Both the position numbers and the translations under genes were made by a program. From contig NZ_GL379770.1 in the NCBI RefSeq assembly GCF_000143765.1, forward strand, positions 1,886,903 through 1,950,902: a DNA stretch of 64,000 nucleotides, read 5' to 3'. This DNA comes from Sphingobacterium spiritivorum ATCC 33861 (GTDB taxonomy: Bacteria > Bacteroidota > Bacteroidia > Sphingobacteriales > Sphingobacteriaceae). The notes beneath the pieces were generated by a model that saw nothing but the letters and a program-made list of their open reading frames with translations, searched no databases and was not told the origin of the DNA. Positions 1 to 64,000 of the stretch are shown here, piece after piece (position 1 is the stretch's first letter; each line of letters starts with the position of its first letter).

Positions 1-932
1 ACAACCAATTCGCCGGCCAGATAACGAGCTTTGTCCTCATCTTTCGGTTCTAATCTCCAGCGGGTCACGAGCTCCCGTTTTTCCATTTCCTGCTGCGCAT
101 CCGAAAAATACCAACGTGCCGTGGTAAAGTATCCTACACGCGGATCCGCAAAGCGTGCCTTCATCTTATTATCCGGCAGCTCATATATATTACTTGTCAC
201 CGTCAGACTGATCGGCACAGATTCATTTCCCTCTGTCACCTTAGTGCTGAGAATTGACCTGACAACTACATTATTACGGAAAGATTTGATCTGTTCTATA
301 TTTGAAAGCGAACTTTTCGGCGATGTCCCCAATCCCAGGTTCGTAAATACATCATTGAAACTCTTTTCTGTTCCGTCGAATACTTTATTGACTTTGATAA
401 GCACAGCAGAAGAATCTGCATTGTAGCTTTCAATTTTAAATGATTCTATAAATGATTGTGTAAAATTATCGGCTACCGATTTTGCTATGGCATCCTGGCG
501 GGGTACCTCTACCTGTGGCTTTGCTTCACCTACCCACACTTCATTACGTGTTTTCTTAACTGTAAACCGAAGTACTTTATTTTCAAAATTCATCCCCTTA
601 TTCAGTCCCGCCTCATTCAGGGCCAAAGGTACCGAAGAAATTTTATTGATCAGCAAAAAATCCTTATCCATCTTATTCAGAGGGATCTCAAAATAGTAAT
701 CTTTGCCTTTTGACAGGATATTAAATATGCCGCTATCAATTTTTGCATCCTTAGCAATCTTGGCATAAGCCATTACACTGTCCTTTTTTGTGGTATCGAC
801 AGTTGTGGTGTGAGCTGAATGATCTTTTCTGAGACCTATTTTGGTCATCAGCTGGCATGAGCCGAGTAACGAAGTGGAAAATAAACAAAGAAATGCGAGT
901 TTAGTGTTGCTACTGAAATAATTGCTTTTCAT
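1..932 (-). CDS. DUF5117/DUF5118-type zinc-dependent metalloprotease, N-terminal part only
   Basis: The frame opens at an ATG at 932 and runs off the left edge, so about 310 N-terminal residues are visible. It begins with a lipoprotein-like signal: a hydrophobic stretch followed by LLGSCQ with the candidate lipid-bearing Cys near residue 26. The visible body resembles the DUF5118/DUF5117 region of large Bacteroidota zinc metalloproteases, including the late motif RWRLEPKDEDKARYLAGELV. The HExxH catalytic domain would lie outside the window. I infer an envelope-anchored protease. The family is moderately certain because it rests on the N-terminal half alone. The sensor kinase just upstream is on the same strand, 137 bases away. 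Confidence 0.72.
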   Translation of the reverse strand, partial: MKSNYFSSNTKLAFLCLFSTSLLGSCQLMTKIGLRKDHSAHTTTVDTTKKDSVMAYAKIAKDAKIDSGIFNILSKGKDYYFEIPLNKMDKDFLLINKISSVPLALNEAGLNKGMNFENKVLRFTVKKTRNEVWVGEAKPQVEVPRQDAIAKSVADNFTQSFIESFKIESYNADSSAVLIKVNKVFDGTEKSFNDVFTNLGLGTSPKSSLSNIEQIKSFRNNVVVRSILSTKVTEGNESVPISLTVTSNIYELPDNKMKARFADPRVGYFTTARWYFSDAQQEMEKRELVTRWRLEPKDEDKARYLAGELV

Positions 933-1069
933 TAAGATACTTTAAGTAGGGTCAAATAAATGAGAAGTGAAGATCAAAAGAAATACCTTAATTATAAAGC
1001 GATTACCCGTGAAACCGCTTAATACAGGAGTGAATCCTCCTTTTAGACAGAAGAAAAATAAAACAATTT

Positions 1070-2542
1070 CTAAATAATGGGCAGAAAGACTTTAAACGAG
1101 GATTTGTCTTCTGTAATTTCAAAGCCGCTAACCTGATAATAATCATAAATATTAGCCAGAAACTGCGTTCCGTATCCATTTGATTCGTCTCCTGAAAGCC
1201 TCAGTCGCAGATCATTACTGACTACAATACGTTGATCTTGCTGATAAATACGGATAGAAAGCGGATTCTCTGCAGAGATTTCATTGTGTTTGATTGCATT
1301 CTCCAGCAGAATTTGTAAACTTAACCGGGGAACTTTCCTGTTGCGCAGGGACAGATCCAACTGCACATCTAATGGAGAAAGCCCGTCTCCAAAACGAATT
1401 TTTTGTAAAAAAAAGTATTCCTCCGCCAGCTCGAGTTCTGTTGAAATCAGAGAAAGACCGGAATCGTCTGCACTGAGCAATTTACGATATACGCGGGCCA
1501 GCTTTGTGACAAAACTCTTTGCCAGCTTCCCATCTTTACCTATCAGCTGCTGTAAAGTTCCTAAACTGTTAAATAGAAAATGAGGATCCATCTTTTCCTG
1601 TAGCTGTTCAAATTTCAACAGCGCCTGCTCCTTTTGGTAATGTAGATTATTCACTTCCAGACGATGATTTTTTCTGCGCTGCAGATAAAAAATGGTCAGA
1701 AAGACTACAATCGCAAATACAAGAACCAGCCCCAGCAGTATACTCAGATTAGCAATACCGGTCACCTCTTCATCTGTTATCAGAAAAAGCGTAGACAGCA
1801 GTAAATCACACTCCCCTAATATACCGTGTATTTTATACTTCTGAATTAAGACAGGAAGTTTGATAAAATCGGAGTTGATAACCACATTTCCCTTGCTATA
1901 ATCCAGCCTTACTTTTCGGTTATCCTGCACGCCTACTTTTTCCAGTTCCGGATTTATCAGACAGATCCCGTCTGCATTGTAAATTTCGAAATAAGACCTG
2001 TTACCCAGAGAAGAAGTCCAGAAGTACTCATTAAGCTTCTTTACATCAATATACACCTGTAAAATTCCGTCATCCAGCATGAACTGACGTGCGATGTACA
2101 TTCCATCCTGAGTCTTTATAAAAGTTGCCGTTTCACTTTCCTTAGGCGTGACACTCAGCAGTTGTAAGCGGTCAGCCGCTAAAGGAATAAATAGCTGTTG
2201 GTGGAGGATAGACCGTACAGACTCATCTTTTCCTTTCCATATCTGATAGCCTGCAATAAACTTTTTCTTACTGTCTTCCTGAATTAAACGATCTATGGAA
2301 GAAAATTCTTTCGTTTCAGCCAGCGTTCTCAGCAAAAATATACTTTGATCAAAAACATCAAATTCTTTTTGAACCAGAAGTGCACTTTCTGCATTTATCT
2401 CTTTCAGAATAGTACTATTCAGCCTCTCCAGCCGTTGATTCATCAGATGAAGCATGCAGAATACCAAAACAACAAATGTGATAAGTCCGCCCGAAAAAAG
2501 CAGAACGCTACGTTTGTTCCATATTTTTTTGCCTGAAGACAT
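1070..2542 (-). CDS. LytS/YpdA-type sensor histidine kinase with Cache-like periplasmic domain
   Basis: 490 residues. A membrane segment at about 13-35 is followed by a roughly 225-residue periplasmic region, a second membrane segment at about 262-290, a short coiled coil, and the His_kinase domain with MDPHFLFNSLG (phospho-acceptor His near 319). The N box LLENAIKHN lies near 415 and there is a C-terminal G-box region. The periplasmic part contains a Cache-like stretch (GNRSYFEIYNADG, then INPELEKVG). Kinases of this family normally phosphorylate a LytTR-type response regulator, but no regulator gene is adjacent, so this is an orphan sensor within the window. A TAGTTTTG box (2558-2551, minus) lies 8 bases upstream of the ATG. 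The ligand is unknown. Confidence 0.88.
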   Translation of the reverse strand: MSSGKKIWNKRSVLLFSGGLITFVVLVFCMLHLMNQRLERLNSTILKEINAESALLVQKEFDVFDQSIFLLRTLAETKEFSSIDRLIQEDSKKKFIAGYQIWKGKDESVRSILHQQLFIPLAADRLQLLSVTPKESETATFIKTQDGMYIARQFMLDDGILQVYIDVKKLNEYFWTSSLGNRSYFEIYNADGICLINPELEKVGVQDNRKVRLDYSKGNVVINSDFIKLPVLIQKYKIHGILGECDLLLSTLFLITDEEVTGIANLSILLGLVLVFAIVVFLTIFYLQRRKNHRLEVNNLHYQKEQALLKFEQLQEKMDPHFLFNSLGTLQQLIGKDGKLAKSFVTKLARVYRKLLSADDSGLSLISTELELAEEYFFLQKIRFGDGLSPLDVQLDLSLRNRKVPRLSLQILLENAIKHNEISAENPLSIRIYQQDQRIVVSNDLRLRLSGDESNGYGTQFLANIYDYYQVSGFEITEDKSSFKVFLPII

Positions 2543-2724
2543 ATTGGATGCAAAACTACATAAAGTCTGTAAGTTAGCCTTAGAAATTCAGGAATAAACG
2601 GATTATGATTCCGAAAACAGCTGAAACAATTTATTATATAAAACTATAAATAAACATTATACAGCATCCATATAAACAAACTCTTATACATATAATATCC
2701 ACCATCCCCCTGCCCGGATAACAA

Positions 2725-2790
2725 AAGCGTCATTGTATATACTGAAAAAACGAATATGATATCCCGTTTCTTCGTCTTACAATGACGCTT
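2725..2790 (-). terminator. Long hairpin after the L-fucose operon, likely terminator
   Basis: Perfect 13-base arms AAGCGTCATTGTA (2725-2737) and TACAATGACGCTT (2778-2790) enclose a second nearly perfect stem (GAAAAAACG with CGTTTCTTC). On the minus strand it follows the operon's last stop codon by 27 bases and is followed by TTTTGTT. I infer a terminator. It is longer than a standard one. Confidence 0.6.
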
Positions 2791-2816
2791 AAAAGTTTAT
2801 TTTGTATTTCTGAATG

Positions 2817-3608
2817 TTACTTTTCAGCCAGAATAGAACGATCCAGATGAACATATCCTCCATCTACATGAATCAATTGTCCTGTAGTATGGCTGGATTT
2901 GTCGGATAACAGAAAAACAGTGGTATTTGCGATCTCTTCCGGAGTAGTCATCCGATGTTCCAAAGGAATACGATCTGTAATTTTCTTAAGCGTTTGCTCC
3001 GGATTATCAAGTGTCTGAATCCACTTATCATACTGCGGTGTAGAAGATTCCGCAACCACAATGGCATTCACGCGTATAGAATAAGGCAGCAGTTCCACAG
3101 CCCATTCACGTGTCAGCGCATTTCTGCCTCCATTTGATGCGGCGTAAGCAGATGTATTTCCTTGTCCCGTCTCAGCAGTCTTGGATGTAATATTAACTAT
3201 ACTTCCCTTTGATTGCTTTAGAGCTTCTAATGAATGATGAGCCATCAGATAATAATGAATCAGATTCTTATGTAATGACGCTACAAACTTTTCATAATCA
3301 CCGGAAGCAAGGCCTACACCATCATTAACGCCCGCATTATTGACCAGACCGTCAATACGACCATATACTTCCAGAGTTTTATGTACTGCTTTTGCACTTT
3401 CTTCCGGAACAGACAACTCAGCTTCAATACACAGTGCCTCTATGCCTAGTTGTGCAACTTCGGATTTCACCTTGTTATTATCGGCTTCATTGCGACCTAC
3501 GATCACAGGTATAGCTCCCTCACCAGCCAATGCCAGTACGATAGCTCGTCCTATGCCTTTAGCTCCCCCGGTGACAATAACTACTTTATCTTTTAGATTT
3601 AAGTTCAT
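2817..3608 (-). CDS. SDR oxidoreductase of the fucose operon, probable L-fucose dehydrogenase
   Basis: 263 residues with a classical short-chain dehydrogenase fold: TGGAKGIG (13-20) for NAD(P) binding, NNAG (90-93), Ser142 and Tyr155. The catalytic YxxxK is YAASN, so Asn159 stands where Lys is usual (codon AAT at 3134-3132). It is the last gene of the operon, 13 bases after the lactonase. By elimination it should oxidise L-fucose to L-fuconolactone, because the other SDR in the operon fits the ketodeoxyfuconate step. The role is inferred from context. The Lys-to-Asn change may be a trait of a Bacteroidota subfamily and not a defect, since the rest of the fold is intact. An alternative role is another sugar or sugar-acid dehydrogenase. 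Confidence 0.8.
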   Translation of the reverse strand: MNLNLKDKVVIVTGGAKGIGRAIVLALAGEGAIPVIVGRNEADNNKVKSEVAQLGIEALCIEAELSVPEESAKAVHKTLEVYGRIDGLVNNAGVNDGVGLASGDYEKFVASLHKNLIHYYLMAHHSLEALKQSKGSIVNITSKTAETGQGNTSAYAASNGGRNALTREWAVELLPYSIRVNAIVVAESSTPQYDKWIQTLDNPEQTLKKITDRIPLEHRMTTPEEIANTTVFLLSDKSSHTTGQLIHVDGGYVHLDRSILAEK

Positions 3609-3621
3609 ATTACATTCTTTA

Positions 3622-4449
3622 TTATAGATTATATGCTTTTACTGCATTCAGTCCCCAAAAGGCCTCTTTTTCAGCAGATGTAAAATCATCAAGCCTGGAC
3701 CCCACGATAGCCAGATTATCCTCATACGATGCAGCAAGAAGACACACCGGCCAGTCTGATCCGAACATAATCCTTTCCTTCCCGAAACATAGAAAAACAT
3801 GATTCAGATACTGAGAGAAATGATCTGGTTTCCAGCCACTCCAATCTGCTTCTGTAGCCAACCCCGAAACCTTACAATACACATTAGGATATTCGGCAAG
3901 CGCACTTATAAAAGATGCCCATTCAAAGAATTCCTGTGATTTGATCGGAGGTTTGGCGATATGATCCAGTATAAATCGTTGATCCGGATGATTAGCGACA
4001 CAAATTAATGTACTTGCGTAATGACGCGGACGAATGAGCAGATCATAAGTAAAGCCGTATTGACTCAACCGGGAAAGTCCGTTTTGAAAATTATCTTTTA
4101 TCAGAAATTCCGGATCGCTCTCTCCTTCTACGATATGCCTGAAACCTTTGATGACAGACTCTTGCTGATAGGTACTCAGTAATTCATCAATATTCGAAGC
4201 CCGTAAATCCACCCATCCAACTACTCCTTTTATAAACGGATGCTGATGTGCCAGCCGAACCAGAAATTCAGTTTCTGACGGAGATTGATCAGCCTGCACC
4301 ACGATACAGCCAGCTATATCATTCCGCTGTAAGATAAATTCAAGATCCTGCGGTAAAAAATCACGTCGGATTACTTCCATTTGATCGGTAATCCAGCTAT
4401 CACGGACAGGATCAAAATGCCAGAAATGCTGATGGGAATCAATGCGCAT
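3622..4449 (-). CDS. Amidohydrolase family 2 protein, probable L-fuconolactonase
   Basis: 275 residues from the ATG at 4449, which begins MRIDSHQHFWHFD. An upstream ATG at 4479 would overlap the preceding gene and adds ten residues of no family character, so I chose the inner start. The fold is a COG3618 metal-dependent hydrolase: metal-binding HxH at the N terminus, LDHIAKPP in the middle, and the late GSDWPV motif with the catalytic Asp. Members open lactones of L-fucose, L-rhamnose and related sugars. Its place between the FAH hydrolase and the SDR supports hydrolysis of L-fucono-lactone to L-fuconate in the cytoplasm. Confidence 0.85.
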   Translation of the reverse strand: MRIDSHQHFWHFDPVRDSWITDQMEVIRRDFLPQDLEFILQRNDIAGCIVVQADQSPSETEFLVRLAHQHPFIKGVVGWVDLRASNIDELLSTYQQESVIKGFRHIVEGESDPEFLIKDNFQNGLSRLSQYGFTYDLLIRPRHYASTLICVANHPDQRFILDHIAKPPIKSQEFFEWASFISALAEYPNVYCKVSGLATEADWSGWKPDHFSQYLNHVFLCFGKERIMFGSDWPVCLLAASYEDNLAIVGSRLDDFTSAEKEAFWGLNAVKAYNL

Positions 4450-4459
4450 ACTTAAATAT

Positions 4460-5317
4460 TTATTTACCCGGATAAGCAATTACTTCCTGACGGGATTCAC
4501 CTAAACCATCTGCCCCCAGTTCGATTACATCTCCGGCTTTCAGATAGATTGGCGGATTAAATCCAAGACCTACACCTGCAGGAGTTCCTGTAGAGATCAC
4601 ATCTCCCGGCAACAAGGTCATAAACTGTGATACATAGCTTACAATATAAGGTACAGAGAATATCAAGTTTTTAGTATTTCCGTCCTGGTAGGTTTTTCCG
4701 TTAACTTTTAACCACAGACGTACATTGTTGATATCTGCAATCTCATCTGCTGTGGTCAAATACGGCCCCATAGGTGCAAAAGTATCACAACCTTTTCCTT
4801 TGTCCCATGTGCCTCCGCGCTCGATTTGAAATTCACGTTCAGAAACATCATTATGTAAGACATAACCAGCCACATAATCCAGCGCTTCAGCTTCTTCTAC
4901 ATAAGAGGCTTCTTTGCCGATTACGATTCCGAATTCGACTTCCCAATCTGTTTTGACTGAGTTTTTAGGAATAACAACCTGATCATAGGGCCCTACCAAT
5001 GCGGTAGTGGATTTCATAAAAATAATAGGTTCTTTCGGAATGGCTGCTCCGGTCTCTTCTGCATGATCTTTGTAGTTAAGACCAATACAAACAATCTTGG
5101 AAGGACGTGCGAATGGTGCTCCAAGACGAGAATCTGCAGGAATTTCCAATAATTTACCTTCATTCGCTTTTACAAATTCTTCTAAACGGGCCAACCCGTC
5201 TTCAGCGAAAAATGATTCATTATAGTCTCCGCCCAGAGCTGAAGTGTCATAATTAACGCCATCGATCTGAACGCCTATTTTTTCTTTTCCGGATTCACCA
5301 AAACGTATTAATTTCAT
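4460..5317 (-). CDS. Fumarylacetoacetate-hydrolase family protein, probable 2,4-diketo-3-deoxy-L-fuconate hydrolase
   Basis: 285 residues, the usual length for the single-domain FAH family. Visible signatures are CIGLNYKDHAEE, KTDWEVEFGIVIG (acidic metal ligands), HNDVSEREFQ, and GDVISTGTPAGVG near the C terminus. In oxidative fucose catabolism this family cleaves 2,4-diketo-3-deoxy-L-fuconate to pyruvate and L-lactate, and the neighbouring genes fit that. It ends 10 bases before the lactonase start. A 161-base gap to the preceding SDR holds a small CCCGAT-type hairpin but no clear new promoter. The exact substrate is an inference from the operon. Confidence 0.86.
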   Translation of the reverse strand: MKLIRFGESGKEKIGVQIDGVNYDTSALGGDYNESFFAEDGLARLEEFVKANEGKLLEIPADSRLGAPFARPSKIVCIGLNYKDHAEETGAAIPKEPIIFMKSTTALVGPYDQVVIPKNSVKTDWEVEFGIVIGKEASYVEEAEALDYVAGYVLHNDVSEREFQIERGGTWDKGKGCDTFAPMGPYLTTADEIADINNVRLWLKVNGKTYQDGNTKNLIFSVPYIVSYVSQFMTLLPGDVISTGTPAGVGLGFNPPIYLKAGDVIELGADGLGESRQEVIAYPGK

Positions 5318-5351
5318 TTGTATATAATTTGTGTTTAAAAGTCTTTATTAT

Positions 5352-5369
5352 ATCCCGATAAACCGGGAT
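5352..5369. repeat. Short GC-rich hairpin ATCCCG/CGGGAT inside the fucose operon
   Basis: ATCCCG (5352-5357), a six-base loop and CGGGAT (5364-5369). It resembles the hairpin at 32237-32253. There is no T run after it on either strand, so it may be an mRNA processing or stability element rather than a terminator. Confidence 0.35.
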
Positions 5370-5478
5370 GGAATACTCAAAACGGATATTTCAGTAATAT
5401 GTAGATTTTGAGGTTTAAATTAGCCCTATTCGCTTTTCAAACTTGCTAATTCTTTTTATTATTTTCCAATTTTTGACC

Positions 5479-6243
5479 TTAATTATTTAATTTAATAAAG
5501 CCGCCGTCTATAGGGTAGTCATTACCCGTGATAAAACCGGCATCATCACTACATAAGAACAGAGCCAGTTTAGCAATCTCTTCCGGCTGAGCCATACGGC
5601 CTATAGGCTGACTTTTGGAGAGCTTCTCAAACATTTCGGCCTCCTGCCCCGGATAGTTCTTCGCAATAAATCCGTCTACAAATGGAGTATGAACACGTGC
5701 AGGTGAAATACTGTTACAACGAATGCTATCCGCCATATAATCACGTGCAACAGAAAGAGTCATTGCAAAGATGGCACCTTTACTCATAGAATATGCAAAC
5801 CGGTCGCTGATACCTACCCATGCTGCAATAGAAGCCATATTCAGAATAGCACCGCCACCTTGTTTTTTCATTAACGGCACAGCTGCATACAGCGCATTAT
5901 AGGCGCCTTTAACATTGACATTGAATATACGGTCAAAATCCTCGGAAGTACAGCCTTCCAATTTGCCCACATGGGCTATACCGGCATTGTTTACTAGAAT
6001 ATTGACAGTACCGATACTTTCCACGACAGTTACCACTTCACTTTGGATAGCAACATTACAAGCGTGTGCCTTTGCTTTGCCTCCTGCAGCAGTAATCTCT
6101 TCCACTACCTGATCTGCTCCATCCGTATTGAGGTCCAGAATATGAACTTCAGCACCTTCAGCAGCAAACAACAAGCTGATGGCTTTCCCGATTCCACTGC
6201 CGCCACCTGTGATAATGGCCGATTTATTAACTAATTTACTCAT
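5479..6243 (-). CDS. SDR oxidoreductase, probable 2-keto-3-deoxy-L-fuconate dehydrogenase
   Basis: 254 residues with the intact SDR set: GGGSGIGKA nucleotide-binding loop near 13-21, NNAG, NMASIA with the catalytic Ser, YSMSK with Tyr and Lys, and a C-terminal PIDGGF. Unlike the first SDR of this operon it keeps the catalytic Lys. It lies between the UxaA-type dehydratase (56 bases upstream) and the FAH hydrolase, which is the expected place for the NAD-dependent oxidation of 2-keto-3-deoxy-L-fuconate to the 2,4-diketo acid. The family is certain. The substrate is inferred from context. Confidence 0.88.
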   Translation of the reverse strand: MSKLVNKSAIITGGGSGIGKAISLLFAAEGAEVHILDLNTDGADQVVEEITAAGGKAKAHACNVAIQSEVVTVVESIGTVNILVNNAGIAHVGKLEGCTSEDFDRIFNVNVKGAYNALYAAVPLMKKQGGGAILNMASIAAWVGISDRFAYSMSKGAIFAMTLSVARDYMADSIRCNSISPARVHTPFVDGFIAKNYPGQEAEMFEKLSKSQPIGRMAQPEEIAKLALFLCSDDAGFITGNDYPIDGGFIKLNN

Positions 6244-6299
6244 GTTATGATCTTAAAATCCGGGCCATATAGTCCGGTTGATATCTATATCTAAAAAAA

Positions 6300-7964
6300 T
6301 TATAAAGAAACTCCTCTTCTCCATGGAATAAAATCATCCTGACCCAGCAGTACAGCCTTAGGTTTGATCTCACCGTTTGCCACAGCTATTACATAATCCA
6401 GTATGCGATGTGCGGCCTGCTCTATACTTTCCTCTCCTTCAATAATAGTCCCGCAGTTGAGGTCAATGATATCCGGCATCTTTTCATACGTTTTTGTATT
6501 GGTAGATAATTTAACCACCGGAGTGATAGGGTTTCCTGTAGGCGTGCCCAATCCTGTAGTGAACAACACCACATTTGCACCTGCTGCTACTTCAGCCGTA
6601 GTACTTTCTACATCATTACCCGGAGTACATAAAAGATTCAGGCCGGGTTTGTTAGCCAGTTCCGGATAATCGACCACCGCAGTTACAGGTGATGTCCCTC
6701 CCTTTTTCGCAGCTCCTGCAGACTTGATCGCATCCGTAATCAGACCATCCCGAATATTCCCGGGTGAAGGGTTCATATAAAATCCTGAACCATCTGCCTC
6801 AGCCTTAGCATTATATGTGCGCATCAGGCTCATAAATTTGCTTGCCGTTTCCTCATCTATACATCTGTCACTAAGTTCCTGTTCGACCCCACATAGTTCA
6901 GGAAATTCAGCCAGAATCACCGAGCCGCCAAGACTAACCAGTATATCCGATAAATAACCTAAAGCCGGATTAGCTGAAATACCCGAGAAACCATCAGAAC
7001 CACCACATTCAAGACCAATACACAATTTCTCCAGTCCGGCAGGTTTACGTTCCTGTTGATTTGCCTGCATCATACCTGCAAAAGTGGCTTTAATAGCCTT
7101 TTGCATCAATTCTTTTTCCGTGCCTTCTTTCTGCTGCTCAAATACATACAGTGGCTTATCAAAATGAGGATCTCTTTTTTGAATTTCATCTTTCAGAATA
7201 GAAGCCTGTGCATGTTGACAGCCTAAGCTCAAGACTGTGGCCCCGGCGACATTAGGATGAGTAATATAACCTGCCAGCAGACCGCAGAGTGCATCCGAAT
7301 CCATGCGCGTACCACCACAACCCATATCATGATTCAAAAATTTGATGCCATCGACATTAGGAAACAGACGTTTCACTTCTGTATCAGAAGAACCGGCATT
7401 CAGATCCTGAGCAATGATTGCATCTACATTTGCACCCGACTTATACAGATTGATCAGGTCGTCTACTTCACTTGTATAATCATTAGACTTTACCTTATAC
7501 CCCAGTTTTTCTTCAAAAGCAGCCTTCAATGTAAGCACATTTCTGTTTTCGCAAAACACCAGAGGAATGACAAGCCAGTAGTTAGCTGTACCTACAGTTC
7601 CGTTAGAACGATGATAACCGTTGAAAGTCTTATCTTTAAATAAAGATACATCCGGCTTATTCCAGCTCAGCTTACGCTTACCCATTCTGAAATCTTCAGC
7701 AGCATGACGCAGATTATCTGTAGAGATCAATTCACCCTGTTTCAAAGCATAATTCACTTTACCCACAAGTACACCATACATATACACTTCAGCATCAGCT
7801 GCCAGCGGAGTGATTGTAAACTTATGTTTAGCAGCCACATCCTGCAGCAATTCAAATTGCTTACCTTCCCAATTAATTAACGTTCCTTTCTGTAAATCAC
7901 GTAAAGCCACCAGCACATTATCTGAAGGGTGGATTTGCAGAAACAGTTGTTTTTTAGTTTCCAT
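6300..7964 (-). CDS. UxaA-family (altronate dehydratase-like) sugar-acid dehydratase, probable L-fuconate dehydratase
   Basis: 554 residues: an N-terminal SAF domain (about 1-90, with HPSDNVLVALRDLQKGT), then the UxaA catalytic region with DMGCGGT, GLECGGSDGFSG and the C-terminal LNCGTIIEGEES. Family members dehydrate altronate or galactarate and use conserved cysteines or histidines with iron. Here the operon lacks an enolase-superfamily fuconate dehydratase, so this protein is the natural candidate for L-fuconate to 2-keto-3-deoxy-L-fuconate. The start overlaps the mutarotase stop as TAATG, implying translational coupling. Annotation pipelines would probably call it altronate dehydratase. 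The fuconate role is inferred. Confidence 0.85.
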   Translation of the reverse strand: METKKQLFLQIHPSDNVLVALRDLQKGTLINWEGKQFELLQDVAAKHKFTITPLAADAEVYMYGVLVGKVNYALKQGELISTDNLRHAAEDFRMGKRKLSWNKPDVSLFKDKTFNGYHRSNGTVGTANYWLVIPLVFCENRNVLTLKAAFEEKLGYKVKSNDYTSEVDDLINLYKSGANVDAIIAQDLNAGSSDTEVKRLFPNVDGIKFLNHDMGCGGTRMDSDALCGLLAGYITHPNVAGATVLSLGCQHAQASILKDEIQKRDPHFDKPLYVFEQQKEGTEKELMQKAIKATFAGMMQANQQERKPAGLEKLCIGLECGGSDGFSGISANPALGYLSDILVSLGGSVILAEFPELCGVEQELSDRCIDEETASKFMSLMRTYNAKAEADGSGFYMNPSPGNIRDGLITDAIKSAGAAKKGGTSPVTAVVDYPELANKPGLNLLCTPGNDVESTTAEVAAGANVVLFTTGLGTPTGNPITPVVKLSTNTKTYEKMPDIIDLNCGTIIEGEESIEQAAHRILDYVIAVANGEIKPKAVLLGQDDFIPWRRGVSL

Positions 7965-8305
7965 TACTTACTTAAATCAAATATTTTATCCAATAGCACC
8001 CATTTTTCACCGGTCTTAGCTCCCGGTATAGCCACCTGATATTTCCACATCAGCTCTTCCCACTCCTGCACTTTAGGATTAAGGCTGTCCATCTCCCCTT
8101 TACGTTCAAACGAAAAGCTATCATTTACTTCCATAATCATAAAAAGACGATTCGCAAACCTGTAAATTTCCATAGACTCCACTCCTGCATCCGTAATTGA
8201 CTTCTTAATCTCCGGCCATACTGCAGCATGATAAGTCTCGTATTCGTTTATCAACTTAGGGTCATCAACCAAATCCAGCCCCAGTGTATATCGCTTCATA
8301 ATCAA
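7964..8305 (-). CDS. RhaM-family sugar mutarotase, probable L-fucose mutarotase
   Basis: 113 residues, close to the 104-115 expected for the L-rhamnose mutarotase (COG3254) family. Visible features are RYTLGLDLVDDP near the N terminus, YHAAVWPEI with the conserved His and Trp, RLFMIMEV, and the C-terminal KWVLLDKIF. It interconverts sugar anomers and so feeds the dehydrogenase. It starts 5 bases after the permease stop and overlaps the dehydratase start by one base. The substrate is taken as L-fucose because FucP and the lactone pathway surround it. Confidence 0.88.
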   Translation of the reverse strand: MIMKRYTLGLDLVDDPKLINEYETYHAAVWPEIKKSITDAGVESMEIYRFANRLFMIMEVNDSFSFERKGEMDSLNPKVQEWEELMWKYQVAIPGAKTGEKWVLLDKIFDLSK

Positions 8306-8310
8306 TTGTA

Positions 8311-9576
8311 TTAATGTGTTTTAATATCTTCTGTCTCTTCTATAACTAATTTATTATTCTTCATGGCAAATAGCAGAACCACTACAAAACATACCAATGG
8401 CACAAAATATCCATATTGCAGGTGACCGGTATGATCAGAGATATAGCCTAATATAGGAGGCAAAATAGCTCCCCCCACTATTGACATGACGATCAGACTG
8501 GATGCAGATTTCGTATCTGATCCTATTCCCTGTACACCAATCGCAAAAATAGTCGGAAACATAATGGACATAAAAAATGAAATGCCGATCAATGCATACA
8601 GCGTAATTACTCCGGATCCAAAGATCACGACAAAGGATAATAAGATTGATATTACAGAATAAATAGCCAATAATTTAGGTGCTGACACATACTTCATAAA
8701 GAATGTACCCACAAAGCGTCCAAGCATAAACGCCAGCCCTGCTACTCCTGCATAATATTTGGCTTCCTGAGGAGGAATGCCTGCAGCGTCTGTAGCGAAT
8801 AGAACCAGAAAACTCAGTATGCAGACCTGCGCACCTACATAAAAGAACTGTGCGAGCACTGCCCAGGAAACATTTTTATGCTTAAATGCATGAAAAAAAC
8901 CTGATTTTGTTTTTTCCTCATCATCTTTAATATCCGGTAAACGCGTAAAATAGAAAATAGCCGCTACCACCAGAATGAGTACCCCCAGAATAACGTAAGG
9001 TAGTTTAACAGAAGAAGTCTCAACCTGCAGATACGCATTACGGGCCTGCTCACTTAATGCAGCCAGCTCTTCAGCAGACTTGGGCTCTTCAGTAAGAATA
9101 TACTTACCTCCAAGTATAGGAGCGACAAAAGCAGCCAGTCCATTAAAAGACTGGGCAAAATTAAGCCGTTGAGTAGCTGTACTGGGATCTCCTAATACCG
9201 TTACATAAGGATTAGCTGCTGTCTCCAGAATGGTAAGCCCGCAAGCCACTACAAAAAGAGCGCCCAGAAAGAAAACATAGCTCATCGTATTTGCCGCAGG
9301 AACAAAAAGAAAGCATCCTAAAGCAAAAAAGATCAGACCGATCAGAATACCTGACTTATACCCATATTTTTTCATTAACAGACCTGCAGGAATAGCCATC
9401 ACAAAATAGGCGATGAAAACAGCCGAATCCACTAATGACGCCTGAAAAGTCGTGAGACTGAATGCCATACGCAAATGCGGTATCAGAATCGGATCCAGAT
9501 TGTGAATAAATCCCCAAAAGAAAAACAGGGAGGTCACCAATACCAGAGCCAGAGAATAGCTTTTAGTTTTTGTCAT
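8311..9576 (-). CDS. fucP: L-fucose:H+ symporter FucP
   Basis: 421 residues with twelve predicted membrane segments of the major facilitator superfamily. The N-terminal part (FFFWGFIHNLDPILIPHL) and LTILETAANPYV are characteristic of the FucP/glucose-galactose transporter group. It is first in the seven-gene leftward operon and divergent from the AraC regulator, with 159 bases between the two starts. Its position at the head of the mutarotase, dehydratase, dehydrogenase and hydrolase genes makes L-fucose the likely substrate, although related permeases carry other deoxy sugars. Confidence 0.9.
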   Translation of the reverse strand: MTKTKSYSLALVLVTSLFFFWGFIHNLDPILIPHLRMAFSLTTFQASLVDSAVFIAYFVMAIPAGLLMKKYGYKSGILIGLIFFALGCFLFVPAANTMSYVFFLGALFVVACGLTILETAANPYVTVLGDPSTATQRLNFAQSFNGLAAFVAPILGGKYILTEEPKSAEELAALSEQARNAYLQVETSSVKLPYVILGVLILVVAAIFYFTRLPDIKDDEEKTKSGFFHAFKHKNVSWAVLAQFFYVGAQVCILSFLVLFATDAAGIPPQEAKYYAGVAGLAFMLGRFVGTFFMKYVSAPKLLAIYSVISILLSFVVIFGSGVITLYALIGISFFMSIMFPTIFAIGVQGIGSDTKSASSLIVMSIVGGAILPPILGYISDHTGHLQYGYFVPLVCFVVVLLFAMKNNKLVIEETEDIKTH

Positions 9577-9684
9577 ACGTAATTGTCTTACTAATTATTT
9601 ATAATTGATTCTTGTAAAATTCGCAAATAATATTTTCAATACATTAATGGATATTACCCAATCATTAAGCTATTTTACCTTTAT

Positions 9685-9712
9685 TTGCATAAAAGAATTA
9701 TTATTTATGCAA
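9685..9712. promoter_or_regulatory. Perfect 9-base inverted repeat between fucP and the AraC gene, candidate operator
   Basis: TTGCATAAA (9685-9693), a 10-base spacer, then TTTATGCAA (9704-9712). It lies just upstream of the -7 box of the AraC gene and covers its -33 region. It could serve both divergent promoters. No other copy was noticed in the window. Confidence 0.5.
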
Positions 9713-9722
9713 GTATTCTTTA

Positions 9723-9730
9723 TAATTTTG
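9723..9730 (+). promoter_or_regulatory. -7 promoter box TAATTTTG for the AraC gene
   Basis: An exact TAnnTTTG match that ends only 5 bases before the ATG at 9736. If used, the mRNA would be leaderless or nearly so. No clear TTG is present at the -33 position, where TTA is found inside the palindrome. Confidence 0.4.
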
Positions 9731-9735
9731 TAAAA

Positions 9736-10590
9736 ATGAAACCACAACTCCTCACGCTCGGAACACCCTCGGCAGCCTCATTTTCCATTCGGAATGATGT
9801 AAAGCCACAGCAGCATAACAACTGGCATTACCATGAAGAGCTGGAGCTGATCCATATTGCCAAAGGCAGCGGAACTCAATTTGTAGGAGACAGTATCAAT
9901 AACTTCGAAAATGACAATATGGTGCTGCTGGGGTCAAATCTGCCTCATTACTGGCTCTTCGATGAACAGTACCTGCAGGATAATGCGGATATCCGGGTGG
10001 CTCATTTCAGAGAGAATTTTTTAGGAGATGTATTTTTCAATTTACCGGAAAACCGCAAATTGAAAGAGCTATTCAGTAAAGCTAAGCAGGGACTGCTAAT
10101 TTATGGCGGGACAAGAGATATACTCCGACAATTGCTGGAAAAACTAATATCAGCTACCGGAGCTTCACGGATTATCATTCTTCTCGAAGCGCTCAATGTG
10201 CTGGCAACAAGTGATGAATACGAACGGTTGACACGATCTACGTATGAATTTCAGAATCACCTGGGAGATCATGATCGCTTAAATGCTATTATTCAATATG
10301 CCACTCAACATTACAGAAACAAGATCAGTCTGGCTGAATTAGCACAGATTATTGGGATGACAGAAAATTCATTTTGTAGATTCTTCAAATCCAAGACCGG
10401 CAAAACGCCCATAGAGTTCATTACCGAACTCCGGATCGGACATGCTTCCAGATTGCTGATCGAACAGGAAATGCCCGTAAAACAAATCTGTTTTGAAAGC
10501 GGATTTCAAAATTTCGTCAGTTTTCATAAAGCGTTCAGGAAAATCAAGGAAACTACCCCGCTGATGTATCAGAAAAGTCTAAAAAAATAG
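9736..10590 (+). CDS. AraC-family regulator of the L-fucose operon
   Basis: 284 residues from the ATG at 9736. A TTG-initiated extension from 9685 is open but would translate the palindromic operator and promoter, so I reject it. The N-terminal half has a cupin fold (NNWHYHEELELIHIAKG near 25-40). The C-terminal 100 residues hold two helix-turn-helix motifs (LAQIIGMTENSFCRFFK and VKQICFESGFQNFVSFHKAF). It is divergent from fucP, so it probably senses L-fucose or a pathway intermediate and controls the operon. The effector is inferred. Confidence 0.88.
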   Translation: MKPQLLTLGTPSAASFSIRNDVKPQQHNNWHYHEELELIHIAKGSGTQFVGDSINNFENDNMVLLGSNLPHYWLFDEQYLQDNADIRVAHFRENFLGDVFFNLPENRKLKELFSKAKQGLLIYGGTRDILRQLLEKLISATGASRIIILLEALNVLATSDEYERLTRSTYEFQNHLGDHDRLNAIIQYATQHYRNKISLAELAQIIGMTENSFCRFFKSKTGKTPIEFITELRIGHASRLLIEQEMPVKQICFESGFQNFVSFHKAFRKIKETTPLMYQKSLKK

Positions 10591-10613
10591 GCTCCGGAAA
10601 TCCGGAACCTATT
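10579..10613 (-). terminator. Terminator of the GH92 gene, overlapping the end of the AraC gene
   Basis: AATAGG (10586-10591) pairs with CCTATT (10608-10613), with an inner TCCGG/CCGGA stem. The minus strand reads into a seven-T run. It follows the GH92 stop codon by 28 bases. Confidence 0.7.
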
Positions 10614-10641
10614 CAACAAAACAAACTAATTATAAAAATCT

Positions 10642-12933
10642 TTACTGCTCATAACTCAGGGAGTACGGAAGGTCAGCCTTCACAGTACCCCTGCTCTTGT
10701 TAGGTTCGGCACTCATATCAAAAGACAAATTTGCACCCTTGATCAACTCACTATGGTTGATATAATTTTTTGTATAATTCTTACCATTCCATTTCATCGA
10801 TTTGATATAACGGTTGGTATCCGAATTTTGAGGAGCCTGTATAACTACTTTTTTTCCGTTAGACAAATGTAATGTAGCCTTTTTAAACAAAGGAGCACCT
10901 AATATATACTCATCTGTTGCCGGAGTTACCGGGTAGAACCCAAGCGCTGAGAACACATACCAGGCAGAAGTCTGTCCGTTGTCCTCATCTCCGCAATATC
11001 CGTCCGGAGTCGGTGCATACATTCTGTTCATCGTTTCCCTTACCCAATACTGCGTTTTCCACGGCGCACCGATGTGACCGTACAGATAGATCATGTGCTG
11101 TATAGGCTGATTGCCGTGCGCATACTGCCCCATATTAGCAATCTGCATCTCTCTGATCTCATGAATAGGAAATCCGTAGTAAGAATCATCAAATACAGGA
11201 GGCAAAGAGAATACCGAATCCAGTTTGATTTCCATAGCACGGTGTCCGCCCATTAACTGAGCCAATCCGTTTACGTCCTGAAATACAGACCAGCTGTAAT
11301 GCCAGCTGTTACCCTCCGTAAACGCATCGCCCCATTTGAAAGCATTAAATGGAGACTGGAAAGATCCGTCCTTATTTTTGCCGCGCATTAATCCGGAAGC
11401 AGGATCAAATAAATTTTTATAATTAAAGGAACGTTTACGGTACAAGTCTACATCCTGCTGACGACCTCCCAAAGATTTGGCCAGCTGGTAGATCGCAAAA
11501 TCATCATAAGCATATTCTAATGTGCGGGCCGCATTTTCATTGATCTTCACATCATAAGGCACATAACCCAGTGTTTTGTAATACTCAGCACCTGCTCTGC
11601 CCACAGCAGTCAGCGGACCGGCATTATTCGCACCTTTGATAACAGCTTCATACAAGGTTTCTATATCCTTTTGGTTTACTTTCACGCCTTTTACCCACGC
11701 ATCTGCAACAACAGAGGCCGAATTATTTCCAACCATCACATTTCTAAAGCCCGGACTTGCCCATTCAGGCAAAAATCCGCCTTCACGATACGCATTCGCC
11801 AATCCTTCCTGCATCTTTTCGCTCATTTCAGGATACATCAGATTCAGAAAAGGAAATAAGGCTCTGAATGTATCCCAAAAACCTGTATCCGTAAAGAAAT
11901 ATCCGGGTTTGACCTCTCCTGTATATGGACTGTAGTGCATTACATTGCCTTGTGCATCCAGTTCATAGAACATTCTCGGAAATAACAGCGAACGGTATAA
12001 GGAAGAGTAAAATGTGCGAACCTGATCTATTGAACCGCCTTCGATCTCGACCTTAGCCAGCTCTTCATTCCATTTCTTCTCTCCTTTTGACACCTGCTGA
12101 TCGAAAGTAACGCCGTTGAGCTCCTTCAGGTTTATTTCAGCCTGTTCCGGACTGATGAAAGAAGAAGCTACCTTCATTAAGACCTGATCACCACGATTAG
12201 CAATCTTGAATCCTACAATCGCACCTACATGATCCGCCTTGATCAGATAGCGATCATCTTTTAATACAGAATCCGCGAATGTGGAAATATTAGCAAACGG
12301 ATGATCAAAGGTCATCACAAAATAATTCCTGAAATTGTCCGGCACACCACCGCTATTTTTTGTAGAGTAGCCAATGATCTTCTGCTCACGCGGAATGACC
12401 TCTACATAAGAACCTTTATCAAAGGCATCAATGAGTACATAAGCCTCTTCTGTTTTAGGAAATGTGAAACGAAAATAAGCTGTACGTTCTGTTGGGGTAA
12501 TCTCTGTCTTTACATCATAATCAGCAAGATATACTTCATAAAAATGAGGCTTGGAAACCTCGGCTTTATGACTGAACCAACTCGCTCTTTTATCCTGATC
12601 AAAAGTCTTGATCCCTACAGTTGGCATAATAGCAAACTGACCGTAGTCATTCATCCAGGGTGATGGCTGATGGGTCTGTTTAAATCCGCGAATCTTATTC
12701 GCGTTGTAGGTATACATCCATCCGTCTCCCATTTTTCCAGTCTGCGGACTCCAGAAATTCATGCCCCACGGCAAAGCAATCGCTGGGTACGTATTTCCGT
12801 TAGAAATAGTATAATCCGATTGTGTTCCAACTAATGGATTGACAAAATCTACAGGATTACTGATCTTACCGATCTCCTGTGCGGTAGCACAGAAGGTAGA
12901 AAGGCAGAGTAAGGCTGTTGCTATATAGTTCAT
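10642..12933 (-). CDS. GH92-family glycosidase with Gln at the usual catalytic-acid position
   Basis: 763 residues with an N-terminal signal peptide (cleavage after about CATAQ). Family GH92 features include LVGTQSDYTISNGNTYPA, LPWGMNFWSPQ, FRALFPF, MVGNNSASV, and GDEDNGQTSAWYVFSALGFYP with the paired acids Asp649 and Asp651. GH92 alpha-mannosidases usually have GNEP with the general-acid Glu; here the motif is AHGNQP, with Gln609 (codon CAG at 11109-11107). It is exported to the periplasm or cell surface. Activity against a mannoside with a good leaving group, or against another linkage, is possible. It follows the fucose locus but is convergent with the AraC gene and is a separate unit. Confidence 0.9.
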   Translation of the reverse strand: MNYIATALLCLSTFCATAQEIGKISNPVDFVNPLVGTQSDYTISNGNTYPAIALPWGMNFWSPQTGKMGDGWMYTYNANKIRGFKQTHQPSPWMNDYGQFAIMPTVGIKTFDQDKRASWFSHKAEVSKPHFYEVYLADYDVKTEITPTERTAYFRFTFPKTEEAYVLIDAFDKGSYVEVIPREQKIIGYSTKNSGGVPDNFRNYFVMTFDHPFANISTFADSVLKDDRYLIKADHVGAIVGFKIANRGDQVLMKVASSFISPEQAEINLKELNGVTFDQQVSKGEKKWNEELAKVEIEGGSIDQVRTFYSSLYRSLLFPRMFYELDAQGNVMHYSPYTGEVKPGYFFTDTGFWDTFRALFPFLNLMYPEMSEKMQEGLANAYREGGFLPEWASPGFRNVMVGNNSASVVADAWVKGVKVNQKDIETLYEAVIKGANNAGPLTAVGRAGAEYYKTLGYVPYDVKINENAARTLEYAYDDFAIYQLAKSLGGRQQDVDLYRKRSFNYKNLFDPASGLMRGKNKDGSFQSPFNAFKWGDAFTEGNSWHYSWSVFQDVNGLAQLMGGHRAMEIKLDSVFSLPPVFDDSYYGFPIHEIREMQIANMGQYAHGNQPIQHMIYLYGHIGAPWKTQYWVRETMNRMYAPTPDGYCGDEDNGQTSAWYVFSALGFYPVTPATDEYILGAPLFKKATLHLSNGKKVVIQAPQNSDTNRYIKSMKWNGKNYTKNYINHSELIKGANLSFDMSAEPNKSRGTVKADLPYSLSYEQ

Positions 12934-12994
12934 ATTACTTGATTATGGTTAGCTATTAACGGAACTAAAATAAAAAAATAATTTGATTATATCG

Positions 12995-13014
12995 TTGCTA
13001 AAAGTATTTAGCAA
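12995..13014. promoter_or_regulatory. Perfect palindrome TTGCTAAA-N4-TTTAGCAA upstream of the GH92 gene
   Basis: Eight-base arms (12995-13002 and 13007-13014) lie 62-81 bases upstream of the GH92 start and just after the quinone oxidoreductase stop. There is no T run on the minus strand, so an operator is more likely than a terminator. Confidence 0.5.
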
Positions 13015-13029
13015 AGGAAATATTACAAT

Positions 13030-13998
13030 TTAAAAGGTTAACACCAGTTTTCCGAGAAAATGGCCCTCCTCCATTAATCTATGTGCCTGTTCTGCTTGTG
13101 TAAAATCAAAAGACTTAAAAAGCATGGGTTTAAATGCTTTGGATTCGATAAACGGGAAGACATTACCGACTACTGATGCTGTCAGTTCTGCTTTAAAGCT
13201 TTTATCTCTTGCTCTTAATGTACTTCCAGTAATTGCCAGACGCTTTTGCATCATCTGCAGAATATTCAATTGCACCTTTGCTCCCTCCATCGCATTGATA
13301 TACACCAATCTGCCATCCGGATTAAGGATTGCTATATTTTTATTAAAATAATCACCACCTATACAATCCAGTATCACATCCACCCCGCTCTCTTTCAGTA
13401 CCTCTTCAAAATCTTCCTCATGATAGTTGATAGCTCGTACAGCACCCAATGATTCGCAAAATTCGCACTTCTCCCTGCTGCCTGCAGTAGCATATACCTC
13501 CGCTCCGGACAACGCAGCCAGCTGAATTGCGGTAGAACCTATTCCTCCCGAACCGCCATGTATAAGTACACGCTCCCCTTTCTTTAGTTGACCACGCTCA
13601 AAAAGATTGTGCCATACCGTAAAAACAGTCTCTGGTAATGCAGCAGCTTCTTCATAACTGAGATTCTCTGGCTTAAGCATACAACTGCCGGCATCTACCA
13701 CAGCATACTCCGCATATCCGCCTCCTGCAATCAAAGCTAATACCTCGTCCCCAGCTTTCCAGGAACCGGCCATACTTCCGGTTGCCTCAATAACTCCGCT
13801 GATCTCCAATCCCGGAATATCAGCAACAACTCCTGCCGGAGCCGGATAATTCCCTTTCCGTTGAAAAACATCAGGTCTGTTGATTCCGGCAGCTTTCACC
13901 CGTATCAATACTTCCTGATCTCCGACAACTGGAACAGGTCTATCTTCAACTTTTAATACTTCAGGGCCTCCGGATGAAGAAATAACGACTGCTTTCAT
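13030..13998 (-). CDS. NAD(P)H-quinone oxidoreductase, PIG3/QOR type
   Basis: 322 residues from the ATG at 13998 (MKAVVISSSGGPEVL). A longer frame from 14097 exists but overlaps the end of the preceding gene, which stops at 14000, so the inner start is preferred. This is a zinc-less medium-chain dehydrogenase: a GroES-like half with AGINRPDVFQRKG, then a Rossmann half with VLIHGGSGGIGSTA. It probably reduces quinones or enals with NADPH in the cytoplasm. The single-base gap after the outer-membrane protein gene suggests cotranscription, though no functional link is evident. Confidence 0.88.
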   Translation of the reverse strand: MKAVVISSSGGPEVLKVEDRPVPVVGDQEVLIRVKAAGINRPDVFQRKGNYPAPAGVVADIPGLEISGVIEATGSMAGSWKAGDEVLALIAGGGYAEYAVVDAGSCMLKPENLSYEEAAALPETVFTVWHNLFERGQLKKGERVLIHGGSGGIGSTAIQLAALSGAEVYATAGSREKCEFCESLGAVRAINYHEEDFEEVLKESGVDVILDCIGGDYFNKNIAILNPDGRLVYINAMEGAKVQLNILQMMQKRLAITGSTLRARDKSFKAELTASVVGNVFPFIESKAFKPMLFKSFDFTQAEQAHRLMEEGHFLGKLVLTF

Positions 13999-13999
13999 A

Positions 14000-16744
14000 C
14001 TATGATTTTTTAGGATACTTCTGCAACCGCAGATTAAGGGATAACATAAAATACCGCGCCAGGCGATTATTACGAACATCGAGGATATCATTGCCAAGAA
14101 TCTCGCGGGAGATTCCGGTATTCTGATTCAGCAGGTCAAACCCCTGCAATCTTAACATGGCGAGTTTGTTTGGCAAAAATGTACATTCAAAGTAAGAGTT
14201 GATAACAGTAGGGTTAACATTCTTTGCTGTACCTCTGTAACCGTCATTGAAACGTTGAGATACTTCTACGCCAAGCGTCATATGCTCATTAAAGTAAAAC
14301 TTATTACCCAGACTCAGCACAAAGGAATGTGCTGTAATATTATTCTTAAACGGCCATTTATACGTGGCAGAATTCAGCATATAATTACCGTTGAATTCAG
14401 ACTCCATAATGTCGTCAATCATATAGCGCAACTGCATAGATTGTGAATAAATAAATTGCCGGTTTGTTACCAATGCTTTATTCACCATCGAAACATTGTT
14501 GTAAAAATCTCCGTTTCCGTTAATATTCAGCTGAAAATCATCAGAAATAAAAGGGGAAGAAAACAAATAATAAGAACGTATATCATAGTATCCCGACATA
14601 TTCTGATAGCTGGTCTGTTGAACAGTCGTATTATTCAGGGAGATCTTATCCGTCGCAATTTTATTCTGCACAAAATTATAAGAAAGATTCGCTTCAAAAT
14701 ATTGTCCCTTGGAGACAAGTGACTTGCGGAAACGACTGGAAATACGATTGGTAAACTCTGCTTTCAGAGCCGGATTCCCTACAATAATATTCTGCGAATT
14801 GGAAACATCACGAATAGGCTGAATCTGGTAGAAATTAGGCTGATTGTTCTTGCCCATGTAATCGATAGAGAAATCTGTCTGATCATTAATCTTCCACTTG
14901 AAACCCGCAGTAGGAATCAGGTTTACATTATCATATGTATATTGCTCATCTTCAGCATATAATCTGCCCGAAATTTCCAGCGGCTGTACACCGAATCCAA
15001 GATTATACTTAAACTTCTTATCTCTGGAGTCATATTGATAATTAATAGCTGTCTGATTGCTGCTGTACTTATAATCATAGTTAAGCCCAAGTGAGTCTAC
15101 AAATACCATATATCCCAACAACTGAGAACGTTCCAGATCTTCTACTCTCCTGTCTGCATCAATATCATTCCGTTCAAATTCATAGCTCACTTCCAGGGAA
15201 CTCTGTGAGTTAATAGGTTCTATATAAGATCCGTTCAGTTTGATGGATCTGTTATCACTTACCGTCTCAATATATTGTCGCTGCAGAAAAAAAGAATAGC
15301 TGTTATTTTTTTTCATTGCATCCTGAATAATGTAGCGATCTGTCACCTGCTCGTCTTTACTGCTTGAACCGGCACTTGTTTTTATATTAAAAACTAATTT
15401 ACGCCCCGGCTTTTTAAAGAATTTGGAATACAAAGCATCGATATCCAGATTGGGAGAAAAGTTTTTTGATATGGAAGAATATGTCCCGTCATTGGTCAAT
15501 ACATTATTCCTGAGCTTTTTCTCCCTGTAATTGTTGATGTACGTCCGGCTGTAAGAGAATACCGGCTCAATTTTTAAAATATCATTATTCTTAAATTTTG
15601 AATCAAAATTAAGCGCCATCCTATGACTGAAATCTTTCGTATCGACCTGATAATCTTCCTGATTGAAAATAGAATTGTTGCCATATACCGATTGCAGCAG
15701 AGAGTTACCGTCAATGAGATTTTGTCTTTTTGTAAAAGTATACTGTCCGTTGACCGTGGTCGTTTTGGTAAGATTATCAGAAAAGCTGCCGCCCAGCGAT
15801 GTAGTGGTATTGAGACCATCAGTAGGATCAGCGAAATCAGCCAGTTCACCCATAGAACGCTCCCGGCTTCCTCCGCTTGGAGAACCGAAGGTAAAAAGAC
15901 TGGTATTCGTATTATTGACAGATCCTATCAGGGATAGCTCCTGGCCATCGTTAAACTTATTAATACCACCACTCATCAGGTAACGGTCTTCCGTACCGAT
16001 GCCACCTGTTACCTGACCAAATACAATTTTCTTTTTATCATCTTTTAAGACAATATTAATAATCTTTTCAGGCTCTCCGCTTTTAGTACCTTTGGAAGTA
16101 TTATAATCTCCGTAGTAATCTATAATCTGTAAATTCTTCACAAAATCGGCAGGTAGATTGCGTGTTGCTGTAAGCACATCTCCTCCGAAAAACTTTTTCC
16201 CTTCCACCTGAACCGAAGTAATAGGTTTCCCAAAAGCAAAGACAGAACCATCCCGGGATACCTGAATATTGGGCAATTGTTTAAGAGCATCTTCCAGCAG
16301 CAGTCTCTTATGAAAGTTATAAGCATTCATATTATACTGCACTGTATCCTGCTTATAGATGACAGGGATCGTTTTTACAATTACAACCTCTTTCAGCAAC
16401 TCAGACTGAGGAGACAAGATAATAGTTGGAAGAGAAGATTTGGTAACCAATTCTGTGGCCGAATAGGCTTTGTCTGTAATCTGATAACCCAGCAAACTAT
16501 AGGTTACGCGAATCTGGCCCAAAGGTACGCCTGTAAATGTATAACGGCCATTAGCTGCAGAAGCCTGCGTAAATGTCCCTCCCGGAGCAATCAGACGCAC
16601 GCTAACCCCTTTAAGCGGTATTCCTGCAGTATCCACAACGAGCCCCTCAATGGTCATTTTTTTCGATTGAGCGTTTACCGTCACCGAAATAAAAACCAAA
16701 GAAAAAAGAAAAACAAAATGTAGCCGAAAACGAGGAGTAGCCAA
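14000..16744 (-). CDS. Outer-membrane beta-barrel protein with carboxypeptidase-regulatory domain, TonB-receptor-like
   Basis: 914 residues. The signal peptide ends near VNAQS. A carboxypeptidase-regulatory-like beta domain spans about 30-110 (EGLVVDTAGIPLKGVSVRL), followed by a plug-like region (LLEDALKQLPNIQVSRDGS, then ITSVQVEGKKFF) and a long beta-barrel ending in RLQKYPKKS. This matches the OMP_b-brl_3 group of Bacteroidota TonB-dependent-receptor relatives. No SusD partner is adjacent, so the substrate is unknown and a glycan role is not supported. The start at 16744 gives a good signal peptide. The gene precedes the quinone oxidoreductase by one base. Confidence 0.85.
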   Translation of the reverse strand: MATPRFRLHFVFLFSLVFISVTVNAQSKKMTIEGLVVDTAGIPLKGVSVRLIAPGGTFTQASAANGRYTFTGVPLGQIRVTYSLLGYQITDKAYSATELVTKSSLPTIILSPQSELLKEVVIVKTIPVIYKQDTVQYNMNAYNFHKRLLLEDALKQLPNIQVSRDGSVFAFGKPITSVQVEGKKFFGGDVLTATRNLPADFVKNLQIIDYYGDYNTSKGTKSGEPEKIINIVLKDDKKKIVFGQVTGGIGTEDRYLMSGGINKFNDGQELSLIGSVNNTNTSLFTFGSPSGGSRERSMGELADFADPTDGLNTTTSLGGSFSDNLTKTTTVNGQYTFTKRQNLIDGNSLLQSVYGNNSIFNQEDYQVDTKDFSHRMALNFDSKFKNNDILKIEPVFSYSRTYINNYREKKLRNNVLTNDGTYSSISKNFSPNLDIDALYSKFFKKPGRKLVFNIKTSAGSSSKDEQVTDRYIIQDAMKKNNSYSFFLQRQYIETVSDNRSIKLNGSYIEPINSQSSLEVSYEFERNDIDADRRVEDLERSQLLGYMVFVDSLGLNYDYKYSSNQTAINYQYDSRDKKFKYNLGFGVQPLEISGRLYAEDEQYTYDNVNLIPTAGFKWKINDQTDFSIDYMGKNNQPNFYQIQPIRDVSNSQNIIVGNPALKAEFTNRISSRFRKSLVSKGQYFEANLSYNFVQNKIATDKISLNNTTVQQTSYQNMSGYYDIRSYYLFSSPFISDDFQLNINGNGDFYNNVSMVNKALVTNRQFIYSQSMQLRYMIDDIMESEFNGNYMLNSATYKWPFKNNITAHSFVLSLGNKFYFNEHMTLGVEVSQRFNDGYRGTAKNVNPTVINSYFECTFLPNKLAMLRLQGFDLLNQNTGISREILGNDILDVRNNRLARYFMLSLNLRLQKYPKKS

Positions 16745-16936
16745 ACTTCTATTCTTTTAATTTACTGTTGTCAATATAAAAAAAATTACGCACAATAATA
16801 ATCCGGTATCTAAAAAAATCAAATTAAAAATGCCGCTATTCATGATTTCTCAATTCATCTTTACAAAATGAAGAGAATATACAATACAAACGTTATTTTC
16901 AGACTTAACGTATTCTTAAAATATAGTTTAACAAAC

Positions 16937-16968
16937 AAAAAGAGGATACCTTTTGGATATCCTCTTTT
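16937..16968 (-). terminator. Terminator downstream of ferritin
   Basis: AAAAGAGGATA (about 16938-16948) pairs with TATCCTCTTTT (16958-16968) around a nine-base loop, with A/T runs on both sides. It sits 20 bases after the ferritin stop codon. Confidence 0.75.
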
Positions 16969-16987
16969 GTATTAAAAAAAATTAATT

Positions 16988-17515
16988 TTATTCTGCACCA
17001 AGTGCTACTTTGTTTACATGTTTGTCAATTTCCCAACGTCCGGTTCCTTCTTCACCAATCACGTCAAACATTTCCAGAATACGTCTCGCTACATACTCTT
17101 CCTCAACTTGTTCTTCCAGGAACCACTGAACAAAGTTAAAAGTAACATAATCTTTAGCTTTCATACATTTGTCAGCAATCTGATTGAATTGCTCTGTCAC
17201 AAACATTTCCTGCTCAAGCGTTTGTTCGAAAACACTTCTGAATGATTCAAAGTCTGTAGGAATGCCTGTAATTTCAGGAGAAACTGCACGACCACCTCTG
17301 TTGTTGATATAATTGAATAATTTCAACATATGCTCGCGTTCTTCATTAGACTGTTTTGCGAAAAAGTCTGAACTGAAATCCAGCCCCTGATCATCACACC
17401 ATGAAGACATAGCAAGGTAAAGTGCTGAAGAATGAGCTTCAACTTTGATTTGTGCATTCAATATATTTTCGATCTCTTGTGCTAAAGATGATTTCAATTT
17501 CAATAAATCTTTCAT
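16988..17515 (-). CDS. ftnA: Non-haem ferritin
   Basis: 175 residues from the ATG at 17515 (MKDLLKLKSSL). An upstream in-frame ATG at 17560 adds 15 unlike residues and lies in the leader, so I prefer the inner start. Ferroxidase ligands line up with bacterial FtnA: Glu26 in VEAHSSALY, Glu and His in NEEREHM, a Glu in LEQEMFVT, and Gln/Glu in QWFLEEQVEEE. It stores iron as a 24-mer in the cytoplasm. A TTG-N22-TACCTTTG promoter lies about 60 bases upstream, with a 17-base palindrome just above it. Confidence 0.93.
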   Translation of the reverse strand: MKDLLKLKSSLAQEIENILNAQIKVEAHSSALYLAMSSWCDDQGLDFSSDFFAKQSNEEREHMLKLFNYINNRGGRAVSPEITGIPTDFESFRSVFEQTLEQEMFVTEQFNQIADKCMKAKDYVTFNFVQWFLEEQVEEEYVARRILEMFDVIGEEGTGRWEIDKHVNKVALGAE

Positions 17516-17580
17516 ATTAGTATATTTTAAAATTCTGTTAACATTAAAACGGAAAGACAAATATTCGCTTTCCTTTGATA

Positions 17581-17613
17581 CAAAGGTACAACGAAGTTAG
17601 GCAGTTAGGACAA
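17581..17613 (-). promoter_or_regulatory. Ferritin promoter TTG-N22-TACCTTTG
   Basis: On the minus strand the -33 TTG is at 17613-17611 and the exact -7 box TACCTTTG at 17588-17581. The predicted start near 17575 leaves a leader of about 60 bases before the ferritin ATG. Confidence 0.6.
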
Positions 17614-17632
17614 AAAATGTGCAATACAAATT

Positions 17633-17649
17633 AAGTCTAAATTAGACTT
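17633..17649. promoter_or_regulatory. 17-base palindrome AAGTCTAA-A-TTAGACTT upstream of the ferritin promoter
   Basis: Perfect eight-base arms around one base, about 20 bases upstream of the -33 element. I infer a binding site for an iron-responsive or other regulator. It could also be a weak rightward terminator, because five T follow on the plus strand. Confidence 0.45.
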
Positions 17650-17693
17650 TTTAACGCTAATTAATTTAGAATCAATACAATTACAAAGAAGAC

Positions 17694-18077
17694 TTATCCG
17701 ACCAGAACAGGCGCAGGGCAGGTACGTAAACAGGATCTAACGACACTATTCAGTTCAATCATAAATTTAGCACCATTCAGAATCTCTCTTAATTCGAGCA
17801 CATCCTGCACGGACAATATAAAGCATCTTTCTGTACGGAAAGGCATAATAATCTCAAAGTCCGAAGTACGTGAAGCATCATGAAGCATAGCATCCACATC
17901 AACAGCATCTATCTTTCTTTTAAAACAAAAGAAATCTGATACACTGAAAGAAGTGGTCTTGCCCTGAAAATCCAGCCAGTAGTTATTTTTTCTGCTACAT
18001 TGATAAACTGCACCCTGAGCGGTCAGAAAGACCTCTTCTACTTCAGCTAATGGACAAACTTTTGCTATCATTGACAT
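17694..18077 (-). CDS. Small hypothetical protein upstream of ferritin
   Basis: 127 residues with no signal peptide or membrane segment. I do not recognise the family with certainty. It looks like one of the small Bacteroidota DUF proteins with a C-terminal alpha/beta stretch (IMPFRTERCFILSVQDVLELREIL). It has six cysteines, including CPLAE near the start and CLRTCPAP at the end, but no regular metal-binding spacing. It lies on the same strand as ferritin, 178 bases upstream of it, and with its own promoter between them is probably not cotranscribed. No function is proposed. An alternative ATG is two codons in. Confidence 0.6.
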   Translation of the reverse strand: MSMIAKVCPLAEVEEVFLTAQGAVYQCSRKNNYWLDFQGKTTSFSVSDFFCFKRKIDAVDVDAMLHDASRTSDFEIIMPFRTERCFILSVQDVLELREILNGAKFMIELNSVVRSCLRTCPAPVLVG

Positions 18078-18170
18078 ACTTGATATCGGATCGATAAAAT
18101 TAATACATTGCGAATGTAATGACTATTAAGATTGAATCCAAATAAATTCGTTTATTATTTCAATTTATTC

Positions 18171-18203
18171 TAAATAAAAAAGGCTAACCCTTCGGTTAGC
18201 CTT
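18171..18203 (-). terminator. Terminator of the xer-hpf operon
   Basis: AAGGCTAACC (18180-18189) and GGTTAGCCTT (18194-18203) form a ten-base stem with a four-base loop. The minus strand continues into TTTTTATTTA. Confidence 0.85.
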
Positions 18204-18222
18204 CTCTGAAAATGTTAAAATG

Positions 18223-18567
18223 TTAATACTCTTCCTCTTCCGAATTGAGTAATTCTTTATGATTGCTTGTAGCAGTTCTTGTTTTCGTCTTATGTTTATT
18301 AATCTGCCTTCTGATAGATTCCACAGCGACATCTGTAGCCTCTTCAAAGCTCTTTGCCTGTGCTTTGGCAAACAATTGATTTCCCGGAATATTCAATTTA
18401 AGTTCTACCACCTTATTTTCTTCGTCGTCTACATTTTCCAGTCTCAGATAACATACACCTTCGATTATGCTATCTAAAAACTGCTCTAACTTAGATGTTT
18501 TCTTTTTAATGAAATCTACAAGTTTTTGATCTGCATCAAATTTAATGGATTGCACAGTAATGTTCAT
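18223..18567 (-). CDS. hpf: Ribosome hibernation-promoting factor, short HPF/RaiA type
   Basis: 114 residues, matching short HPF/YfiA proteins. It begins MNITVQSIKFDADQ and has the beta-alpha-beta-beta-beta-alpha fold with NIPGNQLFAKAQAKSFEEA and a basic final helix (RRQINKHKTK), followed by an acidic tail. It binds the 30S decoding region and inactivates ribosomes in stationary phase. It starts 14 bases after the Xer recombinase stop and is followed by a strong terminator, so the two genes form one transcript. Confidence 0.92.
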   Translation of the reverse strand: MNITVQSIKFDADQKLVDFIKKKTSKLEQFLDSIIEGVCYLRLENVDDEENKVVELKLNIPGNQLFAKAQAKSFEEATDVAVESIRRQINKHKTKTRTATSNHKELLNSEEEEY

Positions 18568-18581
18568 TTTTCCTCCTTTTT

Positions 18582-19463
18582 TTAAGCCTTTGGATGGGCT
18601 TGTTTGTAAACTGATTTTAATCTCTCTACCGAATTGTGCGTATACACCTGAGTGGCCGCCAATCCGGCATGTCCTAATAACTCTTTTATTGCATTCAGAT
18701 CTGCTCCGTTATCCAGCAGAGCTGTAGCAAATGTATGCCGCAGTACGTGCGGGCTTTTTTTACGCTGTGTCGAGATCAGACTTAAATACCGATGAACGAT
18801 CCGGTAGATCATCTTTGGATATGCCTGTTTCCCTTCTTTAGTAACAATTAAGAACGCAGTTTTGTTGTCAATTTTTTGATTATCCAATTGCTGGATATAG
18901 ATCTTTAGTTTTTCTAAAAGTGTATGGTTGACAGGTACAAGTCTTTCCTTGTTCCTCTTTCCTAATATAAGGATATTTTTATTATAAAAATCAATATCTG
19001 TAATCTTTATTTGTAATAACTCTGTCAAACGTATACCTGTTCCGAAAAGCAGCTCCAAAACCAAATAATCGCGCTCATCGGTAAACGAGTCGACCGCTCC
19101 CTCCATCTGATCCAGCAAACCGACCATCTTATCTTTTTCCATTACAGACGGCAATTTCTTTGGAGTCTTCAGCGCTTTGATTAAAGTCAAAGGATTCTGA
19201 TCTGTCAAAGATTCCCGTTGTAAGAATTTATAATAAGTACGCAAAGCAGAAATAGATCGGTTTACAGAAGTTGCCTGCCGCCCCTCTTCCATGAGATGTG
19301 ACAGATAAAACCGTATAACGCGATGATCTGCCTCCTCCTCCGGAATACCCTGATCCTGAAGAAAAGTAAAAAAGATAGTCAATTCATGCGTGTAAGCTTC
19401 AATCGTATGATTGGAATACCGCTTCTCAAAACGCAAAAAATTTAAAAACCGCTGCTGATACAT
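18582..19463 (-). CDS. Tyrosine recombinase of the XerC/XerD type
   Basis: 293 residues from the ATG at 19463 (MYQQRFLNFLRFEKRYSNHT). The longer frame to 19520 would translate the upstream terminator hairpin and is rejected. An N-terminal SAM-like DNA-binding domain (1-90) precedes a catalytic domain with Arg in FGTGIRLTELL, HVLRHTFA with His and Arg, the second His in LLGHAGLAATQVYTH, and the nucleophilic Tyr in that motif. The length and complete catalytic set fit chromosome-dimer resolution, not a mobile-element integrase. No dif site or element boundary is visible nearby. XerC and XerD cannot be told apart here. Confidence 0.88.
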   Translation of the reverse strand: MYQQRFLNFLRFEKRYSNHTIEAYTHELTIFFTFLQDQGIPEEEADHRVIRFYLSHLMEEGRQATSVNRSISALRTYYKFLQRESLTDQNPLTLIKALKTPKKLPSVMEKDKMVGLLDQMEGAVDSFTDERDYLVLELLFGTGIRLTELLQIKITDIDFYNKNILILGKRNKERLVPVNHTLLEKLKIYIQQLDNQKIDNKTAFLIVTKEGKQAYPKMIYRIVHRYLSLISTQRKKSPHVLRHTFATALLDNGADLNAIKELLGHAGLAATQVYTHNSVERLKSVYKQAHPKA

Positions 19464-19507
19464 ATCTTCTTTCTTGATCAAAGGAAAGTTAGAAAATAAA
19501 AAGGCAA

Positions 19508-19541
19508 TAAAAAAGCTCAATCCTTAGAATTGAGCTTTTTT
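19508..19541 (-). terminator. Terminator of the fbaA gene
   Basis: AAAAGCTCAAT (19511-19521) and ATTGAGCTTTT (19529-19539) form an 11-base stem with T runs on both strands. It lies between fbaA and the Xer gene. Confidence 0.8.
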
Positions 19542-19593
19542 AACATATTTAATAATACTATACATTCTGCTGCATGAAACAGAGCAGCACAGA

Positions 19594-20673
19594 TTACAAT
19601 TTGCTGTTGACGTCAACAGCGTTTAATTCTTCGAAAGCTTGTGTAAGACGAGTTACAAACGCTTCTTCACCTTTACGTAACCATACACGCGGGTCGTAGT
19701 ATTTTTTGTTTGGTGAATCTGCACCTTCAGGATTGCCGATCTGTCCCTGCAGGTAATCATGGTTTTTAGCCTCGTATCCGCGAACTCCATCCCAGAAAGC
19801 CCATTGCATATCGGTATCGATATTCATTTTGATCGCTCCGTATGAAATTGCTTCTTCAATTTCTTCAGCGGAAGAACCTGAACCACCGTGGAATACAAAG
19901 TTAACTGGCTTCTCTGCATTCAATCCGAATTTTTCTTTTACATACTCCTGAGAATTATGCAGAATAACAGGTTGTAATTTTACATTTCCTGGCTTGTATA
20001 CACCATGTACATTACCAAAAGCTGCAGCAACAGTGAATTTGTCAGAAATTTTAGATAATTCTTCAAATGCATACGCTACTTCTTCCGGTTGAGTATATAA
20101 TTTAGAGCTGTCAACATCAGAGTTGTCCACGCCATCTTCTTCACCACCGGTTACACCAAGTTCGATTTCGATGGTCATACCAAGCGGTTTCATACGCTCC
20201 AGATATTTTTTAGAGATTTCAAGATTTTCTTCAATAGGCTCTTCAGAAAGATCCAGCATATGTGAAGAGAATAAAGGTTTGCCGTGTTGAGCAAAGAATT
20301 TCTCACCGGCATCCAACAATCCGTCTATCCAGGGTAATAATTTTTTAGCAGCATGGTCAGTGTGCAGAATAACAGCAACACCATAGTGCTCAGCCAAAAG
20401 ATGAACGTGTTGTGCTGCAGAAACTGCTCCTAATACGCAAGCCTTTAAATTGTCATTGTTTAATGTTTTTCCTGCATAGAATTGTGCTCCTCCGTTTGAA
20501 AGTTGGATAATCACAGGAGAATTTACAGCTTTCGCTGTTTCCATTACAGCATTAATAGAATTTGTACCGATAATATTAACTGCCGGTAATGCGAATTTGT
20601 GTTTTTTAGCAATTTCAAATAACTCTTGAACTTGATCGCCGGTCAACACACCTTTAAAATCTTTTAGGCTCAT
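19594..20673 (-). CDS. fbaA: Class II fructose-bisphosphate aldolase
   Basis: 359 residues, the length of the E. coli FbaA (class IIA) type. Zinc and catalytic motifs are visible: LHTDHAAKKLLPW, EIELGVTGGEEDGVD, and VFHGGSGSS with the late His. It interconverts fructose-1,6-bisphosphate with dihydroxyacetone phosphate and glyceraldehyde-3-phosphate in glycolysis and gluconeogenesis. It is a single gene with its own terminator. A 21-base perfect palindrome lies about 50 bases upstream of the start and may be a control site. Confidence 0.96.
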   Translation of the reverse strand: MSLKDFKGVLTGDQVQELFEIAKKHKFALPAVNIIGTNSINAVMETAKAVNSPVIIQLSNGGAQFYAGKTLNNDNLKACVLGAVSAAQHVHLLAEHYGVAVILHTDHAAKKLLPWIDGLLDAGEKFFAQHGKPLFSSHMLDLSEEPIEENLEISKKYLERMKPLGMTIEIELGVTGGEEDGVDNSDVDSSKLYTQPEEVAYAFEELSKISDKFTVAAAFGNVHGVYKPGNVKLQPVILHNSQEYVKEKFGLNAEKPVNFVFHGGSGSSAEEIEEAISYGAIKMNIDTDMQWAFWDGVRGYEAKNHDYLQGQIGNPEGADSPNKKYYDPRVWLRKGEEAFVTRLTQAFEELNAVDVNSKL

Positions 20674-20724
20674 TGTATTGTTTTAAAATTTATTGATTCT
20701 GTTCCTCTTTATTTTGTGGTCCTA

Positions 20725-20745
20725 AGTTAAAAATAATTTTTAACT
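20725..20745. promoter_or_regulatory. 21-base AT-rich palindrome upstream of fbaA
   Basis: Ten-base arms AGTTAAAAAT and ATTTTTAACT around a single A, in the leader or promoter region of fbaA. The AT content is high, so chance is more plausible than for the GC-containing palindromes. Confidence 0.35.
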
Positions 20746-20916
20746 ACTCCTAATCATATAGTGTAAAAGTTACACCATCTCCTACTGGTTTATAGAGATT
20801 ATACCATACAAAACATTCGTAATACAAAGGTGACATTATTTATCCGAAAGGGAAAAGACTATTACAACTAAAAATAATATATTTGAAATATTACCATAAT
20901 TAAGTCTTTCAATATT

Positions 20917-21264
20917 ATGCTTCACGTTTACGGAATAAAAAACTGCAATACAGTAAAAAAAGCCCTCGATTATCTGACAAATCACAAACTTGATTATACG
21001 TTTCACGATTTCAAGAAAGAAGGAGTATCAGATGAACAATTAAAAAAATGGGAAAAACAGGTCGATTGGGAAAAATTAGTCAATAAGAAAGGAACAACCT
21101 GGAAAAAACTGACTGATGAAGAAAAAGAGGCTGTCACAGATGCTGTTTCAGCCAATAAAACACTTATCGCAAATACCAGTATGATCAAAAGACCTGTCAT
21201 TGAATATACTTCAGGTCTGATTTTAGGTTTTGACGAAGACGAATACAATCTGAAATTGAAATAA
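20917..21264 (+). CDS. ArsC/Spx-like protein of the YffB group
   Basis: 115 residues with a thioredoxin-like ArsC fold. The start (MLHVYGIKNCNTVKKALDYL) matches the E. coli YffB group, with a single Cys where glutaredoxins have CxxC. GTTWKKL and SMIKRPVIEY are the other family motifs. It is unlikely to be an arsenate reductase because no arsenic genes are nearby. The biochemical role of this group is unsettled. It is first in a probable three-gene operon and is followed after 21 bases by the M1 peptidase. Confidence 0.85.
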   Translation: MLHVYGIKNCNTVKKALDYLTNHKLDYTFHDFKKEGVSDEQLKKWEKQVDWEKLVNKKGTTWKKLTDEEKEAVTDAVSANKTLIANTSMIKRPVIEYTSGLILGFDEDEYNLKLK

Positions 21265-21285
21265 TATCACATTTATAAACAGACT

Positions 21286-23244
21286 ATGAATAAAAAATCT
21301 TGCGCCGGGATTTCTTTAGCTTTAGCATTGATCTGTTCTCAATTGAATGAGACTGTCGCCCAGGACAATACAAGCAGATATAATTATACGCAAGCTTTCA
21401 GCCCGCAGTTTTATACTTCCAATGGCAACTCCTACCGCTCTGCAAGCGGTAAACCCGGAGACCAGTACTGGCAAAATGCGGCCAGCTACACCATAAAAGC
21501 CAGGTTAAGTGATACCGATAAAAAAGTAAGCGGTAATGTCACGATTACGTATACCAACAACAGTCCGGACCGTCTGGATTATATCTGGCTGCAGCTTGAT
21601 CAGAATCTGTTTAAAAGTGATTCCAGAGGACAGAGCACTGTCCCTCTGAACAATAGCCGGTACGGAGATGCCGCATCACAGTTCGAGGGAGGATACAATC
21701 TTACATCTGTTCAGCTTAATGGAAAAGACCTGAAATACGAAGTGTCCGACACGCGTATGAAAATCACACTGCCACAACCACTTGATCCAAAAGGAGGACA
21801 AGTACAGTTTACGATTGATTATTCCTATACTGTGCCGCAATATGGTGCTGACAGAACCGGGATTCTACCCACTGCGGCCGGAGATATTTATGCTATTGCC
21901 CAATGGTATCCGCGTATGGCCGTATACGATGATATATTAGGATGGAATACAGACCCCTATTCCGGTCCAGGAGAGTTTTACTTAGAATATGGGGATTTTA
22001 ATGTGGAAATCACTGCACCTGCTGATCACATAGTGGTCATGGGAGGCGAACTGCTCAATCCTCAGGAAGTGTGGACTGCAGAACAACTCAAGCGTTATCA
22101 GCAGGCACAAACTTCTGATCAGACGGTGATCATCCGTAGTGCTGCTGAAGTTGCAAATAAAAATTCCAGACCGGCAAAGAAAGAACTGACATGGAAATAT
22201 TCCTTAAAGAATGCCAGAGACGTAGCATGGGCATCTTCGAAAGCATTTATTATTGATGCAGCAAAAATCAACCTTCCAAGTGGTAAAAAATCGCTGGCCA
22301 TATCAGCCTATCCAAAGGAAAGTGACGGACAGCAAGCCTGGTCGCGCTCTACTGAATACACCAAATCTTCTATAGAATACTATTCACAAAAGTGGTTTGA
22401 ATACCCCTATCCGGTAGCCGTTAATGTGGCTTCTAATGTTGGAGGTATGGAATATCCTGCCCTTTCATTTTGCGGTTCCTCAGCCAAAAATGCAGGACTC
22501 TGGGGAGTAACGGATCATGAATTCGGGCACAACTGGTTTCCGATGATAGTCGGTTCGAATGAACGCCTTCACGGATGGATGGACGAAGGGTTTAATACAT
22601 TTATAAACGGATTATCCCGTGAAGCCTTTAATAAAGGTGAATATGATAAAAGTATAGGAAGCCGTAATAAAATGGCTCAGGGATTCAACTCCCCTTCTCT
22701 TGAACCTGTTATGTCGACCCCGCAGAATATGCAGGAACGTAATATTGGCACACTGGTTTATTACAAGCCAGGCTTTGGTCTGCGTTTGTTGCGGGATGAA
22801 GTAATTGGTGCAGAACGTTTTGATGAGGCTTTCAGAACCTATATTCAGGATTGGGCATTCAAGCATCCTACCCCGAATGATTTCTTCCGCACAATTGAAA
22901 ATGTAACCGGAGAAAATCTCGGATGGTTTTGGAGAGGCTGGTTTCTCAATAACTGGAAACTGGATCAGGCGATCAGAAAAGTGGAATATGCAAAATTCAA
23001 TGCCGCTAACGGTGCGCTGATTACTATAGATAATCTTGAAAAACTACCTATGCCGGTTGTTATAGAAGCAACAACGGTATCGGGAAAAAAGATACGTAAA
23101 AAATTACCGGTGGATATATGGCAACGCAATACTTCCTGGACTTTCCTTTTAGACTCTAAAGAAGAACTAAGCTCAGTCGTGATCGATCCGGATCAGGTAT
23201 ACCCGGATATAAATCCCGAAAATAACACTTGGTCTAAGAAATAG
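21286..23244 (+). CDS. Exported M1-family metallopeptidase
   Basis: 652 residues with a signal peptide (cleaved after about ETVAQ). M1 hallmarks are present: [10 protein letters not shown] (GAMEN-like substrate site), HEFGHNWFP (HExxH zinc site) and the downstream Glu in WMDEGFNTF. An N-terminal beta domain occupies roughly 50-270. It probably acts as an aminopeptidase in the periplasm. It is 21 bases after the YffB-like gene and 36 bases before the small carboxypeptidase-regulatory protein, on the same strand. No PorSS-type C-terminal sorting domain was noticed. Confidence 0.93.
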
Positions 23245-23280
23245 ATTTCGTACTTTTATAACAAAAAAATCAAACGTACT

Positions 23281-23982
23281 ATGCTGTTAAAGTCCTCTTT
23301 ACTGAAGAAACTATCTGGAATGATCGGAATCCTGTTTATAATGGTAACCAATACCTATGCGCAAAAAATAAACGGTATAATCTACGATTTGGAAAGCAGT
23401 GAACCTATCTCCAATGTCAGCATACAAAACCTCAAATCAGCGGTCAAGTCTTTCTCTGATAAGGATGGAAAATTTAGTATTGATGCCGCAATGGGTGAAA
23501 GACTTTCTCTTTTTGTCAACGGCTATACTCCGGATACCATTTTTCTGTATCAGGAAGGCGTACAACGTGTATATATGATGCGCGATGGCAAATCTATTGT
23601 CCTTAATGAAGCTTTAGTAACCCGACTTACAGATTCCAGACTGGATGAAGAGATTAGAAAAGCTAAAGAACAGGGACAAATAGCAAATGCAAGTCAGTAT
23701 CAGGGCGGAATACGCGTATCTCCATCCCGTCTTTTTGGCAAAAAAGGAAAGGCTGCACGTAAGAATCTGGAAATTCTGGTATTGGAGAAAAATAACCGAA
23801 TTATCGATCGCAGATTCTCAGACAAACTTATCGCCTCCCTCACTCCTCTTGAAGCCGACGAGATCCCATTGTTCAGAGAACAATTCAGACCATCACTCGA
23901 TTTTATAGAAACTGTGAATGACGAAACGCTGAAACTCTACGTATTGGATTCATACAAGAAATATAAAAGTAATAAAAAATAA
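23281..23982 (+). CDS. Exported protein with carboxypeptidase-regulatory-like domain
   Basis: 233 residues with a signal peptide ending near NTYAQ. A CarboxypepD_reg-like beta domain spans about 27-100 (KINGIIYDLESSEPISNVSI). It is followed by a charged helical stretch and a C-terminal half rich in Lys and Arg without a recognised family. Similar short proteins are common in Bacteroidota and are thought to sit at the cell surface or in the periplasm. It is last in the YffB-M1 operon and is followed at once by a strong terminator. No specific function can be given. Confidence 0.8.
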   Translation: MLLKSSLLKKLSGMIGILFIMVTNTYAQKINGIIYDLESSEPISNVSIQNLKSAVKSFSDKDGKFSIDAAMGERLSLFVNGYTPDTIFLYQEGVQRVYMMRDGKSIVLNEALVTRLTDSRLDEEIRKAKEQGQIANASQYQGGIRVSPSRLFGKKGKAARKNLEILVLEKNNRIIDRRFSDKLIASLTPLEADEIPLFREQFRPSLDFIETVNDETLKLYVLDSYKKYKSNKK

Positions 23983-23987
23983 AACTG

Positions 23988-24020
23988 TTAACCTTCTATT
24001 GTCATAGAAGGTTAATTTTT
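23988..24020 (+). terminator. Terminator after the M1 peptidase operon
   Basis: TTAACCTTCTA (23988-23998) and TAGAAGGTTAA (24005-24015) with a six-base loop, followed by TTTTT. Confidence 0.9.
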
Positions 24021-24027
24021 ACACAAA

Positions 24028-24050
24028 ACTGTAACAAAAATTATTACAGT
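24028..24050. promoter_or_regulatory. Palindrome ACTGTAA-N9-TTACAGT, candidate Rrf2 operator
   Basis: Perfect seven-base arms at 24028-24034 and 24044-24050 overlap the expected -33 region of the Rrf2 gene promoter. The position suits autorepression. Confidence 0.55.
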
Positions 24051-24064
24051 ATAATTTTAACCAC

Positions 24065-24072
24065 TATATTTG
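24065..24072 (+). promoter_or_regulatory. -7 box TATATTTG of the Rrf2 gene
   Basis: An exact TAnnTTTG match 20 bases before the ATG at 24093. No TTG is present at the -33 distance, where the operator-like palindrome lies instead. Confidence 0.55.
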
Positions 24073-24092
24073 CACAACAAAAACAAAGAGCC

Positions 24093-24509
24093 ATGTTCAG
24101 TAATTTACATTTTGCCACTGCTACACATATTATTGCCCTCCTGATGCTGGAGCGGGATACGTGGTTATCATCGGACTATATAGCCGGAAGTATTAATATA
24201 AATCCGGTAGTTGTACGCAAAGAGATCAGAAAACTCAAAGAAGCACAACTTGTTATAAGTAAAGAAGGAAAAAACGGCGGTGTGCGAATAGCAGAAGACA
24301 TAAACAAAAAAACACTTGCGGATGTTTATAAAGCAACACTGGCATCAGATGAAAAGGGTAAATACAACAATCCGAATCCCAATTGTCCGGTGGGAAAAAA
24401 CATCAACAACTATCTTACAATCGTATATAACGATATTGAAGAACAACACATTGCCTATTTAAATCAAATCAGTATTCAGGATTTATCCTCATATTTTAAC
24501 AATAAATAA
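24093..24509 (+). CDS. Rrf2-family transcription regulator, YwnA-like
   Basis: 138 residues with an N-terminal winged helix (WLSSDYIAGSININPVVVRKEIRKLKEAQLV, then KNGGVRIAEDI). Iron-sulfur Rrf2 proteins such as NsrR and IscR have three Cys; here only one Cys is seen in the effector region (PNCPVGK), so thiol or electrophile sensing is more likely. The gene starts just downstream of a palindrome and a -7 box and is followed after 7 bases by an NAD(P)-binding oxidoreductase. Such pairs often respond to reactive electrophiles. The effector is inferred. Confidence 0.87.
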   Translation: MFSNLHFATATHIIALLMLERDTWLSSDYIAGSININPVVVRKEIRKLKEAQLVISKEGKNGGVRIAEDINKKTLADVYKATLASDEKGKYNNPNPNCPVGKNINNYLTIVYNDIEEQHIAYLNQISIQDLSSYFNNK

Positions 24510-24516
24510 TAAAAAA

Positions 24517-25167
24517 ATGAAAGTAGCATTAATCGGAGCTTCAGGATATGTAGGTTCACATATCTTAAAAGAATTAGTACATAGAGGACATCATGTAACC
24601 GCTATAGCAAGAAACACAGATCAGATAGAGAAGAATGAACATATTCTCGCTGTACAAAATGATGTCAATGACAGCAATGCACTGGCAGCTATCCTCAAAG
24701 GAAGCGATGCTGTGATCTCTGCATACAATGCAGGATGGACCAATCCATCCATCTATGAAGATTATACTGCCGGAGCCAGATCTATTCAGGAAGCCGTAGA
24801 ACACGCAGGTATCAAGAGGTTTATCGTAATCGGTGGTGCAGGGAGTTTGCTTACCGAAGCGGGAACAAGAATTGTAGATGCTCCTGATTTTCCGGCAGAG
24901 ATCAAACCGGGAGCGCTGGCTGCTGCAGATTACTACGAAGTCATCCGCAGATCCAATGACCTGGACTGGACCTTATTCAGTCCGGCTATCGAGATGAGCC
25001 CTGCCTCTCCGGGTACACGAACAGGTACTTATCGCACAGATCTTGATCATCCGGTGACCGATCAGGAAGGTCGCTCACGTCTGTCTGTAGAAGATGTAGC
25101 TGTTGCAATAGTCGATGAGTTGGAGAAACCACAGTTTATCAAAAAGCGTTTCACAGCTGCTTATTAA
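24517..25167 (+). CDS. NAD(P)-binding oxidoreductase, atypical SDR (NmrA/BVR-B like)
   Basis: 216 residues. The N-terminal dinucleotide site reads MKVALIGASGYVGSHILKEL (GxxGxxG). SDAVISAYNAGW and FIVIGGAGSLL follow, with WTLFSPAIEMSPASPGTRTG in the middle. This resembles YwnB and related proteins that are often paired with YwnA-type Rrf2 regulators. It lacks a normal YxxxK motif, as is usual for atypical SDRs. It is cotranscribed with the regulator and followed by a terminator. The substrate is unknown. Confidence 0.85.
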   Translation: MKVALIGASGYVGSHILKELVHRGHHVTAIARNTDQIEKNEHILAVQNDVNDSNALAAILKGSDAVISAYNAGWTNPSIYEDYTAGARSIQEAVEHAGIKRFIVIGGAGSLLTEAGTRIVDAPDFPAEIKPGALAAADYYEVIRRSNDLDWTLFSPAIEMSPASPGTRTGTYRTDLDHPVTDQEGRSRLSVEDVAVAIVDELEKPQFIKKRFTAAY

Positions 25168-25187
25168 GATATATTTAAAAAAAACAG

Positions 25188-25216
25188 AAAGGGAAGAAGA
25201 TTTTCTTCCCTTTTTT
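25188..25216 (+). terminator. Terminator after the Rrf2-oxidoreductase operon
   Basis: GGGAAGAA (25191-25198) and TTCTTCCC (25203-25210) with a four-base loop, then TTTTTT. Confidence 0.88.
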
Positions 25217-25333
25217 CATTTAAAAATCTATTTTTGGTATAGAATTACTTGTACTAACCAATGAGTAATAAATATTAAGATTCAAAAACTGGAAAAACAA
25301 GTGTATTAATCATTATTCTAATCAAAATTATAA

Positions 25334-26815
25334 ATGCTTTTTAAAAAATCAATCACTCAATTAGTCTCAGAGGCCCACGAGAGTGGCGAGCACACCCTGA
25401 AAAGAACCTTGTCCAGTACAGGGCTGGTTGCCCTTGGCGTTGGAGCCATTATTGGTGCAGGATTATTTTCACTGACGGGAATGGCAGCAGCTGATAATGC
25501 AGGGCCGGCAGTTATGCTTTCCTTTATTATAGCCGCAGTAGGCTGTGCTTTTGCAGGACTTTGTTATGCAGAATTTGCATCTATGATTCCGGTCGCAGGC
25601 AGTGCTTACACATACTCTTATGCAACTATGGGGGAATTGGTAGCATGGATCATCGGATGGGATTTGGTATTAGAATATGCACTTGCAAGTGCCACGGTAG
25701 CCGTGAGCTGGTCTCAGTACTTCGGGGAGTTGCTGAAAATATTCGGCATGAGTATACCCGATGAATTCCTGCATGGCCCATGGGAAGGCGGATATGTCAA
25801 TATTCCGGCAATCATTATTGTCTGCCTCTTGTCTCTGTTACTGATAAGAGGTACCAAAGAATCATCTACAGTAAACAATCTGCTGGTTATTCTTAAAGTA
25901 TCTGTGGTTTTGATTTTTATCGGTTTAGGCTGGTCATTTATCAACCCGGCAAATCATACTCCGTTTATCCCTGCAAATGAAGGTGAAGAATTATTGAAAA
26001 GCGGAAAAATCGGCTGGGGAGAATTCTTTAAAGATGGTTATTTCGGCAACTTTGGTATTTCCGGAGTTTTCAGAGCAGCAGGAGTTTTATTTTTCGCCTT
26101 TGTTGGTTTTGATGCAGTGAGTACAGCAGCACAGGAAGCCAAGAACCCTAAAAAAGGAATGCCAGTCGGTATCATCGGTTCATTGGTCATCTGCACTATA
26201 CTATATGTATTATTCTCGTATGTTATGACCGGATTAGCAAACTATACAGAATTCAAAGGTGACGCAAAACCTGTAGCTACAGCATTTGCCAAGACCGGAT
26301 ATCACTTCCTGAATACAGCTCTTATTATTACCATCATCAGTGGTTACACTTCTGTCATTCTGGTTATGCTCTTAGGCCAAAGCCGTGTATTTTACTCTAT
26401 GAGTAAAGACGGTTTGCTTCCGGCTCTTTTCTCTCATCTCGGAAAAAATCAGACACCATGGAAAACCAATGTTATTTTTATGATTTTCGTCAGTCTTTTT
26501 GCCGGATTTGTACCGGTCTCTGATTTGGGACATATGGTAAGTATCGGCACTCTTTTTGCCTTTACTTTAGTATGTATCGGTATTCTGGTACTGAGAAAAA
26601 CAGCTCCGGATATCGAGCGTCCATTCCGTACACCTTTAGTGCCGTTGATCCCGATCCTTGGCGTTATCGTATGTGTGACAATGATGGCATCATTGCCGAT
26701 CCAGAGTTGGGAGCGGTTAGGGATCTGGCTTGGAATAGGAATGATTATCTATTTTATTTACGGTAAAAAGCACAGTAAGATTCGCAAACAGCATGAACAA
26801 GGATTGAAAAATTAA
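25334..26815 (+). CDS. Amino-acid permease, APC superfamily (cationic amino-acid transporter type)
   Basis: 493 residues with twelve or more membrane segments. The first segment carries the APC substrate motif GVGAIIGAGLFSLTG, and FAFVGFDAVSTAAQEAKNP in the middle is typical of the CAT/YfnA group. The final region LRKTAPDIERPFRTPLVP is also family-specific. It imports amino acids by proton coupling across the inner membrane. It is a single gene between terminators. The amino acid carried cannot be read from the sequence. Confidence 0.92.
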   Translation: MLFKKSITQLVSEAHESGEHTLKRTLSSTGLVALGVGAIIGAGLFSLTGMAAADNAGPAVMLSFIIAAVGCAFAGLCYAEFASMIPVAGSAYTYSYATMGELVAWIIGWDLVLEYALASATVAVSWSQYFGELLKIFGMSIPDEFLHGPWEGGYVNIPAIIIVCLLSLLLIRGTKESSTVNNLLVILKVSVVLIFIGLGWSFINPANHTPFIPANEGEELLKSGKIGWGEFFKDGYFGNFGISGVFRAAGVLFFAFVGFDAVSTAAQEAKNPKKGMPVGIIGSLVICTILYVLFSYVMTGLANYTEFKGDAKPVATAFAKTGYHFLNTALIITIISGYTSVILVMLLGQSRVFYSMSKDGLLPALFSHLGKNQTPWKTNVIFMIFVSLFAGFVPVSDLGHMVSIGTLFAFTLVCIGILVLRKTAPDIERPFRTPLVPLIPILGVIVCVTMMASLPIQSWERLGIWLGIGMIIYFIYGKKHSKIRKQHEQGLKN

Positions 26816-26843
26816 TATCCTGAAACAAAGCAAATGATATACA

Positions 26844-26876
26844 AAAGGGCAGTCTATATATTTTAGACTGCCCTTT
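26844..26876. terminator. Bidirectional terminator between the permease and pepD
   Basis: AAAGGGCAGTCTA (26844-26856) and TAGACTGCCCTTT (26864-26876) around a seven-base loop. The two flanking genes converge here. Confidence 0.85.
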
Positions 26877-26923
26877 CTCTTTGACCGGATCAAAGATGTA
26901 TATGCTGTGCCATCTGCACCCCT

Positions 26924-28387
26924 TTACTTTTTGGGAATGTTTACCAGGATCTCCTGTATAAATGCCCAGAATTTCTGAACGGATGATATAGATACGCGCT
27001 CAGCCGGTGAATGTGCTCCAAGGATAGTCGGGCCGAAGGAAATCATATCCATACCCGGATAATTACGTCCCAGAATACCGCATTCCAGACCTGCATGGCA
27101 GGCAACTACCTCCGGTTTCTCGTGATATTGTTTCTCATAGATATCCTTAAGTACCTGCAGGATCTGCGAATTAGCATCAGGAGTCCAGCCCGGATAATCT
27201 CCGGAAAAACCAACCTCCGCTCCCATCAGTTCAAATGTAGATTTCAACGCGTTTGCCAGGTCGTATTTAGAAGATTCAACGGAGGATCTGGTCAGACATT
27301 TTATCGTGATCTTGCCATCCTTCACCTCTATATTCGCTATATTATTGGATGTTTCGACCAGATCTGCGAAATCCGCACTCATACGGTACACACCGTTATG
27401 AGCGGCATATACTGCTTTGATAAGTTGTTCCTGTACATCCAGTGGCAAAATAGTGACCGGAGTATGTTCTTGCTGATCAATAACAATTTCAAGACCTGCA
27501 TCCACACTTTTGTATTCTGCTTTGATCGCCTGGATCACAATGTCAGCAGCTGAAATAAAGTGCTGAACCTGTTCCTGCGGTAATACGACTTTAGCAACAC
27601 TTTCTCTGGGAATAGCATTTCTCAGACCGCCCCCTTTTATTTCCGACAAACGAAGCCCAAATCCGGCGTGCGTACCAAACAAGACTCTGTTCATAATCTT
27701 ATTGGCATTTCCCAGACCTTTATGAATCTCCATACCGGAATGCCCGCCATTCAGTCCTTTTACCGTAATTGTCAATCCCGCATATCCGTTTAATACAGGT
27801 TCAGAACTGTAACTCTTTGTTGCAGTGACATCCACACCACCGGCACAGCCGATATCAATTTCTGTATCATCTTCTGTATCCAGATTCAAGAGTATTTCTC
27901 CTTGCAGAACTCCACCCTCCAGACCGAATGCACCAGTCATACCGGTTTCTTCATCTATTGTAAAAAGGGCATCTATAGCCGGGTGAGCCAGCTCCTTTGA
28001 TTCCAGAATAGCCATAATAGTCGCCACCCCTATTCCATTGTCAGCCCCCAAAGTAGTGCCGTCTGCTTTTACCCAGTCGCCATCGATCAGCATCCTGATT
28101 CCGTCTGCGTCAAAATCAAACACGGTATCGTTATTCTTTTGATGTACCATATCCAGATGCGATTGCAGGACGATTCCCTTACGATCTTCCATACCTGCTG
28201 TAGCAGGTTTTCGGATCACGACATTTCCGGTTTTATCAGTGATGGTTTCCAGGCCTAATGATTTTCCAAAATCCTGTATAAAAGCAATTACCCTCTCCTC
28301 TTTTTTAGAAGCTCGGGGTACTGCATTTAAAGCATTAAAATTTTTCCAAATCGACTGTGGTTGTAATTGTAATATTTCCTGATTCAT
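26924..28387 (-). CDS. pepD: Aminoacyl-histidine dipeptidase (cytosolic non-specific dipeptidase, M20C)
   Basis: 487 residues, the PepD length. Metal-binding residues appear in QSHLDMVHQK, TTLGADNGIGVA, FTIDEETGMTG, NLDTEDDTEIDIGCAGG and the C-terminal GAHSPAERVSI. It hydrolyses Xaa-His and many other dipeptides in the cytoplasm. It converges with the amino-acid permease, and the two share a terminator. On the minus strand an exact TACCTTTG box (28413-28406) sits 18 bases upstream of the start codon. Confidence 0.95.
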   Translation of the reverse strand: MNQEILQLQPQSIWKNFNALNAVPRASKKEERVIAFIQDFGKSLGLETITDKTGNVVIRKPATAGMEDRKGIVLQSHLDMVHQKNNDTVFDFDADGIRMLIDGDWVKADGTTLGADNGIGVATIMAILESKELAHPAIDALFTIDEETGMTGAFGLEGGVLQGEILLNLDTEDDTEIDIGCAGGVDVTATKSYSSEPVLNGYAGLTITVKGLNGGHSGMEIHKGLGNANKIMNRVLFGTHAGFGLRLSEIKGGGLRNAIPRESVAKVVLPQEQVQHFISAADIVIQAIKAEYKSVDAGLEIVIDQQEHTPVTILPLDVQEQLIKAVYAAHNGVYRMSADFADLVETSNNIANIEVKDGKITIKCLTRSSVESSKYDLANALKSTFELMGAEVGFSGDYPGWTPDANSQILQVLKDIYEKQYHEKPEVVACHAGLECGILGRNYPGMDMISFGPTILGAHSPAERVSISSVQKFWAFIQEILVNIPKK

Positions 28388-28452
28388 AGTATCTGAATTA
28401 TGTCACAAAGGTAAGGATTATAAACGACGATAAAATTTTCTATCTTGGGAAC

Positions 28453-29049
28453 ATGAAAACCGCTAAAGAACTTATGCTTTCTTCTGAGCCTTACCGCGCA
28501 ATGGGAAAGGAATTATTCGAGGACCGTCAATATGCAAAGGAAGAATTGTACAAATACAATTCATTAGCTCCTTCAAAAATCAGGGAGCGGAATCAGATCA
28601 TCAAAAAATTATTTGCGAAGACAGGTAGTCGTCTTTTTATTGAACCACCCTTTAGATGTGATTATGGATATAATATAGAAATAGGTGATAATTTTTATGC
28701 GAACTATAATTGTACTATCCTCGATGGCGCTAAAGTCAGCATAGGTGAGAATGTCATGTTTGCACCCAATGTAAGTTTATTTACAGCAGGCCACCCTATA
28801 CATGCAACACCCCGTAATGAAGGATGGGAATATGCCTTTCCTATTATTATAGGAGACAATGTATGGATTGGAGGTAATGTAGTAATTAACCCGGGCGTCA
28901 TGATCGGTGAGAATACAGTCATAGGTGCCGGTTCGGTAGTCACAAGGGATATTCCGGCAAATGTCATTGCTGTAGGCAATCCCTGCCGTGTACTTCGTCC
29001 GATTACGGACGAAGACAAGCAATATTATTTCAGGGACAAAAAATTTTAG
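28453..29049 (+). CDS. Sugar O-acetyltransferase, maltose/galactoside acetyltransferase family
   Basis: 198 residues: an N-terminal Mac domain (ELMLSSEPYRAMGKEL) and left-handed beta-helix hexapeptide repeats through INPGVMIGENTVIGAGSVVTRDI. The catalytic His is in LFTAGHPIHA, and VGNPCRVLR ends the domain. It transfers acetyl from acetyl-CoA to a sugar. The start is 66 bases from pepD on the opposite strand. The stop codon overlaps the end of the convergent LigT-like gene by four bases, so antisense effects between the two mRNAs are possible. Confidence 0.92.
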   Translation: MKTAKELMLSSEPYRAMGKELFEDRQYAKEELYKYNSLAPSKIRERNQIIKKLFAKTGSRLFIEPPFRCDYGYNIEIGDNFYANYNCTILDGAKVSIGENVMFAPNVSLFTAGHPIHATPRNEGWEYAFPIIIGDNVWIGGNVVINPGVMIGENTVIGAGSVVTRDIPANVIAVGNPCRVLRPITDEDKQYYFRDKKF

Positions 29050-29618
29050 CTGATATCCAGTCTGAATTGGGCAGGTGTAGCCGGCATTTTGCTTCCAAAT
29101 TTAAATTCATCTGCGAATTGGTATTGACTGGATCCTTTATCGTAGATACGTAATACCACACGATCACAGAAAAAATTGAGACTGATGCTCTCAAACCTTT
29201 CCAATGCAATTGCCAGTTTATCTGCATTGAGTTTTCGGGCAATACTCATATGCGGATCGTTACTTTTCCGGATATTTTTAGCATTCAGAGATCCGACAAA
29301 ACGATTCATAATATTCTTCAGATAATTCTTGGAATAATCCGTAGGAGCAATGAAAAATGCTCCGTTTTGCGGAAACGCCTCATACTTATCCAGATAGACA
29401 TAATCCGGACGTTCGGTATCAGCCAGCTGTCTGATTTTACGTTTGATAAATTCCAACTCGGCATCTGTAGCATTGAACTCTAAAATAGTAATATGAGCAT
29501 CCGAATTTTTACTATTGTACCAACCGATTATATTGGCCAATGCTTCTTTGAGATGACGGACCAGACTCATAGAACGAGAACACGGCAGGAAAACCAGCGA
29601 ATAATGTTTACTTTCCAT
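29046..29618 (-). CDS. 2H phosphoesterase / 2'-5' RNA ligase-like protein
   Basis: 190 residues with the two signature His-x-Thr/Ser motifs: HITILEF near residue 43 and HMSIARK near 123. The spacing and length fit the LigT/2H phosphoesterase superfamily, whose members act on 2',3'-cyclic phosphates or seal 2'-5' RNA ends. The biological substrate is not evident. It overlaps the acetyltransferase gene tail to tail by four bases and has no terminator between the two, which is unusual in this window. Confidence 0.82.
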   Translation of the reverse strand: MESKHYSLVFLPCSRSMSLVRHLKEALANIIGWYNSKNSDAHITILEFNATDAELEFIKRKIRQLADTERPDYVYLDKYEAFPQNGAFFIAPTDYSKNYLKNIMNRFVGSLNAKNIRKSNDPHMSIARKLNADKLAIALERFESISLNFFCDRVVLRIYDKGSSQYQFADEFKFGSKMPATPAQFRLDIS

Positions 29619-29794
29619 AGTTATAATAAATTGAACCTATAATAATTGACAGTACTATAACGAATGAATTGTAGAAAAAGTTTACAGATGAATACTTACA
29701 CCGCAATTGAAACAAACTTGTTACTTAACAAACTTTAACATTATTTATCAATTTTCGCACTCTGCATGCACCACTTAAATTTCAAAATGCTACA

Positions 29795-29802
29795 TAAATT
29801 TG
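29795..29802 (+). promoter_or_regulatory. -7 box TAAATTTG upstream of the DUF4846 lipoprotein gene
   Basis: An exact TAnnTTTG match 34 bases before the ATG at 29837. No TTG was found at the usual upstream distance. Confidence 0.4.
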
Positions 29803-29836
29803 CTATTTTGATATTATAAATTTAAACTAAAAATAT

Positions 29837-30700
29837 ATGATGCTGCATTTCTTTCATACCCTTCTGCTTATCCCCTCTTTGATATTATCTGCTACAGCTT
29901 GTCAATCCGGCAGCGGTAATGCCGAATCTGACATAGCAAATCGTGATTCTCTGCCCTCCGAAAACTATGTGTCGGATGAAGGTTACAATACAGCCTGGAT
30001 CAATTCAGAAGGCGCAACTGTAAAAGATCGTTTTATCACGCCTGATGGATACCAGCGCAAAGCCTACAAGGCCGGTGAATTTGGTTATTTTCTACAACAT
30101 CTGCCCCTGAAGAAGATGGGATCTGAGGTCTTATACTACAATGGTAACGTCAAAGCTCAAAATAAAATATATGTCAGTGTAGTCAATCTTCCTATCGGCA
30201 CAAGAGATCTCCATCAATGTGCAGATGCTGTCATGCGGTTAAGGGCAGACTACCTGTACCAGCAAAAAAGATTTAAGGAAATTCACTTCAACTTCTTATC
30301 TGATGCGAAGCCCCGTTATTATACAGACTATATTAAAGGTGACTATAGTGCAAAAAAATACTGGAAGTATATGGAATACATATTTGCATATGCCAACACA
30401 GCCTCACTCCATGATGAATTACCTGCCGTGTCCTCTGTCCGTAATATTAAAATCGGAGACACATTTATTCAAAAGGGAAATCCAATAGGACACGCCATCA
30501 TTGCGGTAGATATGGCCGAAAATGAGCAGGGAGAAAAATTGGTGCTCCTTGCACAAAGCTACATGCCTGCACAGGAAATACAGATATTAAATAACCCTAA
30601 TGACCCCAAACTAAGCCCCTGGTATAAGCTGAAAGACGGGGTAATTCTAACTCCGGAATGGAAATTTAAAAGTGAAAATCTCAAGACCTGGAAAAACTAA
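29837..30700 (+). CDS. DUF4846 family lipoprotein
   Basis: 287 residues. The N terminus is a lipoprotein signal (hydrophobic stretch, then ATACQSG with lipobox Cys near 22). The body matches my recollection of DUF4846: LPIGTRDLHQCADAVMRLRADYLY, IHFNFLSDAKPRY, GHAIIAVDMA, LLAQSYMPAQEIQILNNP, and LSPWYKL near the end. Its conserved His, Gln and Asp residues hint at an enzyme, but no activity is established to my knowledge. It is probably anchored in the outer or inner membrane facing the periplasm. It is a single gene before the Usp gene, with 71 bases between. Confidence 0.8.
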   Translation: MMLHFFHTLLLIPSLILSATACQSGSGNAESDIANRDSLPSENYVSDEGYNTAWINSEGATVKDRFITPDGYQRKAYKAGEFGYFLQHLPLKKMGSEVLYYNGNVKAQNKIYVSVVNLPIGTRDLHQCADAVMRLRADYLYQQKRFKEIHFNFLSDAKPRYYTDYIKGDYSAKKYWKYMEYIFAYANTASLHDELPAVSSVRNIKIGDTFIQKGNPIGHAIIAVDMAENEQGEKLVLLAQSYMPAQEIQILNNPNDPKLSPWYKLKDGVILTPEWKFKSENLKTWKN

Positions 30701-30771
30701 ACACAATAACATTTGCAATTACACCTCAAAATCAGTAACTTAATAGGATTCTACATCATCACATTTGTGCT

Positions 30772-31614
30772 ATGAAACGTATTCTATTCCCTACCGATTT
30801 TTCAGAAGCTGCAAACAATGCATTTGTTTATGCGCTTCAACTTGCTAAAAGTATAGATGCATCTCTTTACATCCTGCATGTCTACGAATTGCCGATTTAT
30901 TCCAGCATGTATGCAGGGCAGTTGGATTATGTACAGCAGATTTATCAGTCTATAGAACTGGCCCAATTTGACAATTACAAAGACAACGTTCCGCAATTAC
31001 ATGAGATCGCTAAAAAGTACAACCTTGAAGATATAGAGATGTACTTTGTTTTTGAAAAAGGACTGTTTCTGGATTCGATCAAACGGGTTATTAAACGTGA
31101 CCAGATCGATATGATTGTAATGGGCACCACTGGCTTGAATTCAGCCAACACCACACTCATAGGTTCCAATACCGTCAATCTTATTCGTTCTGTATCACAG
31201 CCCGTATTCAGCATTCCGAGACTGGCAAAATTTGATGGAATCAAAGCTATAGGATTTACCACCCTCTTCAGAGAGGCCGATAAGAAACCTTTAGCTGAGA
31301 TTTTGAAACTGGCCGATTATTTTGATGCAAAAGTTGAAGTATTACACATCAAGACAAAGGAAAATGAAGATATTGAATCTCAGGCAGAGGCATGGAAACA
31401 ACAATTCAACAATTCTCGTCTGACATTTTCAATATTACCGGCCACATCTGTGGAAGAGAGAGTATTGGAATTTATTATGGAGCATAAAATTGATTTTCTG
31501 GCCATTGTAAAACGCAACCGTAACTTCTTTGATCGCTTATTCACTTCCAGTATGAGTCAGAAACTAGCCTATCATTCTACAATACCTATATTAGTTATTC
31601 GCGAAGAAGCATAA
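30772..31614 (+). CDS. Tandem universal stress protein
   Basis: 280 residues with two Usp domains. The first (about 1-145) begins MKRILFPTDFSEAANNAFVY and has the nucleotide-binding end MGTTGLNSANTTLIGSNTVNLIRS. The second (about 150-280) is degenerate and lacks a clear G2xG9xG motif. Such double Usps are common in Bacteroidota. It is cytoplasmic with probable ATP binding in the first domain. The neighbours (a DUF4846 lipoprotein and an NlpE-like lipoprotein, 46 bases downstream) suggest an envelope-stress setting, which is only an inference. Confidence 0.88.
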   Translation: MKRILFPTDFSEAANNAFVYALQLAKSIDASLYILHVYELPIYSSMYAGQLDYVQQIYQSIELAQFDNYKDNVPQLHEIAKKYNLEDIEMYFVFEKGLFLDSIKRVIKRDQIDMIVMGTTGLNSANTTLIGSNTVNLIRSVSQPVFSIPRLAKFDGIKAIGFTTLFREADKKPLAEILKLADYFDAKVEVLHIKTKENEDIESQAEAWKQQFNNSRLTFSILPATSVEERVLEFIMEHKIDFLAIVKRNRNFFDRLFTSSMSQKLAYHSTIPILVIREEA

Positions 31615-31660
31615 AGGAACGGTTTTTGCAAATTATCAGGTACATCAAAAGAAAACAAAT

Positions 31661-32134
31661 ATGAAGAAATTGATTTTAAGTATCACAGGAGCTGCATTGG
31701 TTTTAATTTCTTGTCAAAACGCATCTACAACTACAACATCCGAAAAAAGTGATTCAATAGCGGCTTTAGTAAAAAAAGATTCAGCAGGAGAATTTTCAAA
31801 TCCGGATCCGGCTCATAACAGCCAGAATGCATTGGACTGGGACGGGGAATATGAAGGCGTGTTACCATGCGCGGACTGTGAAGGCATCAAGACAAATGTA
31901 ATCCTGCATAAGGATAATACGTATTCACTTGTATCGGAATATTTAGGAAAAAAGTCAACGTTTAAAGAAGAAGGTAAGTTTACATGGGATGATAGTGGAA
32001 GTGTCGTTACACTGAAACTTAAAGACGGAACAAATAAATTTAAAGTGCAGGAAGGATCACTAAAAATGCTGGATCAGGAAGGAAATGTCATCACCGGATC
32101 ACTTGAAGCAAATTATATACTTAAGAAAGTTTAA
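31661..32134 (+). CDS. NlpE-like copper/envelope-stress lipoprotein
   Basis: 157 residues. Lipoprotein signal with ALVLISCQNA (Cys near 19), a low-complexity linker, then one NlpE N-terminal domain with DWDGEYEGVLPCADCEGIK carrying the CxxC pair. E. coli NlpE has a further C-terminal domain, but this one has only the first. Such proteins are linked to metal or surface sensing. No Cpx-type system is nearby. A terminator follows after 20 bases. Confidence 0.86.
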   Translation: MKKLILSITGAALVLISCQNASTTTTSEKSDSIAALVKKDSAGEFSNPDPAHNSQNALDWDGEYEGVLPCADCEGIKTNVILHKDNTYSLVSEYLGKKSTFKEEGKFTWDDSGSVVTLKLKDGTNKFKVQEGSLKMLDQEGNVITGSLEANYILKKV

Positions 32135-32154
32135 GAATTAAAAGTCCATATCAT

Positions 32155-32191
32155 AAAAAGAGCTGATTTAAATCGTAAAACAGCTCTTTTT
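32155..32191 (+). terminator. Terminator after the NlpE-like gene
   Basis: AAAAAGAGCTG (32155-32165) and CAGCTCTTTTT (32181-32191), with an inner TTTA/TAAA pairing in the loop. Confidence 0.85.
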
Positions 32192-32215
32192 ATATTACTC
32201 ATTTTGTGTGCTTCC

Positions 32216-32253
32216 GATCTCCTTTCTAAGGAGAGATCCCGATATAATCGGGA
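32216..32253. repeat. Pair of adjacent hairpins, REP-like
   Basis: TCTCC...GGAGA (32218-32234) is followed at once by TCCCGAT-ATA-ATCGGGA (32237-32253, seven-base perfect arms). The second resembles the hairpin at 5352-5369. It lies in the 185-base spacer between convergent genes. Confidence 0.4.
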
Positions 32254-32319
32254 GTGAGGTTTCTAACCTTTGGTAAAGAATCGACCGGTTAAGCACGATT
32301 AATATCTCTTCGAATGCAC

Positions 32320-33399
32320 TTAATCTGTCTTTAGCAGCAAACTATGCTGCGAAGCAGTAAAAATATTCCGGAATACAATATTTAATTCTGATTCCCGCTG
32401 AGCAGCAGCAATACCACAATAAGGAAAAAAGGCAGTCACTTTACTGCGGATAAAAGACACCATATCTCGGCTTTGAGTTTCAATACGGGCATAGCATACC
32501 GCGTCGCTCTCTCCATCAACAAGTTTGCTCCACGAAATATCCATTTCTGTCCATATTTCCTGTTGCATTTTATCATAAAGAACCACCGTCTGATCCAGAT
32601 GATCTTTTACCGAAACACCAAATTTTTCCTGCCATCCGGATTGTTTGGATTTATGTTGAAACAGTTCCACGACCAGATCCAGAAAGCGTTCAAACATACC
32701 CATGTAATTGGCTAAGAGTGTCAACGCTGCAAATGGCATAAACGGATACTGATATATCGGATCTGCTAAGGTAGCTTTTTCAGGCACTAATGAATAGACC
32801 TGATTGTCTGCAATAAACACATTATCCAGTTTAAAACTATGGCTTGCCGTACTTTCCAAACCGAATGTATTCCAGTCCCTTATCAACTCTGCATCTGTGT
32901 GATCTGCAAAGATGGTAATAAAAGAAGTCTGTCCTTTTTCATCCGCACATGCTGCATCTCCGTCAAATACGGGAACATTTGCGGTAAAATGAGTTAAATG
33001 CGGAGATCCGGTAGCGTATTTCCATACACCGGAAACGAGGTATCCCTCTTCAGTTTTATAAGCCCTGCCGGAGCACATACCGCTTCCGCCAAAACACACT
33101 TTTGCATCTGAAAAAACAGACTTTCCTTTTTCCGTATCTATAAAACCTACAAACAGATTTGCTCCCGAACATAGGGTTATTGTCCAGGCCAGACTACCAT
33201 CAATATAGGCGAGATCCCGAAGAAAGCGTACCCCTTCTGATAATTTCAATCCTAGCCCACCCAATTCCTGTGGTACCCATATTTTAAACCATTTTTCCTG
33301 ATAAGCGAGGTCCAACTGTGCGCTTGTCAATTGCTGCTGTGCTATAGCAGCATGAATCTGCGATTCAAGTATGTGCTTCTGATCTTTCGTAATCTGCAT
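32320..33399 (-). CDS. Acyl-CoA dehydrogenase-like flavoprotein
   Basis: 359 residues with an acyl-CoA dehydrogenase fold: VPQELGGLGLKLSEG in the N-terminal helical domain, DGSLAWTITLCSGAN, then the beta domain with SGVWKYATGSPHLTHF and DWNTFGLESTASHSF, and a C-terminal helical bundle. No clear catalytic Glu for acyl-CoA oxidation could be assigned, and the sequence may be nearer the HpaH/DszC-type flavin monooxygenases. It follows the PnuC-type gene by 59 bases on the same strand with no visible terminator, so it may share the TPP-riboswitch transcript. The substrate is unknown. Confidence 0.78.
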   Translation of the reverse strand: MQITKDQKHILESQIHAAIAQQQLTSAQLDLAYQEKWFKIWVPQELGGLGLKLSEGVRFLRDLAYIDGSLAWTITLCSGANLFVGFIDTEKGKSVFSDAKVCFGGSGMCSGRAYKTEEGYLVSGVWKYATGSPHLTHFTANVPVFDGDAACADEKGQTSFITIFADHTDAELIRDWNTFGLESTASHSFKLDNVFIADNQVYSLVPEKATLADPIYQYPFMPFAALTLLANYMGMFERFLDLVVELFQHKSKQSGWQEKFGVSVKDHLDQTVVLYDKMQQEIWTEMDISWSKLVDGESDAVCYARIETQSRDMVSFIRSKVTAFFPYCGIAAAQRESELNIVFRNIFTASQHSLLLKTD

Positions 33400-33458
33400 A
33401 ATATTATAAGAGCTGTATGTTATCTCTATGAAATTTATTTAAAACGGAGATATAGATA

Positions 33459-34097
33459 TCAAATCTTTTGATCCCCCTTTACTGTGGAAAGCGCATGATT
33501 TTTCATCATCTTTTTCCAGTTGAAATACCCAAAAAATGCAACCGTAAATAAATAAAAGGTAAGAATAGCGTAAAGCAACAAACCTTTGTGATAGAGCAAA
33601 GGAATCGCAAACAGATTGCTGATATTGAGTAGTATCCAATTCTCAAGTTTACGCCTGGCAAGCAGCCACATTCCTGCCCAGGCTGTAGCGGATACCCACG
33701 CATCCCACAAAGGCACATCCGAATCTGTGTAACGGGTCAGAAAATAATAAAAAATGGCAAATGCGGTTCCTACAATCAAGACAACAATACCCCAGTCTTT
33801 TCCCGAACAAGATGTAATCGGCTTCTGAGCTGCGTCCTTATTTGAAATCCAATACCACCATCCGTAAATACTCATAATTAGATAATACATATTAAGAGCA
33901 ATCTCCGCATAGAGTTTAGCCTCATAAAGTACAATCATGGTCACTATAACACTGATGATACCAAATAAGTAATTAGAAACTTTGTTGTTTTTGGATAACA
34001 TGACTTGTGTAACTCCTGCGGATACACCTAACCATTGCAACCATGATATTTCCAGAACCTGTTGCCAAAGGTGCTGTAGAATAGATAATATTTCCAT
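33459..34097 (-). CDS. pnuC: PnuC-family transporter, probably for thiamine (PnuT)
   Basis: 212 residues with about seven membrane segments. Family motifs are SIYGWWYWISNK and LENWILLNISNLFAIPLLYHKGLLLYAIL (the latter spans about residues 151-179). PnuC proteins carry nicotinamide riboside; in Bacteroidota related proteins placed under TPP riboswitches carry thiamine. A clear TPP riboswitch lies 70-200 bases upstream on the same strand, which makes thiamine the better substrate prediction. No thiamine pyrophosphokinase gene is adjacent; the next gene encodes a flavoprotein. Confidence 0.87.
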   Translation of the reverse strand: MEILSILQHLWQQVLEISWLQWLGVSAGVTQVMLSKNNKVSNYLFGIISVIVTMIVLYEAKLYAEIALNMYYLIMSIYGWWYWISNKDAAQKPITSCSGKDWGIVVLIVGTAFAIFYYFLTRYTDSDVPLWDAWVSATAWAGMWLLARRKLENWILLNISNLFAIPLLYHKGLLLYAILTFYLFTVAFFGYFNWKKMMKNHALSTVKGDQKI

Positions 34098-34167
34098 TTA
34101 AAAGTGTGTAATGATTATATACGCACCTATGGATCTGGCTAAATTTAAAAACAAATATAAACGAAAT

Positions 34168-34310
34168 TAAATCCCTACGCCGGCATTATCCGGATCAGGT
34201 ATATATTACAGACGGACGAGGAATTGTCCGTCTGTAATATTGGGTATAATCTCAGCCTGTTTCATAACAACAAAACATGTGTTCTGCTGTCTAAAGCACC
34301 CCATAAGTAA
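34168..34310 (-). ncRNA. TPP riboswitch (THI element) upstream of the PnuC-type transporter
   Basis: Read on the minus strand: GGGGTGC (34302-34296), then GGCTGAGA (34257-34250), then ACCTGATCCGGATAATGCCG (34200-34181) and CGTAGGGAT to close P1. These are the conserved core segments of the TPP aptamer. The optional P3 region carries a perfect 15-base stem, ATATTACAGACGGAC with GTCCGTCTGTAATAT (34203-34217 and 34226-34240). It starts about 12 bases after the mqo stop and ends 70 bases before the transporter start. I infer that thiamine pyrophosphate represses the downstream genes. Confidence 0.93.
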
Positions 34311-34321
34311 AATTCAATAGA

Positions 34322-35818
34322 CTAATCTAATTTCAGCGCTTTTTGTGTACGCGCACGTGTCGTTTTGCAAAGCTCCGGATCAGCTGCAAGAGATTGTCCC
34401 CATGTGGGGATCATTTCTCTTAATTTATCTCTGTATTCCTGCGTTTTTGCACGGTCAGGAAAACATTTTTTCAATAATTCAACCATGATCTTTACAGAAG
34501 TAGATGCTCCGGGAGAAGCGCCTAGCAAGGCTGCTAACGATCCGTCAGCGCTTGCGACTACTTCAGTTCCGAACTCCAGTACACCTCCGTGTTTCTTATC
34601 CTTTTTGATAACCTGTACACGTTGTCCTGCGACTTCAAGAGCCCAGTCCTCCTGTTTTGCATTCGGCATGTATTCTTTTAGAGACTCCAGCTTATCTTTC
34701 GGACTCTTCATGACTTCGGTAATCAGATATTTGGTCAGATCCATATTATCCCATCCTGCTGCAAGCATAGGACGGATATTGCTGAGTTTGATAGATGCCG
34801 GTAAATCGAAGAAAGATCCTTTTTTCAGAAACTTCGTCGAAAACCCTGCGTAAGGACCAAATAATAAAGCCTGTTTGCCATCAATGTATCGTGTATCCAA
34901 ATGAGGAACAGACATTGGCGGAGCACCTACAGACGCTTTACCATATACTTTAGCATGGTGTTTAGCTATGACTTCTTCATTCGTGCATCGCAACCATTGT
35001 CCCCCTACCGGGAATCCTCCGTAACCTTTTGCTTCCGGAATGCCGGATTTTTCAAGGAGTAATAAAGAATGTCCCCCTGCTCCTATAAAAACAAACTGTG
35101 CCTTTAAATCTCTTTTCTTTCCTGTTTTGATATCTTTTACTTCTATTTCCCATCGGCCATCACCTTCCCGTTCAATATCTTTCACTTCATGCTCGAGTTT
35201 CAGAGAGAAGTTATCTTTTGTCACCAGATGATCAATCAGATCTCTTGTCAGTGATCCAAAATTAACATCAGTACCGATATCCATTTTGGTAGCGGCTATT
35301 TTATCTCCTTCCGGACGTCCTTCCATCACCAAAGGGATCCACTCTTTCAATACCTCCGGATCTTCAGAATACTCCATTCCTTTGAATAATGTATTTTCAA
35401 TCATCGTAGCATGGCGTCTTTTCAGAAACTCCACATTACGTTCACCAAAAACACAACTCATATGCGGTATACTGCGAATAAATCCTTCCGGATCTTTGAT
35501 AATTCCTTTTTCGACAAGGTATGTCCAGAATTGTTTTGAAATTTCAAAGGATTCAGCAATACTGATAGCTTTCTTTATATCGACGGAACCATCTGCTTTT
35601 TGAGGCGTATAGTTCAGTTCGCATAATGCAGAATGTCCTGTACCTGCATTATTCCAGGCATCTGAACTTTCAGCAGCGACCAGATCCAACCGCTCAAACA
35701 TTTCAATCTTAACATGTGGGTTTAATTCATTGATCAATGTACCCAAAGTAGCGCTCATGATACCGGCGCCTATTAATACGACGTCTACGTCTTCGTAATT
35801 TTTCTTGCTTTTACCCAT
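34322..35818 (-). CDS. mqo: Malate:quinone oxidoreductase
   Basis: 498 residues, the family length. The FAD site reads VVLIGAGIMSATLGTLI at the N terminus, with ERLDLVAAESSDAWNNAGTGHSALCELNYTP following as the family signature (residues about 42-72). GASPGASTSVKIM lies near the C terminus. It oxidises malate to oxaloacetate and passes electrons to quinone at the inner face of the membrane, bypassing NAD-dependent malate dehydrogenase. A TTG-N21-TAAATTTG promoter lies 17-48 bases upstream. The TPP riboswitch begins about 12 bases after the stop, so readthrough into it is possible. Confidence 0.96.
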   Translation of the reverse strand: MGKSKKNYEDVDVVLIGAGIMSATLGTLINELNPHVKIEMFERLDLVAAESSDAWNNAGTGHSALCELNYTPQKADGSVDIKKAISIAESFEISKQFWTYLVEKGIIKDPEGFIRSIPHMSCVFGERNVEFLKRRHATMIENTLFKGMEYSEDPEVLKEWIPLVMEGRPEGDKIAATKMDIGTDVNFGSLTRDLIDHLVTKDNFSLKLEHEVKDIEREGDGRWEIEVKDIKTGKKRDLKAQFVFIGAGGHSLLLLEKSGIPEAKGYGGFPVGGQWLRCTNEEVIAKHHAKVYGKASVGAPPMSVPHLDTRYIDGKQALLFGPYAGFSTKFLKKGSFFDLPASIKLSNIRPMLAAGWDNMDLTKYLITEVMKSPKDKLESLKEYMPNAKQEDWALEVAGQRVQVIKKDKKHGGVLEFGTEVVASADGSLAALLGASPGASTSVKIMVELLKKCFPDRAKTQEYRDKLREMIPTWGQSLAADPELCKTTRARTQKALKLD

Positions 35819-35834
35819 GTCTCTGTGATTGTTG

Positions 35835-35866
35835 CAAATTTACTATTCAATTTGGTTTATTACCAA
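35835..35866 (-). promoter_or_regulatory. mqo promoter TTG-N21-TAAATTTG
   Basis: Minus strand: -33 TTG at 35866-35864 and the exact -7 box TAAATTTG at 35842-35835. The spacing suits the primary sigma factor of Bacteroidota. The predicted leader is short, about 10 bases. Confidence 0.65.
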
Positions 35867-36058
35867 TGGTTTTGTCAAATTTCTTTCATTAAACTACATT
35901 TTTATCAAAAACAGCCCTTTTCTTTTTTGAGATTGACAAATACCGCTGATTCAATACTTTTCTTTCATTTTCTTTTCTTAAAAAATTGGTAATATAAGCG
36001 GATTTTAACATTTTTGCTGTTGATCTGTTAAATTGTAAATAGCATTATTAAATAACGT

Positions 36059-36802
36059 ATGAAATTATTGGAAGGAAAAACGGCGCTTGTAACAGGTGCA
36101 TCCAAAGGTATTGGCAGAAAGATTGCAGAGGTTTTTGCACAAAATGGAGCAAATGTAGCGTTTACGTATTTGTCATCAGTTGAAAAAGGACAGGCATTGG
36201 AACAAGAGCTGCAGGCTTTTGGAACTCAGGTCAAAGGATACCGCTCTGACGCTTCAAAATTTGAAGAAGCAGAAAAACTGATTAACGATATCGTAGCAGA
36301 CTTCGGAACAGTTGACATCGTGGTAAATAATGCAGGAATTACCAAAGACGGTCTTCTAATGCGTATGACAGAAGAAAACTGGGATGATGTCATCAATGTC
36401 AATCTCAAGTCCATCTTCAATGTGACTAAAGCAGCTTCTAAAGTTATGATGAAAAACCGTAAAGGTTCATTTATCAATATGTCTTCTGTAGTCGGTGTAC
36501 AGGGTAATGCCGGTCAGGCAAATTATGCGGCATCTAAAGCCGGAATTATTGGTTTTTCCAAATCAGTGGCTAAGGAATTAGGTTCACGTAATATCCGTGC
36601 TAATGTTGTTGCTCCGGGTTTTATCCGTACAGAAATGACCGATGTACTGGATCCTAAAGTCGTTGCAGGATGGGAAGCAGGAATTCCGTTGAAACGCTCC
36701 GGAGATCCTGAAGAAGTGGCAAATGTATGTCTTTTCTTAGCTTCTGATTTGTCAGCTTACGTGACCGGACAGGTAATACCGGTAGATGGCGGCATGTTAT
36801 AA
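36059..36802 (+). CDS. fabG: 3-oxoacyl-[acyl-carrier-protein] reductase
   Basis: 247 residues with all SDR motifs of FabG: VTGASKGIGRK (about 10-20), NNAGITKDGLLMRM, NMSSVVG, YAASKAG, and the C-terminal PVDGGML. It reduces 3-oxoacyl-ACP with NADPH in fatty-acid elongation. It stands alone, divergent from mqo and followed by a strong terminator. The sequence is the housekeeping type, so a specialised SDR role is less likely. Confidence 0.93.
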   Translation: MKLLEGKTALVTGASKGIGRKIAEVFAQNGANVAFTYLSSVEKGQALEQELQAFGTQVKGYRSDASKFEEAEKLINDIVADFGTVDIVVNNAGITKDGLLMRMTEENWDDVINVNLKSIFNVTKAASKVMMKNRKGSFINMSSVVGVQGNAGQANYAASKAGIIGFSKSVAKELGSRNIRANVVAPGFIRTEMTDVLDPKVVAGWEAGIPLKRSGDPEEVANVCLFLASDLSAYVTGQVIPVDGGML

Positions 36803-36824
36803 GATAATCTTATAGTTCACTATA

Positions 36825-36872
36825 AAAAGAGCTATTAAAAAGCTGTTTTACAGCAATTTTAATAGCTCTTTT
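36825..36872 (+). terminator. Terminator after fabG
   Basis: A 16-base perfect stem, AAAAGAGCTATTAAAA (36825-36840) with TTTTAATAGCTCTTTT (36857-36872). The loop itself holds a GCTG/CAGC hairpin. Confidence 0.9.
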
Positions 36873-36964
36873 ACTTTCCGGTAACAGCTGACTTCATCTA
36901 GCCAGATCATCTGCCGGCAAACAGCAGGTCGCCATAATGGGCTAACCCAAAACTGAGATATCTG

Positions 36965-36997
36965 TTGAAATGATCAGAAAAGATATGCTTATATTTG
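36965..36997 (+). promoter_or_regulatory. Promoter TTG-N22-TATATTTG of the LuxE-like gene
   Basis: -33 TTG at 36965-36967 and the exact -7 box TATATTTG at 36990-36997. The leader before the ATG at 37014 would be about 10 bases. Confidence 0.55.
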
Positions 36998-37013
36998 TAT
37001 TTCAATACAGAAG

Positions 37014-37991
37014 ATGGATACGCAACAGATATTTGAGATACAATCCGACAAGCAATTTAATGACAACTGCTTAAGCATATTCCGCTACCAATATGATCAC
37101 TGCCAGACCTATAAGCAATATGTAGATTATCTGCATATAGATACTAAAGATATTGCTCACTATACACAGATTCCTTTCCTTCCCATAGAACTTTTCAAAT
37201 CCCAGGAGATAATTACTTCCGGATCTGTTCCTCAGGTAACTTTTAGCAGCTCGGGAACAACAGGAATGATAACAAGCAAACATCTGGTCGTTGATGCAAA
37301 ACTCTATGAAAGCTCTTTCAGAAAAGCTTTTAAGCAATTCTACGGTGATGTCAGGGATATAGCGGTTCTGGCTTTACTACCCTCTTATCTGGAACGTTCG
37401 GGATCTTCGCTCATCTATATGGTGGATGATCTGATCAAATCGAGTGAACAACCAGAATCCGGATATTTTCTGTACAACCATGCCGATTTATTCACGGTTT
37501 TACAAAAGCTGAAACAAAAAAACACAAAAACGATCTTATTCGGTGTAACCTATGCCCTTCTGGACTTTGTCGAAACATATGAAATCGATTTTCCGGGACT
37601 GATCATTATGGAAACAGGAGGAATGAAGGGAAAACGCAAAGAAATGATCCGGGAGGAAGTTCATGACCTGCTTCGTGAGGGATTTAACGTCCCTGCTATC
37701 CATTCCGAATATGGTATGACCGAGCTTCTCTCACAGGGATATTCCTATGGTAAAGGTATCTTTCAGCATCCGAACTGGATGAAGATACTCATCAGAGATA
37801 CGAATGATCCCCTCACATTAATAGACAATAGCCGTACAGGAGCTATCAATGTCATCGACTTAGCCAATATTTATTCCTGCTCTTTTATTGCCACACAGGA
37901 TTTGGGAAAAATCTATCCTGATGGTTCTTTTGAGGTATTAGGCAGATTTGATCAAAGTGATATCAGAGGCTGCAATCTTTTAGTGCAGTAG
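37014..37991 (+). CDS. LuxE-family acyl-protein synthetase-like enzyme
   Basis: 325 residues matching the LuxE family: an adenylate-forming core with VTFSSSGTTGMITSKH (ATP loop near 75-90), an ILFGVTYALLDF segment, the METGGMKGKRKEMIREEVH region, and SEYGMTELLSQGYS (the ANL A5-like motif). LuxE activates fatty acids for LuxC in bioluminescence, but there is no luxC, luxD, luxA or luxB here. A similar orphan type in Bacteroidota may activate aryl or acyl acids for another carrier. It has its own promoter and ends 3 bases from the convergent metallopeptidase gene. Confidence 0.85.
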   Translation: MDTQQIFEIQSDKQFNDNCLSIFRYQYDHCQTYKQYVDYLHIDTKDIAHYTQIPFLPIELFKSQEIITSGSVPQVTFSSSGTTGMITSKHLVVDAKLYESSFRKAFKQFYGDVRDIAVLALLPSYLERSGSSLIYMVDDLIKSSEQPESGYFLYNHADLFTVLQKLKQKNTKTILFGVTYALLDFVETYEIDFPGLIIMETGGMKGKRKEMIREEVHDLLREGFNVPAIHSEYGMTELLSQGYSYGKGIFQHPNWMKILIRDTNDPLTLIDNSRTGAINVIDLANIYSCSFIATQDLGKIYPDGSFEVLGRFDQSDIRGCNLLVQ

Positions 37992-37994
37992 TTA

Positions 37995-38864
37995 TTACCT
38001 CAGACTTCTGTCTGAGAATGTATCTCCGGCTTTAAGATCGCCTGTATCATATCCTTTCTTAAACCATCGCGCCCTTTGTTCGGAAGTGCCATGCGTAAAT
38101 GACTCCGGGACAGCATACCCCTGCGCCTGCTCCTGCAGTTTATCATCTCCTACAGCCTCTGCTGCCTGCATCCCGTCTAATATATCATTGTAATCGATCT
38201 TAATATCAGATAACTGATTGACATAGTGTGCCCATACGCCTGCATAGAAATCCGCCTGCAACTCTGTCATTACACTGACTTTATTGTATTCGGATTCACT
38301 CATCTGCTGACGCATCTGATTCGTTTTATTTAACGTACCTACCAGATTCTGAATATGATGTCCTACTTCATGTGCTATCACATACGCTAAAGCAAATTCC
38401 CCCTTAGCGCCAAACTTTTGTTGTAACTCCTGATTAAAACTAAGGTCCAGATACACATTATGATCACCCGGGCAGTAAAAAGGTCCGTAGGAAGCTTTTC
38501 CTACACCACAACCTTCAGTTTGTGTACCCCCAGTGTATACAACCAGATCAGCTGTCTGGTAGGTCAGCCCATTATCTTTGAATACTTTTGTCCATACATC
38601 TTCCGTACTCGCTAATACTGTTCGGGAAAATGCAGTAAGTTGTTTTTCCTCTTCTGTAAGCTGTACTTCTCCCTGCTCCGTCTGCGGTGCGCCAACATTG
38701 GCATTTTGCAATTGTTCCATCAATTGTCCCGGATCACCCCCCATCAGAAAACCGATGACCAGAATAATCACACCGCCGATACCACCAATTGCAAATTTCT
38801 GTCCACCGGACATACCTCTTCTGTCTTGAAAATTATCGCTTTGACGACCGCCTTGCCATTTCAT
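37995..38864 (-). CDS. Membrane-anchored neutral zinc metallopeptidase, YpfJ family
   Basis: 289 residues. A single N-terminal membrane segment (about 24-43) follows a basic glycine-rich stretch (GGRQSDNFQDRRGMSGG). The zinc site is AYVIAHEVGHHIQNLVG, with LQADFYAGVWAH downstream. Also present are YCPGDHNVYLD and SFTHGTSEQRARWFKKGY. These are typical of the zinc_peptidase/YpfJ family, which has no firm substrate. The catalytic part would lie outside the inner membrane. It converges with the LuxE-like gene with only three bases between. Confidence 0.92.
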   Translation of the reverse strand: MKWQGGRQSDNFQDRRGMSGGQKFAIGGIGGVIILVIGFLMGGDPGQLMEQLQNANVGAPQTEQGEVQLTEEEKQLTAFSRTVLASTEDVWTKVFKDNGLTYQTADLVVYTGGTQTEGCGVGKASYGPFYCPGDHNVYLDLSFNQELQQKFGAKGEFALAYVIAHEVGHHIQNLVGTLNKTNQMRQQMSESEYNKVSVMTELQADFYAGVWAHYVNQLSDIKIDYNDILDGMQAAEAVGDDKLQEQAQGYAVPESFTHGTSEQRARWFKKGYDTGDLKAGDTFSDRSLR

Positions 38865-38995
38865 ATACTTACATAATTAAAGTTGATTCAATTATACAAA
38901 ATCTCTGCCATATCTGTACACGAATACAGTTATACGCTCAAATTAATTTATTAATCCCTTAAAATTGATTAATTTTAGGGATTTAATTATTAGGA

Positions 38996-39574
38996 ATGAC
39001 TTTAGAACAACAACTTATTGAAAGATCGGGCAACAAATGTGAACTGTGCAATGGTACAGAAAACCTAAGTGTATATGAAGTGCCTCCTGTATCTAATGCA
39101 AATACAGATAACAGTATCCTTGTATGTCAGGTATGTTTATCACAAATTGAAAAAAATGAAAGCCTGGATCCTGATCACTGGAAGATACTGTCAGAGACGA
39201 TGTGGTCGGAGTACCCGCCTGTACAGGTAATGGCCTGGCGTATGCTGAGCAGACTTCGTAATGAAAGCTGGGCATCGGATAATCTGGAAATTCTGTATCT
39301 GGATGATGAAAATCTGGAGTGGGCAAAAAAAACCGGAGATCATGAGGCGGACAGTCACGTGGAATTTCATCAGGATTCTAATGGAACACGATTGTATGAA
39401 GGCGATACCGTTGTGCTGATCAAGACACTCGATGTAAAGGGTTCTTCTTTAAGTGCTAAATTAGGTACAGTTGTCAAAAACATCAGACTGGTTGCGGACA
39501 ATACCGGCCAGATAGAAGGTAAAGTAGAAGGCCAGACAATTGTGATTCTGACTAAATACCTGAGAAAGGGATAA
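38996..39574 (+). CDS. phnA: PhnA/YjdM family zinc-ribbon protein
   Basis: 192 residues. An N-terminal zinc ribbon has the CELC and CQVC pairs (near 14-17 and 44-47), with a DPDHWKILSETMWSE helical part and a C-terminal PhnA domain (DSNGTRLYEGDTVVLIKTLDVKG). The name phosphonoacetate hydrolase is historical and does not fit this family's members. Here nothing around it deals with phosphonates, so a function is not proposed. It is followed by a terminator shared with icd. Confidence 0.88.
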   Translation: MTLEQQLIERSGNKCELCNGTENLSVYEVPPVSNANTDNSILVCQVCLSQIEKNESLDPDHWKILSETMWSEYPPVQVMAWRMLSRLRNESWASDNLEILYLDDENLEWAKKTGDHEADSHVEFHQDSNGTRLYEGDTVVLIKTLDVKGSSLSAKLGTVVKNIRLVADNTGQIEGKVEGQTIVILTKYLRKG

Positions 39575-39616
39575 AAACTGCAGCATTAAACTTCTGTTTT
39601 TTGCTACTAATTTCAT

Positions 39617-39651
39617 AAAAAAAGACCATTCAAAAAATGAATGGTCTTTTT
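39617..39651. terminator. Bidirectional terminator between phnA and icd
   Basis: AAAAAGACCATTCA (39619-39632) pairs with TGAATGGTCTTTTT (39638-39651), with A and T tracts on both strands. Confidence 0.9.
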
Positions 39652-39669
39652 CGTTATAACAGCACAGAA

Positions 39670-42203
<2,534 letters not shown>

Positions 42204-42533
42204 ATGAATTGGGTTATTTTAATTCTCGGAGGACTTTTTGAAGTTGGGTTTACTTTCTGTCTGGGAAAGGCAAAAGAAACATCAGGTAATGACACCTACC
42301 TTTGGTACGGCGGTTTTTTTGCCTGTTTACTGATCAGTATGTATTTGCTGATCCGCGCAACACAATCACTTCCGTTAGGAACGGCTTATGCAGTATGGAC
42401 AGGTATTGGAGCAGTAGGAACAGTTCTGGTGGGTATTCTGGTGTTTAAAGAGCCGGCAACATTTATGAGACTTTTGTTTATCACTACATTAGTAGGCTCT
42501 ATTATAGGGCTTAAAGCAGTATCATCTCATTAA
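42204..42533 (+). CDS. SMR-family small multidrug/guanidinium exporter, SugE/Gdx type
   Basis: 109 residues with four membrane helices. The conserved proton-binding Glu is in ILGGLFEVGFTFCLGKAKE, and GTAYAVWTGIGAVGTVLVGI is the family signature. The first-helix pattern and the Lys after the first helix favour the SugE/Gdx group that exports guanidinium. No guanidine riboswitch is seen upstream. The partner gene in a paired SMR would normally be adjacent; here a second SMR gene sits about 1 kb away on the other strand, so the two are probably independent. Confidence 0.87.
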   Translation: MNWVILILGGLFEVGFTFCLGKAKETSGNDTYLWYGGFFACLLISMYLLIRATQSLPLGTAYAVWTGIGAVGTVLVGILVFKEPATFMRLLFITTLVGSIIGLKAVSSH

Positions 42534-42644
42534 ACAGATCAGGTTATAGTGATGTATACCTAACATTGTGTGTGATTTGTTTGATATAGCTATAGTATAA
42601 AAGGGTCAGTTACGCTTTTTAACGAGCCGGCCCTTTTCCAAAAC

Positions 42645-43208
42645 CTAGCGTTTATCTGCTCTGATCCGGCTCAGACTCACCTGAGTGATGCCAAGAAAGG
42701 AGGCTATATACCCAAGCTGAACACGTTGCAGCAGATGCGGATAATAATCCATCAGATCCTGATAGCGTTCTGCAGCTGTTTTAAATTCACGGTTTATCAT
42801 TCGCGTTTCTGTCTTTATCAGTTCCCGCTCAGCAAACTTTCGGCCCCAGTTGGCAATATGAATGTTACTTTCATATAATCGCTGTAAATCACTCGTTTTG
42901 AACTGGTATAAAACACAATCTTCCAGAAGTTCGATATACTCATATCCGCTTTTGTGCTCGATATAACTCCGCATGGAGATCAGAGCGCTACCTTCTACCC
43001 CAAACCAAAATGTCATTTCTGTATTTTCCAGATAGGCATACGCTCTCGCTATTCCCTTTCGGATAAAATAAAGAGTATCCTCCACTCTATCCGCCTCCAT
43101 CAGTGTATACCCCTTAGGAAGAGAGACTTCTTTTACAATTTCCTGAAACAGAAGCATAGCACTTTCAGGAAGTGCATAGATGTCATTAACGATCTCCTTT
43201 AAATCCAT
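42645..43208 (-). CDS. Crp/Fnr-family regulator
   Basis: 187 residues: a cyclic-nucleotide-binding-like beta-roll (EADRVEDTLYFIRKGIARAY, ESNIHIANWGRK) and a C-terminal helix-turn-helix (QLGYIASFLGITQVSLSRIRADK). It lacks the PRELSRT-like cAMP-binding residues, as many Bacteroidota members do. It starts 5 bases after the SMR pump stop, so the pump and regulator are cotranscribed. A likely role is control of the pump gene or its promoter. The inducer is unknown. Confidence 0.88.
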   Translation of the reverse strand: MDLKEIVNDIYALPESAMLLFQEIVKEVSLPKGYTLMEADRVEDTLYFIRKGIARAYAYLENTEMTFWFGVEGSALISMRSYIEHKSGYEYIELLEDCVLYQFKTSDLQRLYESNIHIANWGRKFAERELIKTETRMINREFKTAAERYQDLMDYYPHLLQRVQLGYIASFLGITQVSLSRIRADKR

Positions 43209-43213
43209 AATGA

Positions 43214-43546
43214 TTAATGTGCTGACATTTTAGAGAATACGTTAATGACGATAACCCCGGCTATAATCAACGTCAATCCGATCACGGCAGGGAGATCAGG
43301 AGTCTGCCTGAAAAGAACTATGCCTACAATACTGATCAGCACAATACCTACACCGGACCATATTGCATAGGCAATACCTACAGGAATGGTACGCAGGGTC
43401 ATACTTAAAAAGTAAAAGGCAGCCAGATATCCAAGTACAGTTATAATAGAAGGTTTGAGCTGGGTAAATTGCTCCGATTTCTTAAGAAAAGTAGTCGCTA
43501 TAATCTCAAAAACAATAGCCAGCAGCAAAAACAGATAACTCTTCAT
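43214..43546 (-). CDS. SMR-family multidrug transporter, EmrE/QacE type
   Basis: 110 residues with four membrane helices and the essential Glu in the first (LAIVFEIIATTFLKKSEQF). PVGIAYAIWSGVGIVLISIVGIV carries the signature over residues 75-97. It exports cationic compounds by proton antiport. It is the promoter-proximal gene of a two-gene operon with the Crp-like regulator. Its residues around the first helix fit the QacE group better than the SugE group, unlike the SMR gene at 42.2 kb. Confidence 0.88.
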   Translation of the reverse strand: MKSYLFLLLAIVFEIIATTFLKKSEQFTQLKPSIITVLGYLAAFYFLSMTLRTIPVGIAYAIWSGVGIVLISIVGIVLFRQTPDLPAVIGLTLIIAGVIVINVFSKMSAH

Positions 43547-43607
43547 ATACGTGTTATTAATATTCTGTGCTCAAAAGTACAAAAAAAGCAAGTCCGCAAT
43601 TTCAACT

Positions 43608-44384
43608 TTAAATCAAAAAAGTATGTGGTCTGTCTTTAATAATCATATAAAAACTGTCACTGAAAGCCTGAACACTTTTATATCCTACCAGATGCGCCAC
43701 CTGAGACACGGTATACCTTCCTGTGCCTAATAATTCCACACTTTTAATAATCCGTACCATCTGCATATATTTTGCCAGAGTAATACCTGTTTCGGATTTG
43801 AATATGCGCTGCAGTGAACGCAAAGAAAGATAGTGTTGCTCCGCTATTTCTGCCACAGGCCGGTTATCAGCAAGATGGCTGTGAATATAGGCACAGACTT
43901 TAATAAGATGCTCATCCATCGGGGCAGGAATGTGCAGGGACAGCGAATGCTTCCAAAAATTTGGCAGTTCCAATACTATCGCTTTCAAAAATGTGTCTTC
44001 TTCAATACTGTAGTCTGCAATCCTGTTCCATTTTTCTGCATATAGGATCATCTCCTTCAATACAGGTGCAACCTGAAAGATACGCAACTCGTTATAAAAC
44101 TCAGGGATATCCTCCATCCTGTAAAAAATAGTGCGTAACTGTACATGGGAAGCATCTGTAGATGTCTTATGCAACATATTTGGCGGAATCCATGCCGCGT
44201 GATTCTGAGGCAGCAGATGGATCTTTCCTCCTGCTTCAAGATATTGAAATCCTTTCTCTACGTAGACAAACTGAGCCAGACGATGCCCATGCACCGCATG
44301 GGCATGCACCCAGTTATTGTCAAACCACACATAGGATTGCTTATGTATGGAATCCAGCAATTGATTACTTAATGAAATATCCAT
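43608..44384 (-). CDS. AraC-family regulator with cupin domain
   Basis: 258 residues. A cupin-type N-terminal domain (HAHAVHGHRLAQFVYVEKG near 28-46, then AAWIPPNMLHKTS) and a C-terminal AraC DNA-binding domain (IAEQHYLSLRSLQRIFKSETG, then VSQVAHLVGYKSVQAFSDSF). It is divergent from an MFS carrier gene with 63 bases between them, so it probably controls that carrier. On the minus strand an exact TAAATTTG box (44419-44412) lies 27 bases upstream of the start codon. Confidence 0.9.
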   Translation of the reverse strand: MDISLSNQLLDSIHKQSYVWFDNNWVHAHAVHGHRLAQFVYVEKGFQYLEAGGKIHLLPQNHAAWIPPNMLHKTSTDASHVQLRTIFYRMEDIPEFYNELRIFQVAPVLKEMILYAEKWNRIADYSIEEDTFLKAIVLELPNFWKHSLSLHIPAPMDEHLIKVCAYIHSHLADNRPVAEIAEQHYLSLRSLQRIFKSETGITLAKYMQMVRIIKSVELLGTGRYTVSQVAHLVGYKSVQAFSDSFYMIIKDRPHTFLI

Positions 44385-44396
44385 TCATGTCGTTAT

Positions 44397-44442
44397 AAAT
44401 GTAATTATTGGCAAATTTAATTAAAATAACCATTTTACATTT
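44397..44442. promoter_or_regulatory. Divergent promoter region between the AraC and MFS genes, with inverted repeat
   Basis: AAATGTAA (44397-44404) and TTACATTT (44435-44442) are perfect eight-base arms 30 bases apart. TACATTTG (44436-44443) is the -7 box for the MFS gene and TAAATTTG (44419-44412, minus) the one for the AraC gene. Confidence 0.45.
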
Positions 44443-44447
44443 GCATT

Positions 44448-45704
44448 ATGCAATCAGAATTAATCACAACCTCTAAAAAAAGGCCTCGTATACGCGTTGA
44501 AATCAGAAACCCCTACCTTCGGATTTTCTCCTTCACAGGCGTAATATTTGTGGCTTCCAATTTACGTTCTCCTCTTACAGCCGTAGGTCCTGTAATGAAT
44601 GAGATCATTAACGGGCTTCACCTCTCCAATATTGAAGCCGGATTATTAACGGCTGTACCATTGGCGGTCTTTGCAGGATTGTCCGGTGCAATAGGACAAT
44701 TTGCGATTAAGTATAAGATGGAAAAACTTATACTCATTAGTTTACTCATCCTGATTACCGGTCTGTGGACAAGGGTAATGGGAAACAACCTGTGGCTATT
44801 TGCCGGTTCCGCTCTCGTTGGCATAGGTATATGCGTCTCCAATGTATTGATGCCGGCATTTATTAAGAAAAATTTTCCGGAAAAGGTCGGCGTGATGACA
44901 GGGATCTATTCTGTGGCCATGAACCTTTCTGCTGCGCTTGCTGCCGGTCTGAGTATTACGATCGGTCGCTGGACACAATCCGGATGGCAGGGATCATTGG
45001 GTATATGGATTATACCGGCCGCTGTCACCCTTATAATCTGGTTACCGCAGCTTTTCAATGTCAGTATATCTGCCGGATCAGCCGCTGCCGTATCTTCTCC
45101 ACATCATAGCATTCCTATTTTCAAATCCAGGCAGGCCTGGAATATCAGCATATTTATGGGATTACAATCGCTGATGTACTACTCTTTAGCCGCCTGGCTG
45201 CCTGCTGTCCTGATAGATTTTGGAATGAACACCAATACTGCAGGCTGGGTGTTGTTCTACTTTCAGTTAGCGATGCTTCCGGTAACATTTGTGGGTCCGG
45301 TCATAGCCAGCAAGATGAAGCAGCAAAATATACTCATCTGGATGCTGAGTTTTTCCATGATAGCGGGACTCATCCTTATCATCGTATTCCGTTTACAATA
45401 TATCTATCCGGCAGTTATACTTTTCGGATTAGCAAACGGATTATCCTTTAGTTTGTCTATGTTATTTTTTTCTCTGCGTACGGAACACGCCCATACTGCT
45501 ATCAAGATCTCCGGCATGTCTCAGTCCGTAGGTTATATGATTGCAGCATTCGGCCCTCCTGTATTTGGCAAACTTTATGATATCACCGGTATATGGAATA
45601 CTTCTTTCTATTTTTTGACAGCTACAGTCCTGCTGATGCTGATCTTTGGACTTCATGCAGCTAAAGACCGCAGCATTGAGTCTGATTTTAAAAAGAAAAG
45701 TTGA
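44448..45704 (+). CDS. MFS transporter, CynX/NimT-like
   Basis: 418 residues with twelve predicted helices. The N-terminal segment ASNLRSPLTAVGPVMNEI and GIGICVSNVLMPAFIKKNFPE match the CynX/NimT/YeaN group of the major facilitator superfamily, whose members carry cyanate, nitroimidazoles or other small compounds. It is divergent from a cupin-AraC regulator, which probably induces it. A terminator follows. The substrate cannot be read from the sequence. Confidence 0.87.
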   Translation: MQSELITTSKKRPRIRVEIRNPYLRIFSFTGVIFVASNLRSPLTAVGPVMNEIINGLHLSNIEAGLLTAVPLAVFAGLSGAIGQFAIKYKMEKLILISLLILITGLWTRVMGNNLWLFAGSALVGIGICVSNVLMPAFIKKNFPEKVGVMTGIYSVAMNLSAALAAGLSITIGRWTQSGWQGSLGIWIIPAAVTLIIWLPQLFNVSISAGSAAAVSSPHHSIPIFKSRQAWNISIFMGLQSLMYYSLAAWLPAVLIDFGMNTNTAGWVLFYFQLAMLPVTFVGPVIASKMKQQNILIWMLSFSMIAGLILIIVFRLQYIYPAVILFGLANGLSFSLSMLFFSLRTEHAHTAIKISGMSQSVGYMIAAFGPPVFGKLYDITGIWNTSFYFLTATVLLMLIFGLHAAKDRSIESDFKKKS

Positions 45705-45768
45705 AAAAATACGATTAAACTAAGATCTAAACTTCTGTAAATGAAACTATGACATAATTTTGTAACAA

Positions 45769-45802
45769 AAAGAGGGCAATTATCCTAATTGACCCTCCTT
45801 TT
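45769..45802 (+). terminator. Terminator after the MFS gene
   Basis: GAGGG (45772-45776) and CAATT pair with AATTG and CCCTC (45793-45797), with one bulged A, then CTTTT. It ends just before the next gene's -7 box. Confidence 0.7.
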
Positions 45803-45804
45803 GA

Positions 45805-45812
45805 TATATTTG
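45805..45812 (+). promoter_or_regulatory. -7 box TATATTTG of the small hypothetical gene
   Basis: An exact TAnnTTTG match ending 5 bases before the ATG at 45818, which would give a leaderless mRNA, as for the AraC gene at 9736. Confidence 0.4.
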
Positions 45813-45817
45813 CAAAG

Positions 45818-46186
45818 ATGTTCAAACGGTTATTCGGTTTTCTGATGCTCTTCTTTTACATGAATGCAATTGCGTATCATGAGACCTGTATTTTGGACAA
45901 AATTGACAATGATATCCACTCAGGAGTAACATTAGTCAATATCATTCTGGATGAACTTCTGGATCTCCCCGCAAACAACGAACAGGAAACATCTGATTTC
46001 CAATACGACGAATACCGGACAGCAAATCAGGCAAATGCGATTTTGCCTATTCTTCTGATCGTTTTCTATCTACCGAGAGTTTTAAAAACGGATACGCTCC
46101 GTGCGCCCATATCCAAACGGATCAATAAGGCTATACCCCTTCAGCTGGGTTATTATCAATATCTTTTTAGATTGAAACCATTCTAG
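45818..46186 (+). CDS. Small hypothetical protein upstream of the RND operon
   Basis: 122 residues. The N terminus looks like a signal peptide or anchor (MFKRLFGFLMLFFYMNAIAYH). The middle is acidic (DELLDLPANNEQETSDFQYDEY), and a second hydrophobic stretch (about 74-87, ILPILLIVFYLPRV) is followed by a basic tail. I do not recognise the family. It is on the same strand as the efflux operon and 202 bases before it, with a separate promoter box, so cotranscription is uncertain. Similar small exported proteins precede metal or drug efflux genes in this phylum, but the link here is only positional. Confidence 0.6.
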   Translation: MFKRLFGFLMLFFYMNAIAYHETCILDKIDNDIHSGVTLVNIILDELLDLPANNEQETSDFQYDEYRTANQANAILPILLIVFYLPRVLKTDTLRAPISKRINKAIPLQLGYYQYLFRLKPF

Positions 46187-46388
46187 ATCAATCTCGTTTC
46201 CCACTTCTTTCCCAATTTATAATCAAACTTTGTTTCGGATTTAGATTTTTCATTTAGCTCCGACAACAGTTTTTGATTCGAATCTGTATCCTTTTTATCT
46301 AAACATATTTACAGAGGTAAGTATTGCGGACACCTGCACCTTCATGTGTTTTCAGTTATACTTCCTCAATTAAACATTTTTTTAAGAT

Positions 46389-47528
46389 ATGAAACCAAAT
46401 TTCATCCGTTCCCTTATTTTTTCATCTCTGGCAATTGTGCTTTATTCCTGCCAGGAATCCCAGTCATCTGAATCATCAAAAGATGAAATCTCCGTTATTC
46501 CCACAACAACCGTCATTCGTCTGGATACCACCATTACACAAGATTATGTAACAGATATACAAGCCGTCAAAAATGTAGAGTTACGTTCCCGCCTGAATGG
46601 TTTTCTGGAAAAAATATATGTAGATGAAGGTGATTTTGTCCGGAAAGGGCAAATATTATTCACTCTCAATGCAGAAGAATTCCGCACGGAATTAGCTAAG
46701 GCTAATGCGATGCTTAATAATGCTATTGCTGATGCAAAAAAAGCAAGTCTTGAAGCTGATCAGACCCGAATATTATTGCAAAAAAATATTATTTCCAAAA
46801 CTGAAATGGATCTGGCAAAAGCGAAACTACAGGCTGCTGAATCTAAAATAGATGAGGCCAGATCCCTGGTTCAGTTTGCAAAAACAAGACTTAATCAATG
46901 TTCGATACGTGCACCTTTTGATGGTAATATAGACCGTATATTACTAAGAGAAGGTTCGTTACTTACAGAAGGATCTCTGCTGACAACCATCTCAGACAAT
47001 AAACAGGTATATGCTTATTTCGATATTACTGAACAGCAATTTTTGACTATGGCAGCAGACAGCAGCAGCAGTAATACGTTCAAAACTCCTGTTCAGCTCA
47101 CATTAGCGAATGGTGAAATCTATCCTTTATCAGGAGTAGCAGAACTTGCTGAAACAGAATTCAATAATGAAACCGGTACAATTTCACTACGTGCAAAATT
47201 TTCGAATCCGAATAAGACGCTTCGTCATGGTGCATCCGGAAATATCAACTTTCCTATCAGGATGGATAATATAATAGCCGTTCACCAAAAGGCTGTATTT
47301 GAAATTCAGGACCGCACTTTTGTGTACACTGTTGGCAAGGACAATACCATCAAAATGACCTCTTTTATTCCCGGTCCGCGTATCGGACATTACTATGTCG
47401 TTACTTCCGGATTAGATCAGGATCAACAGGTAGTCTATGAAGGTACACAAGGTCTCAAAGACGGAAGTATCATTCAGCCACAACTTATCTCAGAAGAAAA
47501 AAACAAATTAGCTCATAACCTTCAATAA
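46389..47528 (+). CDS. RND efflux periplasmic adaptor lipoprotein (membrane-fusion protein)
   Basis: 379 residues. The lipoprotein signal ends in VLYSCQES (Cys near 19). The HlyD/AcrA order follows: the first lipoyl half with VELRSRLNGFLEKIYVDEGDFVRKGQ, an alpha hairpin (about 100-160), the second lipoyl half with CSIRAPFDGNIDRILLREGS, and beta-barrel and membrane-proximal domains. It links the inner-membrane pump to the outer-membrane factor in a tripartite drug-efflux system. It ends 12 bases before the fused pump gene. Confidence 0.93.
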   Translation: MKPNFIRSLIFSSLAIVLYSCQESQSSESSKDEISVIPTTTVIRLDTTITQDYVTDIQAVKNVELRSRLNGFLEKIYVDEGDFVRKGQILFTLNAEEFRTELAKANAMLNNAIADAKKASLEADQTRILLQKNIISKTEMDLAKAKLQAAESKIDEARSLVQFAKTRLNQCSIRAPFDGNIDRILLREGSLLTEGSLLTTISDNKQVYAYFDITEQQFLTMAADSSSSNTFKTPVQLTLANGEIYPLSGVAELAETEFNNETGTISLRAKFSNPNKTLRHGASGNINFPIRMDNIIAVHQKAVFEIQDRTFVYTVGKDNTIKMTSFIPGPRIGHYYVVTSGLDQDQQVVYEGTQGLKDGSIIQPQLISEEKNKLAHNLQ

Positions 47529-47540
47529 TAGCTTGTAAAG

Positions 47541-50500
47541 ATGTTTGATATATTCATTAAGCGGCCGATACTATCCCTTGTCATATCGGTATTCATTACC
47601 TTATTGGGATTATTATCCCTGTTTACATTACCCGTTACCCAATTTCCGGATATTGTACCTCCTTCTGTCGTGGTCACAGCCAATTATACCGGAGCCAATG
47701 CAGAGGTAAGTACCAATGCCGTAGCTATTCCTCTTGAAAAAGCTATTAACGGTGTGGCAGGAATGACTTCCATGTCTACTGTCAGTACCAACAATGGAAA
47801 TACATTGATACAGATCTTTTTTAAAGTAGGTACAGATCCTGATATTGCTGCAGTAAACGTGCAAAACCGTGTGACTACGGTATTGGATGAATTGCCTGAA
47901 GAAGTTATTAAAGCAGGTGTGACAACAGAAAAGGAAGTCAACAGTATGCTTATGTACCTCAATATTTTTAGTGAGGATAAAAATGCAGACGAAAGATTTA
48001 TATATAACTTCACAGATATCAATATTTTAAAAGAGCTGAAGCGTATAGAAGGTGTAGGCTTTGCGCAGATTATGGGGATGCGTGACTATGCCATGCGTAT
48101 CTGGCTCAAACCTGATCGTTTGGCGGCTTATAGCATCAGCACGGATGAAGTTATCCAATCATTACGTTCACAAAATATTGAAGCTGCTCCGGGACAGACA
48201 GGTATCGGGTCTGACAAAGTAGTGAATATGCAGCAGTATGTACTGCGCTATACCGGAAAATTCACGGAAGCATCCGAATATGAGAATATTCCGATCAGGG
48301 CAAATGCCGATGGTTCAATACTTCGTATCAAAGACATTGCGACATTGGAATTCGGATCTCTGGATTACGAAATGGTTTCTAAAACAGACGGGCGTCCTTC
48401 TGCATCCATTATGATGAAACAGCTTCCCGGATCTAATGCTCAGGATGTTATCAATAATGTGAAGAAACGTATGGCTGAACTAAAGGAAAGCAGTTTTCCT
48501 CCGGGTATGACGTATACGATGGGTTATGATGTTTCCAGATTTCTGGATGCTTCTATCAGCAGCGTTATTACAACTTTAATCGAAGCATTCCTGCTTGTTT
48601 TTCTCGTTGTATTTATTTTCCTTCAGGATTTCAGATCTACTCTTATACCTGCTCTGGCAGTTCCGGTTTGTCTCATCGGAGCCTTATTCTTTATGCAGAT
48701 GCTGGGATTCTCCATCAATCTCCTTACCCTGTTTGCACTTGTACTTGCAATTGGTATTGTTGTCGATAATGCGATCGTCGTCGTAGAGGCGGTATATGCC
48801 AAAATGGAAGATGATGAGACCCTGACCCCTCGTGAAGCAACATTTGCGGCTATGAAAGAAGTGGGATCAGCTATTATTGCGATTACACTCGTTATGTCTG
48901 CCGTATTTATACCTGTAGCGTTTCTCTCCGGTCCTGTGGGTATATTCTACCGTCAGTTTTCATTGACACTGGCATCTGCTATCGTGATTTCAGGAATCAA
49001 TGCCCTTACACTAACACCTGCACTATGTGCCCTTATGCTCAAATCACCACACGGCAAAGAAAAGAAGAATAACCTTTTGAACCGTTTTTTCAATGGTTTT
49101 AATAAATGGTACAACAACACTTCCGGAAAATATGCTGTCATTGTCCGCACCATTGCCAGCAGAAGAGTCATCACCACCGGACTACTCATTATATCATTTG
49201 TCGCTACCTTGGGAATGAGCAGTATTCTTCCGGGAGGATTTATCCCTACGGAAGATCAAGGTATGATCTATGTCAATGTCACGACGCCTCCGGGAGCAAC
49301 TGTCGACCGTACAGAAGCCGTCATGAATGAAATTGACCGGGTGAGCAGAGAACTCAAACCTGTAGAAACAGTTTCTACATTATCCGGTTACAGCCTAGTG
49401 AATGAAGTCTCAGGCTCATCCTACGGAATGGGGATGATCAATCTGACCAGCTGGTCAGACCGTGAACAGAATGTATGGCAGATAATTGAAGAACTCAAAA
49501 CGAAAACAAAGCATATCAAGGATGCGGAAATTGAGTTCTTCCCTCCCCCTACAGTTCCGGGATTCGGAAATTCATCGGGTTTTGAACTTCGTGTACTGGA
49601 TCGTTCCGGTAAAGATGATCTGACAGCGTTCTCCAAAGTATTGGAAACATTTATGGAAGACCTCAAGAATACACCTGAAGTAGGCAATGTATTCACATCT
49701 TTCGAAACCAATTTCCCTCAATATATGCTCCATATAGATTATGATCTGGCAGCAAAAAAAGGTATATCGGTCGAAAATTCCATGAACACCCTGCAGACTT
49801 TAATGGGAAGTTTCTACGCGACCAACTTTATTCGCTATGGACAAATGTACAAAGTAATGGTACAGGCGGACGCTATGTATCGCCAGAAGCCGGAAGATGT
49901 TCTCAAACTGTTTGTGAAAAATGATAAAGGAGAAATGGTTCCGTTTTCTGCTTTTATGCGTATGCAAAGAGTATACGGTCCTGAACAGATCACACGCTAT
50001 AATATGTTTGCTTCAGCAATGCTGAATGGCGATCCTGCAGATGGATACAGCTCGGGACAAGTGATTAGTGCAATAGAACGTGTTGCGAAAGAAAAGCTGC
50101 CGGCCGGTTATACTTTTGAATGGTCAGGTATGACCAAAGAGCAGAAAGCTTCCGGCAATCAGGCTGTTTATATCTTTGGAATCTGTCTTCTGTTTGTATA
50201 CTTGCTGTTATGTGCTCAATACGAGAGCTTCCTGTTGCCGCTCCCGGTCTTGTTCTCCTTGCCTGCCGGAATCTTTGGTGCTTTTCTTTTCCTCAAGGTA
50301 TTTGGGCTGGAGAACAATATTTACGCGCAGGTAGCATTAGTCATGCTCATTGGATTGTTGGGTAAAAATGCTATTTTGATTATTGAATATGCTGTGATCA
50401 AACACAAGCAGGGACTCTCCGTTATAGAAGCGGCTATTGAAGCTGCTGTTATGCGTCTGCGCCCTATCCTGATGACTTCATTTGCATTTGCCGCTGGTCT

Positions 50501-52106
50501 GGTCCCGCTTGCTATGGCCTCAGGTGCCGGAGCCTTAGGTAACCGTTCTATCGGATTGGCTGCATTGGGCGGAATGCTTATCGGTACCATATTCGGGGTT
50601 CTGATCATTCCCGGATTGTATGTATTGTTTAATGCAGATGGCAAAAAAGACAGGAAAAAGACAAGTAGAAAAATAGTCGAACCTGTCGCCGGAATAATCC
50701 TGATATTAGTCCTGTTCTCCGCCTGTAAAGTTCGCTCTGATGTAAGAGACAGTTATATTCCTTCCAAAATACCGGTTGCGGATACAGCTGCAATAGACAG
50801 TGCCTTTATTCATAATTTACACTGGAATACATTTTTCAAAGATGAAAATCTGAAACAGCTTATCGATACAGCTCTGGTACGTAGTCCTGATCTTGGAGAG
50901 GCGCTGGAACGTATCGAATTCAGCAAGACAAAATTACGCTTGCGTAAGGGAGAGCAACTGCCACAGGTAGATGCCGTTATCGAAGGAAGTTTAAGCCGCT
51001 TTGGCGACTACACGATAGATGGAACAGGTATATTTGATCAGAATCTGTCCGATAATATTTCCGGAAAGAAAGTAATTCCTAATCCTGTCCCCGATTATTT
51101 CATTGGTATACGTTCGGTATGGGAACTGGATATCTGGGGAAAATTGCGAAATCTTAAGAATGCAGCTCTACACGAATATTTAGCAAGCTATGAAGGTAGA
51201 AAGCTTGTTCAGTCCGAACTGGTAACTTCTATTGCAACACGATATTATGACCTGGTAGCTTTGGATGCCGAGCAGATTGCTATTCAGGAAAATATAAAAC
51301 TTCAGTCCAAAAGTCTGGAGATTATGGAAGTGATGAAAAAGGCAGGCACGGCGAATTCACTCAGTGTCAGCCAATTTCAGGCAGCCTTATTACAAGCTAA
51401 AGCCCGGGAGAAAAAGGGTTTGCAACAAATACGGGAGATCGAAAATGAGATTAATTACCTGATCGGACGTTTTAACGGGGAGATTACCCGCACACCCCTG
51501 ACCGCTCATGATAGTCCTGTATTTTCCAATATCAAACCAGAGCATGCCGATCAGTTACTGGCTTCAAGACCGGACATCAGACAGGCCGGATTAAAGCTGA
51601 TTGCTGCAGGCTTGGAAACGGATGCAGCTAAAGCTAATCTGTATCCGTCACTGGTACTTGCGCCTCAATTGGGACTCAACTCCTTCCGCATTGAAAAATT
51701 ACTGTCGTCCTCTTCACTGGCTTACAGTCTGATCGGAGGGCTATCCGGTCCCATCCTGAACCGTACAGCGCTGAATGCCACATATGACCAGTATAAAGCT
51801 AACTATGGAATTCAATTCTATCAATATGAAAAGACTGTTCTTAAAGCCTGGCAGGAACTTTACAGCCAACTGGAGGTGCAGGACTATGCACGCGAAAGAC
51901 AGGACATGCTTAGTAAACAAGTCGATGTACTGAATGAAGCAGCACAGGTATCGAATGACCTGTTTATAGCCGGTCGTGCAACTTATCTGGATATATTGAG
52001 CGCACAAAAGTCTGCGCTTGAAGCCAGTATAGATAAAATTGAGAGCCGAAAAGAAAATATACTTATTCAACTGAACATTTATAAAGCACTCGGTGGAGGC
52101 TGGTAA
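47541..52106 (+). CDS. Natural fusion: RND (HAE1-type) efflux pump with C-terminal outer-membrane factor
   Basis: 1521 residues in one uninterrupted frame. Residues 1 to about 1035 are a full RND pump: MFDIFIKRPILSLVI, two sets of helices, two large periplasmic loops, Asp in GIVVDNAIVVVEAV and Lys in GLLGKNAILIIEYA. AcrB has a second Asp where this has Asn. Residues about 1040-1063 are a basic stretch (KKDRKKTSRK), a hydrophobic segment and FSAC with Cys1062, i.e. a complete lipoprotein signal. Residues 1062-1521 are a NodT-type outer-membrane factor with LLASRPDIRQAG and late coiled-coil repeats. No ATG occurs at the junction. Cleavage by signal peptidase II could yield two proteins. The adaptor gene is just upstream. 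Confidence 0.93.
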   Translation: MFDIFIKRPILSLVISVFITLLGLLSLFTLPVTQFPDIVPPSVVVTANYTGANAEVSTNAVAIPLEKAINGVAGMTSMSTVSTNNGNTLIQIFFKVGTDPDIAAVNVQNRVTTVLDELPEEVIKAGVTTEKEVNSMLMYLNIFSEDKNADERFIYNFTDINILKELKRIEGVGFAQIMGMRDYAMRIWLKPDRLAAYSISTDEVIQSLRSQNIEAAPGQTGIGSDKVVNMQQYVLRYTGKFTEASEYENIPIRANADGSILRIKDIATLEFGSLDYEMVSKTDGRPSASIMMKQLPGSNAQDVINNVKKRMAELKESSFPPGMTYTMGYDVSRFLDASISSVITTLIEAFLLVFLVVFIFLQDFRSTLIPALAVPVCLIGALFFMQMLGFSINLLTLFALVLAIGIVVDNAIVVVEAVYAKMEDDETLTPREATFAAMKEVGSAIIAITLVMSAVFIPVAFLSGPVGIFYRQFSLTLASAIVISGINALTLTPALCALMLKSPHGKEKKNNLLNRFFNGFNKWYNNTSGKYAVIVRTIASRRVITTGLLIISFVATLGMSSILPGGFIPTEDQGMIYVNVTTPPGATVDRTEAVMNEIDRVSRELKPVETVSTLSGYSLVNEVSGSSYGMGMINLTSWSDREQNVWQIIEELKTKTKHIKDAEIEFFPPPTVPGFGNSSGFELRVLDRSGKDDLTAFSKVLETFMEDLKNTPEVGNVFTSFETNFPQYMLHIDYDLAAKKGISVENSMNTLQTLMGSFYATNFIRYGQMYKVMVQADAMYRQKPEDVLKLFVKNDKGEMVPFSAFMRMQRVYGPEQITRYNMFASAMLNGDPADGYSSGQVISAIERVAKEKLPAGYTFEWSGMTKEQKASGNQAVYIFGICLLFVYLLLCAQYESFLLPLPVLFSLPAGIFGAFLFLKVFGLENNIYAQVALVMLIGLLGKNAILIIEYAVIKHKQGLSVIEAAIEAAVMRLRPILMTSFAFAAGLVPLAMASGAGALGNRSIGLAALGGMLIGTIFGVLIIPGLYVLFNADGKKDRKKTSRKIVEPVAGIILILVLFSACKVRSDVRDSYIPSKIPVADTAAIDSAFIHNLHWNTFFKDENLKQLIDTALVRSPDLGEALERIEFSKTKLRLRKGEQLPQVDAVIEGSLSRFGDYTIDGTGIFDQNLSDNISGKKVIPNPVPDYFIGIRSVWELDIWGKLRNLKNAALHEYLASYEGRKLVQSELVTSIATRYYDLVALDAEQIAIQENIKLQSKSLEIMEVMKKAGTANSLSVSQFQAALLQAKAREKKGLQQIREIENEINYLIGRFNGEITRTPLTAHDSPVFSNIKPEHADQLLASRPDIRQAGLKLIAAGLETDAAKANLYPSLVLAPQLGLNSFRIEKLLSSSSLAYSLIGGLSGPILNRTALNATYDQYKANYGIQFYQYEKTVLKAWQELYSQLEVQDYARERQDMLSKQVDVLNEAAQVSNDLFIAGRATYLDILSAQKSALEASIDKIESRKENILIQLNIYKALGGGW

Positions 52107-52128
52107 TTTTTTCCTGTTTTGTATTTTG

Positions 52129-52166
52129 ACAGAGCTGTCCGGAAACGGAACGGCTCTGTTTTTTTA
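52129..52166 (+). terminator. Terminator after the RND operon
   Basis: ACAGAGC (52129-52135) and GCTCTGT (52153-52159) with an inner stem closed by a GAAA loop, then a T run. Confidence 0.88.
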
Positions 52167-52228
52167 CAGCTCGGAACAAAATCAGCCTGCAGACTGTTCA
52201 GGAGATATATTATATTTACGTTTACAAA

Positions 52229-52786
52229 ATGTGCAAACAAATGGAATACAAGCATATAATAGATAGTAAGGATCTCATTATCCGGCAAGAAGAGGAACCG
52301 GATATAGCTGAAGTCTTTCACGTGAATGTTGCAGCATTTGATCAGGAAGATGAAGCAAAATTAGTGGATGCATTGCGATTGAGTGATGCCTATGTACCGA
52401 ACTTGTCTTTGGTTGCCGTTTATAATGCAGAGATCATTGGTCATGTGATGTTTACAAAAATTATTATTGAAAATGAAGAACATGCTGTTGAAAGTCTGGC
52501 ATTAGCGCCAGTTGCCGTATTACCTGAATTTCAGAATATGAAAATCGGACAACAGCTAATTGATGCAGGTCTGTCTGTAGCCAGACAAGCTGGCTTCAGA
52601 TCAGTTATTGTATTGGGTCATCCTGCCTACTATGCACGCTTTGGTTTTGCACCCGCAATCAAGTGGAATATTAAACCTCCCTTTGATGTTCCTTCAGAAA
52701 ATTTTATGGCCATTGAATTACACAAAGGAGCTTTAGAGCAGGTATATGGAATTGTCAGGTATTCTGCACCGTTTGGGATAGTCTGA
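52229..52786 (+). CDS. GNAT N-acetyltransferase, YhbS-like
   Basis: 185 residues with a GNAT fold: LVAVYNAEIIGHVMFTKI, ALAPVAVLPEFQNMKIGQQLI (acetyl-CoA loop) and GHPAYYARFGFAPA, which is characteristic of the YhbS/COG3153 group. Residues 1-4 could be left out by using the ATG at 52241. It acetylates an unknown small molecule or protein in the cytoplasm. A terminator separates it from the efflux operon, and 126 bases separate it from the next acetyltransferase. Confidence 0.87.
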   Translation: MCKQMEYKHIIDSKDLIIRQEEEPDIAEVFHVNVAAFDQEDEAKLVDALRLSDAYVPNLSLVAVYNAEIIGHVMFTKIIIENEEHAVESLALAPVAVLPEFQNMKIGQQLIDAGLSVARQAGFRSVIVLGHPAYYARFGFAPAIKWNIKPPFDVPSENFMAIELHKGALEQVYGIVRYSAPFGIV

Positions 52787-52912
52787 TTCTGATAAAATCA
52801 CATTTACTTTTTCCATGCCGTAGTCCTTGATTCTGCCGGTCACAATCCCGGCTAATCCTGAAAAATTTCGTATACTTGAAGGTATATTCAGTTTCAAATA
52901 GATTTAACATAT

Positions 52913-53473
52913 ATGTACATCAGACCCGCTCAACCATCAGACTTAGCTGTTCCGGTTCTTATGCTTTTAGCAATGGAAGATATTATTTACAAATTTATCG
53001 GAAGCCGCGATCAGCAACAAGCCATTGAATTTCTTACCGGATTCTTTCAGGATACCGATAATCAATATAGTTATACCAATACATTCGTTGCTGTAGATGA
53101 AAATGATAAAATTGCAGGATCTGTCACAGCCTATGACGGAGACAGACTGGACAAGCTCCGTGCGCCTGTGCTGGCTGCAGTAACTCAGCACTACAAACAA
53201 CAAATTGATTTTGAAAAGGAAACTCTGGGAGGCGAACTCTATCTCGATACAGTAGCCGTAGCTCCCGACCAGCAGGGAAAGGGCGTGGGTAGCGCACTGA
53301 TCAGATACGTTATCGACTATGCCAGAGAACAGCAGTTTGATAAAGTAGGTTTATTAGTCGATCTGTCTAATCCTAATGCACAACGCTTGTACGAAAGAAT
53401 AGGATTTCAGTTGGGCGACAAAAGACCTTTTATCGGAGGAGATTATTATCATATGTTCTACCCTGTGAAATAG
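52913..53473 (+). CDS. GNAT N-acetyltransferase
   Basis: 186 residues beginning MYIRPAQPSDL, a typical GNAT N terminus. The acetyl-CoA-binding motif VAVAPDQQGKGVGSALI is complete and NPNAQRLYERIGFQLGDKR ends the fold. It is followed after 11 bases by the DUF4269 gene, so the two probably form one transcript. It is of a different subgroup from the acetyltransferase just upstream. The substrate is unknown. Confidence 0.88.
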   Translation: MYIRPAQPSDLAVPVLMLLAMEDIIYKFIGSRDQQQAIEFLTGFFQDTDNQYSYTNTFVAVDENDKIAGSVTAYDGDRLDKLRAPVLAAVTQHYKQQIDFEKETLGGELYLDTVAVAPDQQGKGVGSALIRYVIDYAREQQFDKVGLLVDLSNPNAQRLYERIGFQLGDKRPFIGGDYYHMFYPVK

Positions 53474-53484
53474 CAAGATAGCTC

Positions 53485-54009
53485 TTGGACTTTACCACTA
53501 TCCATTATCTTCAATACGGAAATCATGTACAGCAGGAAATATATCAACTGCTGCAAAAACACAGGATATTTGATCTGCTGGCGGTATACCATCCTATTCT
53601 GGCAGGAACTTATCCGATTGCGATCAACATTGAATCCAGCGATCTGGATATTATTTGTGAGGTGCAGGATCTCCAAAGTTTTCAGGAGTTGCTTAAAAAA
53701 GAATTTGCAAGCAGAGAAGATTTCAGCTTGCAGCACAAAACTATTTATGACGAGCCTTCTGTGATTTGTAATTTTAAACTGGACGGATTTGAATTTGAAC
53801 TTTTTGGTCAAAATATCCCCACCAACAAACAATATGCTTACAGACATATGCTCATTGAATATAACTTGCTGAAGACATATGGCGATCCATTCCGAGAAAG
53901 AATTATTCAACTGAAAAAGCAGGGCATTAAAACCGAACCTGCTTTTGCCCAATTGCTCGGATTGAAAGGAGACCCTTATTTAGCGCTGTTAGATCTGGAG
54001 AAATTCTGA
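53485..54009 (+). CDS. DUF4269 family protein, nucleotidyltransferase-like
   Basis: 174 residues, with a TTG start codon (53485). No in-frame ATG occurs before the conserved core, so the TTG is taken as the start; it lies 11 bases after the GNAT stop. The core GTYPIAINIESSDLDIICEV carries an SxDLDI motif like the acidic pair of the nucleotidyltransferase fold, and FELFGQNIPTNKQYAYRHM is the other recognised segment. Members have no established activity. It may act with the preceding acetyltransferase, which is inference from spacing only. Confidence 0.78.
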   Translation: MDFTTIHYLQYGNHVQQEIYQLLQKHRIFDLLAVYHPILAGTYPIAINIESSDLDIICEVQDLQSFQELLKKEFASREDFSLQHKTIYDEPSVICNFKLDGFEFELFGQNIPTNKQYAYRHMLIEYNLLKTYGDPFRERIIQLKKQGIKTEPAFAQLLGLKGDPYLALLDLEKF

Positions 54010-54071
54010 TATAACTAGAATTTAATGATTATTTCTTATCTTACATCAATGCCAGACCGCTTTTACAGGGG

Positions 54072-54079
54072 TACTTTTG
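54072..54079 (+). promoter_or_regulatory. -7 box TACTTTTG of the first pirin gene
   Basis: An exact TAnnTTTG match 27 bases before the ATG at 54107. It supports that ATG over a TTG-initiated extension at 54077, which would start inside this box. Confidence 0.5.
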
Positions 54080-54106
54080 TACTATACTACTTTAATATTT
54101 AATGAT

Positions 54107-54982
54107 ATGAGTACAAGAACAATAGAAACTGTGATAGCCCCTCAGGGAGCGCACTTTGTAGGAGACGGGTTTCGGGTCCACAACTTCATTCCGGGGATTG
54201 CTCCGCTAAGCATGCAGCGCATGAGTCCTTTTCTTCTTCTGGATTACAATGCACCTTATATATTCCCACCATCTGATAAAATTAAAGGCGTCGGTGTGCA
54301 TCCCCACAAAGGATTTGAAACCGTGACTATTGCCTATAAAGGTCGCGTAGCGCATCACGACAGCAGTGGCGGCGGAGGCGTCATTGATGCAGGAGATGTA
54401 CAGTGGATGACAGCTGCATCCGGTATATTGCACAAGGAGTATCATGAAGAGTCGTTCAGTAAAAGTGGCGGAGAATTTCAGATGGTACAACTGTGGGTCA
54501 ATCTCCCTGCAAAGGACAAAAAAACCAATCCGAAGTATCAGGCAATTACAAATGCAGACATGACACGTGTTCCCTTAAACAATGAAGGAAGTTATGTGGA
54601 AGTGATCGCAGGAACATATAAAGGGCATGACGGACCGGCAACGACATTCACTCCGGTGAATCTGATGAATGCTCATCTTAAAAAAGGTGGAAAAGCAAAT
54701 TTTTCATTCCCGGCACATTACAATACAGCAGTATTGATTATTGAAGGTGCCGTTACTGTAAATGGTACAGCAGTAGACACTGATAATTTTGTACTCTTCA
54801 AAAACAATGGTGAAGAATTTGATGTTGAAGCTAAAGAAGATGCTGTAGTATTGGTGCTGAGCGGTCAGCCTATCGAAGAACCCATATTTGCACACGGACC
54901 ATTTGTTATGAATACACGTGAAGAGATTATGGAAGCTTTTGATGATTATAACAAAGGCAAATTCGGATATCTGGAAGATTAA
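54107..54982 (+). CDS. Pirin family protein
   Basis: 291 residues from the ATG at 54107 (MSTRTIETVIAPQGAHF). It has a bicupin fold with N-terminal metal ligands in GVGVHPHKGFETVTIAYKG (HxH), HHDSSGGGG, and GILHKEYHEE with His and Glu. The C-terminal PIEEPIFAHGPFVMNTREEI is typical of pirins. Pirins bind iron and some have quercetinase activity; others act as redox sensors. It is the first of a pirin-GNAT-pirin cluster, with 47 bases to the acetyltransferase. Confidence 0.92.
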   Translation: MSTRTIETVIAPQGAHFVGDGFRVHNFIPGIAPLSMQRMSPFLLLDYNAPYIFPPSDKIKGVGVHPHKGFETVTIAYKGRVAHHDSSGGGGVIDAGDVQWMTAASGILHKEYHEESFSKSGGEFQMVQLWVNLPAKDKKTNPKYQAITNADMTRVPLNNEGSYVEVIAGTYKGHDGPATTFTPVNLMNAHLKKGGKANFSFPAHYNTAVLIIEGAVTVNGTAVDTDNFVLFKNNGEEFDVEAKEDAVVLVLSGQPIEEPIFAHGPFVMNTREEIMEAFDDYNKGKFGYLED

Positions 54983-55029
54983 ATATTCAGCGCTGTCACT
55001 CATTTTTATTAAAATCAAAACGAGATATT

Positions 55030-55341
55030 ATGAAAGAAGAATTTTTAACAATCCCGCTGGTCAAAAATGAAACCGATCATCAGTACGAAATAACGATAGA
55101 CGGCAGCAAGGCTTTTATCACTTATCGTGAAAATCCGGCTATGATCACCCTGTTGCATACTGAAGTTGAACCTGCTCTGCAGGGGAATGGTGCTTCTACT
55201 GCTGTAATAGAAAAGACACTGGATGCGATAGAACAAAGTGGAAAAAAACTAAATCCACTCTGTCCGCTCGTTGTAGCCTATATCAAGCGACATCCCGAAT
55301 GGAAGAGAATCGTAACAGAGCAGAGCAAATCATTAGATTAA
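55030..55341 (+). CDS. Small GNAT-like acetyltransferase, PF14542 type
   Basis: 103 residues. It matches the short GCN5-related group with EITIDGSKAFITYRENPAM, LLHTEVEPALQGNGAS (acetyl-CoA loop) and CPLVVAYIKRHPEWKRIV at the C terminus. Such proteins are about 90-110 residues long and often hypothetical. It is 9 bases before the second pirin gene and is therefore probably cotranscribed with it. No substrate is known. Confidence 0.88.
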   Translation: MKEEFLTIPLVKNETDHQYEITIDGSKAFITYRENPAMITLLHTEVEPALQGNGASTAVIEKTLDAIEQSGKKLNPLCPLVVAYIKRHPEWKRIVTEQSKSLD

Positions 55342-55350
55342 TTTTTAACT

Positions 55351-56232
55351 ATGTCAAACATTGGATTAATAATTGAAGAGAGAGCCGCTGACATCGGCAA
55401 TTTTATGGTCGGAAGACTGCTTCCTTTTATACAGAAGCGGGCAGTCGGACCTTTCGTATTCATCGACCATATGGGGCCGGCCGCGTTGAAAGATTATCAA
55501 AATCTGGATGTACCTCCTCATCCGCATATAGGTTTATCTACTTTAACCTACCTGTTTGAAGGATCTATTTTTCACAGGGACAGCATAGGTTCGGCTATAG
55601 AAATACAGCCCGGCGCTGTCAACTGGATGACAGCAGGAAAAGGTGTGGTGCATTCTGAACGTACGCCGGAATACCTTCGTCATACCGATAAGCATCTGCA
55701 TGGCTTGCAGATATGGGTAGCACTTCCAAAAGAACTGGAGGAATCTGACCCCACATTTACGCATGTAGAAGCAAGTGATATTCCTGCATGGGAACAAGAC
55801 GGTGTACAGATAAAATTGATCGCCGGTGAAGCTTTCGGAAAGAAATCACCTGTGCCGGTACACAGCCCCTTATATTTTATTGAAATAAAAAGTACAAAAG
55901 CAGCAAAATTGAGCATAGGAAATGATCTGTTTGGTGAAAGCGGACTTTACATTCTGGAAGGGGAAATCAAAAGTGAGGGAAACACATATACCCCTAAACA
56001 CATTTTGATTGCAAAAGATTCTAAGTTATGTGAATTTGAGATCGGAGAAAATACAACTGTCTATATTTTTGGCGGAGAAGCCTTTCCGGAACAAAGGTAT
56101 ATCCACTGGAATTTTGTCAGCTCGGACAGAGCCCTGATCGAACAGGCTAAACATGACTGGAAAGATCAGAAATTTCCAAAAGTTCCGGGAGAAACAGAAT
56201 TCGTACCCCTGCCGGCTTCTTCTCTGAAGTAA
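55351..56232 (+). CDS. Pirin family protein (second copy)
   Basis: 293 residues, with metal-binding residues in VPPHPHIGLSTLTYLFEG (HxH), HRDSIGS and KGVVHSERTPE. The Glu after the third His completes the HHHE set of metal-dependent pirins. It belongs to the YhaK/pirin group and is only distantly similar to the pirin at 54.1 kb, so recent duplication is unlikely. It is last in the pirin-GNAT-pirin cluster, followed by a terminator shared with the convergent TlpA-like gene. Confidence 0.92.
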   Translation: MSNIGLIIEERAADIGNFMVGRLLPFIQKRAVGPFVFIDHMGPAALKDYQNLDVPPHPHIGLSTLTYLFEGSIFHRDSIGSAIEIQPGAVNWMTAGKGVVHSERTPEYLRHTDKHLHGLQIWVALPKELEESDPTFTHVEASDIPAWEQDGVQIKLIAGEAFGKKSPVPVHSPLYFIEIKSTKAAKLSIGNDLFGESGLYILEGEIKSEGNTYTPKHILIAKDSKLCEFEIGENTTVYIFGGEAFPEQRYIHWNFVSSDRALIEQAKHDWKDQKFPKVPGETEFVPLPASSLK

Positions 56233-56248
56233 CCACAGCAGTTAAAAT

Positions 56249-56281
56249 AAAATAGGGAATCTGAATAAGATTCCCTATTTT
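56249..56281. terminator. Bidirectional terminator between the second pirin and TlpA-like genes
   Basis: AAAATAGGGAATCT (56249-56262) and AGATTCCCTATTTT (56268-56281) around a five-base loop. Confidence 0.9.
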
Positions 56282-56304
56282 ATGTATAGACATATTCCGG
56301 AGTT

Positions 56305-57441
56305 CTATTTTAATAACTCTTCTAATTTTCTGTGCAGCTCCTCTCCTCTCAGATTACTTGCCAGAATCTTTCCGTCCGGACCAATCAGGTAATTTTGAGG
56401 AATAGAGCGTATGCCATATAATTTGGCAGCAGCATTATTCCAGAACTGCAGATCACTGACATGTGTCCATGTCAACTGATCTTTTTCAATAGCTTGCAGC
56501 CAGTTTTCTTTTTTACCAGGTTGATCCAGAGAAACACCTAAGACAGTGAAGTTTTTGTCCTTATATTTTTGGAATGCAGCTACGACATTCGGATTTTCAG
56601 CACGACACGGCCCACACCAGGATGCCCAGAAGTCCAGCAACACATATTTGCCCTTAAAATCAGACAGTTTTACCGGTTTATCATTCACATCATTCTGTGT
56701 GAAATCCGGAGCGGATGAACCAATAGTAGTCGCTTTGGCGGCGGCGATCTGTTGAGCAAATGACTGGCCGGCGGCTGTATTTTTTATTTCAGCAGTGAGT
56801 TTATTGTAAAGCCCTTCTAGTTTTACTACGTCAAAATCCTGATAAGAAATATCCTGAATAGCCTGCAAACTAAAATATGATGCCGGATTATTCTTTGCAT
56901 AATTTTCCTGTAATGCGGATTTCTCATTCGCATATTTCATATACTCATTACGCAGGGCATTTGAATACGTTGTATCCTTCTGCTGTTCTTCAGTTGAATT
57001 TCTAAACTTTGCACTTACACGATTCATTTCGCTGTTAACCGTTTTGAGCAGCTGAGCATATTGGCTGTACTGATCCTGAATAGCCGTTCCCTTAACACTT
57101 GCATTTTTGATCGAATCTGCGATATGAACTGTAGTCTGTCCCTTGTCAACATAGATCGTTAATGCATCGGAGGGAGCCCCGTTTTTTTTACGTCCTTCAT
57201 GTTCATGATCGTATATCAGAAACACTGCAGTAGGTCCGTCTACCTTACCCTGAAACTGGAATGCTCCGTCTTTTACATCCACTGAATCCAGTACCTGCAT
57301 TTTCGAGTTGCGGATAGAAAGATATATTTGTGATTTTTCTTTTGGTTTTTCGATCTTTCCAACGATCAAATACGTATCGCTCTGCGCAGAAGCCAGTACA
57401 GGCAGACTGAGTAACAGCGCGATGGCAGTCTTTTTTATCAT
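56305..57441 (-). CDS. TlpA-like thiol-disulfide oxidoreductase with DUF4369 domain
   Basis: 378 residues with a signal peptide (cleaved near LASAQ). An N-terminal DUF4369 beta domain covers about 25-120, followed by a helical linker, and the C-terminal AhpC/TSA-like thioredoxin domain carries DFWASWCGPCRAENPN with the CxxC pair. It acts in the periplasm in disulfide exchange. Bacteroidota carry many paralogues, and its partner is unknown. The gene is single, convergent with the second pirin. Confidence 0.92.
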   Translation of the reverse strand: MIKKTAIALLLSLPVLASAQSDTYLIVGKIEKPKEKSQIYLSIRNSKMQVLDSVDVKDGAFQFQGKVDGPTAVFLIYDHEHEGRKKNGAPSDALTIYVDKGQTTVHIADSIKNASVKGTAIQDQYSQYAQLLKTVNSEMNRVSAKFRNSTEEQQKDTTYSNALRNEYMKYANEKSALQENYAKNNPASYFSLQAIQDISYQDFDVVKLEGLYNKLTAEIKNTAAGQSFAQQIAAAKATTIGSSAPDFTQNDVNDKPVKLSDFKGKYVLLDFWASWCGPCRAENPNVVAAFQKYKDKNFTVLGVSLDQPGKKENWLQAIEKDQLTWTHVSDLQFWNNAAAKLYGIRSIPQNYLIGPDGKILASNLRGEELHRKLEELLK

Positions 57442-57500
57442 ATATTTAAAATTAGTAATCCGTATAAAATTATAAGTTTAAGCTCATGATTCAAAATGCG

Positions 57501-57530
57501 GAAAATAAAAACGGGGCTTTCGCCCCGAAG
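57501..57530 (-). terminator. Terminator of the alpha-L-fucosidase gene
   Basis: On the minus strand CGGGGC (57527-57522) pairs with GCCCCG (57517-57512) around a GAAA tetraloop, then TTTTTATTTT. Confidence 0.88.
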
Positions 57531-57533
57531 TTA

Positions 57534-58931
57534 TCAGTCATTCAATATAAGTTCGATTACAGGTATTTCGACATTAGGCTTTACAACGGGTAGATCCATA
57601 ATTAAATCACCCTCTCCTGCCGTTATGGCCATATGTTCTCCGGCTGAAGCACTGCTTCTGGAGGTATATTTGATCTCGGAATTATCGTGCAGGAACTGTG
57701 CATATTTAACTTTATCCTTAAAGCCCGGCAGATATAATGTTTTAAACGGCCACTGTAGTAAATGAATATACATTCGCTTGGTTTCCGGATTGTATGTCAG
57801 ATAGGTATTATCCGGTTTCTGGAATCCTTCAGGGGCTGCTGTACATCCGTAGATGGATTTACTATTGTATTTCATCCATTGTCCCATTTCCTCCAACCGG
57901 TTTGTAGCCCTGTCATCAAAGTAGCCACGGGCTGTAGGTCCGACATTTAACAGCAGATTGCCGCCTTTGCTCACCACTTCGATCAGCATAGCGATAAGTT
58001 GGTTTGTACTTTTCCAGGTATTTTCATCTCTGTGGTATCCCCAGGAACCTGAAAAAGTCTGGCATGTCTCCCAAGCCACTTTCTTTCCGTTATGTTCCGG
58101 CCATTTATTTGGCATAAACTGCTCCGGAGTCTTATAATCCCATCCCCAGTCTTTATCCATCAGATCTAGCCTGTCATTCATAATAATTTGCGGCTGAAGT
58201 TCTCTGGCCAGCTTGACAAGTCCTTCACTATCCCAGTCATTATGTCCTTTACCGTCTTTTCCCGGATAAGAAAAATCCCAAAACAGCATATCAATTTTAC
58301 CGTAATTCGTAAGCAACTCACGCACCTGATCTTTCAGAAACTTGCGGTAGTTGTCCATATTCCGGTTAGCATTACTTTTTCTTGCCTCCTGATTGTTGCG
58401 TAGCGCATGTGTGCCATCAATTGTGAAGTCAGGATGATGCCAGTCAATGACAGAATAGTAAAATCCTATTTTCAGACCTTCAGCACGACAAGCCTCGACA
58501 AATGGTTTTAACAGATCCTGTTTGGCAGGAGTATTCGGAGCTTTATAATCACTTACTTTTGTATCCCATAAGCTGAATCCTTCGTGATGTTTTGTTGTAA
58601 TAACGACATACTTCATTCCGGCTTTTTTGGCATAAGCCGCCCACTCTTTAGGATTGTACAAGTCAGGATCAAACAGATTGAAATATTTCTCCTTATACTT
58701 CTCCGTACTCATTTGCTCCATCTGCTGGATCCATTCATGCCGGGCCGGCACAGCATACAATCCCCAGTGAATAAACATTCCGAAACGATCATGAGTCCAC
58801 CATTTCATTCTGTTTTCTTTGTCATCATTGGCTTTCTGGGCCCAGGAAGGAGTTTTATCTTGTGCATGCAACTGGCTGACAGATAACAAACCCAGCATCA
58901 GGCACACTTTCAGGAAACTTCGTTTTCTCAT
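57534..58931 (-). CDS. GH29 alpha-L-fucosidase
   Basis: 465 residues with a signal peptide (cleaved near QLHAQ). GH29 motifs are RFGMFIHWGLYAVPARHEW, TTKHHEGFSLWDT, KIGFYYSVIDWHHPDF and GKIDMLFWDFSYPG, with the likely nucleophile Asp in WDFS. GGNLLLNVGPTARG ends the catalytic domain and a small beta domain follows. It removes terminal L-fucose from glycans in the periplasm or at the surface. It could feed the fucose oxidation operon at 2.8-10.6 kb, but the genes are far apart and share no visible operator. Confidence 0.95.
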   Translation of the reverse strand: MRKRSFLKVCLMLGLLSVSQLHAQDKTPSWAQKANDDKENRMKWWTHDRFGMFIHWGLYAVPARHEWIQQMEQMSTEKYKEKYFNLFDPDLYNPKEWAAYAKKAGMKYVVITTKHHEGFSLWDTKVSDYKAPNTPAKQDLLKPFVEACRAEGLKIGFYYSVIDWHHPDFTIDGTHALRNNQEARKSNANRNMDNYRKFLKDQVRELLTNYGKIDMLFWDFSYPGKDGKGHNDWDSEGLVKLARELQPQIIMNDRLDLMDKDWGWDYKTPEQFMPNKWPEHNGKKVAWETCQTFSGSWGYHRDENTWKSTNQLIAMLIEVVSKGGNLLLNVGPTARGYFDDRATNRLEEMGQWMKYNSKSIYGCTAAPEGFQKPDNTYLTYNPETKRMYIHLLQWPFKTLYLPGFKDKVKYAQFLHDNSEIKYTSRSSASAGEHMAITAGEGDLIMDLPVVKPNVEIPVIELILND

Positions 58932-59265
58932 AGTATTTGCGTTTACATTGGCTCTACCACAATATTAACGAAAATCCATTAAACTGACAAGCACACAATT
59001 TACGCAATCGATTGTTCAATCATTCTATATCTGACATAATCATGATAATAGCTATGTTCTTCATTTTCTGTTTTTTATTATTTTTGAAGTACGATTTGTT
59101 ATAATAATCGAAACCAATAAATAGCCAGATAATTCCCTTCCCATTTGGCAATTGTATATCTCCCATCAAATACTAATCAAACATTTTAACAATAATCCGG
59201 ATACAGCTTACACTAATCAAATTATCAAAGAGCAAACTATCTTTTTAAAAAGAAACAAAACTTAT
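58932..59265. other. AT-rich spacer before the ATPase gene
   Basis: 334 bases between the divergent fucosidase and ATPase genes. I see no exact promoter box, hairpin or RNA gene in it. The fucosidase and ATPase promoters should both lie here. Confidence 0.5.
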
Positions 59266-59823
59266 ATGAATACCATTGAAAGAAATAATTTTTATATCTT
59301 GACGGGTGGTCCCGGTACAGGAAAGACATCCTTATTAGAAACTCTTGCTGACGATGTACAAATCGTGGCTGAAGTAGCCCGTACTATTATCAAAGAACAG
59401 ATCAGGAGTAATGGCAGGGCTCTGCCATGGGCAGACCAACAGGCATATGCGAAACTGATGTTTGAATATTCTCTTCGCGACTTTAAATACTTCAATAATC
59501 AGAATCATAATCAAATTACCTTGTTTGACCGGGGACTACCCGATACGTTGTGCTATCTGGAAATGCTTGGGGAAAATATCCCAGTACAGATGGATACGGC
59601 AGTCAGAAACTATCGCTACAGCCCTGTGGTATTTATTCTACCAGCATGGAAAGAAATCTACGAACAGGATCAGGAACGAAAACAATCCTGGGAGGAAGCC
59701 GAACAGACTTATTATTATATGAAGCAAACATATGAGAAATATGGGTATCGGCTGATTGATGTGCCTAAAGCATCCCTTGAAGAACGCAGAATCTTTATAC
59801 TTGATCAGCTGCACTTACTCTAA
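59266..59823 (+). CDS. Small P-loop ATPase (AAA_28-like)
   Basis: 185 residues from the ATG at 59266 (MNTIERNNFYILTGG). An upstream ATG at 59152 extends the frame by 38 residues of atypical composition, so the inner start is preferred. Walker A is GGPGTGKTS (near 15-23). A Walker-B-like LFDRGLPDTLCYLE follows near 90, and Arg-rich SLEERRIFIL ends the protein. Family members are predicted ATPases or nucleoside-kinase-like proteins of unknown role. It is a single gene with no evident partner. Confidence 0.82.
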   Translation: MNTIERNNFYILTGGPGTGKTSLLETLADDVQIVAEVARTIIKEQIRSNGRALPWADQQAYAKLMFEYSLRDFKYFNNQNHNQITLFDRGLPDTLCYLEMLGENIPVQMDTAVRNYRYSPVVFILPAWKEIYEQDQERKQSWEEAEQTYYYMKQTYEKYGYRLIDVPKASLEERRIFILDQLHLL

Positions 59824-60025
59824 AACCTGCTAAAATCACTGACAAGATTTCCATAAAACTGACATTTTAATCAAAATAGTCAAAATGTCATAGTTTTTCT
59901 AATCTTCTGCCGTCACCATCAAAAACGAACAAGCCCATGTTTTTTAAAAATACAAAATTGATTTTCAATGAGATAAGAAAAAATATTCAGAAAAAGCAAT
60001 TTTTATAATTCTGGCACGTTGAGAA

Positions 60026-60041
60026 TGGCACAAACATTGAC
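60026..60041 (+). promoter_or_regulatory. Sigma-54-like element TGGCAC-N5-TTGA upstream of the beta-barrel gene
   Basis: TGGCAC (60026-60031), AAACA, TTGAC. The -24 part is perfect, but the -12 part has GA instead of GC. A second TGGCAC starts at 60012. The match is partial. Confidence 0.2.
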
Positions 60042-60121
60042 TATTAGTATCAAACGGTCAAAAAGTAAATACAGAATGATCGTTGATTAATTAGTTAAAT
60101 ACAATTTAAAAATTTGTAAAC

Positions 60122-60706
60122 ATGAAAAAATTATTCTTAACATTAACTGCCATTACAGCTTTAACATTTGCAGCTAACGCACAAACAGAAAAAGGTAAAT
60201 TCATTGTTGGAGGTCAGGTTGGCTTCTCTACTTCAAAAATTCAGGATACAGATATCAAAAGCAGCAGCTTTTCTATTATGCCACAGGTAGGTTATTTCGT
60301 AAGTGATAACTTCGCAATAGGTACAGGAATTGGTTATGAATACAATAAATCAGAAACTACAACTGAAAATGTAAATGACGCATTCAAAGTTGCTCCATAC
60401 GGACGCTATTACCTGGGTGAAGGTCCTGTTAAGTTCTTCGGACAATTAACAGTGCCAATGGCATGGGGTAATCAGAAAGTAGATGATGTAAAAACAAACA
60501 AAACTACAAATTACGGAGTTGAATTGGCACCAGGTTTTGCATACTTCCCTACTTCTAAAATCGGAATCGAATTTAAAGTAAGAGGTTTGTATTATAACCA
60601 TGGTCAGGTGGAAAACATTGCTACAGATACAAAAGTGAAAACAAATACATTCGGTCTGGATGCAAATTCTTTAGCCCCTACAATCGGTGTACAGTTTCAC
60701 TTTTAA
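60122..60706 (+). CDS. Small outer-membrane beta-barrel protein
   Basis: 194 residues with a signal peptide (AANAQ). The mature part has alternating beta strands: GKFIVGGQVGFSTSKIQ, MPQVGYFVSDNFAIGTGIGYEY, FAYFPTSKIGIEFKVRGLYY and the terminal PTIGVQFHF ending in Phe. This is the Bacteroidota porin/OmpW-like eight-strand barrel type. It has no OmpA peptidoglycan-binding domain. The AT-rich, strongly expressed-looking sequence and the strong terminator suggest an abundant protein, which is inference. Confidence 0.9.
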   Translation: MKKLFLTLTAITALTFAANAQTEKGKFIVGGQVGFSTSKIQDTDIKSSSFSIMPQVGYFVSDNFAIGTGIGYEYNKSETTTENVNDAFKVAPYGRYYLGEGPVKFFGQLTVPMAWGNQKVDDVKTNKTTNYGVELAPGFAYFPTSKIGIEFKVRGLYYNHGQVENIATDTKVKTNTFGLDANSLAPTIGVQFHF

Positions 60707-60732
60707 TAATTAGTAAGAGCAAACAAACGGAG

Positions 60733-60767
60733 AATGAGGTATCTGGAAACAGATATCTCATTTTTTT
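60733..60767 (+). terminator. Terminator after the beta-barrel gene
   Basis: AATGAGGTATCTG (60733-60745) and CAGATATCTCATT (60750-60762) with a GAAA loop, followed by TTTTT. Confidence 0.92.
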
Positions 60768-60910
60768 GTGCTCCTGATCTGCTATTTCCATAATCTCTGA
60801 TCTTCTTTCAAAGAAAACTTTTACGATCAGCCGAAGCCTTTGAGTGAAATTCTATAGCCGGTTTTAAGGATGTGAGCTGCAACAGGACAAAGTCTAATAA
60901 CAGATTTATA

Positions 60911-60979
60911 AAAATAAAAAAGTCCGCAAACCGAGCGGTTGCGAACTTTCTATTAACCAATTATAAACTTAAATTATGA
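60911..60979 (-). ncRNA. Candidate small RNA of about 65-70 bases with its own promoter and terminator
   Basis: The minus strand has a perfect Bacteroidota-type promoter (61014-60985) whose start is predicted near 60979. About 30 bases later a strong stem forms (AAGTTCGCAACC with GGTTTGCGGACTT, loop GCTC), followed by TTTTTTATTTTT. The transcript contains no ATG with a frame of note. It lies after nuoD and before the convergent beta-barrel gene. I do not recognise its family. Confidence 0.5.
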
Positions 60980-60984
60980 GACTA

Positions 60985-61014
60985 CAAATATAGGTGTTGA
61001 AACATTAAAAACAA
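60985..61014 (-). promoter_or_regulatory. Promoter TTG-N19-TATATTTG of the candidate small RNA
   Basis: Minus strand: -33 TTG at 61014-61012, a 19-base spacer and the exact -7 box TATATTTG at 60992-60985. This is the best match to the Bacteroidota consensus seen in the window. It lies 30 bases after the nuoD stop. Confidence 0.7.
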
Positions 61015-61044
61015 AATATTTTTGCATTTTTTTGCAGGTTTCAA

Positions 61045-62241
61045 TTATCTATCGACTTCTCCAAGCACAATATCAATTGACCCCAATATCGCAATCAGAT
61101 CAGCGATCAATACACCTTTCCCTAATTCAGGTAATACAGACAAATTATTAAAACTGGGTCCTCTTGATTTAACTCGTTTAGGGATGTCGGTTTTATCCTG
61201 TGCTACAAAATAGAACCCCAATTCTCCTTTCGGGTTTTCGGCCCTTACATAGTAATCCTGAGCTTTGATATTCACCTTTTTCGGCACCAATGCTCTTGGA
61301 TCAAAATCTGTTGTACGCTGAAAATCTTTTTGAAGACGTTCCAGACATTGTTCAACAATGCGCACCGATTCCTTTATCTCATCTACCCGCACCTTATACC
61401 GATCCCAGCAATCTCCTAATTGTCCCATTTCTCCCTTCCCGACAGGAATATCAAATTCTAATTCGGGATATACAGAATATCCGTCAACTCTTCTAAGGTC
61501 CCACTTTATACCGGAAGCTCTCAGCATAGGACCTGAACATCCGTAATTAATAGCCACATCTGCGGGCAGCGCTCCGATGTTGGCCGTTCTTGAAATAAAG
61601 ATCTGATTCTGAGTCAGCAACTCATCCAGTTCAACAAGTTTAGGCTTAAAATAGTTTACAAATTCAGCGCAACGCTCTTCAAACCCTACCGGAAGATCAT
61701 AGAAGAGTCCGCCTATCCAGATATAATTATAGAGCATGCGGGAACCCGATGCCCATTCCAGCATATTCATAATATGCTCGCGGTCACGAAAACACCACAT
61801 AAACGGTGTAAACGCCCCTATATCAATACCATATGTGCCTATTGCTATAAGATGTGACGCGATACGGTTCAACTCACAGACTAACACACGTATGTATTCT
61901 ACGCGCTTTGGAATTCTGCTATCCAGTCCCAGCATCCGTTCTACTCCCATTACATAGGCATGGCTGTTATTCATAGAAGCCAGGTAATCCAGACGATCTG
62001 TAAAAGGTATTGTCTTGGTATAGTTGACAGATTCAGCATGTTTATCAAAACAACGGTGCAAATAACCCAGATGAGGAATAATATCTTTTACAATTTCTCC
62101 GTCTGTGATCAGCTCCAGTCGCAATACACCATGGGTGGAAGGGTGTTGAGGCCCCATATTGATCACCATCTCCTGCGAACCGATCGCGGCTATCCTGTTT
62201 TGATAATTGGTAAATGCCTGATTATATACTTCGTTTGTCAT
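61045..62241 (-). CDS. nuoD: NADH-quinone oxidoreductase subunit D
   Basis: 398 residues, full length. Conserved regions include [16 protein letters not shown] near the start with the quinone-site His residues, [28 protein letters not shown] and the C-terminal GEVDR. It is the 49-kDa quinone-binding subunit of complex I. It follows nuoC by 15 bases and is the last gene of a pdxH-nuoC-nuoD operon. No nuoE, nuoF or other complex I gene lies within the window downstream. Confidence 0.96.
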
Positions 62242-62256
62242 CGAATCAAAAGAGAG

Positions 62257-62751
62257 TTAATTGATATTAATACCATGATACTGCTCCGGATCCTGGTAAT
62301 CTTTACGTAGAGGAAATCCCTCCCAGTCATCAGGAAGCAAAATTCGTCTGAGATCCGGATGATCTGTAAAAAATATACCCATCAGATCGAATGCTTCACG
62401 TTCGTGCCATTCGGCCGTTTTCCAGACAGCAGATACTGAAGGTAAAGATGGGAGAATCTCCAGATCCCGGCCAGCTGCCAGCTCTGTCTTCAGGGTGAGT
62501 TGAAGCTGATATGGAATAGAAGCCAAATGATAAACTACGATAAATGTATCAGCCGGGAAATCATCTACCGCTGTAATGTTGGATAGAAAATCAAAATACG
62601 TATCTGAAGAATCCCTCAGAAACTGACATACTTCTACCAGATTTTCAGGGCGTATATATAAGGCCGGTTGAAGACCTGTAGCTTGTTCTTTTACAATAAC
62701 TGATCCGTCAAACTGGCGGATAAGCAATGCTTTAATATCTTCAAAGGTCAT
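62257..62751 (-). CDS. nuoC: NADH-quinone oxidoreductase subunit C
   Basis: 164 residues with the signature EWHEREAFDLMGIFF and DLRRILLPDDWEGFPLRKDY at the C terminus. It is the 30-kDa hydrophilic subunit of complex I, which binds NuoD. It starts three bases after the pdxH stop codon and precedes nuoD by 15 bases. Usually nuoA and nuoB precede it, but here pdxH does. The protein is complete, with no sign of decay. Confidence 0.95.
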   Translation of the reverse strand: MTFEDIKALLIRQFDGSVIVKEQATGLQPALYIRPENLVEVCQFLRDSSDTYFDFLSNITAVDDFPADTFIVVYHLASIPYQLQLTLKTELAAGRDLEILPSLPSVSAVWKTAEWHEREAFDLMGIFFTDHPDLRRILLPDDWEGFPLRKDYQDPEQYHGININ

Positions 62752-62754
62752 TTT

Positions 62755-63408
62755 TTAAGGTGCTAAACGGGTAATCTTCCAGGAATCTGAAACTTTCGTA
62801 TACAATAAACGGTCATGAAGTCTGCTGCTTCGCCCCTGCCAGAATTCAACCGCTACAGGACGCACAAGATAACCTCCCCAGTGTTGCGGCCGGTCGATAA
62901 CATCCTGATCTGCATACTGACGGTTCACCTCATCCACCTTACTTTCCAGGTAAGCTCTGTTTGGAATAGTCTTACTCTGTGGTGAAGCAATGGCTCCGAT
63001 TTGACTACCTTTTGGCCGGGACACAAAATATTCATCCGAATCTGATGAAGGAAGTTTCTCTATTAAACCCTCTATTCTGACCTGTCTTTGGAGTTCAGGC
63101 CAAAAGAATAAAAGAGCAACATGACAATTTTCCACGACTTCATGTCCTTTACGGCTGTTGTAATTAGTAAAAAAACTAAATCCATTGTCTTTCAGATCTT
63201 TCAGCAATACAATTCTGGAGGAAGGAAAGCCTTCTGTGGATACCGTCGCTAATGACATCGCATTTGGCTCCATTACTTCAGCATGTATCGCTTCATTAAA
63301 CCATTTTTCAAATTGTACAACAGGATCCGGATTAATCTGGTCTTCTGACAATTCATTAAGCGTATAATCCACTCGTATAGCTGCTATATCTTTATGTATT
63401 ATTGACAT
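62755..63408 (-). CDS. pdxH: Pyridoxamine 5'-phosphate oxidase
   Basis: 217 residues, the family length. FMN and substrate-binding motifs include SRIVLLKDLKDNGFSFFTNY, SRKGHEV, IGAIASPQSK, and the C-terminal WQGRSSRLHDRLLY. It oxidises pyridoxamine phosphate or pyridoxine phosphate to pyridoxal phosphate with FMN and oxygen. It is first in the pdxH-nuoC-nuoD operon. An exact TAAGTTTG box (63438-63431, minus) lies 22 bases upstream of the start codon. Confidence 0.96.
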   Translation of the reverse strand: MSIIHKDIAAIRVDYTLNELSEDQINPDPVVQFEKWFNEAIHAEVMEPNAMSLATVSTEGFPSSRIVLLKDLKDNGFSFFTNYNSRKGHEVVENCHVALLFFWPELQRQVRIEGLIEKLPSSDSDEYFVSRPKGSQIGAIASPQSKTIPNRAYLESKVDEVNRQYADQDVIDRPQHWGGYLVRPVAVEFWQGRSSRLHDRLLYTKVSDSWKITRLAP

Positions 63409-63529
63409 GATAGGAATAGTTGTCTATTTGCAAACTTACTAAAAAAGCGCTCTTTTTTTATCTCCTTAATGTATTTATTGATTTTTTAAAGGTATATATT
63501 TCTCTTAATCACTATATTTATCACAAAGA

Positions 63530-63536
63530 AAGGAGA
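63530..63536 (+). promoter_or_regulatory. Unusually strong ribosome binding site AAAGGAG before yqgE
   Basis: AAAGGAG lies 7 bases before the ATG at 63544. Shine-Dalgarno sequences this strong are rare in this window, where most genes have AT-rich leaders. Confidence 0.6.
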
Positions 63537-63543
63537 TAAAGCA

Positions 63544-64000
63544 ATGTTTAATGAATTACAACCACAAAAAGGTAGTCTTTTGGTTTCCGAACCCTTTATG
63601 CTCGATCAGAATTTTAAACGATCTGTGATCTTATTAGCCGATCACAATGAGACCGACGGTACAGTGGGTTTTATATTAAATCAGCGAACGCAGCTTATGT
63701 TGTCCGATGTCTTTCAGGATGTAGAGCGGGAAGCTGACTTTCCGATTTATCTGGGAGGTCCTGTAGAATGTGAAGCGCTGTTTTTTATTCACAAGGCATA
63801 CGACCTGCTACTAAGTGGTGAACATATTATTGATGATGTATATTGGGGCGGCGATATAGAGTTATTACTGCGATTAGCTAAGGAAGAAAAAATCACCTCC
63901 GATGAAGTTAAATTTTTCATCGGATATTCCGGATGGAGTCCGTCCCAATTAGATCGGGAGATCAAAGAAAACAGCTGGGCTGTAGACAACAAATTTAATA
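63544..64000 (+). CDS. YqgE/AlgH family protein, N-terminal part
   Basis: 152 residues are visible before the right edge cuts the gene (normal length about 180-190). The family's conserved parts are present: QPQKGSLLVSEPFMLDQNFKRSV, GTVGFILNQRT, FPIYLGGPVE and FIGYSGWSPSQLDREI. The biological role of YqgE/AlgH is not firmly established. It is divergent from pdxH with 135 bases between. The start is supported by the Shine-Dalgarno sequence. Confidence 0.93.
   Translation, partial: MFNELQPQKGSLLVSEPFMLDQNFKRSVILLADHNETDGTVGFILNQRTQLMLSDVFQDVEREADFPIYLGGPVECEALFFIHKAYDLLLSGEHIIDDVYWGGDIELLLRLAKEEKITSDEVKFFIGYSGWSPSQLDREIKENSWAVDNKFN

What the first reader, a model, noticed from the sequence alone, without database searches (positions are those of the whole stretch)
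47541..52106. RND pump fused to its outer-membrane factor through an internal lipoprotein signal
One frame encodes a full HAE1-type pump and a full NodT-type outer-membrane factor. The join has a basic n-region (KKDRKKTSRK), a hydrophobic core and FSAC with Cys1062, i.e. a complete lipobox in the middle of the polypeptide, and no ATG. The pump's C terminus is normally cytoplasmic, so the extra segment would restart export. Signal peptidase II could cut it and release a lipidated outer-membrane factor, giving fixed 1:1 synthesis of pump and channel. Fused RND-OMF proteins exist in Bacteroidota; the processing has not, to my knowledge, been worked out.
Basis: partly seen in the sequence, partly recalled or inferred. 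Interest (0 to 1): 0.72.

Follow-up and report, generated by a model that had tools for sequence, protein, structure and literature searches.

The report
Efflux pump fused to cleavable channel
One bacterial gene encodes a drug-efflux pump joined to its outer-membrane channel, and the join carries a conserved export signal that looks built to be cut, so the cell probably makes both parts as one chain and then separates them.

Summary
In detail: one 1,521-aa frame encodes a full HAE1 pump and a full NodT-type outer-membrane factor (OMF). The join has a basic stretch, a hydrophobic core and FSAC with Cys1062, and no start codon of its own. I compared 347 fused proteins (query included; many near-duplicates) from three pump lineages. 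A lipobox-type Cys stands before the OMF in 107 of 107 of set A (mostly Bacteroidota-type) and 120 of 120 of set C (MdtC-type). In 120 fusions of a mainly Verrucomicrobiota group (set B) there is no lipobox; 115 have an SPase I-like A-x-A-type site there. In the window's clade (90 sequences) Cys1062 never changes on the tree, while every other scored column from 1042 to 1077 changes 16-44 times; in set B the -1 Ala changes twice, -2 changes 45 times. The cleavage site is conserved, not the linker. Pump trees need at least 8-10 fused/split switches. Best reading: a polyprotein matured by the cell's signal peptidases (Lsp here; probably Lep in set B), releasing an OMF made 1:1 with the pump and leaving the signal on the pump as a 13th helix. 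Cleavage is inferred, not shown. The architecture is already in database names; ten searches found no paper on its processing.

The parts
46389..47528 (+). periplasmic adaptor (RND membrane-fusion protein) with its own N-terminal lipobox-type signal (...LYSC); 12 nt upstream of the fused gene
   Evidence: TIGR01730 234 bits, cut-off 94.9
47541..52106 (+). single open frame, 1,521 aa: RND pump fused to outer-membrane factor
47541..50630 (+). HAE1-type RND pump, residues 1-1030
50643..50672 (+). basic n-region KKDRKKTSRK, residues 1035-1044 (cytoplasmic by inference)
50673..50714 (+). hydrophobic core of the internal signal, residues 1045-1058
   Evidence: low-confidence helix in the model
50715..50726 (+). 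lipobox FSAC, residues 1059-1062; Cys1062 is codon 50724-50726; predicted Lsp cut just before it
50724..52103 (+). NodT-type outer-membrane factor, residues 1062-1521 (predicted mature, lipidated product)

Best explanation
The gene makes a polyprotein. The pump inserts with 12 helices and a cytoplasmic C-terminus. The basic linker and hydrophobic core then act as an internal Sec lipoprotein signal, N-in/C-out, and pass the OMF segment to the periplasm. Lgt modifies Cys1062 and Lsp (SPase II) cuts before it, releasing a lipidated OMF of about 51 kDa for the outer membrane. The pump of about 116 kDa keeps the signal as a 13th helix unless it is trimmed. One translation event yields one pump and one OMF, matching the 3:3 ratio of assembled pumps. 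Shown here: the frame, the signal anatomy, its conservation and its recurrence. Inferred: topology, lipidation, cleavage, 1:1 output and assembly with the upstream adaptor.
For: Lipobox-type Cys in 107 of 107 set A and 120 of 120 set C fusions (four set C junctions are doubtful). Cys1062 has 0 changes on the tree of 90 clade members while every other scored column 1042-1077 has 16-44. Set B lacks the lipobox but has [ASVTGP]-x-A before the mature OMF start in 115 of 120, with the -1 Ala changing only twice and -2 45 times. At least two Lys/Arg stand before the core in all 346 hits examined. The uncharged stretch before the Cys in set A is short, median 14, against 31 for TM12. Fused and split pumps interleave (10 label changes; 8). 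Split relatives mostly have the same lipobox at the OMF N-terminus, and split locus L029 has an SPase I-type signal with the same mature start as set B fusions. No start codon lies between TM12 and Cys1062 in the window. The OMF half folds like OprM.
Against: No protein-level evidence. A signal profile trained on 41 split OMF signals scored the junction above the best window of the pump half in only 4 of 90 proteins, so it does not tell signal from TM helix. The uncharged stretch in set B is long (median 27), so an uncut anchor is not excluded there by length. P0092 (Gln at -1), P0240 (Asp at -1) and 5 of 120 set B members have unusual cleavage residues. The signal helix of the model has low confidence.
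Confidence: 0.78

Rival explanations
1. The chain is never cut. The signal became a permanent 13th helix and the OMF stays tethered to the pump, perhaps with Cys1062 lipidated at the inner membrane.
For: By score the junction cannot be told from a TM helix; set B has a long uncharged stretch. An uncut lipidated Cys would also be conserved.
Against: In set B there is no lipobox, yet the -1 and -3 small residues are kept while -2 is free; a mere anchor needs neither. In MexAB-OprM the membranes are 23 nm apart with about 6 nm between pump and OMF (PMC4754349, passages), while only 33-40 residues (at most about 12-14 nm extended, my estimate) separate Cys1062 from the first OMF helices. The geometry is supportive, not decisive.
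Confidence: 0.12
2. The OMF is made separately by internal translation initiation; the fused product is minor or unused.
For: A TTG at residue 1029 could in principle start a signal-bearing OMF. Some relatives have an in-frame ATG in the linker or signal (L002, L003, L006), and most set B loci have one at the end of TM12.
Against: In the window no ATG, GTG or TTG lies between 1029 and 1134. No Met lies between the TM12 end and about 10 aa before the Cys in 75 of 107 set A and 73 of 120 set C proteins (protein level only, so GTG/TTG starts inside a frame are not seen). Start codons are not a conserved feature; the cleavage residues are.
Confidence: 0.05
3. The fusion is a non-functional or merely tolerated accident of gene fusion.
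For: Fusion is uncommon: in 198 Bacteroidota genomes only 2 of 76 strong OMF matches lie in a fused frame. In 8 of 46 split pairs the OMF follows the pump in the same frame, so joining is an easy accident.
Against: 11 of 12 same-genus genomes hold a fused homologue; OMF halves have diverged to 39-55% identity while both halves stay open; the Cys does not change in 90 sequences.
Confidence: 0.05

Closest known systems
Split HAE1 RND operons with a lipoprotein OMF (MexAB-OprM, MexEF-OprN kind)
   Same: Same three parts in the same order (adaptor, pump, OMF); pump and OMF pass the HAE1 and NodT family cut-offs; the OMF model matches OprM and OprN; split OMFs have the same kind of signal
   Different: Pump and OMF are one polypeptide here; the OMF signal is internal, and the pump would keep it as an extra helix
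Other RND-OMF fusions already in databases (named in some sources as HAE1 family protein/NodT family OMF)
   Same: Same architecture; 111, 610 and 190 hits in three searches
   Different: Not a different thing: the window's gene is one of these. What is added is the conservation pattern and the two cleavage classes
FbcH cytochrome b/c1 precursor of Bradyrhizobium (recalled; one search found no paper on it in this library)
   Same: A polytopic membrane protein followed by an internal signal that is cut to give two subunits
   Different: Cut by SPase I with both products in the inner membrane (recalled); here mainly SPase II and one product predicted to go to the outer membrane

Membership tests
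HAE1 RND permease (TIGR00915) | profile match above the curated cut-off over the whole pump | tested here: met
   1047 bits, cut-off 940.35, residues 1-1034
HAE1 subfamily RND_permease_1 (NF000282) | profile match above the curated cut-off | tested here: not met
   1175 bits, cut-off 1250; not filed under it
NodT-type outer-membrane factor (TIGR01845) | profile match above the curated cut-off, and the OprM/TolC fold | tested here: met
   233 bits, cut-off 210.05; Foldseek to OprM 1wp1, E 1.7e-20, model mean pLDDT 76.7
bacterial lipoprotein (Lgt/Lsp substrate) | basic n-region, hydrophobic core and lipobox ending in Cys | tested here: met
   KKDRKKTSRK, core, FSAC; -1 Ala as in 12 of 107 set A. 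Phe at -3 is seen in 14 of 107 in the count. No dedicated lipoprotein predictor was available
bacterial lipoprotein (Lgt/Lsp substrate) | lipidation of the Cys and cleavage by Lsp | not testable with these tools
   needs protein chemistry
FbcH-like cleaved membrane polyprotein | one ORF with a polytopic part and an internal signal before a second subunit | tested here: met
FbcH-like cleaved membrane polyprotein | cleavage into two working subunits | not testable with these tools
   inferred from conservation only

The most novel reading that the evidence does not exclude
RND-OMF polyproteins are a recurrent design that crosses phyla, in which ordinary signal peptidases serve as polyprotein proteases. 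Fusions kept whichever cleavage class their OMF had (SPase II in Bacteroidota-type and MdtC-type lineages, SPase I in a Verrucomicrobiota lineage), so pump and outer-membrane channel are always born 1:1 and every such pump keeps a 13th helix that was once the channel's signal peptide.
Probability: 0.66. Interest if true: 0.75.

Novelty: new variant of a known kind. Interest (0 to 1): 0.64.

Why it matters
If true, bacteria have repeatedly settled pump-to-channel stoichiometry by making an inner-membrane and an outer-membrane protein as one chain and letting Lsp or Lep split it. That would be a natural polyprotein whose parts end in two different membranes, would show that Lgt/Lsp can act on a signal behind 12 helices, would leave a testable relic helix on the pump, and would make maturation of the whole efflux system in these bacteria depend on signal peptidase activity.

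Tried and rejected
Chance lipobox: rejected; the Cys is invariant in a drifting region and recurs in other lineages.

Sequencing or gene-calling artefact: rejected for the window. A few database entries in set C (P0316, P0322, P0329, P0332) have no recognisable TM12 motif before the signal and may be artefacts. P0322, P0324, P0332 and P0339, and L019 (cut by its contig end), were left out of the tree.

Signal-profile test: junction median 5.1 (range -3.0 to 14.2, n 90); windows before other Cys of the same pumps median -6.6, maximum 2.2 (n 346); but the best window anywhere in the pump half scores higher in 86 of 90. Inconclusive against TM helices.

Limits of counts: one search found 610 and one search found 190 proteins, of which 120 each were listed and used; one search gave 111, all used. 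Many are near-duplicates: at 72% pump identity, 329 fused pump sequences that passed the length filters (loci included) fall into 37 clusters, one of which holds set B. Four set B members have a Cys in the junction, but not in lipobox position. Trees are 'quick' ones without bootstrap; three long branches (AcrB, P0105, P0107) are in the HAE1 tree, and the rows for its AU test were chosen after the first tree was seen. Label changes may be gains or losses. The MdtC-type part of the tree has only two split rows (E. coli), so its own number of fusions is not established.

Literature: ten searches listed no paper that I could recognise as describing an RND-OMF fusion with an internal signal; two searches returned nothing. 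Passages only were seen in PMC8277102 (of which the first 300,000 characters are held), PMC4827864, PMC4754349, PMC9973294, PMC4446572 and PMC6281302. The library holds open-licence papers only, so absence is weak evidence.

Full report
OBSERVATION. The frame 47541-52106 (+) is uninterrupted and encodes 1,521 residues. Residues 1-1034 match the HAE1-type permease family TIGR00915 and 1062-1520 the NodT-type OMF family TIGR01845, both above cut-off. Between them stand KKDRKKTSRK, a hydrophobic stretch and FSAC with Cys1062. No in-frame ATG lies between 1012 and 1262, and no ATG, GTG or TTG between 1029 and 1134. An adaptor gene with its own lipobox-type N-terminus ends 12 nt upstream. The nearest held genome, G001, has the same frame at 99% identity, and 11 of 12 same-genus genomes (G001 included) hold a fused homologue.

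ORGANISM. The window's assembly is not held. The fused proteins of nine other genomes of G001's genus (L003-L011) are 75-89% identical to fusions named Sphingobacterium, so the genus is probably Sphingobacterium (inference). The window's own protein, however, is nearer to Pedobacter fusions (68-69%) than to those, so it may be a separate subclade or an acquired copy.

RELATIVES. A search with words from residues 1020-1521, restricted by the tool to proteins of 0.55-1.75 times the whole length, gave 111 fused proteins. Repeating it from P0108 gave 610 (120 listed) and from P0109 190 (120 listed). After moving five members to the groups they belong to, I had set A (query plus 106; mostly Bacteroidota-type, with a few others such as P0105-P0107), set B (120; names given are mostly Verrucomicrobia, Pedosphaera or Limisphaerales, one is Candidatus Acidoferrum) and set C (120; MdtC-type; names include Syntrophus, Thermodesulfobacteriota and Steroidobacteraceae).

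THE JUNCTION. Set A: a lipobox-type Cys in 107 of 107, with -1 S 68, G 26, A 12, Q 1. Set C: 120 of 120, with -1 G 83, A 21, S 15, D 1; four of these have doubtful junctions. Set B: no lipobox in 120 of 120 (and the list: four have a Cys elsewhere in the junction), but A-x-A in 96, [SVTGP]-x-A in 19 and five others; the -1 residue is Ala in 117 and Gly in 3. All 346 hits have at least two Lys/Arg before the core; net charge goes down to -1 in single cases. The linker varies greatly in length; P0020 and P0023 carry Asp/Gly-rich inserts of about 30 residues there, as an unfolded cytoplasmic n-region would tolerate. In set A the uncharged stretch before the Cys has a median of 14 residues against 31 for TM12; it is 17 in set C and 27 in set B.

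CONSERVATION. On a tree made from pump halves only, 90 set A sequences (P0001-P0098, at least 1,480 aa) need 0 changes at Cys1062, while every other scored column from 1042 to 1077 needs 16-44. Cys1062 is one of 41 unchanging columns among 483. In set B (99 sequences) the -1 Ala needs 2 changes, -3 needs 14 (82 of 99 Ala, most others Val or Thr) and -2 needs 45. Small residues at -1 and -3 with a free -2 are the mark of an SPase I site (established knowledge). Two lineages thus keep different cleavage chemistry at the same point. P0106, with a lipobox, stands beside L090, without one, on the tree.

INDEPENDENT LINEAGES. On a tree of 70 pump sequences the fused/split label changes at least 10 times, all forced by starred branches, against a mean of 22.5 for shuffled labels. 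A 43-row tree of HAE1 pumps under a mixture model needs 8, and holding five Bacteroidota-type and five Verrucomicrobiota fusions together in one clade is rejected, p-AU 0.0023 (rows chosen after the first tree was seen). Changes can be gains or losses, so the number of fusion events is not fixed, but one origin without later splits does not fit.

SPLIT RELATIVES. Of 46 split OMFs from loci of G001's phylum (45 with the pump gene on the locus), 40 have a lipobox by pattern, 5 more by eye (aromatic residue at -3 or a cut start), and one (L144) has no Cys. In 8 of 46 the OMF follows the pump in the same frame, separated by stops. Among Verrucomicrobiota, split locus L029 has an OMF signal ending STAFA before GILTVGPDY, the same kind of mature start as set B, while split L031 has a lipobox. 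The fusions therefore seem to have kept the signal their OMF had. In 198 Bacteroidota genomes only 2 of 76 strong OMF matches were in a fused frame, both from the window's genus: the fused state is the exception.

STRUCTURE AND GEOMETRY. A model of residues 1015-1521 (mean pLDDT 76.7) shows a low-confidence helix for the internal signal, very low confidence over most of 1061-1088, then the OMF fold, which matches OprM, OprN and palmitoylated OprM. In MexAB-OprM the membranes are 23 nm apart, MexB reaches 7 nm, the OprM periplasmic part is 10 nm, and about 6 nm separates them (PMC4754349, passages). The 33-40 residues between Cys1062 and the first OMF helices would span about 12-14 nm at most (my estimate), so an uncut chain could hardly serve a normal assembly. 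Supportive, not decisive.

MECHANISM. Best account: pump inserted, internal signal exported N-in/C-out, Lgt and Lsp acting at Cys1062, OMF released and sent to the outer membrane, pump left with an extra helix. Sequence, conservation and recurrence are shown; topology, lipidation, cleavage and stoichiometry are inferred. An uncut tether is the main rival, but it does not explain why cleavage residues are kept. Internal initiation is unlikely in the window, because no ATG, GTG or TTG stands between the end of TM12 and the signal; in some relatives it cannot be excluded.

AGAINST. There is no protein datum. The signal profile did not separate the junction from pump TM helices (4 of 90). Some cleavage residues are unusual (P0092, P0240, five of set B).

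NOVELTY. The architecture is visible in database names. A cut internal signal in a polytopic precursor has a precedent in FbcH (recalled). Ten searches of open-licence papers listed nothing I recognised as an account of RND-OMF processing. I rate it a new variant of a known kind.

Noticed in passing
window 47541-50630 against 50724-52103; L002-L011: Within the genus the pump halves are 77-84% identical to the window's but the OMF halves only 39-55%: the two halves of one polypeptide evolve at very different rates.
   Followed up: partly
P0001, L001, L002 against L003-L011: The window's fused protein is nearer to Pedobacter fusions (68-69%) than to the named Sphingobacterium fusions, although genomes of its genus carry fusions 75-89% identical to the latter: two subclades, or an acquired copy.
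   Followed up: no
G004: One of 12 same-genus genomes has no fused homologue at the threshold used; it is one of the two smallest of them (3.1 Mb).
   Followed up: no
P0020, P0023: Long Asp/Gly-rich inserts sit between the last pump helix and the internal signal.
   Followed up: no
L093, L094, L095, L096, L104, L105, L106, L118: Split pump and OMF genes lie in the same frame, separated by stops, in relatives that have not fused.
   Followed up: partly
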